NCBI GenBank assembly: GCA_002803225.1
Contig: NXFV01001211.1
Location: forward strand, 48,012-112,011
DNA: 64,000 nucleotides
From: Gamarada debralockiae
Lineage: Eukaryota > Ascomycota > Leotiomycetes > Helotiales > Hyphodiscaceae
Direction: 5' to 3'
The notes under the pieces are model-generated. The model had not been told where the DNA came from and made no database searches. It saw nothing but the letters and a program-made list of their open reading frames with translations. Shown one piece after another: positions 1-64,000 of the stretch; the first letter of the stretch is position 1; the number at the start of each line of letters is the position of its first letter. The position numbers and the translations under genes were made by a program.

Positions 1-3000
1 TTATCACGAATCTCGAAACAGCGTCAAATGACCGCAAATCCTTTGCTTACTTCTTTTTCCGAGAAGAAGAAGATAACCTCAGATCCTTTACCGAAGCTCG
101 TAAGTATGAACTAGTTTCTTGCCACCCTGTTCGTACCTATCTGCGATCTAGGGTTGTAGGCCTAAAATAAGAAGGTTGGGCCTCTAACTTAGAACCTTTA
201 CTCATTATTCTCTGTGACCATCTGCTGACTAGAAATTCTTCAGTATACTGTATGTCGTATCAGCTAGCAGAAACAGACCCAAAGTACGGTGAGCAACTCG
301 CCAACGAGCTTTCAAAGAATAGTGACAGCATTCCCGATCCATGGCGGATTCAGTTTGCGGAAAGATTTCTCTCGAAAGGCGAAGATCATACCTATCTGAT
401 CCTGGATGGTATCGACGAGATGAAAGAGGCAGAGCTCAGGGAAATGATCAAGTGCCTGGATCAAATTACCCAGGAGAATTTGAACATTCACGTCTTGCTT
501 ACGGGCCGCCCATTAATATCGGAGCAAATGAAAGCTCTGGACTCTTCTATTATCGAGGTCTCAAGAACTAAGCTTGCAACAGACATTGAGAGGGTAATCG
601 CAGCAAATCTCAAGAAGCTTCCTCGGGTCAAAAAATTTCGGAAGCCGGTCAGATCTTATATCCTAAACAAAGTCAAAGCCAGTGCTGATGGTAGGTCTCC
701 CCAATCCTCAACCACGATCTACGTTTAGTGTACCGCAAATTCTGAAGCTATATAGGAATGCGCTATGTAGATCATATGCTGAGACGCTTAAACGTCATTG
801 GTCGTGAGAAGGCTGTACTCAAAGACCTAGAGAGAAACCTCCCAGGAAATCTCCAGGAGTTATACGAGTTGATGTTGAGCGAGTGCCAGGCCAACAGAAC
901 GAATGAGCAATATCTCACACTCAAGAAGCTTTTCGCTTGGCTGGCTTATTCTAAACGTGCTTTGACACTCGACGAAGCAGGGGAGCTGATTGCTCGAACC
1001 GTTGATGATGACAAGACCTTCGACATCGAAGATGAAATCATCGGCAGATCTGCTAGGTAAGTTTCTCATGCTTCAATGGTTGCTTCAATGCCAAGATTGT
1101 TCTGACCACAACAGAATTCTGGAAATCGTCAGAAGCCGCGACGGTGAGGACGATGATGATGACGATGCGAAAGCCGACGACAGCGACCCAGCCAATGATA
1201 GCATAGAAGTTGACCTCCATGATGGTGGACAGACACCCCTGGCTTTTCAGGAGCGATCTCTGCGGGAATACTTCCAAGCTGTGGATGTCGATGAGAAAGG
1301 CCTCCGAACACCACCTTCCACTGCTCATCTTACCATATTTGAAATGGCAGCTGATTTGCTGTTCAATGCTGGCGATCAGCTCAAGGATAATGAACAACCC
1401 AAGTTGCTGTCTTATGCCGCTGATTTCTGGGCACAGCATTTTGTGGAAATTGACCTTAGTAAGGCCACTGATGAGGAGGTCAAACGAGTTGTCAATGTTC
1501 TGTATAGCCTTATGAACAACCACAACAACGTGGCAAGAACTTTTGAGCATTTCGCTGAATTATCCTATTCCGAAATGACTCCTGAGGGTCTTTGGCTGAA
1601 TACTCTTAAAGGGTGGACTGGGAAGGCTATCTCATCGGACTGCGGTCAATTATTGACCCCTGAGGTCGAAAAATGGGCGAAAGAGATCACTTCATCTCGA
1701 GAGCCACTGATGACGCTGGCCCACGGACATGTTATCAATTGGTACAAGCAATACAACGGTGGGCGAATTTTGAAGGCGTTCACCTTCGCAAGGGATGCCT
1801 TTAAATTGGTAAGCAGATCCAAACAAGCAATGACCATTCTCGGAATGATGTATTTGTTGCTGATTAATGGATGTTTAGTCGGGCATAGATGTTTCAGCTG
1901 ATACTGCCGAGTCTGTCCTCAAAGTGGCAGACCACTTTCCCGACATCGAAAAAACAGCTGGATCTATGAGAGCGATCAGCGCGAGTCTCGCTGAGTGAGT
2001 ACAGTTCATACATTCCTCTCTATTAATCCAATGATCTTGGAGGATACAAGGCATACCTCACTCCATAAGTAATATCCTGAAAGTTGTTTTTTGTCGAATG
2101 TTGCATAGTTCTTCGAATGTCGGTTCCTTGTAAGAACAAAAATTGACTTTACGATCTTGCAGGCTAGAGCTCATCGAAGACTCGCTCAAGTATTCAACTC
2201 GAGGCTTAGAGATGCTAGAGACAGGTAATAGTGCTCTGAGGTTTTACCTCATGAGATCCGTCTCTATGTCTCATGCTTCTTTGGGCCGCCACGAGGAAGC
2301 AATTCAAGAGGTTGACAAAGCCATCGAAGCCTTGCCTCCGGACTGGAAAGACGACGAAGAGCTCGTCGAAGTTGTCGAGTGGATATATGAAGAGAAGGGT
2401 GGCTACCTGCAGGTCCTAGATCGACCAGCTGAGGCAATCAAGGCGTATAACACCTTCAAAGGCGTAAGGCCTGAAAGGACGCTCGATGGATATTTCCTTG
2501 ATGATATGGTTCGAATTTGGAACGAGGCTCGAGACCCGGACGGATCCAAACTTCTTGGCATGCTACATGATTGGACCGAGAAAGACAGGCTTTCCTGGTT
2601 TGGATACATATTTGATTACCGCGATTCATACGCAATTGGACGGTTCAATCAGATTGCCGTGCAAAATGGTGAGGATGGCAAAAACTTCTTGCTGCAGTGC
2701 TACAACAAATATATGGCCACAATCCCCGCGCACTCGGACAGGATTATTTACTCACAAGTTGATTTAGCAAACACCTATTGCAAGGTGATTAGGGACCAGC
2801 AGAAGGCCAAGGAAATATACATCGGAATCTTGAAGCGCCCTATCAAGGGCGTCGATCTTCGTGGATCCATCGAAGGACTTCTTTTCCAGGTTCGTCGTGC
2901 TCTAGCCGAGATCATCTTCGAGGAATTCTGCAAGTCCACGGACCCGACGCAGAAAGGGAAATTACTTGACGAGATGAAGAACTTTCCAAGTCAGCAAACC

Positions 3001-4017
3001 GAGGTTCACGACTATTTTCAAATTCAGGGCTCCAACATCAGTGTTATGGTGGCTCTGATGACTCGCGTCGTGGGCCAAGCTACTGAATTCCAGGCAATTA
3101 TGCAGAAGACCTTTGACACTTGTGTAGAAGGCCTCTCTGACTCAGTCGGCTGGAATGATTCAAGTAGCTTTCGGCTACTTGCAAAAGTGCTCGCGTGTAT
3201 GGAAGGCTTAGAGCGTGACGCTTTGATTGCCCTTTCCTGTCAATTCTCCAAAGTCACTGAAGAATTGGAGAACGATGACGAGACCAAGGTTGTCAAGGAA
3301 AATTCGCCTGCAGGAGAGGCTGCGGCAACTGATGGAAATACTTCTATCAATGGAGAAAATAATAACGAGGACAAGGTGGTCGATTCCCAAGACCCTATCG
3401 AGTCGAAAGATGAACCAGGAGACGGCCATCTTGACGCACCAATTCACTTCACTGAAACGACCATTTCAAGCACTACGACTGAGGACGGTGTTATCAAAAA
3501 CAGCAGTACAACCATCATCGAGCAAGCCAGCGTTGAAGCAGCGCACGAACCGGACGATGTGAATCCGAAGGGGCCCAAGGACGAGTCATCCCAGAGCATC
3601 CCCGATGAAGACACTCTGGCACCAAATCCTGACGAAGAATTGGGCATAGGTGGGCTCTTTTGTGACGGTGAATGTGGTAGGTCCTGGAGTCAATGGGAAG
3701 TGCCCATTTACCTTTGCCTCCTCTGCACCAATTGTGACCTATGTCCGACCTGCTATAACAAACGCATGGCTCAAAACAGAGGGGAACCAACCACATATTG
3801 GCGGCCATATTGTGGAGAAAATCACCGATACGTCAAGGGCCCTATCAAAGGTTGGAAGGGGATCAAAGGGGGGATAATGAGGATTGAAGGTGAGGATGGT
3901 AATGTGGAGGAAATAAAATTCCAAGAATGGCTCAAGGAGTTGAAGGAAGAGAGGTGGGTCAATGCTTGGGAGAACTTTTGGAGGCGGCTGGACGGAGTGA
4001 GAGACCTTGGCTTTTAA
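1..4017 (+). CDS. NACHT/TPR NLR-like protein, 3' part (5' end outside window)
   Basis: This is an STAND/NLR-type signalling protein of the kind linked to fungal self/non-self recognition. My exon model is <3-99, 244-690, 756-1056, 1115-1808, 1879-1994 and 2163-4017; the phases agree at every junction. The first exon holds the YFFFREEEDNLRSF stretch that follows the P-loop in fungal NACHT proteins. The next holds a Walker B-like YLILDGIDEM, then a winged-helix-like region with NLQELYELML. The Walker A motif must lie left of the window. The centre (about 1190-3200) is helical and TPR-like. The C-terminus has an acidic Ser/Thr-rich linker, then a Cys-rich module (CDGECG, then CLLCTNCDLCPTC near 3660-3750) resembling a ZZ zinc finger. 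No frameshift or internal stop is seen. The family is clear from the motifs; the role in incompatibility or immunity is inference. Confidence 0.85.
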
Positions 4018-4215
4018 TATTGAATGACAGGCTCCGGCTGTTTCCCGGCGCGTTGGGAAATCTGCAACTTGATTTCGATTCAATTGACCGCCGGAAGACC
4101 GAATATCACACGTGAATTTTTTCATGATTTAGGAACTTGCCTCGTCCGCCGAGAATAGATATTATTCCCAAGAGGCAGATTGAAACAATATGCATTAGGT
4201 TAATGAGTCTGTCAC
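4018..4215. other. Convergent 3' intergenic spacer
   Basis: About 200 bp separates the stop codons of two convergent genes. No coding or repeat signal is seen. Confidence 0.5.
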
Positions 4216-6906
4216 TCATCGGAGCCAATAAAGTGCAACCACACTAATCCCCCACACCACATGCAAAACCCACACACTCCCCGTCCCCGTTGACCTCTCC
4301 GCTCCACCCAAAAACAGCGTCCCATTATACCCACTACCCGGAACCCGCACATAACTACTCGTGCTTACGCTCGTGCTCTTCGGTGTCTCAAATCCCCCAA
4401 TCGTCGCGATTATTCCTCCCAAACTAACTTCAGTCGTGCTCGGCCCCAGCAAAGCACTCAAAGCCTCTGTCTGCCCTTCAACCACTACACTCGACCCTCC
4501 TTTCTGCAAACTCACTGCTTCCCCAGAAACCGTGATTGCTGATCCGCCCGGAATCAGCGTTTGAGAAGCAACAACATATTCGGGAGTTGTTGCCATTAAG
4601 CCGCTGAGAGGCTGCGTGCTGCCATCTATCATAACTGTAGATCCGCCTGCTGGTATAGAATACGTCATTCCAGACGCGGTCACTGCTGGACCACCTGCTG
4701 ACAGTGTTTGAGACCCAATAATAAACGCAGCGGAAGCCGACGTTACGTGAGCGAGGGCCTGTGTTATTGTGCCTCCGAATATGAGAGCGCTGCCGCTGGG
4801 GTCAAGTGAGAGGACTGTTCCGGAATGCATGATCTCGCCTCCCGGAATGAGGGTTTGAGATGCTATCACGAAGCCCGAGGCTGAGTTTGCGGTAATTGTT
4901 GAGCTGCCGATTGTGACGACCGCGGGTGGGTGACCTTGAGAAGAAGTCGGTCGTTGGGCTGGGGGAACGTTTGCTACTGATGTTGCAGACGGCGCTGAAG
5001 GATCACTGCCGGGTACTTGCACAGGGGGTTCGTTTGAGGCCGGCGAGGGAGAGATGGCTGGAGAGTCATCGCTGGGAGCCGGAGTTGGAGGGTCTTTTGT
5101 CGTAGAAGTAGGCGTTTGAGCCGGTGGATCATTTTTCACATTCGTCGTCTGATCTGCGTCCACAGCTGTCATAGTAGCGGCTGGGGTCACCGGCGCAATC
5201 GTCGGCCCCGCAACAGCAACACTCGTGGTCATCGCCGGGCTGTCTGTAACGGGATCCGCAATAGTCGCAAACGCAGAAAGTTCATTCCCAGATGACAGGG
5301 GATAAGGCGGATCGAAGAAGCCCGCTATACCTTGCATGCAAGTGCTCCACAATGTATTGATAGTGAAGAGCTCAGTTGGCACAGACATTGTCGGCGAGCA
5401 AGGATTATTAGTAACGGTATAGTGGTAAAAAGTCGACGACTCTGTAGGCCAATCCGTTGGTATAGCATCATAGGTTTCCACGCCGTAATAATAGGCGTAA
5501 TCTGCGCCGACATCCGATCTCACCCACTGGTAAAATGACTTTGTAATGTCTGTACAGCTTTTTCTGTTCTAGTCGTTAGCTATCTCGAATGAATGGAAAG
5601 GCGCTAGGGTACACTTACTGGTCCTCCCAGGTGGCGGGTGCGTAGAGTGGTGGTAGAAATGGCTGCGATGCGTTATACTCTGCGGTGTTCCAGAAGTATG
5701 CTGGCGCTGTGGAGAGATCGTTCTCCTTGAATGCAAGCGTAGTAGCGTCATAAACATCTCCTCCTACTGTTCCGCAGAAATCAGTGGCGTAGAGTGACTG
5801 AAACGCTACATAAACTGAAGGAGACTTGCTGCATATGTATCAGCAAAAGTTATTCCAGAGCTGGGACTCAACATACAAAGTGAATTTCGCCGCATTGACC
5901 AGCGTCGATACTGCAGGTGATGCTGTAGCCGGAGGCCAGTAGTAAACCTGGACATTGCCTCCAAAAAGAGTGCACTCCTTACAGCAAGGCGAAGTAGGAA
6001 CGTAAGTGAAATCCGACAGATACCCAGCAGGAGAATACGCTGCTTGTGTGTACCCAGCAGTGGTCCACCCTGTGAATGTGCTGGTTGTTGCCGGCCACGC
6101 GCTTCCTAAGTAACTCGTCTCCGTGAACGTAACCTCAACAATTGCGTACGTCTGGGTGTAAGTAACTTCTACGCCGTCAAAATCAACGCTCACTATGAAA
6201 ACCTCAAAATCAGCGCTGCTCACAAGGGGGGTTTAATGGGCACCTGCCCCTCCTAAGGATTGCAACATTCAATAGAAATCCGGGAGCAGAACGCACAAAT
6301 TGAACATGAAAGGAAAATAGTGCTCCGAAAATACTTACTACCCGTTGTCATTGAGAAACTAGTAGCAGAAAGTCCATCATAGACTTGAACAGTCAGCGTA
6401 TCCGTCGTTGTACTGACAACCGTCGAAGTGACGGTGCCTGAGGTCCCAGTCATGACAAATCCTGGTTCTGCATCCCAAATCGTGGTCTGTGGGATCAGCG
6501 ACCCGTAGGTAATTGGAGCCGTGTGCAGCCATTCGGTCAATGAACTCGCCCATAGGTCTTCGCAATAGCTGACTTGACTTGCGTACGCTGGACTGTAGTT
6601 GTGAATTCCTGGTGTGTAGTATACGTTTATATAAGGGGTGGTATAATATGCATAAGTTGGTTGTCCCTCTCGATCACAGACCTGACCTGCATCCGGGAAA
6701 CAGGGTGGGGCAATGATGGGGGCAGTGGCCCAGCCATTTGGGGTGAAGTTCGAGGATGATGATCCCGTCGTTATTAATGTTCCCTTCGTAGCTAATGGTA
6801 ATGTTGTGGTCATGTGTAAAGTTGAGGACCTCGAACTTGAAGTCGTCGAATTCGTAAAAGCAGGGGCGCCATTTACCAGCGCGATGAAAAGACTGAAAAC
6901 TAACAT
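4216..6906 (-). CDS. Secreted, probably GPI-anchored repetitive surface protein
   Basis: Four exons, 6906-6339, 6192-5877, 5828-5619 and 5563-4216, join in phase to give 813 residues. The N-terminus MLVFSLFIALVNGAPA is a signal peptide, followed by a Ser/Thr-rich stretch. A Tyr/Trp/Cys-containing ectodomain spans roughly the first half. A Pro/Ser/Thr-rich linker leads to three tandem repeats of about 47 residues, each opening with a variant of VIASQTLIPGG. The last 20 residues are hydrophobic and preceded by Gly/Ser, as expected of a GPI signal or a membrane tail. Proteins with this repeat are common in filamentous ascomycetes, but I know of no function. The acceptor of exon 2 at 6192 is the least certain border, because the other nearby acceptors meet a stop or the wrong phase. 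A cell-wall or surface location is inferred. Confidence 0.8.
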
Positions 6907-7879
6907 CTTCCAGTAACGACTCGGATTATGCTCTATCTCATCGTGGAAAACTTGGTAACGACTGTGAACATTCGAAGAAAGTCACTGACGTTCACATGAA
7001 ATCTCGTGAAACAATAGGATATTTGCTCATTGGCAGCGGGTAGGGTATTTAGGTCTCTGCCAGCTACGTAGATCTACTCCCAATATACTTGTTAAATTAG
7101 GAAAGTGCTCCCCAAGCTTTAAAACCTGGTTAGTGTCCATTTAATTGACAGAAGGATCGAAGCCTTGTCTCGAAACCCCGTTACAAGCAAAGATTAACCA
7201 TAATAAACGTCCATTTGCACAAATTGCGTTAGTTATCATGCATGTGATGAGCAACTGGGACAAGAAGTCAGGGGGCCAGGCATTTTTCCGGTCAAGCTTT
7301 GCCCAGTATAGGTTACGTGCCGAACAAGATAGCGCTGCGCCGCATTTCCCCTGCTGCTTCCTTACGCTACAAGCCGCCCTCGTGTTGCCCAACTTTCACT
7401 TACAACCAGATGCTCCCGTTACAGACAAGCCAGCAAATCAGGGGTCTGGGGTGTTTCTCGTTGGAGAAACGCCGATGTATCTTTAAGGCAAGGCTGCGCT
7501 ACCTTCGAGCCCTTCGCGTTCACCATAACTGGAATTGATCTGCAGTGTCGGTCTCGATACCTTGTAGGAAAATACCCCGATAAACTGCGATGATAAGATT
7601 CCCATGTGAATGGCAGGTTTTGGATGGGCTCTCCTAAAAAGAATGAAAAAAGGACAAACGATATTCTGACTGGACAGTCAGCCATCTTCAATCGGTGTTC
7701 TGGATAAAACAAATCAGAAGCTAGATCAACAGAGGTCGGTACTGGCCGGGTGATCAAAAGGCATTCATTCCACTGCATAAGATGCAAGCTACGAGGCTCC
7801 AACAGTACTCCACACGACGCCCAAATCCCAGAAGCATCCACCAAACCCTAAAAACTCCATCCCACCCGGGCCCAGATTA
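6907..7879. other. Intergenic region, promoter side of the surface-protein gene
   Basis: About 970 bp lies between the start of the surface-protein gene and the 3' end of the Rab escort gene. The short open frames on both strands have no family features. Nothing else stands out. Confidence 0.4.
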
Positions 7880-9667
7880 TCAGTAAGCATTGCCATTATC
7901 ATCATCATCCTCATCATTCATTCCCGCCCTCTCCTCAAATTGCATGAAAGGTATCTGCTCATCCCCATCCTCAACGATTGACTTCCACTTCTCCTCAACC
8001 TCCTCAAGTATTTGATCGTTGAAAGCCAGATCCAAGGACGCTGCTGCCTGATCCTGCTCATAGTAGAGACTATACAGCAGCTCTCCCTCGCCATTTTCTG
8101 CGATCTCCAAGAACTTAGCCAAGGCGGCTTCGAGCAGAACTTTGCTGCTGCTCGAGCGAGGAGTCGTTGCATAGAGTACACCTGTGCGATAATCAGCATC
8201 GTGCTCCGACCAACTGCGAAGTGGTAAATGTGTATGAAGATAAGAGCATCATCAGACTGTCAGAGATTTGTCGTCAAGAGGATCAGACAATGTAGATAAG
8301 TATTCGATAGTTGGATCATCACGTAACGCATTGGAAAGAATAGAACGGAAAGGAAGGTTTGGTACTGACATTGTCCTGCTGGGCATTCGCCTGTTTCGCT
8401 TGAATGGGCCATAATGTAGACTGGGTGTGTTTGTGTATGGCCTTCGATATCGAGAGTGTTGGGTGGGAAGACGACGACTGAGACGGCGGCAATAGGAGAT
8501 CCTTCGATCGAACTCTCGAACAGCGAGGTAAGAGGTGAGGAGACCACGGCGATGACCTTCGAGGCTGCTTTCGTATCGGGCGAGGGGAGAGGTTCGGACT
8601 CTGGGCTCGGAGCAAGGTGTTTCGTCCTGACCGTCTCCCCATTCGACAATACGACTTCGATGTTCTCATCTGCGTTCTTTTGTGAAGACTTGATCCCCGT
8701 ACCAAGAACATACACACCACCGCCCACAGCACCAGCACGACACGCAACCTGCGCAATCTCAGCACCACCACCCCATTTAGGCACCACGGCTCCAAAGCCA
8801 GGTCCAAAGACTCCAATAGATGTAAGATGTCTCGCAATCCTTGGCAGCGCGAACCCAACCGTCGTCTCGTCTGGGGAATCGAGGGATAGGGTCAAAGCCA
8901 TGATGACAGTCTGCAGATTTGGCGGAAGCTTGAACTGGGACGCCAGAAAGCCAACAAAGCTACTCTCGGCATGAGCTTCCCAAGTATCGGCCTGGTTCTG
9001 GTAATCCACCACGAACTTCAGGAACTTCATCAAGGACCGTTTCGAGCGGTTGTCGATGCTGGTATCTTCGAATATATCCTCCCGTCCATTAGGCAAGCGT
9101 TTCAGTGTCCCTTTCCCTTCATCCGCAGAGTCCGCTGTCTTTGACGCATCGTAGATCCACCAGTTTCCTACTGCCTGAAACTCGAGCTGCTTATAAACCT
9201 TCGACGACACAAGCTGTGACAAGAGTTTCGCCTTCGTATAAATAATCTGTGGCGACAGCGTAAGTGTATAAGCCCTCGAGAAACCCAGCTTCTCTGCCCC
9301 CGTATCCGACTTCCATAGTGCTGCATTTCGGAAAGGCTTGGTGTCCGTCTCTAATCAGCACCGTCAGCACCTTCTCCTCCCAAAGAAAAAAAAACATGAA
9401 GTGTAGACGAACCAGCTGCCTTGAGCTTCTCTACCCACTCATCAACCTCCTGCAAACTAAACGCCGCCTCGGTACCGCCATAATACTCATTCTGATCGAC
9501 GTGCAGAACCTTCTTGTTCGAGCGGGACAGGGCTCTTCATGTGCTGCGTCAGTCAGAGATGCCTCTCCTTCTGCTTATGGGAGGGAAGCTTACAGGGCAA
9601 GGAGGGATTGTTGTAATCCCGTCCCTTCAATGACTACATCCCATGGTGTTTCACTCAAAGACTCCAT
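7880..9667 (-). CDS. mrs6: Rab escort protein (Rab GGTase component A, Mrs6-like)
   Basis: Rab escort proteins of the GDI/REP family present newly made Rab GTPases to geranylgeranyl transferase II and deliver them to membranes. Exons 9667-9594, 9534-9413, 9350-8370 and 8181-7880 give about 492 residues. The N-terminus has the dinucleotide-fold signature around IEGTGLQQSLLALALSRS, followed by the family HVDQNEYYGG motif. Further family blocks are LVSSKVYKQLEFQAVG near 9220 and a GECPAGQC segment spliced to VLYA. The second intron (9351-9412) has a weak donor (GTTCGT). An alternative pair about 20 bp away is possible and would change a few residues only. The tail is acidic (DEDDDDNG). The length is shorter than yeast Mrs6 but usual for filamentous fungi. 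Family assignment is strong. Confidence 0.88.
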
Positions 9668-10419
9668 CTTCTCCCATTAGTCCTCAAAACAAAAACTTTT
9701 GCTGTGGGTCAGAAGCTAATCACCCTCCAAAAAGTCTCGCCTAGAGCTCGATGCGGCTAGTTCTACGCTAGTCCAAAACGGTAGCTGGCTGGATGTCCAA
9801 GAAATTTTTTTTGAGGACTTGATTCTTCATCCGTCCGACCAACGTCGCAACTCTGCCTTTATTTCTACCACGAGTTGCATGTTTGAGGGGTCTTTCATTA
9901 GTCTTCTTTCTGTTGGACGGGAGAGGAATATCGACATCCTGTATCTACTGCTCTGGAATCTTTGATCTGAAGGAAGCGGTTCGTAATGGATGATACAAAT
10001 CGTTGCTTGGGATCTGAATGCTTTGAGAGAACTGGATATCTCCCTTGTCCTTTGGAATGGAGCAAGTGATGGGGAGCATGATGGTTGTGGATTTCCGGGA
10101 AGAAGGAAGGAACGAGGAAGTAGTCCGGGTGACCCAAATGGGACGAGTCTTGGACGAAGAGAAGAGCAGGTACAGATTCAATCACGAGGTGAAGTGAGGC
10201 CCCGCTACCAGAAGGGAGATTCTTCCCTAGGACTATGGATAGAATAGTCGAGTGTCATTGAAGTCGATCATCATTCATGCACTTGTGGAGTATTCACTCC
10301 AGAACAGAACACGAAATTATTTTGAAGTATTCACATTTCATATATAGCAACATTACAAGTGTAGGTATCATATATCCCAACTCAACTCCAAACGCCTGCC
10401 CATACCCACCAATGCATGC
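9668..10419. other. Intergenic region between the Rab escort and ferric reductase genes
   Basis: About 750 bp holds the promoter of the Rab escort gene and the 3' flank of the ferric reductase gene. Only short open frames occur, and none looks like a gene. Confidence 0.4.
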
Positions 10420-13185
10420 TCAAATAGCATAATTCTCCGTATGCAAAAAGATCTCATCCTTACTATCATCGCCCCAGATATCCGCCTGCAGTCTGGCGAC
10501 CGTGTTCGCGACATCGACACGCATACTCGGCGGTCCACAAACGAACACACACGTCCTCCTCCCAAAAATCCCCTTCCCATCAGGTCCACCTGTCGCCATC
10601 TCCTTCAGCATATAGCCCAAGTCCGGTCGACCATATTCTGTTGACCAGCCTTCCTTCTTCTTGCGGCCCACGAATGCGAAACGTATGAGGTTCTTTTGGA
10701 GCTCGGTTGGTGTGGTGGGGAAGCCAAAGTCGAAGGTTGAAGCTGTTGTTGTGGTTGGGATTTGGATTTGGAGATCGCCCGACTTTTGGCGGGTGTGTGC
10801 TTGGGCCGGAGCTGTGGGGAAAGATGGCGTGGATTGCTCGGGAGGTGAATGGGGAGTGTTTTGTGTTGGTGGAGATGGGAATTCGGAGGGTTGGTATGGC
10901 TGGCGCGAGTCTTGAGAGGCAAAGCTATCACGGATGCCTCCAGGTGGTGGGCCTGGAGGAGGTGGCGGGGGCCAGTTTTGGGGATTGTAACTGGCGCGGT
11001 TGGGAGATGGAGGTGCAAACTGGAAATGAGGGCCGTCATGCCTTGGTGAAGGCGGTGGGAAGTGAAAGTTTCCGATTGTATTGGATCCACGTACTGAGTT
11101 TGGTGAGAGGAATTTGCGTGTTGCTTCGTGTGAATCTTTTTCTGATGTCGCGAATTGTGTTGATTGCCTCTTGTCCTTTCCTTCTAATTTCTCCAGGGCT
11201 GACTTCCTACCGGCTTTCGTTGGCGGTGGAGGGAATGAAGTTTGTGGTGGTGGAATCACCTTGGGTTGTAAGTGTTTCGATTGTGGGAGTGAAGTGATGG
11301 CGTCCTCATCCTCTGCTCTCAATTCTCTTTCCCTCTCGGCGTCACCTTGAGCTTCATCTCGGATCAGCGCCGAGTTTCTCTTCGATGCTATCCCAGCAAC
11401 AAAACCATCTAGCTTGTCATGGAAAAGTGTGCTGATCGGTCTGGGTGCTCTCTCGCTCATTCCCATTCTCGTCTGTCTCTTTGCTGCTGTCACATAAAAC
11501 TGACATGTGACCGTGTCCGGTGGAGCATACTCTCTGCAAATGCGAAGCTCCTCTCTAAACCAGTCCATCGCTTCTAATCTCTTCAAAGCCCACACCACTT
11601 CGATCTTCTTCGTCACGGCCTTTCCATCTCTCATTCGCTTGATCAAATTCAACAGCTGCGAGACGATTGCCGTAATCCCGCTTCCTCCCGCGAAGAGAAT
11701 CACAGTCTCGAAAGCGGCCAGTTCTCTTTGCATCCCGCCGTAAGGTCCATCGAGGTAAGCGCGGTATGTCTTGAAGGGTCCTTTCTCGATGGCCATGTCC
11801 AGAACCCTTCGGGTGAAGCCACCAAATGGTCTGAAAACCAAGGTACAATCTCTGTACAGGTCACCATACTCTGATGGGAAATCCTCACTGCAGAGCGATG
11901 AAATCGTAAAGGGATGATTCTCAAAGATCGAGATACCAGGCATTCGAAGGTAGACGTATTGACCAGGTCTCCATTTCATTTGTGTTGGAATGGTGACTTT
12001 GATTGCATTCTCAGCCATCAGCGTGACAGCGGCTTCGTCACCAATTAACCAAGCGTTCCTCCACGGCTTCATCCAGTTGAGATTGAAGATTCGCACGGCA
12101 TACGACAGAACCCAGATTGCTACAGTCGCCCATAGATAGCTCCACGACGTGAGATAGTTGTGGCAGTGCCAGAAGAGGAGGGCGATATACGCTATCGAAA
12201 CTGGAATATGTACGATGGCGAAGACTTCGTATCCAATGGATCGCAGAATAGGCAATGAATGAACACACAGCACACCCAGAGGCACCAGACAGGCAATTCC
12301 GGTCCCGTAGATGATACCGCTGCCTGGTGGGAAGAGCTTCGCGAACACTAGCATTCCACCATCATCCCAGACAGGCTGAATGTAGAATGGGATCGTATGG
12401 ACCAGCGCAAGGAAGAGACACAAGTAACTACCCCACCGATGGAAGACACCCAATCGATCATGACCAATTCCAGTGATGTATGTGATGAAGTTGGCTTTCA
12501 TGCTCAAAGCAACAATCCATGGCGTCATTGCAACGGCAATCATACCTGCCCTGATGGCGAGTGGTGGAGATCCGTACTGAATGCTTTGCCAATAGAGTGG
12601 TTGCGGTAAGAAGCAGTAGAGGGTAACGAAGGCCAGGGCGATGACGAGGATTCCAATGACCGCGAGTGATGGAAACGCCGTGATTGTCTTTTTGCGCCAC
12701 TTCAACTCAGGAACTGGTCGGTAAAAGATCCATCTGAATAACGCCAGCGTATCGTTGACAAGTCCAATTGACGACCAGTGCGACTGTCCTCTGGTTAGAA
12801 CGAAGGGCTTCTCGACGCCTTCCCGAGGAAACAGCTGGTCGACCGTCCGTCCAGTTTCCATATTCGCCATCCCATACTCATTGTCGGGAGAATATTGGTA
12901 TTGAGTCATTTGTTGTTCCACTTCGTGCTTGTGCATTGCCTGTCTAAGCTTGTCGGTCCACAGATGATACACCCTCGCCGTAGCTACCAATATCATCAGG
13001 ACGATACAGAAGTACGTCCATCCCAGAGCATATTTGCCTGCTTGTGTCCAAGGGTCGACAGTATCTGCCTCTACTAGGCCAGGAGGACTCGTCGGCGTGA
13101 GAGGGATGTAAATTCGTTTCGCAAGCTCTTGTAGGGTCTGGGATCCAGCCCTCGCCGCAGACATCTCTCCCGATGTACCCGGCAT
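10420..13185 (-). CDS. Ferric-chelate reductase / NOX-type flavocytochrome, 921 aa
   Basis: One uninterrupted frame encodes a membrane flavocytochrome that would pass electrons from NADPH through FAD and haem to ferric iron outside the cell. A TM segment lies near residues 52-72, followed by the ferric-reductase transmembrane domain (about 170-370). Candidate haem ligands are H249/H263 and H326/H340. The FAD-binding motif HPFTISS is at 424-430. The nucleotide-binding FAGGSGITA is at about 498-506, and CGPPSM lies near the C-terminus. Between the two halves of the NAD-binding domain lies an unusually long Pro/Ser/Gln-rich insert (about residues 580-830). Other superoxide-generating NOX enzymes share this fold, but the overall arrangement fits fungal FRE proteins better. 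An exact iron-repressor GATA site sits just upstream. Substrate preference cannot be read from sequence. Confidence 0.88.
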   Translation of the reverse strand: MPGTSGEMSAARAGSQTLQELAKRIYIPLTPTSPPGLVEADTVDPWTQAGKYALGWTYFCIVLMILVATARVYHLWTDKLRQAMHKHEVEQQMTQYQYSPDNEYGMANMETGRTVDQLFPREGVEKPFVLTRGQSHWSSIGLVNDTLALFRWIFYRPVPELKWRKKTITAFPSLAVIGILVIALAFVTLYCFLPQPLYWQSIQYGSPPLAIRAGMIAVAMTPWIVALSMKANFITYITGIGHDRLGVFHRWGSYLCLFLALVHTIPFYIQPVWDDGGMLVFAKLFPPGSGIIYGTGIACLVPLGVLCVHSLPILRSIGYEVFAIVHIPVSIAYIALLFWHCHNYLTSWSYLWATVAIWVLSYAVRIFNLNWMKPWRNAWLIGDEAAVTLMAENAIKVTIPTQMKWRPGQYVYLRMPGISIFENHPFTISSLCSEDFPSEYGDLYRDCTLVFRPFGGFTRRVLDMAIEKGPFKTYRAYLDGPYGGMQRELAAFETVILFAGGSGITAIVSQLLNLIKRMRDGKAVTKKIEVVWALKRLEAMDWFREELRICREYAPPDTVTCQFYVTAAKRQTRMGMSERAPRPISTLFHDKLDGFVAGIASKRNSALIRDEAQGDAERERELRAEDEDAITSLPQSKHLQPKVIPPPQTSFPPPPTKAGRKSALEKLEGKDKRQSTQFATSEKDSHEATRKFLSPNSVRGSNTIGNFHFPPPSPRHDGPHFQFAPPSPNRASYNPQNWPPPPPPGPPPGGIRDSFASQDSRQPYQPSEFPSPPTQNTPHSPPEQSTPSFPTAPAQAHTRQKSGDLQIQIPTTTTASTFDFGFPTTPTELQKNLIRFAFVGRKKKEGWSTEYGRPDLGYMLKEMATGGPDGKGIFGRRTCVFVCGPPSMRVDVANTVARLQADIWGDDSKDEIFLHTENYAI

Positions 13186-13224
13186 CGTCGCGTCAATATT
13201 CTGATCGTTCGATTCTTTCTAGTC

Positions 13225-13233
13225 TTATCTGAT
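13225..13233 (-). promoter_or_regulatory. Iron-regulator (SreA/Sre1-type) GATA site ATCAGATAA
   Basis: Read on the minus strand, the 9-mer is ATCAGATAA. It exactly matches ATCWGATAA, the site recognised by SreA-class GATA repressors of iron uptake in filamentous fungi. It lies 40 bp upstream of the ferric reductase ATG (13185) in the correct promoter. Iron repression of this gene is therefore likely, but it is inference from one site. Confidence 0.55.
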
Positions 13234-15184
13234 GCAAATTTCGGGGCCGTAGACGAAGTGCTGACGATCTCACAGGAACAAACCGTAGTTGCCGGAGCTC
13301 CGCAGATTCCCAACTCGTGCCGAAATGTACAGGAATGGTCGAGTAAAAGTGCTATCAGTGAGCACCTGCCATCGAAATCTTGCTGATCTACGAGGAAATT
13401 CGTCGGGTAAATGCACAATGCAAGTATGCGCTCGAAATATCCAATCCAGTTCGTACGCTGTAGCGCTCAGAGGAATGCCAGACTCCTCAATTAATAAAAT
13501 ACAGTAGATAGCGAACGTTGACGATGAAGAAAAGAAGTCCAAGGACAGCAAGACACCACAACGCAAAGTAGGATCCGGACGGATAAAGCGGTGTTGGTGG
13601 TACGTGGATATATGGGTAGATCGATGTGACGAACTGGCTCAACGTTGTACGACGTTCGACTGACCAATGTTCCTGCAGGTGAAAGCCACTCCGTCACCCA
13701 ACCGCTGGGTCTATTGCTTTCGATTTGTATTAGGACATGCGCATTTCCGAAGCGATCGATGATAGGGATGGCCAGTCAGAACGAGATCGAAGCTGGGCGG
13801 TTGAGGGCGACTTGATATTGGTCCCGACCCCAAAAGACCCCAAAAATGAAAATGCCTGTCTTATCGAGCCGCTAGTGCCGTAGTTGCCGTTATCTTCCAA
13901 CATACATGCAAGTCACAACTATGGGGATGCACAGGACGTGCGTCTGGCTGACGTGGATAACGGCTGTATTTCCGTTCAAGTTCGGGAATCCTGGAGGAGT
14001 AGAAAATCCTGTAGATGAAGATGCAGACTTGCAATATGTCTTTTGCAGGTACGAGGATATCAAATCTGTTATTTGGAAAAGCTTTTTTCAAGCAATCTCC
14101 AGAAGAGCTTCGTGTGCAATGCATTGGTGGCAACTGCCGAGCTAACTTACCTGGTCCGCTCACCAACAGGCGTGATCATCACGAGTGCCTGCGACATATC
14201 AAATAGAACGGGGAAGCGCTCCTGGAGCTTGGTGATGGGCAATTCATGGACCGCACCAATGCGGGGTGAGGAGTGGTGCCTTGTTCACGGAGGATGCAGA
14301 ACGGGCGCGTCGAGGAGGACAGCAATTCGCTGAGGTGGACCCTCGCTTCATGTTGGCCCCTGCAGAAGTGAACGGACCAAGCAGCCGCTCTAGCCAGATC
14401 GAGCATGGGAGGGTCGTAAAATAGACGTCCATTGACCACTGAGCTTGGAGATCTCGACTTTCAAAAGTAGGTACTGTACAGAAGTACCACGTATCTCGAG
14501 CGGCTCAAGAGATTACATTCACAACGCCGTTGCCGAAAAGATTCTTCCGCCCGATCCAGCGCTCCTCAGATCTACCGTGCCCAGAAACAGAACAGTGATC
14601 AGGAGAGTCAGCGGCAAAGGCTTCCGCAGGGTCTGTCACGATCATGAAGGGAAGGTTGCACGCGGCTGGGAAAGCACCCTGGCTTTGCTCCTTGTCGACA
14701 GATGGATAAATTTGCAATTGTCTGCATGCAAGTTAGCAAAATCTTGGCGATGGATGGAGGACTTGAGAATCTAAGAAATTCGGAAAGAGATGCCATGGGG
14801 TCAGCTAGCATAGGCATCATGGCCGACAACTGCTTGCGATTGATCATGCAAACGGATCGATGAAGAAGGCAATCAATCGTTCGTTCTTTCTCGGGCAGCA
14901 TTGCAAAAGGAAACGGAAGAAGACGCAAGTAGAGGAATGAAGAATTTATATGACTGCAAACAAGACGCCAATAAAGGCTCAAACCATGGCCTTGCTCGAG
15001 CCTTGTGTTTTGAAGTGGCTCAAGTTTTGTAAATCGCGAGCCCTGGGGGAAAAGCCCATTTTGATTGGGTGCTGAACAGCGCCGGATCTCGGGAGCAGCC
15101 GAATGTTAGCTTTCCCTGTAAAAAAGATTCGCGGCTTCATTCCAAATATCCACCTTGTTGAACCTCCATCTTGCAAACACAATT
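13234..15184. other. Divergent promoter region, ferric reductase / rrp43
   Basis: About 2 kb separates two divergently transcribed genes. More GATA/TTATC words occur near 13860, 13890 and 13954, which may add to GATA-factor control. Open frames on both strands (for example 13861-14166 minus and 14043-14333 plus) overlap each other and show no recognisable protein features. Confidence 0.4.
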
Positions 15185-16219
15185 ATGGCCTCAACAACGG
15201 CCCAACCCACTCTCTCCTTCCCCCGCGAGACCTTCGCCAAACTCTCTCCTCATCCCTACCTCCTCGCACACTTACAACCCACTTCCTCCGCCTCCCCCTC
15301 CACCCGCGCAAACGGCCGCTCACCAACCCATTTTCGAACCCCACACGTCAACAATGGCTCCCTCACACACGCTGAAGGCAGTGCCGTCGTACGAATAGGT
15401 GACACGACTGTTGTTTGTGGTGTTCGAGGCGAGATTTTGCTAGCAAGCAACGTGGCAGGCTATCGTGTTGATAGATCGTCAACTTCCCCATCTGCGAAGC
15501 TTGGATACAATGAACCGAAGGAGTTGGATTTGTTGGTTCCGAATATTGAGCTGGCGACTGGGTGCTCGCCGGCTTTTATGCCAGGTCAACCCCCAAGTAC
15601 GCTGGCGCAAAGTTTAAGTACGAGGGTTTATTCGCTGTTGCATTCGAGTCGGTTGGTTGATGGGGAGGATTTGAGGATTTGGTATCAGCCGCCAGACTTG
15701 AGTGATCAAGACAAGATGGAGGATGAGGAATCAGAGACTGTGGAGCCGGAAATCAAGGCGTTCTGGACGTTATATATCGACATTCTGTTCATCTCGCTGG
15801 ACGGTAACCCTTTCGATGCGGCTTGGGCGGCTGTTGTGTCTGCACTGAGTGATGTTCGGTTACCAAAGGCGCGTTGGGATCCGGATCGCGAGATGATACT
15901 GTGTGATGATTCCGTGGCAGAGTCAAAGAAGCTTCGGTTGAATGGGATGCCTATTGCGGTCACGGCACTGGTGTTCAAGGCGAAGGAGCAGGCACAAGAT
16001 GGGAACAAGAAGCACTGGATACTTGTGGATCCCGATACATTTGAGGAAGGACTATGCGATGAGTCTGTTACGGTTGTAGTTGATTGTGGGAGCGGAAATA
16101 CGAAGATGCTGGGAGTAACAAAGGCCGGAGGCACAATTGTGGGAAGGGAGGAGATGAAGCAGATCGTGGGTCTGGCAGAGACGAGATGGACACAGCTGAA
16201 CCGTCTGCTCAAAGGTTGA
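15185..16219 (+). CDS. rrp43: Exosome complex subunit Rrp43 (RNase PH-fold)
   Basis: This is a single-exon gene of 344 residues. The protein has the RNase PH fold of the six-subunit exosome ring, which guides RNA into the Rrp44/Rrp6 nucleases for rRNA processing and RNA decay. The signature lies in the first 110 residues: a YLLAHL helix, an ANGR segment, FRTPHVNNGSLTHAEGSAVV, then RIGDTTVVCGVRGE. The second half carries DVRLPKARWD and the C-terminal strand set ending WILVDPDTFEE and VVDCGSGNTKMLGVTKAGG. The pattern fits Rrp43/EXOSC8 better than Rrp42 or Rrp45, because of the N-terminal FAKLSPHPYLLAHL. Fungal Rrp43 is normally non-catalytic. The start chosen is the first in-frame ATG; the same frame is open for 30 bp upstream but only with TTG codons. 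Confidence 0.85.
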   Translation: MASTTAQPTLSFPRETFAKLSPHPYLLAHLQPTSSASPSTRANGRSPTHFRTPHVNNGSLTHAEGSAVVRIGDTTVVCGVRGEILLASNVAGYRVDRSSTSPSAKLGYNEPKELDLLVPNIELATGCSPAFMPGQPPSTLAQSLSTRVYSLLHSSRLVDGEDLRIWYQPPDLSDQDKMEDEESETVEPEIKAFWTLYIDILFISLDGNPFDAAWAAVVSALSDVRLPKARWDPDREMILCDDSVAESKKLRLNGMPIAVTALVFKAKEQAQDGNKKHWILVDPDTFEEGLCDESVTVVVDCGSGNTKMLGVTKAGGTIVGREEMKQIVGLAETRWTQLNRLLKG

Positions 16220-16876
16220 ATGATTGCAGAGGGAGGTATTGTATGCTTCTGCTATCCCACTTCAGCCTTTACCGATGTGGACCAAGCATAGTTGCGCAAA
16301 GCCACACAGCGAATTGTGCCCAGCATAGATAAATGCGCCGGATCTGTACGATGGAAAGTATCATCTTTTACCAATATTACCCGGCCATTACCCTCTGCAA
16401 AGTGCAGACAGAATTGATGGTCATCAACGGCCAACTTCTGGCTAGTATTGTAGCTGTATTCTAGAAGTGTCGACTCGACCTTCCAATTTGACAGAATACT
16501 ATGATTCACATGAAACCAAACTTTTCATTTTATGGTGAAGCTCCAATCACTGACACGTAACACATGATTCATTCACAAAGATTGATTCAAACAGATTTTT
16601 TTGGTTTGACAATATGCAGTTCCACGTTTGCGGAAACGAAGCTATTTCAACAACAAAGAGTCAATTCACGTATTTGCTTTGAACTTGAAGCCCCGTCTTG
16701 TGGTTCACGTTCCTCTTCATCTTTAAAAAAATATTCTGCTGGTATTCCATTATCCAACTCCCGTCTAATCACATCCAAAGGCTCATCACCTTCATTTACA
16801 TCACATCGACGCGGCTCCACTCTACAACTTCTCAACTTTCAACCCAGCTCACGATACTGCCTCAACCACGTTCAAA
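16220..16876. other. Intergenic region upstream of the SUR7-like gene
   Basis: About 660 bp between two genes on the same strand. The last 100 bp is C/T-rich, as in many fungal promoters. No gene is seen. Confidence 0.4.
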
Positions 16877-17708
16877 ATGTTTTCAGCAATTCTCCCCGAG
16901 TTAATGACCATCTTCGTCTTTACCCTCTCACTCCTCTGCATCCTCGCCGGCAAATCCCCCGGCTACCTCCAAAACTACGAAGTCCTATACATGAATGTCA
17001 CCAGCCTCAAAGCCTCCTATCATGCCAGCACATCAGAGATCCTTCCTATCCATGATTTCTACAATGTCCACCTCATGACGCACTGCAAAGGATATTATCA
17101 AGATGGCTTCAATCCTCCACTGATGAATGTCAGCTGTTCGTATATGTCGAGCTACAGTACGTCCTCCTTTCCCCTTTCCCATTCTGGTTTTAGTCGAGAG
17201 ATATCTGATATAATTTGCAGCTAAATTCCTTCCCTCCACCCTAATTGCAACCGACCTCCACGTCTCCTCCTCAAACGCAACCCTATCCTCCCTTAATTTC
17301 CCACCCGAAATCCAATCCTCATTCATCAGCACCTACAACCTCCAACTCAATGTCTCCTACATATTCTACGTCTTATCCCTCTGCTGGACCGGCATCGCGC
17401 TCTTCTACGGCCTGCTGGCATTCTTCAAAGGGCAGCTCGGAGCTTTCACTGTCATTTTCACGAGTTCGGCGAGCACATGTTTGCTGATTAGTAGTGCGAT
17501 TTTGACGGCTGTGCAGAGCCAGGGGACTGAGACTATTAATTTGTATGGACAGGGCGTGGAGAATGGTGTTGGTAGGGGAATGGGCGTTACGGGGGGTTAT
17601 GGGAGCCGGTTGCTGGTACTGAGTTGGACGGCGTTTGGGTTGAGTACGTTGAGCTCGGGGTTGTGGGTGTTGGCGGGGATGGCGAGTGCGGTTTTTAGGA
17701 GTAAATGA
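16877..17708 (+). CDS. SUR7/PalI family four-TM membrane protein
   Basis: Two exons, 16877-17156 and 17221-17708, give 255 residues. The 64-bp intron has GTACGT and TTTGCAG borders. The N-terminal hydrophobic helix (MTIFVFTLSLLCILAG) is followed by an extracellular loop with NVT, NVS, NAT and NVS glycosylation sequons and Cys residues. Three more hydrophobic helices follow (IFYVLSLCWTGIALFYGLLAF, a TVIFTSSASTCLLISSAIL segment and VLSWTAFGLSTLSSGLWVLAG). This topology is that of the SUR7/PalI family, which acts at eisosomes and cortical patches or in ambient-pH sensing. Which branch this protein belongs to cannot be decided from sequence alone. A decayed copy of the 3' end appears to lie about 720 bp downstream. 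Confidence 0.75.
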
Positions 17709-18900
17709 GATGTGGAGGATGGAAGGGATGGACGGGACGCAGAAGCAAATATGGGTTTTGTAAAAGAAGACGTCGACAATAAAAGTCTACGTTGGCTGGT
17801 TCTGTGAAAGAAGTCTTCCATGTAACTGAAAGGGGGATTATATGAGCATGGAAAGCATACGTGAGAGACATTCAGAGTCTACGAGTGGTTGAACACACCA
17901 CTACAGACACGATTTTGGTACGCGCCGAAGGCCCGAACCAACCCACAAAAAAATCGTATCGAGGAGGTGCAGATGGCACAATTCACTCAGGGGTTGGATC
18001 AGAGAGAGGAGTCCTGGAAAGTTGTCGCTTGGAAAGTTGGCCGTCAGGAGAACGATGATGGGAGGTTTGCTTTTGAGGGCAGGGGACCAGGTGATACATT
18101 GCGGCGTTTGCGCTCAAGGGAAAGAAAATACATCCGTCACTACGTTGTCATCGATTGATGTCTCGCTGTCGAAGGGCTTTTGCGGGCATTCTGACTGCAA
18201 AGTTCGGCACATTTGCAAGGATAATGCCTCCTGGAGACGTTCACGCTGTTCATGCCGTTCATGAATGTGTGCACCTTTGTTCTCTGTGACGAACCTATCC
18301 TCGAATGCCTTACGCAAGGCGTCTGCCCAGAGAATTTTTGGAATTGAAGTTAGAGCTACCTCGCAAAGTCTAAATAGCCGGTGAAATGAGCTTGCATTTG
18401 GATGGCGAGTGCTGTCTTTAGCAATAAGGGGCCAAGGAGAGGCTAGGACAGGGGAGCAGTGAGATTTGAGTATATTCTCTTTGCATTGTCGTGTTAATAA
18501 AATTGGTTTGTTCGATTAGTTCTGCGGAAGACGTCTTCTATCTACGTGCGGAAGAATCCTGACTCTGAGGGTGACTGAACCCGACACTAAGACGGAAGTT
18601 GTGAGATAGACCGCAATAATGCGTCGTCTAATCCAAGGACTATAAATGTACAGAGATAAACAAATGCCCGCCTTTAGATGTTCTGCTGCTACTGCGACTT
18701 CAATCCAGAGTTAAGAGACCCAATACCAGAGGACAGACTATGAAGCAGAAATGAAGGGACTCAGAAAGTATGCTGAGGATGTAGTGAGGGTTTGAAGAGG
18801 TAGCCAGGGAGAGAAGTTATAAATGTTACCTTTTGCCGTTATCGATTGACGTCTCACCGTCAATTGATATCTCACTGTCGATTGCATGTTGGAAGCATCC
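17677..18900 (+). repeat. Decayed tandem duplication of the SUR7-like gene's 3' flank
   Basis: The segment from about 17677 to 18200 resembles that from about 18400 to 18890. Copy 1 starts GGATGGCGAGTGCGG at 17677, copy 2 GGATGGCGAGTGCTG at 18400. Both then have an AATAAAA stretch followed by a GTTCTGYGRAAGAMGTCTTC-like block. Both end with ATCGATTGAYGTCTCRCYGTC (18150 and 18841). The offset is about 720 bp at the start and 691 bp at the end, so the arms are colinear with small indels. Within copy 2 an 18-bp unit starting ATTGACGTCTC is repeated once more. The alignment was done by eye, so borders and identity are approximate. Confidence 0.5.
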
Positions 18901-21900
18901 TAGGAGCACTTCGTTTGCATGCACGATACTGGGCACTTCAATTCCTTTCAATAATTCACACGAAAAAAGTCACTCTGTGTCGAGGAGCAACTTGGAAAGT
19001 ACTCAGAAGAAACACTAAGATATGTTCCTTCATGCGTTGCGTCCATGAGGAAGGCTCCCTCCACAATTGTGCTTACATATTTTTGCACACCTGCCTCTGC
19101 TTTGAGCAAAGTTCTCTTTCCATTTGAAGGTGGTACAAGTTGGGCACAGCTAGATCATGACGCCGCGGCAGTAGTTTGTCCTGCTTTGTGTGACACGCTG
19201 TTCTTGAATGAGGATTCCAGCATGTCTTTAGAAAGAGTGTCCAATTTCAAGTCTCTTCTCTTCATTTGATTCTATAAGCAGCAGGGAGAGAACGGACACA
19301 CTCATGAAAGTGACACCCAGCCTCGAGGAAATGTCCACAGCTAAGAATTTGATGATGGTTCATTCATTTACAACAATCCGATGCAACTCGTACAGAAGAA
19401 AGCATCAGCATTGGACCTTTAGGCTGAATCGACCCGGCTCAACTTATTTTTCTTGTACCGAAGTTAAGTAAGCATGAGTTGGAGGCAGGGTCAGTTGCTC
19501 CTAACTTTGTTGTCGATGTTACTGTCGTTACCGCACACTCATCAAGCTGAACTTTGGGGACACACAGAGCTTGACTTCCACGAACGAGTTTGTAAATAGG
19601 TTCCAAGTTCAAGATGGAGCAATCAGTCTTGACTCATAATCCCATCATCAGCGCAGTATTTGGCTCAAGACTCCCTTTTTCAAATTCTCCATCCATCGCC
19701 ACACTCCTTATATGTACACAATCTTTCCTGTCGCCTGGTAGTTTCCTAGTCTTCCACTTTCCAATTTCATGTTCTATCTGGAGCTCACAACCCAGTGTTT
19801 CTCTCCTGTCTGTCTCCTCAACACCTTTATCCTGGTCTGTTCAGATATTTCAACCTATACCCCATCCGTTCGTCTCTTCCGTGCCACCTTATTGTGCCCC
19901 AAAACATGTTTCTTGATGCCCTTCTCTCTGTCCCGGGAAGATAATCATGCTATAACCCCTCTTTCAAAGCCAAAAGCTCTTCTCATAGGAGTTTTGTCTG
20001 TTTTGAGACTCGACGTTTCGAAGTCACCGAGATCGAAACTCAATTCAATGCCGGGACAGGAAGGGAGAGGAATCGCGGAAGTGAAGGTGAGGGGCGAGAC
20101 ACGCTGAGAGGGACCTACAATTTCCTCGGATATTAGACATGTGTGGTGTTTGAAAACATGGGAGTGGGGGAGGTGAGATGGTAGATCTTGAAACCGTGGC
20201 CCTCACTTGAGATCGAGCTGAAATTAAAACCATTAAAACAGTTCACGATTGTCAAGGCATGGACCGGGAAGGCATCCACAACTGTCAAAAGTGTCACTGT
20301 GTTAAATGTAGCTGTCAAAGACCGGACCTTGGGGGAGGGTCCAACTTTGGCGGGGAAGATGTTTTGAAAATCCTCTGCATGATCTACTTTTAGACTTAAT
20401 TATTTCATGCAAAAAGGCTCTCTGTTAGAAAATCAGAAAATCGAAACTGTCTACTTCCCGTCCTGAGGTTTGAACAAGCTCAAGCAGTACTAAAAATAAA
20501 GATCCGACGCCGTGGTGTTGAAACAACTCAATCTTCAACTCCCCGAGGTCCATGTCGATATGAAGGGAACGGAACTTCCGACCTTTGATGGGATGGTTTC
20601 ATAGACTTCAGACAATCCATTGGAGTTTGAACATTTGAGGAAGTTATTTTAGGAATTGGATCGAAAATTGAAGCGTTGTGCAGATGTCAAAGATGAGGCT
20701 ACTGATGTTTCGAGAGCTCGGACGTCCAAGGAGATGGTTTCGGGGGCTGGCACGAAGCGGGCAGGGAAGCGAAGTCAGATAAGGCTGATACATCCGGAGG
20801 ATGGAGAGACGAAAACTTCTGGGATTGTCATAGAGTGTTCATTAATTTGAGAGCTAGAGCTAGAGCTAGCGGGGTTGAGTAATATTGTGTTTGTTATAAT
20901 ACCCGAGGGGTTCTATGAGAATGTGGTTGATATGTTTGAAATTCTGACAGGTAGAAGGGTTTCTTTTGGGAAGCAATCGGGGGAACGTGGTGATAGTTAT
21001 TGAGTTCTGACATGATACTAGAGAGGAGTACCGGAGGAGGCGGATAGTCCTCCTTAATGAAAGTGTTATCACCTGGGTATGGTAGCGACAGGGTTGTGGG
21101 ACTCTCATCTTTTGCCAGGCCAAGGGATGTATCTTCATTGATCATCCTAGGATATGAAGTTAGGCATCTGGTGGGTGACTTCCGAGTCCTGAGTTCTTAC
21201 GTGAGAACAATGAAAGTTTGTCAACTGGTCATGCTTGCCAACGGCTGACCTCACGGAACAGTCATCTAATCTTGTAGGTATTCGACTGCTGCTCGTACCC
21301 GATTACGTCCACTTGATCAATTGGTGGGCTCGAGCCAAGCTTCCACAGAGTCGTGATTGCCATGTGGGTATAGCCTGGGCCTTGAGGGTGGTGGAACGTG
21401 CTGATTGAGCCTGTCTGGTCAGTTTGAGCTGAGAAGACGGCTCGCGAGGAGACTCTTCGCTATTGAGGATCTTGAGATGCACCTCATCCCCTTTTTCACA
21501 CAGAGACGGCAGCAGGAACAGCCCAAGGAGCGTCCGGACATTACACAACCATCTTTGACTCTTTACCAAGCTTTTTGGGATGGATGGCATTCCAAATTCG
21601 TGGGATCTTAATCTGAAATTTTCCCAAATGGTCATCACTGACTCCCAATTCATCTGACCAGCAGCTCGGTTCCAAATATCTTCCTCTCCCAACATCATCT
21701 CATTCCCTCCCGAGATGAAAAGTACGTCACGCCTACGGAGGTAATCCTCATCCGTAAAGGAGGACTTTAGCCCTAGCTCCCACGTTCCCTTCATCCGTAT
21801 CCTATCTCCCTTCACATGCCGGAAACCACAGTCAAACAACCATATTCTCACCATAAGGCGTACCCCAAAAACGCCCAAAAGCTCCAAACGTGCCACTCTT

Positions 21901-24900
21901 TAACGCCACCAATATTGAAAGACATTACGGCGGGCAAGGCGCGCGGTTGACGATCTGGGGATGAGCCTGTTCCCGCGCCACAACGTTGCAATGATCTGTG
22001 GCCTGTGCAGCAGGAGAGCCAGGTTCTGGTCCAGGCTTTGCTCACTGCCACTCTAAAGTCCACACTTTCAAAGAAACTATCAAAAAGTGGCATGCATTGG
22101 GACTGGATAGGGGATTGGGGGTGGAACTGCCGCAAGGGAAGTGCAGTGCCTTATTGTGATGGACTGCTTCGTTGAGGAGAATGTCAGTAGCGCAAACGGC
22201 AAATAGGAGAGGGGTAGTCCGTAGCGAGCTGATCGTACTGCTAGTCTTGCACACTGCAGAAATGCAGGGGAAGGGATTCTTCTTTGGCTGTTACTTGACA
22301 TCTTGCATCGAGACTATCGAGACAGGGAGTCGAAGAAATTGGAGTAACCGTTTTGAACTTTTGATCTTGAACAGTAGGTTTTGTTTCCTTTTTCGGTACA
22401 GCGGGTAATGCGATTGGAGGCCTACGTTGATAGATGAATGTGTTTCTACGGTAGCGGACTGCCGCGCGCACTTCGGGATTTGGTACAAAGTAATCTCGAA
22501 GGCGGCTAGAGATACACCAGGGTAATCCTGCTTCCTCGAGGATACACTATAGCAGCAAAACCGGAGGTGGACCGAAACGGCGTTGAAAGAAGCAGTGGAA
22601 AGTTCCGTTTGAAGCCATCAACTACGAAAAGAGAGGCCTGGCGTTATTCTGACGAGAAGAATTGCCTTTCAGGGGACTGCTGAGCAAGGACCCTGGGCGC
22701 TAAAATACTGGGGCGCCGTTTTGGGAAGCGTTGGAACTTCGGCATGATGATGAAACTTATATTCGAGAAGATCTGAGCTCAAACAACCCCTTACGGACTT
22801 GTCCACTATGGATGACCCTAACTACGGATAATAACTATACAGTACAGTAGTATCAACTTAAAATAGAATGTTATGACGCTCTTTGGTGAAGATCGTGTTC
22901 ATCCTTTCCTGAACGAAAAATCAAGGGTGGTAAGTCGTGGCGAAGCAAGAAAATACGAATGCCTTTCTGCGCAGGGAAAAATCGTTGGTAAACACGATCG
23001 TCGGTAGCATGTGGTCCAGTGGTCCAAGTGCTCAGGGGTCCTAACTTCCTCTCAAGATTATCTTGGCTTGATGCATCGATGGATATCCATACCGATTAAG
23101 CTATCAATCAGTCTGCCTGCATGCCCGAAGATCTCCACCACGCTGAAATCTCCGAATGGGATTACTTCGTCGCTCCGCTGATTCCCTTTTGGGAATAACT
23201 GGGCAATGGATTTGTGGCTCCTGATGCCTTGCTGGCTCGTACACTCGTCGAGTTGCTCTCGGTTAGACGCGACGTTGCACTGTGAACCGAAGCGATGTAT
23301 AATAGACGCTGATATAGGTGGGCTCGGCAAGGTCCAGGTCTTCAAGTATCCGCGCAGAAGCACTGTGCTTCATAACGGCGATGCGCTCAGATCCTTAATC
23401 AAAAGAAGCAACATCTCCTGTGACTTTGTCTCTGGTATGAGAGCGGCAATTGCGTGTTAAGTTACAGAGTTTAGCCGTGAGTTTTGACGCTGCTCATGGG
23501 CGAATTTCTTCTGATGTCTGAGAACTCCCAGCTGGCCGGGGAATAGGGGAAACCGGGCATCAGCTCCTAGATCTCCGGTTGAAGACATGGGGATGAAGAT
23601 TGACTATTGAAATATTGATATCGATCTGATCGAAAGACGCTTGGTCGATCGTACGGTAACAAATTGAGACTACATCGGTACGGAGGCAAGACGAAGGGGG
23701 GTGACTCCCGCGTGGAAGCTTGGTGTCTTGGTCAAAGAGAGGTTCGCTTAAGATTCTTCACGATTGATTTATGACCATGGAATTGGTAGTTGTGCAAATT
23801 ACTGGCTGCCAAAATTCATTTCTCGGGCTGGCTGATGACTTGGTAGTCGTCGTCAGCAAGTTTTAACGGAATGATCGACCCCGGTTGGCAAAGGTTGCCG
23901 TTTCTGCATGATCCTTGACGCTCATCAGATCCAATATATGCAGATAATATTTGTATGGATCCCGTGTTGGTCCGCCCTGCCAGCATTGTGCAACCACTAC
24001 ATATTAGGAAGAGAAGGACGGCACGAAAAGCCTCTCGCAAGGTTAACTCGTGCCGTAGGAAGTAGTACCTCTCTCGACTTCTGGAAACGTGAGACGTGAA
24101 GCCACTCCTCAGGGTGGTTTATAAAGCTTGCCCCGTGGCTTGCCATACACTGCACAGTTCAACACATTCCAAGCATCCATGGCTGCACGGAGCGCTCGTT
24201 GGACCCCGGTATTGGTGGACAAAGCTTCCGCTTACGGATGCATGCATAATTCAGACCAAATTTCTAGAACTGTGGTTCTCCCCACGTCGAGAACCGCGAC
24301 TCAGGCTGCACAATCTCGACCTGTCAAAAGGTATCTGCTCAAGTACGCTGCGGATGATAAACAGCCGGAGGAGAGCCTTGCTCAACTGTCATGCAGCGGC
24401 ATGTCGTGGTGCATGGTTCGATCCCCATGTGGCCAGCAACGATCTTCCTTGCTTGGGGGGCCGAGAGCTGAAATTTCCAGGGGGTTGGCGAAGGTCGCTG
24501 GGATCGGACGATCACCTTGCAGGAGAGAGAATTTTGACACCAATCATGGCTTTGCGATGAGGTCTGCTACATCGATGACGACGTTTATCGTGAGTTTGGC
24601 CCCCCTCTTCTTTAACTGTCTGGAGAGATTTCCAGAAAATCATATTCTCTGGATTTAGCCGCAGACTCCCATGGCGATCTACAAAGATCTCTGTCCACCC
24701 CCAATTCTCTCACACCCTCCCGGCGACCGCTCCCTGCGGTTAATTAACATTTTTAGTAAAAGAGTGTATTATACTGCTTCTTTGCATATGGTTCAGAGAA
24801 AACTACTAAAAAGGGTTTCGGCGATAGAGTGTTTGAAAGGAAAGATTGGAAAAGCTCCACTCACACGAGAACCCGACTGAATAGGAGGAGCGAGAGTCAG

Positions 24901-27900
24901 GTGTAGTTAGACAGCCTGTAGCCAGCAGGAAAATCATCTCCGAAATATCCACAAAGCACAAAGGATCCTGCTCATCACAACGCATCAACGCCGTATGCCA
25001 CGACACGGAATATGTAAGCCCATTAATGCCTAATAGGACATGACCAATTTGTGTTGGAGTATGGTGAGAGGGCATAGAAGGAGGATTGTCACGGTGCCAC
25101 TTTCCACAACATTGATGGCTTCATCAAATTCATGCCAACGGATGATGAAAAATCGGCGACTGAGCGCAGGCCAGGTTGGACCTCGTTGGCGCTGGTTTAA
25201 CCTATAAGCGAGCAAGCCCTTCCGGGAGATCACCTCCCGCATATCAGTTGTTAAATACTTGGAGAAACTCAACACAAACTCTCGAAACATTCTGTGTCCA
25301 TAGAGCCAGCTTCAAATCCTCGATTGAGATTCCGGTGGGTATAAATAGCGTCAAAATATCTTCGTCATTGGCCCAAGAGCCAGAATGTACCAAGATATGG
25401 GACGTCAGTGTTCCATCTTTGCCTGAAGATCGAGTTTCAACTAGCCGACGAGGTCGAAAACGATCGTCCGGACTCTGTTCATGTCAATGCAGCCTCTTAC
25501 ACCATGGCCCTATGCCGGAGGAACGCATATGGCCAACGACCAACCACCCGGTCGTCATTATCGCAGGATTTTCGTGGGCGATAATTCCCATTCACTGCAT
25601 CGAAAAAGGCTCTCTCTACGCGAGCTTAGATGAGTACAACGCCTTGTGGCGTTCACGATGGGTGGTATCCTTTGTCGTACTCGAACTGTGGATTTGCGGA
25701 GTCACCCTTTCTTAGTGGCTACCAGTCAAGATAGCTAAGGATAGCTACATGATATGCCATGCTTTTTGCTCTTGCACCTGTCAGATACTAAGATCTGCAA
25801 AGGGTTGATCATGGCGTTTTTAGTTCATCGACAAACCTTCACATGGGTGACTGCTGGGGCCCTTGTCAGTGGGCGGCGACAAGGGGATCCGACTCGAGTC
25901 GACACAAATGCCTGTCGTGGATGCGCCCAGGGATGATGGGAACCGATGGTGACTCGTGTACGGTCCGAAAAACACACTGAGAAAGTCGACTGTGGACAAA
26001 AACTGTAAGCGATGTTACCGTACTCACCAGCCCAGTTACAGTACGAAGTACAAGAAAAATACTATGGAATAGCCCCGCCGCCATGCTAGAGAATCTTCTC
26101 CAAAAGGACACAACACCGCAGTGCATGTGTGGGTAATCCTGCGGGGAAACCTTTCGGGCGGAGTCCAACCTCCTGAATCATTCGCCTAGAGTGATCATGA
26201 TTCACCCAGCTGTCGTCCCCATTAATTCAGCTCCCGCGCCTGAAAGGCTGAAAAAATGAGCGATTCGGGAAATATGTATAAAGAGATCATCGCGCCCCAT
26301 GAGAGAGGATACTCGAGCCGTCAAGAACATCCCGTGTCCCTTGCGCCGGGTTGATCCAGCGGTGGCATTGGAATGCGTGGGTTTTGGGTACCACGGGCCG
26401 CCAGAGCAGCGGCGGGTGCAACCAACGTGAAAGTGGATATTTCAACAGGCTGCCAGCGTTCTAGAGCTACTCTAGCCCTTCGTCTAAATACTCACCTGCC
26501 CATGATGACCAGTCGTGGCTGGCGACCCGTCGTTTTGCTAGGGAAAGATCTGCAATACCTAAATTCGCCCGCGGCTGGTCTTTCCAGTGAACTTTCTCGC
26601 CTCCTGCCGTTGGAGGGGTAGATCATTACCACTGAGCAGCACGAAAGAACAAAATACCTCTAGCTCCAGCGCCACTCCTCTCTAACAGCAAGAATGATAA
26701 GAGATTCCCCGTGCCTCTGTCCCGTCTTCTCTTTGTGACAGCGAATATCGCATCAAAAACCCCTTACCAAGCTTGCCTTAACACGACTCAATCCGGCACA
26801 TTTTGCGCCGCGGACAGCACCCCGGTGTATATCATCTGAACCTTGAATTACCACGGGCCTTTCACCGTTTAAGCGAGTAACGGCAGAGACGCCCCCATTG
26901 CGGATCATCACTGGAGTGGGCAGGGAGGGATCGCACAGGACTTATTTGCCGCCCTTCCAGAATTTCATCCAATATACCCCAAACAGCAATCTTATCGTCC
27001 GAAGAGCGTATATTGTCCGTGTCACTATTATCAAATAATTGTAGCAATTCTGCGAACAGACTGTTTGGAATGCAGGGAAGGGGACTGAGAGAGTTCGGGA
27101 ACCATTTTGTGGCACGAGAGATGGTTTCTCGACTGTGGATATCTCTAGTTCGAGAAGTTATTTACCGGCTGGTACCAAGAACTTCAGTAAAAAGTACGAC
27201 AAGTTTACAGGCAGATCCCGCCTTCGCTTCTGGCGCATCAGTGCTTCCGTCACCCTCGTCTCATGTGGTCCCTAGCTGGTTGTCAAGATCCTGGTCCCAA
27301 ACATCTGGAGGTGACAGGCATGGAGGTCCTACAAACCTGAGAAAAATTACGCCTCGAAAGGGGATTTACTCCGAGGTCCGCCTGCATTGAAGAAGCATTA
27401 CAACCCTAGCCGACCGATACGCTATTTCCTTCGAGGGTCTCCTCCCTACTCCACCCTGCGTGTGCATAGAAGAATAACGGTTCTTACAGGCATCGGCTAC
27501 CCTGGACCCTCCCTCAAGATCCTGGGAAATCATCCTCTTTTCACATCCCCATCGAGCACGGGTGCAACGCGGCGAAAGCTAAGGCAGTATCAAGCCAATA
27601 CAGCTCAGAATCATCCCAACCCTACAAATTATTTTGTTAGTGCCAAGTTTTGGGGCATCTCAAGTCGCAGTCCCGGTGTTGACCCACCCAATTTGTGACA
27701 GCATTGCTCAGTGGTATTGACCAGGATATTCTCTCTGGTGGATTTGCAGCCTGATCCGCCGCCCACCGCCTTCGGGACACCTGATAAATATCCTCAATCC
27801 CTCGCACACTTCTCAAGCCTTGCATTCGCAGGCGTATCTAACATCACTAGGGTCATATACATGAGTCGAGGGAAACATAAGGTCGAATCAAAACTTAATA

Positions 27901-28018
27901 TCCTAATCATTAACACCATCAATCGAACCTCACCAACTTGTTCGTCGACTTCCATCAGTTCTGTCTGAGAAAACTGCAACTCAACAAAAGCAAAGACGTC
28001 CTCGGCCTGGTCTAGGTC
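18901..28018. other. Gene-poor region of about 9 kb upstream of the mtfA-like gene
   Basis: Many short open frames occur on both strands (the longest near 21303-21896 minus, 24128-24658 plus and 25176-25715 plus). They overlap one another, lack coherent domains and have no matching splice chain. A short simple repeat of AGAGCT units lies near 20850-20872. No tRNA, rRNA or transposon ends could be supported. The last few hundred bases before 28019 are probably the promoter and 5' UTR of the regulator gene. Confidence 0.45.
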
Positions 28019-29163
28019 ATGAACCTCTCTAGTTTGGTCCACGCTGGTAGACATCAATCAGAGCAGCAATTCTCGCAATATAATCCAAGACATCAACAAG
28101 CCATGGCTTCTTCGCTGATTGCCAACCCATACACAGCTCAATCTCTCCCTCAAAACCCATCCTACTCATACGTTTCCGCACCCCAACCACCACCATCACC
28201 TCCAATGGACGAAGCTTCCAAGTGTTCTCTACCATCGATATCAAGTCTATTGGGATTGGCCGATGGCTCAAGTCCACAGGAGCAAGCTCAACAGCAACAA
28301 CAGCAAGGTCAGTCTTCCTTTTCAGCTTTCCAAGCCATCAAAACTAAAACCCTCCAAGCACAGCAACAGCAAAAGGTTGAATACAGGCCTGGTTCTGGAC
28401 ACCAGTATGGCCCATCACCATCGATGAGCTCTCGAGGTGCTCTCCCACCAACCCCGCCAATGCAATCGGACTCAGGATTTGACGGACGACAATCACCATC
28501 AACAGCATCCAACTCTGGATACTCTGTTGTCTCTGCACCTGGGTACTACTTCACTCCTAATTCAGTCTCAGCAATCAACAACATGGAGCCTCACGCTCAG
28601 CGCCAACACGTCCCAGCTTTGACTCGAAGGGTTTCGATGCCAGCGACTTCAATAGCATATAATCAATCGCCATACAATGGCTCTCAATATGCAGCTAGTC
28701 CTAGCCAGCAGTCGATGGGCTCATACTACTCGAGCCCGATGCAACCCACACCTCCTCAATCTCAGATCTCTGGTCTTTACTATCAAAGACCTCTTCCTCA
28801 AGTATGTCGAGTGCCCTGTTCTCTACTTCAATGCTAACAATCAATCAGCAATTCCCACCTCCATTAATGCCGGTATCAGTTACGCTCACCCCTTCATCTG
28901 GAGCCAACCCATGGCAACATCACCACTACATCTCCCCATCATCCGCTGCTGCCTTCCCTCAATCCCAAGATCGATACATTTGCCCTACGTGCAACAAGGC
29001 ATTTTCTCGACCATCGAGTTTGAGGATACACTCTCACAGCCACACAGGCGAGAAGCCATTCAAGTGTCCTCATCAAGGTTGCGGCAAGGCTTTCAGCGTC
29101 CGAAGTAATATGAAGCGACACGAACGAGGATGCCACACTTTCGAAGGCGGATCGATGATGTGA
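28019..29163 (+). CDS. mtfA: MtfA-like C2H2 zinc-finger transcription regulator
   Basis: Exons 28019-28801 and 28849-29163 give 365 residues, with a 47-bp intron of clear GTATGT/ATCAG borders. The start MNLSSLVHAG resembles the conserved MtfA N-terminus. It is followed by a SPPMDEASKCSLPSISSLLG block that recurs in this family, then Gln/Ser/Pro-rich activation-type sequence. Two zinc fingers close the protein: C306/C309/H322/H326 and C334/C339/H352/H357, joined by an HTGEKPFK linker. In Aspergillus MtfA controls secondary metabolism, conidiation and protease genes. The same role here is inferred from the family. A later in-frame ATG at 28106 is possible, but the family N-terminus supports the first. 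Confidence 0.8.
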
Positions 29164-31494
29164 TCCGATCATCAAATGAACGACCAGAGGAGCGAGAAGA
29201 GCAAGAGACGGAAATTCTAATGTATATAGTACTTCTTTCCTTTTTACGTTCGATATATGTCGTTTATAATTCGGGTGGCTTTCTCAGCTCGCCGAAGCCC
29301 ACTCGTTATTTCTTTGCTTTTTGCGAGCAAGCACGTTTTGTGTTACAATCATGAAAGAGGCGTTGGCGGACAGTATCGGTGAATAGCATTTACATCGGCG
29401 TTAATGGCATTGGTTCCAGTCGAAGAATTGCTCGACGGAACGGTGTATAAAGGGGGGAAGGACAAAAATCGGATCGCAGGATCCGTCCACAAGATTTCGA
29501 GGAGAGGATGAAGATGCTGCTGGTCCATCATCTGTATTCTGCACTGATAAGAGCAGATTTTTATCTAGACTTGAAGTTTTCGGTCACCAGACGAGAATAG
29601 AGTTGTTGGTGTGTGGTAGTAGTGTAAAGTAATTGAGGACAATATCATCATTGCCCACATTCTTTGAAATTCATTTGCAAACATTACATCAACCTCTTTT
29701 TCCAGATCCGTATCTTCCTCTGCGCATTTCTGTTTACCCCGGGATTTAGGGGCACCGAATAGCTTACGATGCCTCCATTATTGCTCATTAATGTTCCAAT
29801 CACAAAGTCATCACAACAAACACCTCACCTGATCGTCCCTTCCAGCCACCACGTCTTGACTCAGCTGAATTTCCGAGCCTCATTATCAGGCATCTTAACT
29901 ACACATCAGCTACCGGAGATTTGGACGCGCATCATCATGTCCTCATCGATCACCCCAGAATGGTACTCAGGCATAACGATGCAGCCCTATTCGTACCTGA
30001 CTCTCCCAGCGCCGGCAGGCGGCTCCACCGTCCACAATCTCACAACGCAAGTTATCATAAACAATCAAAGTAAGAATAGGGTTCCTAGTCCAACGTCTTT
30101 ATAACGAGTCCTTTAAAAGGAAGCTAGGAAGCCTTAACAGCTCCAATATTGCAATCTGGCCTAAGTAGCGCTGAATCGTGTGGCCGCTCAAGTGACGTTG
30201 TCGTTGCGGGGCTCTCCTTGCTTGCTTTTTCCCTCGCTTGTGGAGCTGGGAGGTTGGCCCGAGGTTTTCTGACATCGGCCACGCTGCTTCGTCAATAGAG
30301 TTCAATGATGTTCATGCAGGATAATCCCTGCACGGTTTCCAGCGTCTCTTAAGAGGCGCATTAAGATCTAGTTGGGAGAGACCAAAGGGGCGGAAGAGGC
30401 TCATGGCATGAGCGAGAACACGACTGTGAATCTTAGCAGAAACTTATGATCAGATGACACATGCATGGCCGAAGAATTTGGACGGCTTTATGCAGAGATA
30501 TCGGGTGGCGTGTCGAAAATGGGTTTTATGCATACTGTGTTGGCGCTGAATTTGGGTTAAAGATTAAGAGATCAAACGATGGCGCTGCAAAAGTACGAAG
30601 CTTGATCATTTCAAACTTCGCGGTGAAGGCAGATGGCTTCAGCTGGCGGATCTGAGTCTGGAAGTAATCTCCATAGCATGGTTGTTAAGATTCGCTGTTT
30701 CGTTTCGATACTCTGTTATAAGCGTCGATGTTAATCATAATTCAAGCCGTGTTATTACTCCTTCAATTCTCGGACGAGATTCAAAGCAGTAATCGCACAG
30801 ACTGTGAAATGAAGCACAATGAACGGATGTATTCGTCACCTCATCCCATATCACACAGAAATTGAAACGTTGACAGCTTCCATAATAACCTCCCTGCCCA
30901 ATATCAGACGATATCCAGGTCAATGATTTTCAGATTTTCGAAACATCGGAAATCGGGAAGATAAAAGGAAAGAAGGGCGGTATGCATGATAGGTCCGAGC
31001 GGGACGTTGATCCTCGTGGAGTTCATGCGGGGTGCTGAAACGAGGAGCGTTAGAGGCGCTTCTCAATTTTCAGGGTCGTGTTTTGGAATATTTGAGGGAC
31101 GTTGGAACTTCGGAAGTTGCATTCCTTAAAGACATAAAATTAGAATGGCGGTGAAATGAAGAAAGAGAAGTGAGAATGGGAGGTTGGTGTCGCGGCGATG
31201 AGAGAAAGAGTGAAGAACTGGGAGGAAACTGGGCAGATATCCGTTGGAATTGAAGATGAAACGAGATTTTGCAATTTTCTTGAAGAAAATCCGGGGAGCT
31301 GGTTCTGGGAACGAGTTTGGATGATGGTTCACTAGGATGCTGGGGGAGGCTGTGCAGTCTGAATCAAGTAGATCAGGCTGAATTGCCATACAAAAGGAAC
31401 CAGTTCCCATGAGTTCAAGAAACTTTCTATCATTACTGCGACTATCTCTTTCTGCGACGCCGTTCATCCTCCTTCTAGCACGGTAATGATCGCT
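29164..31494. other. Intergenic region between the mtfA-like and esterase genes
   Basis: About 2.3 kb. An open frame at 29769-30104 contains an ATG at 29938, but it has no recognisable domain and no convincing continuation. Nothing else could be supported. Confidence 0.4.
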
Positions 31495-32983
31495 TTAATA
31501 ATTAGGCATGTCATTCCAATAGAGGGTGTCATGTTGAACTTCGGGACCAGCTGCATACAAGATCCAATTGAACTTCAACTTGATGTACTGAATCAAGTGG
31601 CTGGCGATCTTGATGTGTCCGACATCCGTGGGATGATATTGAGGCCCAATGTCGTTGTGTTGCATTATCCCGGTAGTATTGAAGTAGGAGACGAACGGTG
31701 CACTTGATCGGTGGGATTGATATGTTGTGTTGCGCACAGGATCGTAGAGGATATTGTTCGAGAGGTATTCATGAGAATTAAAGTACTCGTAGATAGAGCA
31801 GATTTGGGTGAGAAATCCAGCGGATTGTTCGTAGGTGTTGCCGACGGTTCCGAAGCCTTCCCAGAGGGACTGCATTTGATTAGCGGGGGCTGCAGAAGCG
31901 ACGATAGAGACTGACGATGAGAATGATTTGAGCTTCAGGCCATATGGCGTGAACACCCTCAATGAGCATAGTGTATTGGGCGACATAACCAGCGGTAGTC
32001 ACGCCATTTGCTGAGTTGAAATCGTTGGTGCCGAGATTGATTACCACAATATCTGCAGCAGGATGCTTCGAGAAATCCCACACCTCAGGGTTATCACCCC
32101 AAATGTCGATTGCTCGTCCGCTTGTATCTGAGGTATGGAACCATTGGTAGAACATTCCGCGGAGATTTCCGTAGCATTGTTTGTCGAACAAGCAGATTCC
32201 TGGATATGCGGTGATTGAGTATTCGGTATTTCCGAGACCAGCACTCATGCCGTAAGAGTAACTTGCCAACCCCTCCAACGTTGCATACTGACCAGCGGAA
32301 AGCGAATCTCCAATCACCTCCACAGTTCGGGAAAAGTCTGGGATTTTGACGAGTTGTGATCCTTTGGACACATGGACTGAGCCAATTTGGACACCATAAG
32401 CCCAATTCGTGACTCGGAGCTGTGGCAGACCGCGGAGTCAGCAATCACTCAGTTCGTTTGGAAGATCTACTCTAAGACATGAAACAGTTCCGGAAAGGAG
32501 ATATTTTACTCCCCGTAACTCACCTCGAATGTCGAAGGACTGATTGGTGTTGTGAGGTTGACGGCGGGAGTGCTTGGGCTCACTAGTAAGTGAGTCGCAT
32601 TTGTTGTCACGTTGGTGAACTGCCAGTCTTGACCATCAATTCTGTATCCAATCAAAGTTGTATCTGTGGTCAGAGGTCCGAATGTGATTGCGACCTCTTG
32701 TCCAGTGAATCCAAATTTCAGGCCAGGAGCTCTGGGACTGGTCAGCCATTGAACGGGAATGGGCGAATGATACTCACGACCACCAGGAGATGTATTTCGA
32801 ATCCCATCTTCCTTTGTACGACAATTGAGGAGCACTTGGAGGGTAGCTCGTGAACTGGTACTCTGAAGGATCAATGACAGTGTTTGGGTAGTCTGTAATC
32901 CGGACCTGGCCATTCTGCCAGATTGTTGCTGAGGTTAAACTGGCAAGAGCCACAAAATACCCGCAGACTGACGAGAGCTTCAT
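31495..32983 (-). CDS. Secreted SGNH/GDSL esterase, CE2-like
   Basis: Four exons, 32983-32778, 32731-32524, 32419-31916 and 31869-31495, give 430 residues. Two of the introns are only 46 bp, yet they restore phase and family sequence. A signal peptide (MKLSSVCGYFVALASLTSA) opens the protein. A beta-rich N-terminal domain follows (about residues 20-165), then an SGNH hydrolase domain with the nucleophile block VEVIGDSLSAG (Ser177). It also has VVINLGTNDFN and the catalytic Asp/His block HPTDVGH (D388/H391). An N-terminal jelly roll before SGNH is the layout of carbohydrate esterase family 2, which removes acetyl groups from xylan and other glycans. The target polymer is not readable from sequence. 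Secretion and a plant-polysaccharide role are inferred. Confidence 0.82.
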
Positions 32984-34199
32984 CTTGGATATGTCTTGAG
33001 CTATGTGGAACAAAAGACGGGAGAAGGAAGGAACTTTGCCCAAGAGGGAGTTTAATTAACTTTATATCAGCCTAGCTCTTTAACGTTAATGATCTTCCGA
33101 GAAGAGATCTGACGATCAGCCGGTTCCCAGGCACCGATCCAATAAGCTTTGCATTTCGTCATTGCTTTCCTGCGGGGTACCATATTTGATGCGGAATGTA
33201 GTCTGACGATGACGTTTTGTTTATCCGTAGTGAAGAGGGGATGTATATATTCATTCGAAGTGCCCGCGTTGGGACTTCGTGAAGATTCCGGCAGAGGCTG
33301 GGAAGGATGCGTGATTGCAGGGAGCTCTTTCAAGAATAAATGATATGGAGAGATGGACTGTGGTCTCTGAAATAAGAGAGTGAGGTTCCAGGATCGGATG
33401 GAAGAATAGATGAACGCAGACATGGATTAACTGCATAAAAGAGCGCCACTGTGCGGAGAAAGGCACTATCTTCCGTCGGGTTCTGATGATCTCGAGCTAT
33501 AAAGTTACGGAGCGACTGGCTCCGTCGACCACTTGGTATTAGAGACTGTTCTCGACGATCCAGGGCTGAGGGAAGGTTGGCCGTTGAGGCTCACAAGCAC
33601 GGGATGATCAAATGGTCAACAATGAGGCTCAAGAAACACAGGATGTTGTTGTCGTCGACAGTAATAACGCTTAGTCATGTAAAAGATACACAGCGAGCAA
33701 GGGGCGCTAGGAGCGCTAGGCGACCCCAGGTTTGGATTTGGGGGGCCGAAAAAAACCTTTTGAGGAGTTGCGACACTTCAGCGTTTATTCAACCAGTGAT
33801 CAATGACCTCTCAGCGCGCGGTTTTCTTTCATTCTTTATTTCAATTGAATCACAATAGGCCGGCCTCCTTCTTCTCAAGATCAGGATCAAACCTTGGAAC
33901 GGAAACGCCATATATCAGAGAGGACGGGACGTTGGTGTCTGTCTGCTGATCCATCCATAAAAAACAAATTCGAACTTCCCCACGGACGGTAATACAAACC
34001 CAAATCTTCGGCCTGGCCGCATCCCGCACCAAACCTAACTTCCACAACATCACCAAAGGGGAGCTTTTTGCAATGATCCAACCGTCATCTCAATTACCAT
34101 GAAGTTTACAGCACCTTCGCAGCTCTCTGTGAGGGTGTCGTTGCCTTCGTCCATAACTCTGATATCTCGAGTCCCGCGAACCGACGCTCACCGACCGCC
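32984..34199. other. Divergent intergenic region, esterase / BLOC-1-like gene
   Basis: About 1.2 kb separates two divergent genes. Only short overlapping open frames are present, and no repeat or RNA gene was recognised. Confidence 0.4.
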
Positions 34200-34727
34200 A
34201 TGGCATCACCCGCAAATTCAGTTCCCGATACGCAGCTCGGTCTAACGAACGATGAGATCGCCCTGCTGCGCCATCACCAGCAAGCAGCTGCTTCGACTGC
34301 TGGTGGTTCCTCATCGCGCGCGGCATCCCGCGCATCCTCACAAGGTCTCCTTCTCCTCGACGGCTCCTCCCTGGCAGCTCTTGGCCGGCATTTCGATCGC
34401 TTGTTGCAACAGATACAAGCGCGATTAGACTATCTCTCCGAGCAATCACAGATGGTCGCGCAACAGCAGTACGATATGGCGGGGAATGCAATTGCGATAG
34501 CTGATTCGGAGATTGCGCGGTTTCACGATATATTGAGGCAGATTGATGAGCTGGAAGTGGATTTTGATAGGATAAGACATATAAGGGATATAGTGAGTGC
34601 TTATAGGCAGCGGGTGGATGAGATGGAACGGGAGGTGGAGCATAGTGGCTCCAGCAGTCGGCACAGGCATCGCCATCATGGAGAGAGCTCTGGAAGCTCC
34701 AGCAGGCGACATAGGGATAGGAGGTGA
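34200..34727 (+). CDS. BLOC-1 subunit-like coiled-coil protein (BLOC1S2/Cnl1 type)
   Basis: A single exon encodes 175 residues. The N-terminal 45 residues are Ala/Ser-rich and probably disordered. Residues about 55-150 form a continuous helical coiled coil (for example FDRLLQQIQARLDYLSEQSQ, then RIRHIRDIVSAYRQRVDEME). The tail is Ser/His/Arg-rich. The length and coiled coil match the fungal biogenesis-of-lysosome-related-organelles complex-1 subunit 2 family, which acts in endosomal sorting with other BLOC-1 subunits. The assignment rests on pattern and length only, so another small coiled-coil family cannot be excluded. The ATG has a good context and lies directly before the conserved part. 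Confidence 0.55.
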   Translation: MASPANSVPDTQLGLTNDEIALLRHHQQAAASTAGGSSSRAASRASSQGLLLLDGSSLAALGRHFDRLLQQIQARLDYLSEQSQMVAQQQYDMAGNAIAIADSEIARFHDILRQIDELEVDFDRIRHIRDIVSAYRQRVDEMEREVEHSGSSSRHRHRHHGESSGSSSRRHRDRR

Positions 34728-35811
34728 ACGTGACGGAAGGACATACTGAATAATAACTGGAAGAGTACAAGATGGGTCACACGGCCGATAACGATAGGAC
34801 GAAGGACGATCATGGGGATCACCAGGCCCCTTTGGATGTCTATGAAGCAAGAGAGATAAGCCTCACGGCTGGAAGATGGATAGCCTCGCGGCTCACGTAT
34901 TTGGCGTTGTTTGTATTGGGACTTTCTTTGTGTTGCAGCGTCAATACCCCAAAAGCGTCTGGAAAGTCTGGAGGTTCTTTGCCTTGTTTTCTTTCAAACC
35001 GTGGAGGGTCATGGAGGACCGTTTGATACTTAATATTGAAGAGCTTCAAAGCAGTTGAGCTCGGGCGTATCATATCATATCTTCTTGTATCTTCCTGGAT
35101 GGAACTAGTTTGAACTTGGGTATTGAGTGCTTGGGGAATATTGGGTCTTGGGTTTCACAAGGAGAGGCAATCTCAAGCAAGAAAACTCGCAAATATACTT
35201 ATTGTCAAACGTTTAATGCAGCAAATGATATGAATATCCCCTTCATGCCTTCTTGATTCTGGGTGACTTTACTATGAGCAGTTGGACATGAGGCCTAGTC
35301 TCATGGTGGATCTTGCCCATACACTTTCGTGCAATTCATGACTTCGGGCCGATGTTAATCTCACGCTAGCGGCCGCTCTTCTTAAACGTACTTATTATTT
35401 TACGCAATTAGTTTTACCTGTGGTACGATAGCGTAGCGGAGTGAGCCTCAAATTGTGCGATCGATTCTAACGTATCTTCAGTAGAGTTTTTCATACTCCG
35501 AAATTTTCTTACGTTTCACATTCAATTCCCCGAAAAGACCCTTTCCCCAAAAGATTGATTGGTTTCATTTTCCGTCAATCCCAAAAAGACATTCCTCTTC
35601 GCCGTTAGAGCTAGTGTTGGAGACAAATTATTGTTTAAGGCTGAGATTCCTCAACCCTCCTACGCGAGGCTGAAGTGGGGTCCACTTTTGGCTCGTAAGC
35701 GAGCTTTAGCCTCGCCTCACTATTCTCTGCAATCAACCAGACCTCCAGATTAATCAACGCCCCCATCCTCTTCGACAACACGAACTCACCACACCTCTCA
35801 TGCAAGCAACT
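34728..35811. other. Intergenic region and promoter of the spp1-like gene
   Basis: About 1.1 kb. It holds the 3' flank of the BLOC-1-like gene and the promoter/leader of the PHD-finger gene, including a strong inverted repeat at 35664-35715. Other open frames look like chance. Confidence 0.4.
35664..35715 (+). promoter_or_regulatory. Inverted repeat in the spp1 promoter or leader
   Basis: GCGAGGCTGAAG (35664-35675) is inverted as CTTTAGCCTCGC (35704-35715), 11 of 12 bases pairing. The 28-base loop contains a second, smaller hairpin GCTCG/CGAGC. The element lies about 100 bp before the start codon, so it could fold in the 5' UTR. Function is unknown. Confidence 0.4.
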
Positions 35812-38184
35812 ATGGCTTCCGACGCCATGGATGTGGATGGGGGTGATGCAGGTAACGATGGCGGCCAAAAGAAGGTACGTGAATCAGTTGTTATCAAATC
35901 AACTTCACTTCTCATCACCTTGGCTCGGTGCTCGAAATCCATCTCCCGTACTTCTGCTTGCAGCTTTTGCATTGCAGAATGTCGCATGGCTATTATATTC
36001 ATCGGTTCGAATAGTTCAGAAAGCTAATTGTTTACTCTTTTGCAGAATGCGACACCTGCACCCGCCGCTGCCAGCAGCTCATCCTCGAACACAACCCAGC
36101 CTACACCACCGGCGACCGCGGCTGCTCCTGCAGTTAGGCGCTATAAGTACAAATACCCAGAGGCGTATCCTACTCCACCTGGTGAGGACGATGAGACTTG
36201 GAACAAGCTCTTTACCGCTGCCGATTCGCGGCTTTACAACAAGCACGGCAAGAATTCCAACGAGTCTAAGAAGTATCGGGCCAGTGGTGAAACCTACCAA
36301 CTTGCTTTGAGAATGCTACAGGAGAAGAAGGACAAGGCTGCTGCCCTTGCTGCTGGTGGTATGTTCCTTCTTTTCCTTTCCTTCTAACCTTCCTTTCACG
36401 CACGCAAGCACGCAAGGCTTCCTTTCGTCCCGCAAGCGAAAGACTGTTACGAGACAATCACCCACTTTCGCAGTTACTCTTTTTTTGATCAAGAGAACTA
36501 ACTGCAAGCTCTTTCAGGCCCTGTCCCTTCATCTTCCAAAACTTCAACCCCAAAGCCAACCGCAAAGAAAGCATCAACTGCCACCTCGATCAAGAAGGAA
36601 CCGTCGACCAGCTCTCGCGACGCAACTCCATCTACTGACAAGACGTCTACAATGTCAATTTCTGAAAAAATCAAGAGCGAGGGGCGCGCCAGAAAGGCCC
36701 CTTCTATTGCTCCTTCCGACCGTGATACTCCGGCTCCCTCCACTGCGCCCGCCATGATGGGTAGCCCTGCACCACCTCCTCCACCTGCCCCGAAAATTGA
36801 GAAGCCCAAGAAGAAGGGTACAGCTGCTCCAGTCAAGAAGCGTGGCCCAAAGCCTAAGTCCGAAGGTATATTCAAATCTCACTTCAGTCTCATCTTCATA
36901 CTTGTTTGACTACTCGATGCCATTTACAAAATCTATATTATGTTTTCCCGCACTCCATCAGATCAATTGGCTCATACTTCCCTCCTACAGACACCACCGA
37001 CACCCCGGCCAGCTCTAGACGCGCTAGCCTGACTCCTGCTGCCAAGACCGGCCCCTCTTCCGAGGAAGACAGCAACGACGGAGGCGAATATTGCGTCTGC
37101 CGTGGTCCTGATGATCATCGCATGATGGTCTACTGTGATGGTGGCTGCGACGACTGGTATCACTGCTCTTGCCTCAATATCGATGTCGCCGACGCCAAGG
37201 AGCTTCTTGACCGCTTCATCTGCCCAAAGTGCCAAACAGAGACACTCTTCACGACCTGGAAGCGCATGTGTCGATTCGGCAATGTTGGCAAGTTCCTCAA
37301 GGACCCCAATACATGCCGCAAGGCTGCTCGCGTCAGCGATGATCCCCCAAGCAAGTACTGCTCCGATGAACATAAGCAGGCGTTCTGGGAGTTTGCCCTC
37401 AAACATCTCGCCCGTCAAGATAATGAGCCGTCCCGTGGAGGTAGATTGAGCGCAGGTGAAGTTGGATGGCTCCTTTCGCAAGGTTTGACCGTTGCCGAAC
37501 TTCACGCTTTGGGTTCGAAGCCTAAATTGCCAGTCAAGGAAGGTGCTGATCCAAGTAAGTCTCAACCTCAAACTTACATAATCCATATGATTAACCACTT
37601 TAGACCGTCCCGCAGGACTCGATTACCTTACCGAGGAGGAGGAGCAGGAGCTTCAGAAAATCACCGACCGACAGGCCAAGATCGATGTTGAACTCCAAGG
37701 CTACAGAAACCAGGAGAAGCTTCGTGGCATGATCTTAGCTCGTGCCGAGAAAGCCGCTGAGCACCTTGAGGCGAAGTCAGTTAAGGAAATCTGTGGATAC
37801 GACAGCCGTCTCGATATGAATCAAGCCGAATTCACGAAATGGTCAAAGACTGAGGAGGGAAGGCGCGCTCTTGAGACCGGTGTTCTTGGTCCACGCTCCG
37901 CTGACACAAAGAGTATCGGTGCTCACAACCTCATGTCAGGCCAGGTTGCTACTGACGTGTCAGAGGTTCCGGATGTACTCAACAACATCTGCCTCAAGAA
38001 GAGGTGCTCGAAGCATTCGAGCTGGGCTTCCATCCATAAGGATGGCTTTTCTTATGCGTACAACCTCTTGGCTCAGGAGAAGAAGAAGCTTTCGGAGAGG
38101 AAGAAGGAGATCATTAGCGAGGCTGAGACTACCGAGGCCATGCGTCCCGAGTATTCCGACAACATCACGATTCAGCTCTTCTAA
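35812..38184 (+). CDS. spp1: COMPASS (Set1C) subunit Spp1, PHD-finger protein
   Basis: Five exons, 35812-35874, 36046-36358, 36518-36865, 36991-37554 and 37604-38184, give 622 residues with consistent phases. The acidic N-terminus is followed by a YKYPEAYPTPPGEDD segment and a Lys/Pro/Ala-rich linker. A PHD finger starts at about residue 275 (YCVCRG, then MVYCDGGCDDWYHCSC and FICPKC). Immediately after it comes a second Cys-containing block (CRFGNVGKFL to CSDEHKQAFW) typical of Spp1/CFP1. The C-terminus is a helical region ending in DNITIQLF. Spp1 reads H3K4 methylation and is part of the Set1 methyltransferase complex in the nucleus. An in-frame ATG 12 bp upstream (35800) would add four residues; I prefer 35812 for its better context. 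Introns run to 171 bp. Confidence 0.82.
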
Positions 38185-39155
38185 GCATTGACTCTTGATA
38201 CTATGGCATAGGATGGATATGGCGTTGATATGGCATTGAAAATGGCGTCGTGCATAGGGGGCGATACAAAATGGGCGTACAGGAAAGGGAATACCCTCTA
38301 GTGCGTAAATACGAATGAGATGCTCATGATATTTGAATGATTGCCACCTCCAATTGTGAACGCGGCACACAGTAGTGCCTAGTGACCCCTCCATCCTCAG
38401 TTTTCAGTCGCTGATGGGACTATACCTTCGCAAGTGTGAAGCGTCCGGCCAGTGGCTTCTTGAATACTCATCTTCAATCTTTCGTCATAATTCAACATTT
38501 AGAGTTTCAGAGCAGGTCCGGACGCTACACCGTTCCTAGATGGGTTCAGGGCAAGTACAGAAGGGGATATGCATTATTCGTCAAGCGTACGACATATCAG
38601 ACGGGTACCCATGAGAACTTCTAGAAACTTGAAACATCATTCCCCGAGAACTTGGTGATCCTTCTCTAAATGCTTTCGGGGCTGCTGTCGAGGCCCTTCT
38701 CATTGTCGACTGCTTTCTTGTTCTCAATACGTTCTACCTTTCAGGATCCCACTGGACCTGCTACATTTATTCAACTCATGAAGTCTGGTTGAGGGGTTTC
38801 AGAATATTTCATTGAAAGAATTGAGCGGCCAAAAGAGACCTTTGAATGGGGACCGCTAACAGTCCTCCTGCTTTGTGATCCATCACTACCAGCATTCGAA
38901 GATACCGTTTTTCAGACCTCCGGCTGTGGGCGTTAAATAGGAATTGGATCTCTAGCTCGGATCGCAATCTACAGGACCAAGTGAATGCCATTATCAAGAG
39001 ATGGTGAGACAGTTGCCAGAGACAACACTCCAACTTCCCATTACTGTCATGAAGAGTTTGATCGTCCCAACTGCAGAAAAACTATTAGCACCGCCGAGTA
39101 GCTGCTTCATCATCAGTCCCTTTTGCCACCCGAAACCTCTCAAGCCCCAGGGAAC
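38185..39155. other. Intergenic region, 3' sides of two genes
   Basis: About 970 bp between the spp1-like gene and the broken DUF6594 gene, which are convergent. No supportable gene. Confidence 0.4.
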
Positions 39156-40134
39156 TTATGCAGCAGTAGCAGCCAAAGTCTCAAATGGCTTCGCAACAGT
39201 CGCAGAACTAACCAACCCTAAAAACACCACCACAAACGCGGTATTAACCGCTAACTTCAAATTGTCATTATGCAACGCCTGCAAGATCCACATCGGCGTT
39301 AGCAACATCACGGTCCCCACCCCCACAATCACTACCGTTACAAACCGATCTATCCTTTTGTCATCAGTGTAGGTGATGACATCTTGATCATAGACTGGAA
39401 GTTCGGGGGCTTTGGTGCTTTTCCAGAGGGAATGAATGCGGAATTTGCGGGAGCGATCGAGAAGCCGACGGAGAGGCGTCTTCTCTTTGGGGACGACGCT
39501 GTAGAGGTCCAAGTCGTGGGAGAGGTAGGCGGTTTCGGGAGCGGAGATGGCGAGGTTCGAATGGTTGTAATGCCAGTTGCGGACGCTTTTGATGTCTTGT
39601 GCGCATACTGGGGGAGATTTCTTGAGCTCGGATTGCTGGAGCATGAATGCGTCTTGTTTCTCAGTCAGCTGCGCGTCTTACATTTCGTGGGAGAGTAAAC
39701 TCACTTTATTTCATGAGCCCGTCCGCAATGCTCTCCATCAATGCTGTCCGGTCCTCTCGGTCATCCCGAAATGAACCATTATGCAAGTCCTCGGCATCAC
39801 GTCTACTGTATCAGGCATCGAGGGCCTCAAGTTCCTCTTCCAAGACGGAGACTTGATCTTGCAAAGCCAGAGCGATGCGAGTATTCAGTGCTCCGAAACG
39901 GCGCACGATGTAGAAGTCATTTTCTGATGCTATAAATGAGGAGTAGCCCTTGTATCCAATGTACTTCCAAGGCTTGGTCTCGATTTCTTTCTTTGTGAGC
40001 GGAAGTTCTATTGGCAGTGAGTGAGTGGAGGCTGACAGTTGATCTACAGATTGACGGCTAGTTGATGGTGGAGTTGTTGGATTTGTGGAAGCTATTGATA
40101 CCATCTCGATGCTTGGTAGTGTTTTACTGGACAT
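39156..40134 (-). pseudogene. Broken DUF6594 membrane-protein gene
   Basis: DUF6594 proteins are fungal proteins of unknown function with an N-terminal helical region and C-terminal TM helices. Here the frame from ATG 40134 carries the family block (FYIVRRFGALNTRIALALQ, then LEEELEAL). A TGA at 39813-39811 interrupts it. The same frame continues beyond with conserved-looking sequence (YSRRDAEDLHNGSFRDD), then meets a TAA next to a splice donor near 39705. The second part (39644 to 39156) carries SVRNWHYNH, then TM helices such as FVTVVIVGVGTVMLLTPMWI. It ends at a TAA right after LAATAA, where the intact paralogue in this window continues YAAVLVVFVSGN. Three lesions in one gene point to a pseudogene. 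Sequencing error at all three, or stop readthrough, is less likely. Confidence 0.65.
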
Positions 40135-40758
40135 TATCAAACGCGATTGATATCTCCTTTGGTGTTGATTGATCGTGAAGACTAGCTTGATCCATGGGAC
40201 AGACTGTGTCAGCCTTGCTTCTCAGATGCCGAAGGTTGAAGCTCCGGAATACGGACACAAAGAGGAGCTGTTACTGCACGCAGCATATGTGGTGCGCAAA
40301 TCGAGATAGGAATTGGGGGGGCTCGAAATTGAAGAAGCCCAGCCTGCTAGCTGTATCGCAGCGGGCTGATTCTGAAGGTAGATCACTTTACTACAACTTA
40401 TCGGCCTTCAATACACAAATAAGCGGGCCAATGGACAAATAAGGCGGATTAAAATTCTTTTCATAGGACGACAAGTCTCAGGTGCTGTGCACGTGGCACT
40501 GCACTGGCCCCGAGGAAGTTGCACAAGTGTAAAGGCGCTCTCGACAGGCTTCCCACCACATCTCAAACTGGATCGCGAGTCATAAGTTGCCTACCGACAA
40601 TCAAAAATCAGAATCAACTTAGGGAAAAGATGGACTCTCCATGCTTACATATAACTTCATGTACGGCGCGAATTGAAAGTCGGCTACCCACTCAGCCAGA
40701 ATATTGGCAGAGCCCAGGTTTTCGAGATGTGGCCGGCGACGTTGAACGTCGTTCAGCA
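40135..40758. other. Promoter side of the broken DUF6594 gene; no gene seen
   Basis: About 620 bp with short open frames only. The plus-strand frame that becomes open near 40519 leads into the tandem repeat and decayed sequence downstream. Confidence 0.35.
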
Positions 40759-40893
40759 CGACCATGGGCTGTCGAACTGCCTGCCGCGATAGAAACCCCT
40801 CGGAGAAAGAAACAGGATCAGTCTCGACCATGGGCTGTCGAGCCGCCCCCCAGCCGCGATAGCAAAATTCGGAGAAAGAAACAGGACCAGTCT
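40759..40893 (+). repeat. Two-copy tandem repeat, 66 and 69 bp
   Basis: The units 40759-40824 and 40825-40893 both begin CGACCATGGGCTGTCGA and end with AGAAAGAAACAGGAYCAGTCT. Both lengths are multiples of three. In the open plus frame they encode repeats of an RPWAVE...RRKKQDQS pattern, so the duplication keeps frame and suggests former or present coding use. Confidence 0.6.
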
Positions 40894-40899
40894 AAGAAG

Positions 40900-42040
40900 C
40901 AGTGGGTTTAACGATGGCAATAGCAGCGACTCTGATGAGAGATGGATTGGACGAGGGGGAGGCATGCCCGATATTGAAATCCTTTTCAAAGAGAAGGATT
41001 CACCTGCTTCTCTTGACAAACCGCTGGAAACCAGGCGCCTAGAATGTTCGTTCCTGGTCTTGAACGAGAAGTGGAAGAGAGCTCACACCCTCCGCAAGGC
41101 GATGAATCCTCGAAATATCCAAAGAGAACTTGCCTTGAAGCGACGCTGGAAGGACTTGTAGACTTCAGTAACGTCGTACGCGTACTAGGAAGCTATAAAA
41201 CAGATGCTCGACAGGGTCCAGGAGCAACATGCAGCCATGGAGCTGTTGACGAAAGAATTACTCGTCAGCCACGCGGAATCGAAATCAGAGTTGTTGGCGG
41301 CACGGAGAGATACCATCTGGAGCAGCTGATCATCCTCTCGAGGACAGTGTAATTTTGCGACTCAAAGAATACAACGAAGCTATAGACGAGACGAGGATCA
41401 TTCCATTTGCAGCCAATCCTTGGAGACAACCATTCCTTGTTGGAATAATTAAAGGCTTAGGAAAACGGCTGTCGTCAGACGAGCAAGCAAGAGACGTCAA
41501 CAAATCATTGGTATCACCCAGGATGGGGGTTAGTGGCTTTCTCCATGAGATCCTTATGGAAAGTTCTATCGAATGTATTGTCCGCACCATCCAGACGGAA
41601 GAAAATGGGGTTGATCAACCAGTCGAGCTGGTTGAGAGCTCTCGTTCCAGTGATGGGAGTTTTACAATGGAGTACATTGCTTGGTACACCCCATTCATGG
41701 ATCCTAAGGAAGTCGAGGCAACCATTCATAGATATCACAGGTTCTGCGCGACTTATTTTGCAGAAGAGACCAGGATTTATGAAGGGAAACTAGTTCATGT
41801 GTTCATCGATAACCGGCCAGCGAATACAGCTCGTCTGGTACTTCTCAGAGAACACTGGCCAGTTGGGGTGCGTTTTCTTTCAGAAGAGTAGTTGAGCCGG
41901 ATGGCTGGCACCGAACCTCTCGGAACGGCACTGGCGGTATCGCCATACCCCCTCGCCAACTGGAGTAAAACCATCTTCAAATCGCAGATGGATGGAGAGA
42001 TAATTGGATTAAGGGCACCCGAAGGGGATATTGATCTCAA
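40900..42040 (+). pseudogene. Decayed protein-coding sequence of unknown family
   Basis: Coding-like sequence switches frame several times. One frame reads LLTKELLVSHAESKSELLAA (near 41240-41310), a coiled coil that stops at 41324. The next starts in another frame with DHPLEDSVILRLKEYNEAID and stays open to 41891 (178 residues from ATG 41355, with WYTPFMDPKEVEATIHRYH). After that TAG the same frame stays open to 42043. I found no splice sites of normal length that would join these parts. I do not recognise the family. The single open block at 41355-41891 could still be a small gene, but the frame-shifted flanks argue for decay. Confidence 0.4.
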
Positions 42041-42463
42041 ATGAGAGGTTTGAGGCTATCATGTAGACTTGCACGGAAGACCGTTCTCACGGACTGTTCA
42101 AGGACAAGTATCCCGGAAGAAGAGCAGAGGTATTGTGATGAAAGGATGCAGGTTTTCAGTCTCGACTATGGAAATGGCTTCAAAGTGCGGAATGCAGAAT
42201 TTTGGACAATAACAAAAGGGGATATCTATTTTGCCTTTTGGCTCACACATACACAATCCCCATTACGTATCATATCAATCAAAATTGTCCCACCAACGCC
42301 ATACTGATGCCTTGCACTTGCTTCTTACAGACCCATGCGTATGCTTTAGATGAATACAATACAATACAATATTCGCATGCCCAAACTTGAGTCAAATGAG
42401 AACCGTTCAATAATTTGCGTATATTCGAGGTATCGTAAACTTGAAGAAAACGAAGAAAAGACC
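42041..42463. other. Intergenic region, 3' side of the transporter gene
   Basis: About 420 bp of low information with short open frames and a small ATACAAT repeat near 42350-42370. Confidence 0.35.
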
Positions 42464-44362
42464 TTATAGGTTGGCCCATTCGACGACTTCCAGGGCACAC
42501 ATAACGAGGATGAGCGTTGATGGCAGGATCCTGAAGTTGGATGTTAGCAAGTTGTTTTTGGAGGAAAGTAGGGAGGAAGACATACCAAATCACGTAACTC
42601 TGGAAAAGCAATTTGCCCATAACTCCCTCATAGACACCATTCAGCTGACAAATTTGTGCCAATTGCAGCGCACTTGGTGCTCCTGTAAGCAAGAAGCACA
42701 CGATGACGAAAATAGGGTCGTCGAGAATGCTCACTGGGACGTATTTCGCCGCCAGCGCAAGTATAGGTGCCATGATGAGTGTTGGTAGCAACATTCTTGA
42801 TATCAACGAAGCAATAAGCAACTTCGTGCCAATCTGGTTCTCCTCCGAGTTCTTGTCGACGGCGGATTTGGGTAAGGTGTTACGGGCGAGGTTGGCGCCA
42901 AGCACAACAAGGATGAGGGGCACAGCGACGCCACCGGTTTGAGTAACTGCTCGTGTGGCAGAGTTGGCGATGAAAGAGCCTTCTTCGAAGAAGAGGCGCT
43001 GCAGTTTGGGGATTGATGCCACAATGACAGCGAAGAGCATTGCCCAGAGAGGAGGGTTCATGAATGCCCATGTTCCTCTAACGAAACGGGCAAGGAGGTT
43101 GCGGATTTGTGTGAGGAACTGTTGAAGGGAGATGGGGAGGGCGTGGTAGGATCTTTGGAAGACTCGTGCGATCTTCTGACCAACCCAGACGAAGCCCCGC
43201 TTTGTGTGAAGTTTTGCGCGAGGGACGACGCCTCGCATTCCGGCGGGGATATCACGTTCTTCGGATGGTGTGGGTGTCCGGATGCTGGGGAATGAAGTGA
43301 TATGGCTGTTGCCGTTGGTATGTTCATTCGGGTAGACGTTGCCATTAGCTGGGGTTAGAAGGAGGCCCGGAGGCTTTCCAGGTTCGACTTGCTCTTCATC
43401 GTCTGAGACTGATCCTGCGTATTGAGCATTGGTAATTGGTGTTCTACCCCCGGACTCGAAAGACTGTGTTGAAGAGGACATTCCATTCCGACGCAAGTAT
43501 CCATGATTGTCGTCGTCGCCGCCATCTAGACCAGGAATCAATTCTGGTTCGTCTCGGTATCTTCCTTCTTCGATAGCTTCCTCTGTGGTATCGTCGTACT
43601 TCTCTGCTGGCGCCAGCAAAACGTGGTATCCCCAGCTCCATCTCAACATTTGCCCTAGCTGTTGGAAGATTAACAGATAAAGGATACCTCGAGCTGCGAC
43701 TTCGTCATCATTGTCCCCAGGTATCTTGTCCCAATGTAATCCCTTCAATGTTTGTGATAGCGAAATGACGAGGGAGATCGGGAGGGAGTTCGAGTTCCCG
43801 AAGACCTGTAATTGTAAGCATTTGACAAAGATTGGAAAGCGGCAGACATACTCCCATAGCAGTGACGAAGTTGGAGGGTCTTTTCCCGAGTCGAAATCCT
43901 TTCGAGACCGCAATCGAGACAGTATACGATACTGTGGTCTGAACAACGAAGATAACCGGAATGACGGCCAGTTCCAGCAACTTATCAGCGTTCAATTGCG
44001 AAGCAAGTTTCGTGAAAACTAGACCCAGTCAGCATCATCCGGAACCAAGAACGCAATCACCTACTCAGCGCAGGTGTGAATAGCATCACGTTGAGCTCCG
44101 CCAAAAACTTCTGCTTTTCCGCATCTAGGATCCCTCTTCTCGCCACGATGTATCCAGGCAAACTAACACACACAACTTCCATCACTGCCTCGAAAACTAG
44201 TAACATAAGGTGCCCGAGGGCAGGATGCGAATCATGGTCGTTTGCTCGTCGTGCGATTCCGAGGGAGAAACTCGAGAGGGCGCGGCCCACGACGGAAGGG
44301 CCAGCGCCATTGCCTGCAATGGCATTAAGACGATAAGATGTTGGGCTGGTGAAGAAACCCAT
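42464..44362 (-). CDS. Auxin-efflux-carrier (AEC/PIN-like) membrane transporter
   Basis: Four exons, 44362-44065, 44018-43852, 43805-42586 and 42530-42464, give 583 residues with agreeing phases. The N-terminal half has TM helices (MLLVFEAVMEVVCVSLPGYI, then FTKLASQLNADKLLELAVIP and VIFVVQTTVSYTVSIAVS). They are followed by a long hydrophilic loop (about residues 230-370) and a C-terminal TM bundle including NPPLWAMLFAVIVASIP. The last exon adds a final helix (ILPSTLILVMCALEVVEW). This is the layout of the fungal AEC family (yeast Ecm3/YBR287W type), whose transported compound is not established. A location in the ER or plasma membrane is likely but not shown. The gene is divergent from the MAPKK gene, sharing a 2.6-kb spacer. 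Confidence 0.82.
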
Positions 44363-46971
44363 TGTGATGAGGATTTTGACGGCCCTCGACCGTTGTGTGG
44401 ATTGAGGGTGACTGTTGCTGGTAAGGGGAGAGGCGAAAGGTCAGCTTATCTAGGTTTCACGGCGCGATGATGTGCTAGAACCCGTGCTGGGCCGTGCCTT
44501 GAGATAAAGTCTCCGGCAATTAGCGAAAAACAGTAACAAGAGGCTGGCCTAATCCTGCTCGTTGAAAATTTGATGTGGTAAAATGTCGCAAAAGAAATTT
44601 TTTTTTTTTCAATTATCTTCTCTCTCGAAGGGTCTCGTGAGTTGAAGAGGGAAGCAACAACTAGCGAGACATGTGTCGTTGTCAAGAAGGTTTTCTACTC
44701 GTGGGAGGCTGTACTTCGTGATTGGTACAGTACCTGAGTCGTCGCAAGCGGGTTGCTTAGCGATGGGGGAGAGGACGAAGGATGAGAATTTCGTGATTCG
44801 TGGCGACCTAAGAAGAAGCCCTTTGGGGTCACTGGTGTTGAGTGACTTATTGATACTTCGAAGCTGTTACTAATCTGTCTTCAATTCGAATAATCACATC
44901 TCGAATACTCCACTCCGTACAGAGCAACCATCGTTCGTTACTGTATCAAAATTCCACGGATTTGTTCAGCATGGGCGGACGTCAAAGCTTTTTGGTTTCG
45001 GTGGCGATCATCTTGCAGTACGGACGCACAGTACGATATCACCACTTCTGCCACCTGATAATCACCACACCGAATCACCTGATTGAGGCATCTTCTCTAC
45101 TGTACTGTATTCTCTCAACATCGGCTCTTTCATCAAGCGTCAGCCACACCAAGAATGACGACAGCCCAAAATACCAAGCTAAACCAATCGCGTCCTTTCC
45201 GACAACGACCCCCAACATAAGACGTCAACTCGCATTTCCAAGGCCACAAGGACCCCAAAACGTCGATGCTCCCGTCTTGCACAGCTTTTCGCTTCCATCC
45301 TCCTCCGTGGAATATAAGGTTATCATTGAAGATCATTCCCTTCTTGGCTCTACATTTCTTGGCACAGACCTCGAAACGGATGCTACATAACTTTGGGGGC
45401 CTTTCAACTCCAAGTTTTCTGGTTCCTGAAAGCAAGTCGTCAAACCCTATTTTAGAAACCACCCCTTTCGATACTTGATTCAGTACTCTCCGCTTCCGGC
45501 TTCCTTCAACGGCTCTCTCCTATCTGCAGGCTCCCGTGCCTGGTTTTGAGGACTTGGGAAGCTGTGGGGTATCACACGTCTCGACCTCAGTCGGCGTAAT
45601 TCCACGAGCCTCTTCTCTCGTAATGGGATGCCAAGTGGATCTAACAGTCTTCCAAACTCCGACTAGACAACTACAGTAGACATTAGTTAGGCCTTTCAAA
45701 CCTCTGATTCGACCATGATATCTTTCTACAACCTTCTACAGCAGTCCTATCAGCGAGGGAGAATCGACCCACTTTCAAGTATCAACAACCATTAACCACT
45801 GGCGATGAGACTTGTCCAGTTGTCCTATCAGACACGTCGTGAATCACAATCAGCGCTATGAATATCTTTCATCTTCATCTGCATCTTCTTGTTGATCCCT
45901 TATCTGTGGGGTCCATCAGCAATACGGACACTGCCTCCACAATACTAACAATGCATGCGACATGTACCTCCCATCCAAGGACTCATTTGAAGTTTCAGAT
46001 ATTTCTCCGTAAAATGTTGTATGTTGCTTGCTGGCACAGCTGAAACGTGATTGCATCTGCAGAAAATTGTGGAGATGTTCTCCAATTTTCCCCTATCACT
46101 AGCCATACAGAGCTTTCTAGAAATATCGACGGGTCAAGCCACTTCCCGTATTCGACTATCCGTCCGGCGCCCCTCCAGACGACCCCTCCACTGTTCCCCA
46201 ACGTCATCGCACCCTCCACCACCAACTTACAAGGACCGTGAGAAGACAAACGCCAGATTCGTCACTGTGACAAGAGGGCATCGAACGAATGTTATAGATA
46301 GCAAGAGAATCTAAAGGAACCATGAGACTGGAATATTTATACATTATCTTGAGCCTAGTCAAATGGTATCTTTGATGAAGGGTCAAACCCAAAGACGACT
46401 TCGAGTCAAACCATACCGAACGCGCGATTACTCCTAACACCTTCAAAGCTCCTAACAAATCCAAAAGCTTACACATCCAGCCATATGCAAGCTCACCCAC
46501 CGCTTTCTGCAACACTTTCAAAGCGGTACACACCTCGTGGTACTCGCCACCCGATTTAGAAGTGCACAGCCGCAGGTACCGATCGAACTCGCCGCTCCAA
46601 ATCTTATTTTTTGTTTTCGGCTCGACTACAACTACCACAGAACTTCCCAAATTCATCAGACATTCACTTCTCTGGTTCAACGGTCTTCTGGCACACCCAA
46701 TCTTCCTCAAAACAACTCAAGAGGTATTTTGAGTCTCCACATTCTCAATCAACGCCCCCCGTCTTTGGCAAAGGCGACTCCGGACTCTGCGGCATTTGCT
46801 GCCTACGAGTAGATTGATACCGGTCATGTTAGTTCTCTCCTCCAGATTCATTGAACAAATTGGTCTGCAAAGCTCTTCATATGCTTACTAGGCCTTACAC
46901 AGCGCGGTCGAAACATCCAAGACAATCCATCTCCTCATGCCCCGTAGATAGAAACCTGGATACATTCATCC
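44363..46971. other. Divergent promoter region, AEC transporter / pbs2
   Basis: About 2.6 kb. A poly-T run occurs near 44600. Short open frames on both strands (for example 46204-46710 minus) have no domain support and lie where the pbs2 leader is expected. Confidence 0.4.
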
Positions 46972-48899
46972 ATGGCTACCCCTTCGAAAGACGCGCCCAG
47001 CGTGCCAGAATATTCCATCGACTTTGCTTCTGGCCCGGCGTCTCCCGGTTCTGAAGATGAATCCCCAGCAACAAGTCCAATTACTGAGGGGTCAAATATA
47101 CCTCGTGTCCCCTCTCTGCGAGCCGTACCCGATCAACTCACCGCATCCTCCATGACCGCTTCCTCGACACCCATCGGAATGCTGAACAATGCGCGAAGAC
47201 CTAACGGTCCCCCAGCTGCTGCTGCGAGAGGGGGTCTACCACAAAGTATGGAGGCAAAGATGAAGGCATTCCACCTCTCAAGGCAAGGCACGCCGCTCGC
47301 ACGACCTCAAGTTGGTGGATCAATATCTACGGGCTCGACCCCAGACCCAGGCCCTGGGGGGCGCGCAATTGGAGGTCTACCAGCTGGATTACAATTGCCA
47401 CCGAATATGCGACCACAAGCACATAACTTCGTTTCTGCCCCGTCAGTACCGAAAGCGAAGACTGGATTGAGTGCGCGAAGAGGTATGACGTTACCAGGCG
47501 GCCTGCCAGGTGTTTCAGCACCTGCGACCCCCACACTGGATGCGAATGGCAATGCCTCCCTAAATCAATCGTCACAAGGAGGATCAATGTTCAACAAGTT
47601 CTCAAATATCGTTGACACGAAAAATGGAACCTTGAACTTCGCAGGGAAAGCGGTGATTCATGGCCAAGGAATTGATTTCAACAACGGAACTAACTTCAAT
47701 ATCTCGCTTGATGAAGTCGATACGTTAGAAGAATTAGGGAAGGGAAATTACGGCACAGTGTACAAAGTTCGACATGCACGCCCACGCATGAGAAGACCTG
47801 GGTTGGGATTAGCAGGGAACAAAGCCTGCTCGCAATCGCCTCTTACTCCATCACCCGAAAAAGAGGATGCGGAGAATGCCAGCTCTCCCAAAACTGCTTC
47901 CACGACAGGGGTAATCATGGCGATGAAGGAACTCCGCCTCGAACTGGACGAAGCAAAATTCGCCGCCATTATCATGGAACTCGATATTCTCCACCGCTGT
48001 TTATCACCCTACATCATCGATTTCTACGGAGCTTTCTTTCAAGAAGGCGCTGTATACATATGTATCGAGTTCATGGATGGTGGATCAATTGACAAGGCAT
48101 ACGGCGACGGCGTCCCAGAGAACGTTTTACGAAAAATCACCTATGCTACGACTCAGGGCTTGAAGACGCTAAAGGAGGAGCACAACATCATCCATCGAGA
48201 CGTCAAGCCCACAAACATCCTTGTCAACACAAGAGGTCAAGTCAAGATCTGTGATTTCGGTGTGTCAGGAAATTTGGTCGCCAGTATCGCCAAGACGAAC
48301 ATTGGCTGTCAATCATACATGGCTCCTGAACGAATAAGCGGAGGTGGGATGTCTGGTATGAACCCAGGAGGAGGAACCTACAGCGTCCAGTCGGATATTT
48401 GGTCCTTGGGATTGACTATCATTGAGTGCGCGTTGGGGCGTTATCCATACCCACCGGAGACGTACAACAACATCTTCTCCCAATTAAGCGTAAGTTCTCA
48501 ATAACCACCCCTTCTCAGAAATAGCTATTGACACCCATTTAGGCAATCGTAGATGGTGAACCCCCAGATCTCCCAGAAGAAGGATACTCTCCACTAGCCC
48601 GAGACTTTGTCCGCGGCTGCCTAAACAAGATCCCCAAAAAACGCCCAACGTACTCCATGCTGCTCCAGCACGGCTGGCTTGCCTCATTATCCAAGCCGCA
48701 GACGATTACCGAGGACGACGAGGATGAGGACGGCGTCGGCATGGAAATGCCGAGCAGTAGTACCGAGGACCTGGAGGTTGCAGAGTGGGTTAAGAATGCG
48801 TTGGATAGGAAGAAGAAGGGTCTCATGGGTGAGAGCCAGAAGCCTGCTCTCCATGCGGCGCCTTTGGATACCATGAGTCCGATGTCGACTCCTGGCTAG
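46972..48899 (+). CDS. pbs2: MAP kinase kinase of the HOG pathway (Pbs2-type)
   Basis: Exons 46972-48489 and 48543-48899 give 624 residues. The first 240 residues are Ser/Pro/Thr-rich regulatory sequence. The kinase domain starts with GKGNYGTVYKV (256-266). The ATP-binding lysine is K319 in MAMKEL, placed after a family-typical insert of about 45 residues. The catalytic loop is HRDVKPTN (408-415) and DFG is at 428-430. The activation loop SIAKT places the two phosphorylation sites at S438 and T442, and APE is at 451-453. The pattern IMELDILHRC and FMDGGSIDKAYG fits Pbs2 rather than the Mkk1 or Ste7 types. Pbs2 passes osmotic and oxidative stress signals from Ssk2-type MAPKKKs to the Hog1 MAPK. 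The tail is acidic. The 53-bp intron lies inside kinase subdomain X. Confidence 0.88.
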
Positions 48900-49392
48900 G
48901 TTAGCGGACTACCGATGAAGTTGTGAACGAGGGAGGGAGTGCAGTGCGAGATGAAAGGGGTGTATGGTTTGGGCTGGCTCCTGGACCTAATGATGAATGA
49001 TGCGGAGAATTTTCTTGCGTGGATTGGATTGATTTCGTTATGAGACGACAGAGTGGATGAGAAGAAAGCAAGAAAATGATGTTTTCATTGGAGTGATGGG
49101 TTGTGGAGCGCATGGAGAGGATTTCTTTGTTGCAGTTAATGAGAACGAGACACAGAGAATGGATGAATGGAAGTGTGGAGCGATGCATGGATACCAGAAT
49201 ACGTCACGTTTTTCTTACGAAGAATGAAACGAACACTAGCATACGGAATGACAAACGATAGATCTCATTAATTCCCTCTGTCCATATTCCCGCAACTTAA
49301 AACAGCTCTCTGTCTTACATTGCTCAAATAAGCCCAATTGCTTTTTCCTGCCTGTCTCGTCGTTTCTGGGTAGTACCCATCTCCTCCTATAC
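48900..49392. other. Convergent 3' spacer
   Basis: About 490 bp between the 3' ends of pbs2 and the DUF6594 gene. No gene seen. Confidence 0.4.
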
Positions 49393-50451
49393 CTAGGGGC
49401 CAGGACCCAGATTCCCACTCACAAAAACAACCAAAACAGCCGCATACGCAGCCGTGGAGCCAAAAATCTCCGCCCGGCGCGCATTCGTCAAAAGTCCAAC
49501 GACGACAGCGAAAAGAGACGAGAACAGAGCAACCATCCCTATCCTCAGTTTCCAGGAACGATTGTTTATGAGCAACAGGCAGGCCATCGCACCCAGAAGC
49601 AATATGCTGCTGAAAATCACGCTCAGGATATAGCCTGTGAGCTGTATAGAGCTATCTGAGAGGTAGAAAATGTCGGGGTTGTGATTATATGGAGATTTGC
49701 GCTTCTTGTCCTAGTGGAAAGTGGTGAGAATGGGTAGAGGAGCTGGGTGTGGGGTAGGGGGCTTACTCGAAAGCAATATCCGCACGTGTACCGCAGAATT
49801 CGGTTTAGTCTGTCGTCTTCTGAGGTCTTTAGAGTGAGGAGATCATGGGGATCTGCGAGGAGGTTTTGGTCGTGGCCGAGAAGTGTGTTTCCGTCACGCC
49901 GGAATTCTTCTTTAAGGATAGACAAAGCGAGCTGAGATGGTTTTTTGAAGGTCTTTACTTCGCGTTCTTGGATCAATGCTTCTCCTGAAATCGTTTCAGC
50001 TGCTGTAGTATACTAGACACTGAGTCAAGTTCAGTAACCACTCACGATATTCTCTCATCGCATTCTGAATCTGTTTATGGAGCTCCACACGCTCATACGC
50101 CCTCTTCTCATTCTCAAACGCTCTACTCTCACTCCGTCCATTTCCATCAACAGCGAATTCGCCACCACGGCTTTGATATCTCTCTGCTGAAGCTTTCAGA
50201 CTGTGATACGCACGAGTCGAAGCCCGCAGTTCTGGGTTGCCTTGACCTGCATCTACATCTTCTTGATCAAAGACTCGGAGCTTTTCCTCGAGTTCGTTTA
50301 AGGTACTTTGTAAATGTAGCAGGTTGCGAGCACCTAGTGTATCGAAGCGCCGGAAGATGGCTGCGTCGTCGTCTTGGCCAATGAAGTGAGAGAGGGCAGG
50401 AAACCCTGGTGGTGCAGCCTTGTCATGCGAGAAACTTTCTAAGCATCTCAA
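49393..50451 (-). CDS. DUF6594 membrane protein, intact frame (start uncertain)
   Basis: Exons up to 50451-50046, then 49984-49767 and 49710-49393, join in phase. The N-terminal family block is GFPALSHFIGQDDDAAIFRR, then LGARNLLHLQSTLNELEEKL. The middle exon has LIQEREVKTFKKPSQLAL and a DRLNRILRY segment. The last exon has PYNHNPDIFYLSDSSIQLTG, then TM helices ending in AAYAAVLVVFVSGN. The function of DUF6594 is unknown. No ATG lies in frame between the upstream stop and the conserved block, so the true start is probably in a small 5' exon. One candidate uses a weak donor near 50560 and the acceptor just before 50436, but I could not prove it. This is the only complete copy among three DUF6594 loci here. 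Confidence 0.7.
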
Positions 50452-51150
50452 CGTGGTATAGAAGTATTTTCAGGAGAGCATTTTTACTTTTAATTCCGAA
50501 AAGCTCTAGTAGGATCGGAGAGTTGAGTTATTAACGTCTCGTTGGATCAGGTCGAACTGGCAAGCATCATGAAGTAGCGAATGTGGAGGCGCAGCCACCT
50601 ACTGCCCAGCCCAGCTCCGGGCAGGGACATTCCACATTAGGCGGAGCACATTTAGATGAGTGGACCTTGCCAATTTATCAACTTTAGAATTTGGCGATGT
50701 TATCTAGCGACACTTGTCACATGGAGTTGGAACGACACAATTACATGAACGGTTCAATTCTTCAGAACGTGGTTTCCCACAAGTCCAATCTCCCAGATCG
50801 TATAGAAAATCCTGCTACTTTCCTGGCATTTTAGATGATCCATATTGAACAGCATGTCACGAGTTGTTACACAAAACGTGACGAGCTGCACGTGCTCTCT
50901 GCTCGGTGAACAATGGGGTTTAGCGCTTCCCGAACAGGAAATTCGAGAACGTCTTCCGTTCACCGGCGGTTCCTATTCTACGCCCTCTACTTTGAATAAT
51001 GTTGCTATACCATCTTTCTCTCCATCCGTTGCGTCTATCTTCTGAGTCTCATATCTGGCCACTTCTTGAAAATTGGACTTGTGGTCTTGAAGTCGTTACG
51101 CTGAGCGACTCGACGAGGCTGAGCAACTTTTCCCCTCGTTCTTCTCAAAA
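50452..51150. other. Divergent promoter region
   Basis: About 700 bp between the DUF6594 gene and the putative regulator. It may contain a small 5' exon of the DUF6594 gene. No other feature. Confidence 0.35.
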
Positions 51151-52867
51151 ATGACAGATAATGCCACCGGTGAAGATCCTAGCGTCGATCCTCGATATCG
51201 TCGCGAATCCACAGCTTTTGATCCACCATCTTATGAGATCAACTATGCAGCTGACCATACCCTCCGGTGGGACCCGCCCCAAGGCTCAGAGGAACTTGCA
51301 CTTGCGCTTAGCTATCATTTTCCAATGGAGAGAGATCTGGAGAGCAAGATGAAGGCTGCGACCAAGAAGTTCTTGAAGGATGAAGCGAAAAAGAAACCAC
51401 TCAACTTGGACTCAATCCTTCATAGAACTAAGGCTGCAATTGTTCGAATTGGAAAGGGTCAACGTACAGGGAAGGAAAAGACTTCTGCAGGCTCGCCCAG
51501 TTCCAAGCCGCGTAAAGATCCTCCTGCTTCTGAGCAAGAGACCGACCAAACTGTTAGACCCGGGATTGGTGGAGAAATTTCTCAGGAGCAACGGGATATC
51601 CATTCCATCTCAGGAGCCACTCCAATTGATCACGCAAGTGGTTCTGGTCGTTACGATTTCTCTGCTCAACCCTCGAGCGTCGATGTCGCCCCACAATCCT
51701 CCACTTCACCTCTTCGGATAGTGAAGTGGGACCCTGGCTTGAATCGCTTCTTGAAAAAGAGAAAGAAACGTCAGTATGAACCAGAGGAGCGCACGAAAGT
51801 CGCAGCAAATAGAGGGAATGCTTGTGCTGAGCACCAGCGAAAGAAGATGAAGGTTGGCCATCCGTCCGATTTTATTTATATACTCTCCTAACTCTACACA
51901 GTGTGATCCCGAACGTTGTCCGCAGAACAAACAAAACTTAATGAAGCGGCCTGTGCCTCAATCTCAAAATAATTCCTACCAAGCCAGGAATGTCGAATCT
52001 GGAGAGGCCTACGCACACAACATGGTGGGGTTGGCTGTTATTCCAGAGTGCAGTGGGAAAACAACAACACGGAGAGACAAATCTCCAACGTTCAATCGAA
52101 GCTTCCCATTGCCGATGGATCACCAGTCTGTTGATGCTTTCGGAGCAGTGACTGAGACCAATGGCCCTGCAAATCGAACAGTGGGAAGCCTTTTTCCTCA
52201 GAGATTTCCAGACTTAACTCCCCCAGGATGCCCTGACCAGATTAGCAATCGACGTTCTCCTGGAGCAAGGCACCCTTCATCGTATGATATCAGTTCCTCA
52301 TCCAGAAACACCGAAACACCGAACTCGGTTATTGTTTCCAAGCCCGGGATGAATCTCAGTGTTTCGAACAGCATGACTGCTCAGCTTGGGAACATTGACG
52401 ACTGGGGAACTGGCTACATCGATCCTTCGTGGCTAGGCATAGAGAACGAACCGTTTCTTCTCGATGAAGTTTGCCCTTCCGATGCCTACTTCGAGCTGGA
52501 TTCCGATTGGCAGCCCACACCTGCAGAGACACCTACCATGATCGGAAACAGAGATTCTTCCAATGCTGTACCACTAATTGCCATCCCACCTCGAGTATCA
52601 CACAACGGGGCATCTCCTATTGAGTCAGGGTTAAGCTCAAACCCGAGTTACAACGGATCAACCGGACAGATGTGCCGGCCACCACCAAGAGCGTGGCTGC
52701 CATACTCTTCGCCTTATTCTTCCTTTGTCGACGACCAACAGCCGCCACCCACATGTCCAAGTCCTATGCGCCGGTCTAACTTTATGGTCAAACGAAAGGC
52801 ATCAGACTATAGTGCCGCGCAGAACTTGTCTGCAGCATTCAGTAAATTGACGGTCAAAAATATGTAA
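51151..52867 (+). CDS. Putative nuclear regulator with CxxH/CDPxxCP cluster
   Basis: Exons 51151-51852 and 51902-52867 (49-bp intron) give 555 residues. The intron falls exactly inside a Cys-containing basic motif. Joined, it reads CAEHQRKKMK followed by CDPERCPQNK, a C-x2-H and C-x4-C pattern seen in many uncharacterised fungal proteins and reminiscent of half a Zn2Cys6 cluster. Just before it lies a very basic patch (RFLKKRKKRQYEPEER) that could be a nuclear signal. The rest is Ser/Pro/Asn-rich and probably disordered, with an acidic DDWGTGYIDPSWLG stretch that could be an activation region. No known domain outside the motif is recognised. A DNA-binding role is inference. The donor GTTGGC is weak, but the phase and motif support it. 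Confidence 0.65.
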
Positions 52868-54534
52868 CCTTGGATACCGCAGTGTATTTTGGATTGGAAG
52901 AGGGAAGTTGGAACAGGTCTTTACCAGTCATAATGAAATCGCATTCAAACATGTTCTACACTGCTTTGAAGAGAGAAATACACATCTAGGAGTTATAACG
53001 TGTTAGATATGTGATCAGAGCGTTCCGAATAGAATATCATTATTTTGTGTTAAGATACTTGTGATGTAGTCGAATACTCAGATGTACTACGGGACTTTCG
53101 CCTCGCAGGGATGTGGATACTATTTTCCTGGATTCCTCCTACAGTGCTGTACTGTATAAGTCCACCGTTCTATTAAATCCGAGATGAAGGAGCGCAATGT
53201 TGAATTCAAAAGTCACATGTTCCACACAGCGGCTGAAGGAGAATTTCGGCCCGTACCGCTCTCAAACCCAAGATTTTTCATTGGGAATCAATTCAACTAC
53301 TGGTCCGCGGGCACGTAGGATGTCATCGCAGGCCCCCTCCCCCAGTTAAAGATATACTCTGCCGCTATTACTCCAACTAAGTAATCCTATAACTGTGTGT
53401 GTGTGTATATACCCGTAACTCTACTCCAATCTATTCTTGTGAACTATAAACACGAACGCTGTGCCTTCTGGTTGTGACGTCTTTCCTAGCGCCTCTTCCT
53501 TCTTCCCTTTACTAGTCTGTTTTATTCGCCATAACCTCCTTCTCTTCGTCTCGTCGATCCTATAACTGTTGCTTTACGCTCGCCGTAGGTGCTTGTAGTC
53601 GTTTCGAAGAGGGAGGAAGGCTGGCTCTAGTACTTGTGCTCGCCGTATTTGATCGAGGATGAGGAGAAGGTAGCTGTCACAGCCGTTAAAGGGAGTTTCG
53701 ATTCAAGAAAGTAGGAGGAAGGCGGAAGAGCATCGATTGCCTCTACGATGTGCGTGCGTAGTAGTAGCGTTTGAGAGGAGAACTAAGGGTAGCGTAATCT
53801 AGTAGTGGAAGAGGAAGCTATATCAAGTGATTCATTGAACAATAACATAAGGGTTACAAGTAATATTAGGTAACGAAGGATAGATTTCAAGAATGTTGCA
53901 CTTGGGCCATTTTAAGGTAAGTATATAAGGTTAATCACGCTAACCAATAAGATAATAGGGATTCAAAATCTTTAGATCAATTGCAAATTTAATATATTCT
54001 ATATAGACTATATTAATAAGTATTCTATATTTTATAATTTTATATATATATTTACATTCATATAGTGGCCCAGCGCAATCAACGCGTGTACCTTTCTATT
54101 AAATTTGTATGGTGTCGCCATACAGATTAGATAGGCGAGTACGCGCGGGAGAAAAGTCCCTGTGGAATGTGCCAGGCTGCCTGCCGCGTCCCCAAAAAAA
54201 ACCCCCCAAGGCTGCTGCCACATCAAAGTTTTCAGAGGGACATCATCAAGCATCGTTCGATACTCCTGCAAATTACGAGCTCGACCAGCTCGACGTGTCA
54301 TCAGATGGGGGGTGGAACATACTCCTGAATTGATGGCGACGCAACGGTCCATTCCCTCAAGACGATATCTTCGACATCAGTATAGACTGTGCAGTCGAAT
54401 CTCCTTGTTAGATTCGCTTCTCTGTGGTCAAATTATATACAACTGGATCTCGACATATATCTCAGCTTCTCCTCCTCATCACCCCGGATCCAGTCAAGAC
54501 CTTCTTTCAACTTTCACTTCGGAATACTGCTACT
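52868..54534. other. AT-rich spacer with possible mobile-element debris
   Basis: About 1.7 kb without a supportable gene. A TG run occurs at about 53396-53406, and the words CCTATAACTGT and GCTCGCCGTA are each repeated (53385/53569 and 53580/53639). A strongly AT-rich block lies at 53930-54060. The change in composition next to two broken genes suggests old element debris or mutated sequence, but I found no terminal repeats or transposase. Confidence 0.35.
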
Positions 54535-55003
54535 ATGTCCGGTTTGCCTACACCTCCCATGGAGGACCAAAAGTCGCACTATATCAGGAAATCTTCCACT
54601 GAGCAATCAAAACTGTTAAATAGAACTTCAAAGAAGTCGAGTTCGTCACATGAACATAGTGCTCTGGTTATAGATGGACGACACAAGAGGGTGTGGAAGG
54701 CCTGTGACAGGTGTAGGATGAAGAAGACGAAGGCATGTCGACGGAGGACAAGCATATTTCGAAGACATAATTTCTTGACAAAGTTTTAGTGTGATGGAGA
54801 GACTTCTTGCAAACGTTATAAAGATGATGGGTTCGTTTGCACAGCTGGAAGCAGGAAAAAGACTGAGTTCAAGCAACTACCTCGTGGGTGAGTCGTCCCC
54901 CTATTCGCTTATATCCGTCGCCACCACGAAGCGAACCCCAGATATATACTAATTAGATCTCATTAGATACGCTGAAGTACTGGAAAATACGAAAAAGAGT
55001 AAG
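54535..55003 (+). pseudogene. Broken C6 (Zn2Cys6) transcription factor, N-terminal part only
   Basis: Exons 54535-54732, 54790-54887 and 54967 to about 54997 encode a fungal binuclear zinc-cluster domain and then stop making sense. The cluster starts ACDRCRMKKTK and continues after the intron with CDGETSCKRYKDDGFVCTAG. The fifth zinc-binding Cys (expected after CKR) is Tyr, a single G-to-A change from TGT to TAT. The intron between the two parts starts with GC rather than GT, in AAG/GCATGT. The third exon gives GYAEVLENT, the usual sequence after this type of cluster. It then meets a possible donor (GTAAGA), beyond which no regulator sequence remains. DNA binding should be lost. Confidence 0.6.
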
Positions 55004-55035
55004 ACAGAGGTTCTTTTAAACGCAGATTACTCAGT

Positions 55036-56980
55036 TTGTTCCTGTTGCCAACTGTCTTTAGATATGCTGGGAAGCTAACTTGCTCTTCGTCAGTGGACAC
55101 TTTCCCGCGCGGATTTCCACGGATGGCTGCTTTGCAGTGTAGCGACGACGACTTAATGATATTCCGCGGGTTCAAAAGACTTCGCGCCCGAACCTTACTG
55201 TATCTCCAAGTCGAAATAACGGAGCTAGGAAAAGCCTTGGACAAACTAGATAAAGAGGACGACGCGAATCCCGAAATACAGTACCGACTCGGAATGACAA
55301 AGCATGAGGGGGGTTGGGATACAGCTCAGCGGCACTTGCTTGACCAGATACGAGCAAAGATAAAAGAATATAGTGAAACCAACCTACCACATGATCTATT
55401 TCGAACATGTGAAGAAAATACTGACAGAGCAAAAAAGATGAGCTCCTGCCAAAATTCCAGACCCATACGAGCATACCATACAAAAAAGACAGAGAAATCA
55501 AAGACCTCGAGGAGCATCACTTCAGATCTTCGAAATGTAACAGGTGTAGTATGCGTGTTAGCAAAAGCCACTACGCTTGCAAGCTCTGTCTCAACGGTAA
55601 CTATATATTATGTCAAGATTGTGCAGACAAGGGCTTCCTTTGCGCCGATGAAGGTTATAGCCTGACGAAGCGAACCATTGATCTTGCACCAAGACGAATC
55701 ATCAATGAGGAAGCCTACGCGCCAGCACGGGGCATAAAGGTGGACATATATGGAAAAACATATTCCGTGATCGGGGACACTGGCTCAGATGTCACCGTCA
55801 TATCCGAAGAACGTCGTCGCGAGCTATGCCTCGAGATGGTCAAAAAGCGGTCGAGGATCAAGATGGGAAATTCCAAGAAGCTTGTCTCGCAAGGCACCGT
55901 GGAACTGCCTCTCAAATTTCCAGATACTCCCGGCAAGATCTTGACAGTCGTCGCACATGTCGTCCGAGATTTCACTTTCGATATCCTTCTCAGCAGCTCG
56001 TTCCTTCACGCAACCGAGACGACCACCAAATTCATCAACCGTTTCGTACCCTGTCTATTCCCGGCTCGAAATCTCTGGGCTTTCTATCGTCTCGGAAAGA
56101 CAACTCAACGCTTCGAAGCCACAATGGAAAACGGTATCCCCTTCCTGGGCCTTGCCGACACGGGTTCCAGGCGCAACATAATGCGAGCGGACTGGGCTCT
56201 TTAACATGGCTTCTCTATTCAATCGAAAACCGATAATCTTGGCTGGATTACGTTTCCACGCGGCCCGACGAGGCAACTAGTGGGCAGGTCCATACAAGCA
56301 TCACCTTGCCTGACGGGAGGAATGTCGATACGGTCTTCGAGGTTTTGCCCAGTTGTAAACTCCCAGTTGTGCTTGGAATCGACTTTGTTGTTGATAACGA
56401 CATCTACAACAATTACCCTGGAGCGTTTCGGGACATAGATACTGCGCAAGAGCGAGATGAGATGCTTGGCATGGGATACAGGCCATGGTACACAAAGGTG
56501 GTTGACGCAGGCCTGAGGAAAGTGAGACGGAGAGCACAACCCAACGACCAGCAGGTTGAAATCCCTTCAGTCAACGAAGATACTGAAATGACCCGGCAGC
56601 TTGCATGGGATAGCAAGTATGACAGCGGAAAGTCGGCTCCGGTTGAGGAGTGGAATGCCGAGAATGCCAGACGGAATGAGCATGAGAGGCTGAGATTTCC
56701 AAATGCGCAACAGAATCCAGTAGCATGCCTCATACCCTACGCTCCAAATGCTTTAGCTTTAGTGTCCGGCAGCCATCCGTCTGCTACCGGAAGTTCGCAA
56801 GACACTGAATCACCTTCTCTCAATGGCTCGTCACAGCGAGCTGTCGACACAGAGGGGATAGATGACCAGGATTCACGCCCACCGATTAATGAACCTACCG
56901 CGAATCTGACCCGATCTACATCTTTCGGTCGTGAGGAAGCGCTCCACTGGCAAAGGGAAATTCTTGATTTTGGCAGTTGA
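55036..56980 (+). pseudogene. Broken DUF6594-like / ZZ finger / double retropepsin-fold gene
   Basis: Three frames together spell one long protein. The first (ATG candidate 55123) has the DUF6594-like N-terminus (MAALQCSDDDLMIF, LRARTLLYLQVEITEL). At the A6 run 55431-55436 it jumps frame and continues as ELLPKFQTHTSIPYKKD. A Cys-rich ZZ-like finger follows (CNRC, CKLC, CQDC). Next comes an aspartic-protease-like block with DTGSDVTVIS (near 55780). A second block with GLADTGSRRNIM ends in TAA at 56202-56204. The same frame goes on as HGFSIQSKTDNLGWITF and shifts again at the GGG near 56282-56284 to a frame open until 56980 (VVLGIDFVVDNDIYNNYPGA). One-base losses in two homopolymers plus a nonsense codon indicate decay, or assembly error. 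It is a cellular fungal gene by context; no integrase or reverse transcriptase is seen. Confidence 0.6.
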
Positions 56981-57155
56981 AAAAAAGGGGAAGGCAGCTA
57001 GGTGGTAGAAGGTATCTTTCCTTGTTGACTAGATTTATTCTCTCCGTTAGGGCGTAAGGGTGGTAGAGAAAGGGTCCAGTTCTCTGGAAGACTGCAACTG
57101 CTCAATTGTTCAACCCACTTGAGTGTCGTCTCACCGAGCCCCAACGAGCCAGATA

Positions 57156-58793
57156 TCAAACGCTCCTTCCGCCAAATCCATAAATCTTTGCAACGCTCCC
57201 TACATTCTTTGCTCTCCCCTTTTCTCTTTCAAGTCCTAAACCTGGCATATTTCCCTTCCCCATAAACGCATCAACAAGCCCCAACCCATCCGCACTAATC
57301 TCAACAGCAGCCCATCTCTGTTCTCTTTCCCCAAACCTTCTCCCCCTTGTCTCTTTGTCGGACCCGGACCCAAGGTTGGGCGTCTCGTCCTTAAGCACCT
57401 CCACCACATAACAGTACCCTACTCCCCTCTCCACACCATCTATGCCACCCTCATCTTGGCCATATAACATCTCAGCATCCTCCCTCGTCTTGGGCAGCCG
57501 GCCCATCAGGAGATGCAGATCCGGGAATTGAGAGAAGATCTGACCGAGCGCAGGTTTGAGGGGGTTCGAGGGGAAGATTGACGTTGGTTGGGGGTTTTGA
57601 TTGGGTTGTTTGCGTGATGTTGTCGATTGATAAGGGTTGGGATATGGGTTCGAGGGATCGGCGGAGTAGGATTTCGTGGACACGGTCGTGTTGTGGAGGA
57701 TGGTTAGGATGTTTTGTGTGTGGGCTAGGGTGTGGAGGGTTTGCGAGAGGGTTGTGAGGAGGGTGTGTGCTATTGAATGTTAGTCGTAGAAGGATGGAGG
57801 AAAGGAGGAGGTGAGAGACAGGAAGACGTACATTCGCCTCTCTCTTTCCTTGCGAATAGTTCGTTGATGAGTTGCGTCATGTTGTCAATGATGATGATCT
57901 CCATACCCTCCTCATCATTCCCCTCAGTTCGTGGCTCTTCGTCGCCTTTACTCCGAGTCTCGGAATTACGTCCAACCTCACCTAAAACCTCCCAAAGCCC
58001 TTCAACATCAAACACTCTGCTGATAGCCACCATTTCCAAGCATCGCTGTACCTCTTCATTTACGCCCTTTCCATTTACATCATCCTCACCAACCTTTCCT
58101 TCATTGGCCCCATAATTTCCGGTGGCTGCGCTTTGGCGGTCATGCTTTGATCTGGAAGCTAGGATTCGAGATTTTAGGATCTTAGCTAGAAATGAGATTG
58201 GGAAGGAGCCGGTGGTGTCGATTATTGTTGCTTTTGATTTGGAGGGCTGAGCGGGCTTGGTAGGGGAAGTTTCCGAGGTTGAATGGTGAGAGAGGAGTAT
58301 TGAGCTCAGGAGGCGGAGTGATATCTTTGGCTTTTTAGTAAACATGCATGACAATTTGGGATTTGAGAAGGGCTTGAGGTAGAGAAATGAGCTCTGCTCT
58401 TGGTTTGTGAAGAATCAGGAAGACGGCAATGTTTGTAGCAACACATCTTTGAATAACTTAACCAATATAGAACGGTATTGGGCTAAGTCAGCTTCAAGAA
58501 GGACTGGCTTCTTGCAGTCTGAAGCAGACATAACACGTGACAATCGAGAAAGGGCAAAAAGGGCAACTTACCAGTCTACCCTCTCCTGCCTCAGCACTGA
58601 TACCCACGACTATTCCTCTCTCACAACCACCGCCAAGCATATAATCATCGATTTCCCCACATCCGGTTCGAATTCGTTCTCCTCTACCTGAGAACCGCTT
58701 CCGCTGCTTCTCTTCCATGGCCAGGAGATTGGAAGCGAGGATTGGTCTGGCTGGTTCTGGCGGAGGAATTTCTGTATGGTCTATTTCAATCAT
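57156..58793 (-). CDS. RecA/RAD51-family recombination protein, paralogue type
   Basis: Exons 58793-58572, 58324-57832 and 57769-57156 give 442 residues. The order of family elements is a GCGEIDDYMLGGGCERG segment, which precedes the P-loop in RAD51 paralogues, then VGISAEAGEGRLISLRLLSS. ATIIDTTGSF, the helix block LEMVAISRVFDVEGLWEVLG and a Walker B-like MEIIIIDNMTQLINEL follow. TLAHTQNILTILHNTTVST closes the core. The C-terminal third is rich in charged and Pro/Ser sequence. The P-loop lacks the usual GKT/S (it reads GEGR), so ATP binding may be weak or absent. The acceptor at 58324 is chosen because it joins GRL to ISLRLLSS in phase; an alternative 63 bp upstream keeps frame. RAD51 paralogues assist strand exchange in DNA repair; the exact orthologue cannot be named. 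Confidence 0.7.
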
Positions 58794-59325
58794 CTTGAAG
58801 CCCGCAACAACTGTGGATATGACCGGTCTGGATATGGAGGCTTAGACGCGGGTGAAAGTCTGAAAATGAAATGACGCGACGTCGAACGAGAGATCAGTCA
58901 AGGCATGCTGAAAGAAAGAGAAGTGAAAGAGACAAATAGGATCATTCCTAGCTGTAGGATCGTATTTCACATGCTAGATTTGAGATGTTGCCCTGAGAAG
59001 ATACTATTATGTTGATGGAAAAGAAAGTCGGAGGGCGTTGACGATTCGAAGCGAGCTCAGGACTTGTGAAGGCAGCATTGTCATCAGCAACACCTGAGCA
59101 TGAATCAAGTGAAACGAATTTAGCTTAAAATCTTGAGCCAAGTCTCCATCTACGTTAAAATATACATTTCGTACAGAAGAGCTCCGATCCTAAAGATTTC
59201 GAGCACATTTACGTCAGAGTCACGTGCTACACACCCTGGGCGCGCCTCCAAAGATCTAGACCGGTCCATACACGTCCACAACAACCTCCCAAGACTGCCA
59301 CAAATATCCAGATTTCACTTCCGGA
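58794..59325. other. Promoter side of the RAD51-like gene
   Basis: About 530 bp with no gene. It leads into the first recognisable unit of the repeat array. Confidence 0.35.
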
Positions 59326-62300
59326 GATGATCAGCGATTCTACGACGTGCAACAAAGCTGAAATCCTCTTCCTTTGGACCTCAAGCTTATTCAATTGGTG
59401 GTCTGATTGCTTCGCCAGAAAGCTGCAGAAAACGCTGTTCTTGACTTCAAACCCCCAGACAGTCCGTCCCAAGACCCTTGAGAAGCTGGATGTATGACGT
59501 GCAACAGATTCGTATCTCCTCGGGTTCTCACGCATCCTTCTATTCATCCTTCTTTATTTGAAGACCACAACACTACGCTAAAAGCCGTAGAGAGTTTGGG
59601 CATGGTGGGAAAGGGAAGTTTCGTTTCACAGCTAGCCTCATTTTAACGGCTCACGCCGCTCCAACCTGGGAGATCGACATAATCTCAGACTTGCAACAAA
59701 ACTCTTTTGACTTACTTTTTTTGGAGGGGATTTTAGGAAGATTATAGGTTTGTTAGGGTGTATAACAATGCATTCAAACGGTTTCTTCGGGACCGTTGAG
59801 TTTCGGGGCAGCCAATACGGGTGGTCGGGAAGTAAAAGCTTGTGTCACGTGAACTGACCAACCACGTTTCTTCCCGATCATCCAGAGCTTTGGATGAATA
59901 AAGTTAAAACGCCCTTCTGAAACTTTACATCTCCCTCTTCTCTGCAAACATCTGTATCCGAACATCCGAAACAACAACACTCTGCTAAGTTCTAACTATT
60001 CAAAATAGGAGCCAAGCAAGTCATCCAGACATCCAACCAACTACAGTAGTGCTTAAGGCCCAGCCCCATCTTCCCCCAAGCAGTCAAATCAGAAGAAATC
60101 AGCAAAACTGCGACTTGCAACAATCTCTTTGCCTTTTCTTCACTGCTTCAGAGTTCCGTAGAAGTGGGTTTATAACTTTCTAATTACCTAAATTCTATCG
60201 TTTTCCCGGAGGATTTACAAGCAGGGAACCTGAGACCTTGTCAACGGCCCGCACCTTTCGATCCGCCCAGGCCATCCCCTCATCTATTCTTGAAAGATCT
60301 GGGCGCTTTTACGATGTGCAACAAGCATAGATCTTATCTGATTGCCTTTCCTTTCAACACCATTGGACGGCTCTAGGCCCTCTATACCCCTTGGCGCTCT
60401 TTGTGATACGGGAGATCGGCAATTATTGCGATATGCAACAAAGGTTATGATGCTATCCCTTTCATCAACTTCTTGAAGACTCATTTGACAGCTTGTATTA
60501 CTCCGGAACGTCGGGAGTTGGTTTTTGAGTTAGTCTCGGTTTGTACGGAGTAGAGGCCATGAAATCAACCACGTGATCTCTAGACTGCAATTCCCCCACG
60601 TCCATACGTCCTCTTTCTCGCACGTCTAAGCATCAATAAAGACGTGGAGCAGGTAGTTCTCAGGTCTGGAAAGATTAAACCCCTTCCTACAGGGCTCTCT
60701 AACCAAGAAAACGGGAGAACCTCAATTTCTCCGCACCGAGGTTGCTCGCCTTGTCTCCCATCAGCGCGACAGCAATCTCTCGGGCTCCGGAACTTCCTAT
60801 CTAATTTAATTCCCATGAAGAAAGATCGACAAAAAGTACGACGTGCAACAGAATCCTTCATTATTTCAAGATATCTTCCAGTCCTACTTTCCGTCTCCAA
60901 ATTGGCGTTTCGAATAAACGTGGTTGGCAGGTCATCCGAGGTGGCTTGGCTATCAGCATCCAGACCCGATCATCCCACGGTTGTGTACCGCGATCGACAC
61001 TTTCTGCGATTTGCAACAAAACCTTTTCCCTTCGATCCATTTCCCGATGTGAAGCCCTCATAAGGCAGTTCGGGAGAGTCTTCAGATCTCGCTTTATCGG
61101 GCTTGTACAGTAATTAAACTGTCAACATCTTGGTGTCGACAAAGTAGTATCGGCCACGTGCCGAGACCTCTTTCCACCCAAGACGTCAAATTCTCTTCTT
61201 GTTCTTATTCCCGGAATCTAGGCATTTCATTCGACGTGCATCAAACAGATCCGGTCAACTAATCTTGGACACCTTATTTCTACTCGCTCTGCCATTCACT
61301 CAACTACAACTTGCTTTGGGTTTTCCACGAAGAAAGCCCAAGCTATGCCTCAGAAAAACCTGGTCGCCAAGCGAAGGCCATCTTTCAATCACTCCCAGCC
61401 GCTCCACATCCCACGCTGAAGAAGATCTGCATATTATCAGACGTGCAACAAAAGAAGGATAACAGCTGTCAGGTTTAGTCTTAGTCTCCTTTAGATTGGA
61501 CCTCTCGGCAATCTTCAACAAAGTTGCTTTGTTAAATCAGGCGTCCCGAACCAGGCAAACCTATGCGGAGGCTTCCTTTGCAGCCCTCTAGATCTTCTCA
61601 ACCGGTGTCAAGGCTTGGCTCAAGACATGATTGTGACACATTCAGGCGTGCAACAAAATGCATTAACACTCTTATACTTTGTGGCTTCGCTTTATTTGGC
61701 GGGCAATCTTCCATGTCGATTTAACGCCTCACGAGACTCGGCCCGGTGCAACGCGCCTGTGGACCCCTCCAGGCCACTGCACCTCCGACGTTGAAGAAGA
61801 TAGACGCTATATCAGACGTGCAACAATCGGACGAAGTCTCTTATGATCCTCTAAGAACCGTTGCATTATATTTGGCGTCTCAGTTTTAGCGCAAGGCTGC
61901 ATCTCGAATCCAAGCCTCCGGCTCTGGCCCTGTCCTCTTGAACCTTCCTGACCCCTCTACGGCCCGTATGATCATATAGTCGGCGCGAATTCAGACATGC
62001 AACAAAATTTGAAACATTCAATTCTTAGTTCTTCATCTCTTACATTGGTTCTGGCCTCGATATTCGGTACAAAGGCGTTCTGTCGAATGCGACTCTCCGA
62101 TGTCGCGTGACATCACGTCGACGCCTCTGGATCCCCTCGCTCCGAGTGAAGAGCTGATCGGCGCGAATTCAGACGTGCAACAGACTGAATAAACAGCTTT
62201 TGATTGTTTGTCTTCCTCAATTTTCCTTATATTCCCCCGCGTTACTGACTCGAGAGCCCCCTTTCTAAGTTGCAAGCTTTCCCGGTCTTTCGAGCTCTCT

Positions 62301-62720
62301 GGACCTCTTTATCCCAGTCGGGAGAGGATCACCATCGCCACGAAGTTAGACCTGCAACAAACCAAATAAACGTGCCCATATTTCCCTCTTGTTCTGCTCG
62401 AAATATACTTGGCTGTATCCTTACACGAGACGTACTTCAAGTTTCAAGCCTCCCAACCTTTTGACACCTCCAGGCCTTCTTTATCCGGGTCAGGAGATGA
62501 TCGGCACCATCTCAGATGTGCAACAAAATGAATACAGATGGCCCAGGTATTCCTCTTCCTGGACTTGAAATGTCCCTCGTTGCATGTTTTATAGGAGATC
62601 TATTCGAGTTTCAAGCTCCTTTGTTTTTTCGACCATTCTATGCCTTTATCCAGCATCAGAGCATAAGGAGATGATCAGCATGATGTCCCATGTGCAACAA
62701 ACATTTCTTTCCGTGTTTCC
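59326..62720 (+). repeat. Array of at least 17 diverged repeats with a GACGTGCAACAA core
   Basis: A core close to GACGTGCAACAA starts at 59344, 59496, 59688, 60112, 60313, 60430, 60840, 61008, 61233, 61440, 61645, 61815, 61994, 62172, 62349, 62515 and 62689. Most spacings are 150-225 bp; the last seven are 166-179 bp. One is 117 bp, and two double-length gaps near 59900 and 60600 may hold degenerate units. In 12 of 17 units GATC lies about 12-25 bp before the core, as in GGAGATGATCAGCG. Downstream some have AATAAAC, then a T/C-rich stretch. The rightmost units also share CTTCAAGTTTCAAGC and CTCCAGGCC-like blocks before a TTTATCC word. The TGCAACA heart is far better kept than the rest (only 61233, TGCATCA, differs). 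No frame stays open through the array. I do not recognise the element. Confidence 0.75.
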
Positions 62721-63559
62721 TTCTTGATCTCGGATGCTCAATAGGCTATTCAATCTTTCTACAACTCCAGGGCTTCCGCCAGAACATGATGCTGTTGCAT
62801 GGTGGTGCCTCTCAAAATCGAGGTTGATGACGTGTCTCTTCCTTTTCGGGAAAGTTCAGACCTCTTCGAATCATCTTCTTTCTCTCTTCCTCAAACTTTT
62901 CTTACGATATCACGGTGTACAGTAATCTTCGAAAGCGGCTTCTCCCAAAACAATCTCTCATACAAAGCCAGCTCCACTTTTTAGCTAATCCTTGCATGCA
63001 GCTTTGCCTTTTTCAGTAAGGCGCAGTGCAAGGATAATGTTCCGATGTGCCTTTAGTCATGTCATGCTCAATCTTAGTGTAGCTACTGAATCCGGCTTCC
63101 CCTTCATATCCCAGCTGCTAGAAGGTTTTATCTCGCTTCTCGACCAAAGGTTCTCAACTCGGTTACAGTAAGCGCTGATACGGAAGCCTACAGTACCAAG
63201 TCGCAAAAATGAAGGAGCCCGCTCGACACCGCGATCATATTTCAGAATGCTACGAGTATTGTGTTATGTGTGTTTAACAATCTTTGAGTCCCCGTCTGAG
63301 TACGCTAAGATAAGTTATTACGTGATCTGTAAAAATCGGCGTAACGTAGCGGTAAAGAGACAGTGAAGCTTTTGGAATGTTCAGGGTAAAAAGCATCTTT
63401 TGTCACAGACCGGTTTGTTAGCATTATTATTACTATACCAACATCCAGAACATGCTGGAACCACTTGGCGGCAATATTCTAATAGTATATACTGTAAGCA
63501 CCAGGTCTCCAAGGCCCTCTCTATCAAGTTATTATATATATTATATGTGATGTGAAGAT
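62721..63559. other. Spacer between the repeat array and the WD40 gene
   Basis: About 840 bp with no gene. A dense AT block (TATTATATATATTATATG) occurs just after the WD40 stop, as expected of a 3' flank. The core motif of the array is not seen here. Confidence 0.4.
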
Positions 63560-64000
63560 TTATACTGCCCTTCCACCACGTGGTATTTTACCCAGATCAA
63601 ATCCAATAAAAGTAACTCGACCGGACGCATGCCCCATTACAAGAAGGTTATCTCGTACAGCTAAATGTGTCGGTCGACAATCAGGAGGAAGCCATAAAAT
63701 ATTTTCTGTCCGATAAGCCACCCATTGCTCTTTGACATACAGGTATGATGAAAAATCGGACTGTGGTTGAACAACTGAGCGACAGAGACAGCTGAGCTCA
63801 AATAATCCGCGCTCTGATTTTAGATATGACCCATCACTAGAGAAAGAAAGGTTATGAATCAATCCTTCAGTGCTAAGTATCTGAATTGCTTCCTTTGTCC
63901 TTGAGTCCCAGAGCCTGGCTGTGTTATCGGCCGAGGCAGAGGCGAGGAGCTGGCCGTCTGGCGAAAAGGCTACTGCGTTGACCCTATTTGAATGACCCTC
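63560..64000 (-). CDS. WD40-repeat protein, 3' end (probably NLR-type), runs off the window
   Basis: The frame is open from the right edge to the stop at 63560 and gives the last 146 residues. It starts inside a canonical WD40 repeat: [20 protein letters not shown], then [13 protein letters not shown]. Another repeat-like strand set follows ([14 protein letters not shown]), then a C-terminal cap ending [19 protein letters not shown]. In fungi, repeats this regular usually form the sensor part of NACHT-WD40 (HET-E/NWD-type) NLR proteins, and such proteins often end with this kind of less regular blade. The N-terminal effector and NACHT parts would lie to the right of the window, so the class is inferred from the WD40 end only. 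Confidence 0.8.

Follow-up and report, generated by a model that had tools for sequence, protein, structure and literature searches.

The 17-fold repeated core of an intergenic array in Gamarada debralockiae is an element of the whole genome. The window, i.e. the complete stretch of 64 kb analysed here, lies at the very end of contig C571, and the array it contains is not a local satellite. Its core belongs to a directional element, about 22 bp long, that has several hundred genomic copies, mostly intergenic, and the array is the largest cluster of this dispersed element met in our analysis. We consider it probable, at roughly 60 %, that the motif is recognised by a single sequence-specific DNA-binding protein and that local duplication has multiplied it, with the spacers drifting apart in sequence. 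The protein is putative, and selection on its sites is argued from the comparison of copies within this genome.

Results

The array is bordered by an ORF at 57770-58354 (minus strand, without Pfam match) and by a WD40-repeat gene, of which 63560-64000 (minus strand) is the 3′ end. The initial annotation had described at least 17 diverged units, mostly 150-225 bp apart, and all 17 were found at 59326-62720, on the plus strand throughout and with the spacings it had given (Table 1). Counted from start to start, the distances from core 1 to core 17 are 152, 192, 424, 201, 117, 410, 168, 225, 207, 205, 170, 179, 178, 177, 166 and 174 bp. TGCAACA, said to be kept in all but one unit, is indeed unchanged in 16 of the 17 cores, the exception being the one at 61233. 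Outside the core, and in addition to what the initial annotation had noted, T is found at −3 in 17/17, A or C at −1 in 16/17 and A at +12 in 14/17 cases. An alignment of the 17 units contains seven invariant columns, every one of them within or just before the core. The plus strand of the array is pyrimidine-rich.

Table 1. Motif copies in the window; positions refer to the first letter of the window as 1.
Feature	Position	Strand	Basis
Homotypic array, 17 motif copies all on the same strand, intergenic	59326..62720	+	core search and matrix
Core 1, GACGTGCAACAA	59344..59355	+	matrix 25.8
Core 2, GACGTGCAACAG	59496..59507	+	matrix 13.9
Core 3, GACTTGCAACAA	59688..59699	+	matrix 24.6
Core 4, GACTTGCAACAA	60112..60123	+	matrix 19.6
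Core 5, GATGTGCAACAA	60313..60324	+	matrix 21.9
Core 6, GATATGCAACAA	60430..60441	+	matrix 25.1
Core 7, GACGTGCAACAG	60840..60851	+	matrix 21.7
Core 8, GATTTGCAACAA, top matrix score of the window	61008..61019	+	matrix 28.0
Core 9, GACGTGCATCAA, sole copy with altered TGCAACA (TGCATCA)	61233..61244	+	matrix 14.7
Core 10, GACGTGCAACAA	61440..61451	+	matrix 24.1
Core 11, GGCGTGCAACAA	61645..61656	+	matrix 20.7
Core 12, GACGTGCAACAA	61815..61826	+	matrix 18.0
Core 13, GACATGCAACAA	61994..62005	+	matrix 23.6
Core 14, GACGTGCAACAG	62172..62183	+	matrix 18.3
Core 15, GACCTGCAACAA	62349..62360	+	matrix 19.6
Core 16, GATGTGCAACAA	62515..62526	+	matrix 24.6
Core 17, CATGTGCAACAA	62689..62700	+	matrix 19.1
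Possible decayed copy GACGTGCGAGAA, inside the gap of 410 bp that separates core 6 from core 7	60615..60626	-	score 8.4
Isolated candidate copy TACGTGCAACAA, outside the array	28986..28997	+	matrix 13.7

The proposal that the core is held while the spacers drift agrees with the unit alignment. Over 136 unit pairs, the 95-bp upstream flanks show 60.2 % identity compared to 57.5 % (sd 2.8) after shuffling, whereas the 13 positions of the core agree by 85 % in the same pairs. In favour of a neutral, decayed satellite or a product of chance, the units of an array show traces of common ancestry. With a core at 85 % against flanks at 60 %, a genome-wide excess of the word over its control (99 versus 0, see below) and the same word kept in clusters with unrelated flanks, we assign this reading a next to negligible probability. 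GATC, the second conserved feature of the initial annotation, does occur up to 30 bp upstream of 12 of the 17 cores (counted by eye). It is a property of this array and not of the motif; across 97 exact sites from 41 sequences, hardly any base preference is seen at positions −16 to −13.

Searched for as a plain 12-mer with up to three mismatches, the core yields 69 matches in the window compared to 50.6 in shuffled sequence, and one of 100 shuffles is equally high. Because this barely exceeds chance, a position matrix was trained on other loci (124 sites at L010-L049, window excluded). Its score is at least 13 at 19 places in the 64-kb window, 17 of which are the listed cores while two lie elsewhere; ten dinucleotide shuffles of the window gave a mean of 0.4 and a maximum of 1 such place. 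The objection that the core might be no more frequent than random sequence predicts is answered by the matrix; the plain 12-mer tests it poorly. Outside the array, window scores have their 99.99th percentile at 4.6, which the possible decayed copy exceeds.

Genome counts were obtained on the 54.3-Mb assembly of 1112 contigs, with the reversed pattern as control. Allowing up to three mismatches, the 22-bp consensus TTTGCGAYGTGCAACAAAACTT occurs 99 times compared to 0 for the control, and the 16-bp word TNMGAYNTGCAACAAA with at most one mismatch 483 times compared to 56. Exact words gave 105 versus 3 matches for GATGTGCAACAA, 109 versus 5 for GACGTGCAACAA, 45 versus 12 for GAYCTGCAACAA and 102 versus 15 for GAYWTGCAACAA. 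On the counts of 483 versus 56 and 99 versus 0 and the comparison of the matrix with the shuffles, an origin by chance was rejected. Seen from here, the local array first described is real, but its motif is dispersed over the genome and not confined to the window.

The matrix derived from the other loci has the consensus TTTGCGATGTGCAACAAAACTTC. The edges of the motif were read from the 97 exact sites of the 41 sequences, to which the window contributes 11. These sites had been selected on letters 0 to 11, so that only the surrounding letters are informative. Position −3 is T in 74 % of the sites and −1 is C or A in 95 %, whereas A stands at +12 in 88 % and at +13 in 59 %. Information does not exceed 0.16 bits at any position outside −8 to +18. 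A search of viral contigs with the exact 19-bp pattern found no motif, and six 10-mers of the motif, looked up in the open-access literature, led to no fungal repeat by title among the matches listed. The exosome subunit RRP43 in the window shares 87-91 % identity over at least 95 % of the length with its best five matches, the best named one being from Hyphodiscus hymeniophilus (Leotiomycetes, Helotiales); the fungus is accordingly a leotiomycete.

For the clustering analysis, 345 of the 361 exact sites were used, spread over 207 contigs. With a limit of 1 kb they fall into 264 groups, 214 sites being single and 131 lying in clusters; 81 gaps of up to 1 kb compare to 2.2 expected. Outside the window, 23 of the 52 same-strand gaps of 60-400 bp measure 145-185 bp (6.3 expected if uniform), and these spacings come from 12 of 25 loci. 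The peak at 145-185 bp is broad, and a second spacing group occurs at 64-116 bp. Some sites are merely 44-66 bp apart, and neighbouring sites on opposite strands account for 16 gaps outside the window. A direct pattern search revealed no pair of GACGTGCAACAA cores at a distance of 120-150 bp, and around 15 isolated sites no clear composition wave was seen at ±160 bp. In a scan for helical phasing the spacings gave a best period of 9.7 bp (p about 0.009 after the period scan, with low power at 10.5), a value which is not relied on.

The loci compared in the following were sampled non-randomly: twenty 10-kb loci were taken from contigs C4-C113 (two of the places listed there being passed over), and a further twenty short ones were chosen on the basis of clustering. 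Between the resulting 41 sequences (40 loci and the array end), blastn gave 172 matches. At 164 of them a motif copy is present in both partners, and these matches span 17-49 bp with a median of 22 bp; the other eight comprise a repeat (about 100 bp) shared by L011, L019 and L025 as well as short weak matches. Flanks are related inside one cluster and unrelated between clusters, which points towards separate local duplications that keep the same word.

This comparison also bears on mobile elements. The motif could be a transposase binding site, or its copies could be remnants of one mobile-element family with terminal or subterminal repeats. Opposite-strand neighbours (the 16 gaps mentioned above) and 35 genome matches to a DNA-transposon HTH domain are in accordance with such an origin, and autonomous copies may be absent from an assembly of 1112 contigs. 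A search for inverted repeats in four loci, considering the five longest pairs each, revealed pairs on either side of a cluster in L014, where two imperfect ones (28 nt at 82 % and 26 nt at 73 %) flank the sites; the best of these is, however, no better than shuffles, 2 of 20 of which reach it. Judged from a passage of PMC6382973, the reversed core has TTTGTTGCAC in common with bacterial ISAba12-type terminal repeats, but a likeness of 10 letters may be chance. A 481-bp query from the array matches solely itself at E 0.001, and the loci have almost nothing but the motif in common, the longest of the 164 matches reaching 49 bp. The alternative raised in the initial annotation, fragments of a common transposon with the core as its best-kept part, is therefore not borne out, and we regard a mobile-element origin as decidedly unlikely.

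Breakage is another way to connect the word with duplication. If the motif were the target of a site-specific nuclease or a break or recombination hotspot, breakage and repair could create tandem duplications and spread it. Sites within local duplications of many unrelated sequences would be explained in this way, and one cluster contains an rRNA gene fragment (L014:3909-4184). A cut site, however, is expected to be destroyed and not kept; 214 of the 345 sites are without a neighbour within 1 kb among the sites listed, and the rRNA fragment is the single one in 35 loci scanned. We judge this explanation quite improbable.

Only 3 of 32 exact cores lie inside ORFs of at least 150 aa, which cover 42 % of the 20 loci. 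Neighbour genes with a Pfam match are ordinary ones; they encode, for instance, an NADH dehydrogenase-like protein, a bZIP factor, Sey1, RNase HII and a JmjC protein, further ones histidinol dehydrogenase, tubulin cofactor D, a RasGAP with IQ motifs and SelO. A gene-family regulon was considered and rejected, as 30 + 18 further neighbour ORFs belong to unrelated Pfam families or to none. According to ORF positions and families, sites are located near gene starts (e.g. L026) and also beyond gene 3′ ends (e.g. L016, L021), and for this reason a promoter-only role is not favoured. Gene orientations around the sites were tallied as 9 tandem, 2 convergent and 1 divergent, with 10 undetermined, which is too few and too varied to decide the matter.

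In non-ORF DNA, CACGTG occurs 15 times in the 20.9 kb up to 200 bp from cores, 6 times in the 22.2 kb at 200-1000 bp and 17 times in the 74.2 kb beyond. Its density near cores is about three times that farther off, an enrichment to be read as post hoc because CACGTG had been picked out by a k-mer screen. CCAAT, raised by the k-mer screen as well, showed no enrichment near cores in a controlled count.

Precursors of snoRNA-like or other structured RNAs, as suggested by the initial annotation, did not find support. With E values of up to 5, Rfam models matched nothing in the array, and there was no match in the window at gathering score, with two weak C/D models outside the array. In 35 other loci (L025-L029 left out) the single match was the LSU rRNA fragment inside the cluster of L014. 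H/ACA models matched neither the window nor the 35 loci, tRNAs were found neither in the window nor in 40 loci (bacterial settings), and the 17 units gave no consensus fold. Just upstream, on the motif strand, there is a slight folding bias (mean z −0.30 and −0.33, se 0.11), and at most 7 % of the sites fold with z < −2 in any 50-nt stretch tried. The fixed ACA resembles H/ACA boxes and, like the pyrimidine-rich plus strand and this slight bias, would suit structured non-coding RNA modules, be they H/ACA or other snoRNAs or repeats of a long non-coding RNA. In view of the results from Rfam, tRNA and fold searches such modules appear highly improbable.

Unstructured transcripts are a separate case. 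Each motif could serve as promoter element for a separate small unstructured RNA, with the arrays as rows of such genes, in analogy to the Ruby motif of nematodes. The motif is directional, the neighbouring sequence is unique, clusters are intergenic and some sites lie past gene 3′ ends, all of which would fit; a passage of PMC11262695 further describes that the comparable nematode upstream motif recruits a nucleosome-positioning factor. In contrast, neither TATA nor T-runs are in excess downstream, no strong signal at a fixed distance was seen to the left or right of the motif, and distances of 44-66 bp between some sites are tight for one gene each. At three U2 snRNA loci (about 3 kb) the best matrix scores were 1.5, 9.9 and 8.3. 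Taken together, we hold this possibility to be unlikely. An snRNA-type promoter element, judged on the three U2 loci, was also rejected, none of them having a score of 10 or more.

A coding origin was considered with the frame GAY-NTG-CAA-CAA (D-x-Q-Q). In several loci, a TGA or TAA stop immediately precedes the core. Within the array, the two CAA codons end in A in 16/17 and 14/17 cases; genome-wide figures for these letters are biased, since the searches fixed them. Because stops precede the cores and the third letters of the CAA codons stay A, this reading was rejected.

Discussion

A directional word of about 22 bp without conserved structure, situated in non-coding DNA and in clusters that seem to have arisen independently, looks like the binding site of one protein. 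One motif is locally enriched to a significant degree in the non-coding DNA of the array, as is characteristic of homotypic clusters of protein-binding sites. Among the three options of the initial annotation (protein-binding sites at nucleosome-like spacing, small-RNA or snoRNA-like precursors, a long non-coding RNA with repeated modules), the first describes the data best: the motif is found genome-wide and mostly outside long ORFs, and the spacing of 145-185 bp recurs at other loci. A CENP-B-type DNA-binding domain was followed up among the candidates (35 genome matches, many with stops) and rejected, as no link to the motif was seen.

Sites are found alone or grouped into homotypic clusters with 2 to 17 members, and clusters would grow by local tandem duplication of a site-bearing stretch. 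The stretches between sites would then diverge almost to randomness, whereas the site would be kept because the putative protein must still bind. A spacing of about 145-185 bp fits bound sites placed in the linkers between single nucleosomes, if they are indeed positioned there, and an array could in this way establish a phased chromatin domain acting as boundary, silencer or long-range regulatory module. That arrays retain the core could in part be due to recent duplication of intact units, and the spacing peak could arise from the duplication mechanism. The folding bias upstream is unexpected for a pure DNA site.

A more specific form of the binding-site reading is a dedicated fungal chromatin-organising element, with a protein that reads the 22-bp word one nucleosome apart and intergenic arrays that serve as phased boundary or silencer domains. 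We put this forward tentatively, as a possibility on the unlikely side. To our knowledge, no sequence-specified, genome-wide architecture of such kind is known in fungi, and titles and abstract starts in the open-access literature revealed no comparable fungal architecture among the matches listed. A 22-bp word that stands hundreds of times among ordinary genes, with arrays kept and the rest of their units erased, would imply a genome-wide DNA-reading system in a host from a little-studied group of fungi. If the putative protein acts on chromatin, fungi would gain a sequence-coded counterpart of insulator or CENP-B-type elements.

Comparison with known systems

Homotypic clusters of transcription-factor sites are similar in that many copies of one directional site occur in non-coding DNA, here with CACGTG nearby. 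In contrast to such clusters, the sites described here share no common gene class, are not confined to gene starts and show the peak at 145-185 bp. The motif is also longer than most sites of fungal factors. The word of the Ruby motif, which belongs to the type-I piRNA genes of C. elegans, differs from it as well. Like our motif, Ruby is directional, clustered and located upstream of unrelated sequence, and its factor positions nucleosomes, as stated in passages of PMC11262695. Compared to more than 10,000 Ruby copies there are hundreds here, without a fixed-distance signal and without a copy scoring at least 10 at the three U2 loci. H/ACA snoRNAs are characterised by two hairpins, a hinge box and an ACA 3 nt from the end, features that were not found in the array. 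Terminal and subterminal repeats of DNA transposons carry several copies of a transposase-bound word close together; unlike DNA transposons or MITEs, the loci compared here have no repeated body in common, with the reservation that the assembly may lack whole elements.

When the matrix consensus was compared by eye with the 17-bp CENP-B consensus, no match was seen. Relative to the units of about 171 bp in alpha satellite, spacing here peaks broadly at 145-185 bp with additional distances of 64-116 bp, the units are more diverged, the arrays are small, and hundreds of single copies lie among ordinary genes. The CENP-B box is, according to passages of PMC3966626, a motif in the tandem units of human alpha satellite that is bound by a sequence-specific protein. 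According to the same passages, the human word of about 17-20 bp sits in units of about 170 bp that have otherwise diverged (PMC3966626), a layout which the array resembles within the broad spacing given above. Because of its different word, its small arrays and its single sites among genes, the motif is not classed as a CENP-B box, which may serve instead as its closest working analogy.

Spacing, folding and snRNA genes

Same-strand spacings in the 40 motif-bearing loci found elsewhere in the genome (L010-L049) exhibit a weak periodicity at 9.6-9.7 bp (p ~0.01), a value that differs from the helical repeat of DNA (10.5 bp). On the motif strand of the 97 exact sites a slight folding bias was observed in two stretches of 50 nt, one spanning -53 to -3 and the other -40 to +10 relative to the core, the 12-letter centre of the motif, with mean z values of -0.30 and -0.33, respectively (se 0.11). 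The same genome contains three diverged U2 snRNA genes (L063, L064 and L065; 137.7, 118.6 and 94.6 bits), as well as four U1-like matches, all of them under the family cut-off.

Sequence features at motif loci

Further features are compiled in the table. The rRNA fragment is located within the C20 motif cluster and is flanked by one minus-strand and one plus-strand core. In the L020 duplication, a single motif core occurs in each copy, where an aligned block ends; the dispersed repeat is located apart from motif cores. The additional matrix match in the window, GACGTACAACAA, probably occurs by chance.

Features in the window and at motif-bearing loci (L-numbers)
Feature	Position	Strand	Details
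GACGTACAACAA	window 48459-48470		matrix score 14.5; within protein-kinase ORF 46972-48504
Perfect palindrome, 34 bp	L032:365-398		immediately upstream of a core
Large-subunit rRNA gene fragment	L014:3909-4184	minus	model positions 359-664
Old tandem duplication, ~3.6 kb	L020:223-1367 and 3886-4987; 2537-3625 and 6133-7244		77% and 69% identity
Dispersed repeat, ~100 bp	L011:6025-6135, L019:241-350, L025:1352-1450		85-86% identity
Tandem repeat, period ~102 bp	L028:1-1361		in open frame of 458 codons

Comparison with bacterial insertion elements

Ten letters of the reversed core TTTGTTGCAC recur in GGCTTTGTTGCACAAA, the terminal repeats described for ISAba12-type elements of bacteria (PMC6382973). 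This match is possibly due to chance.
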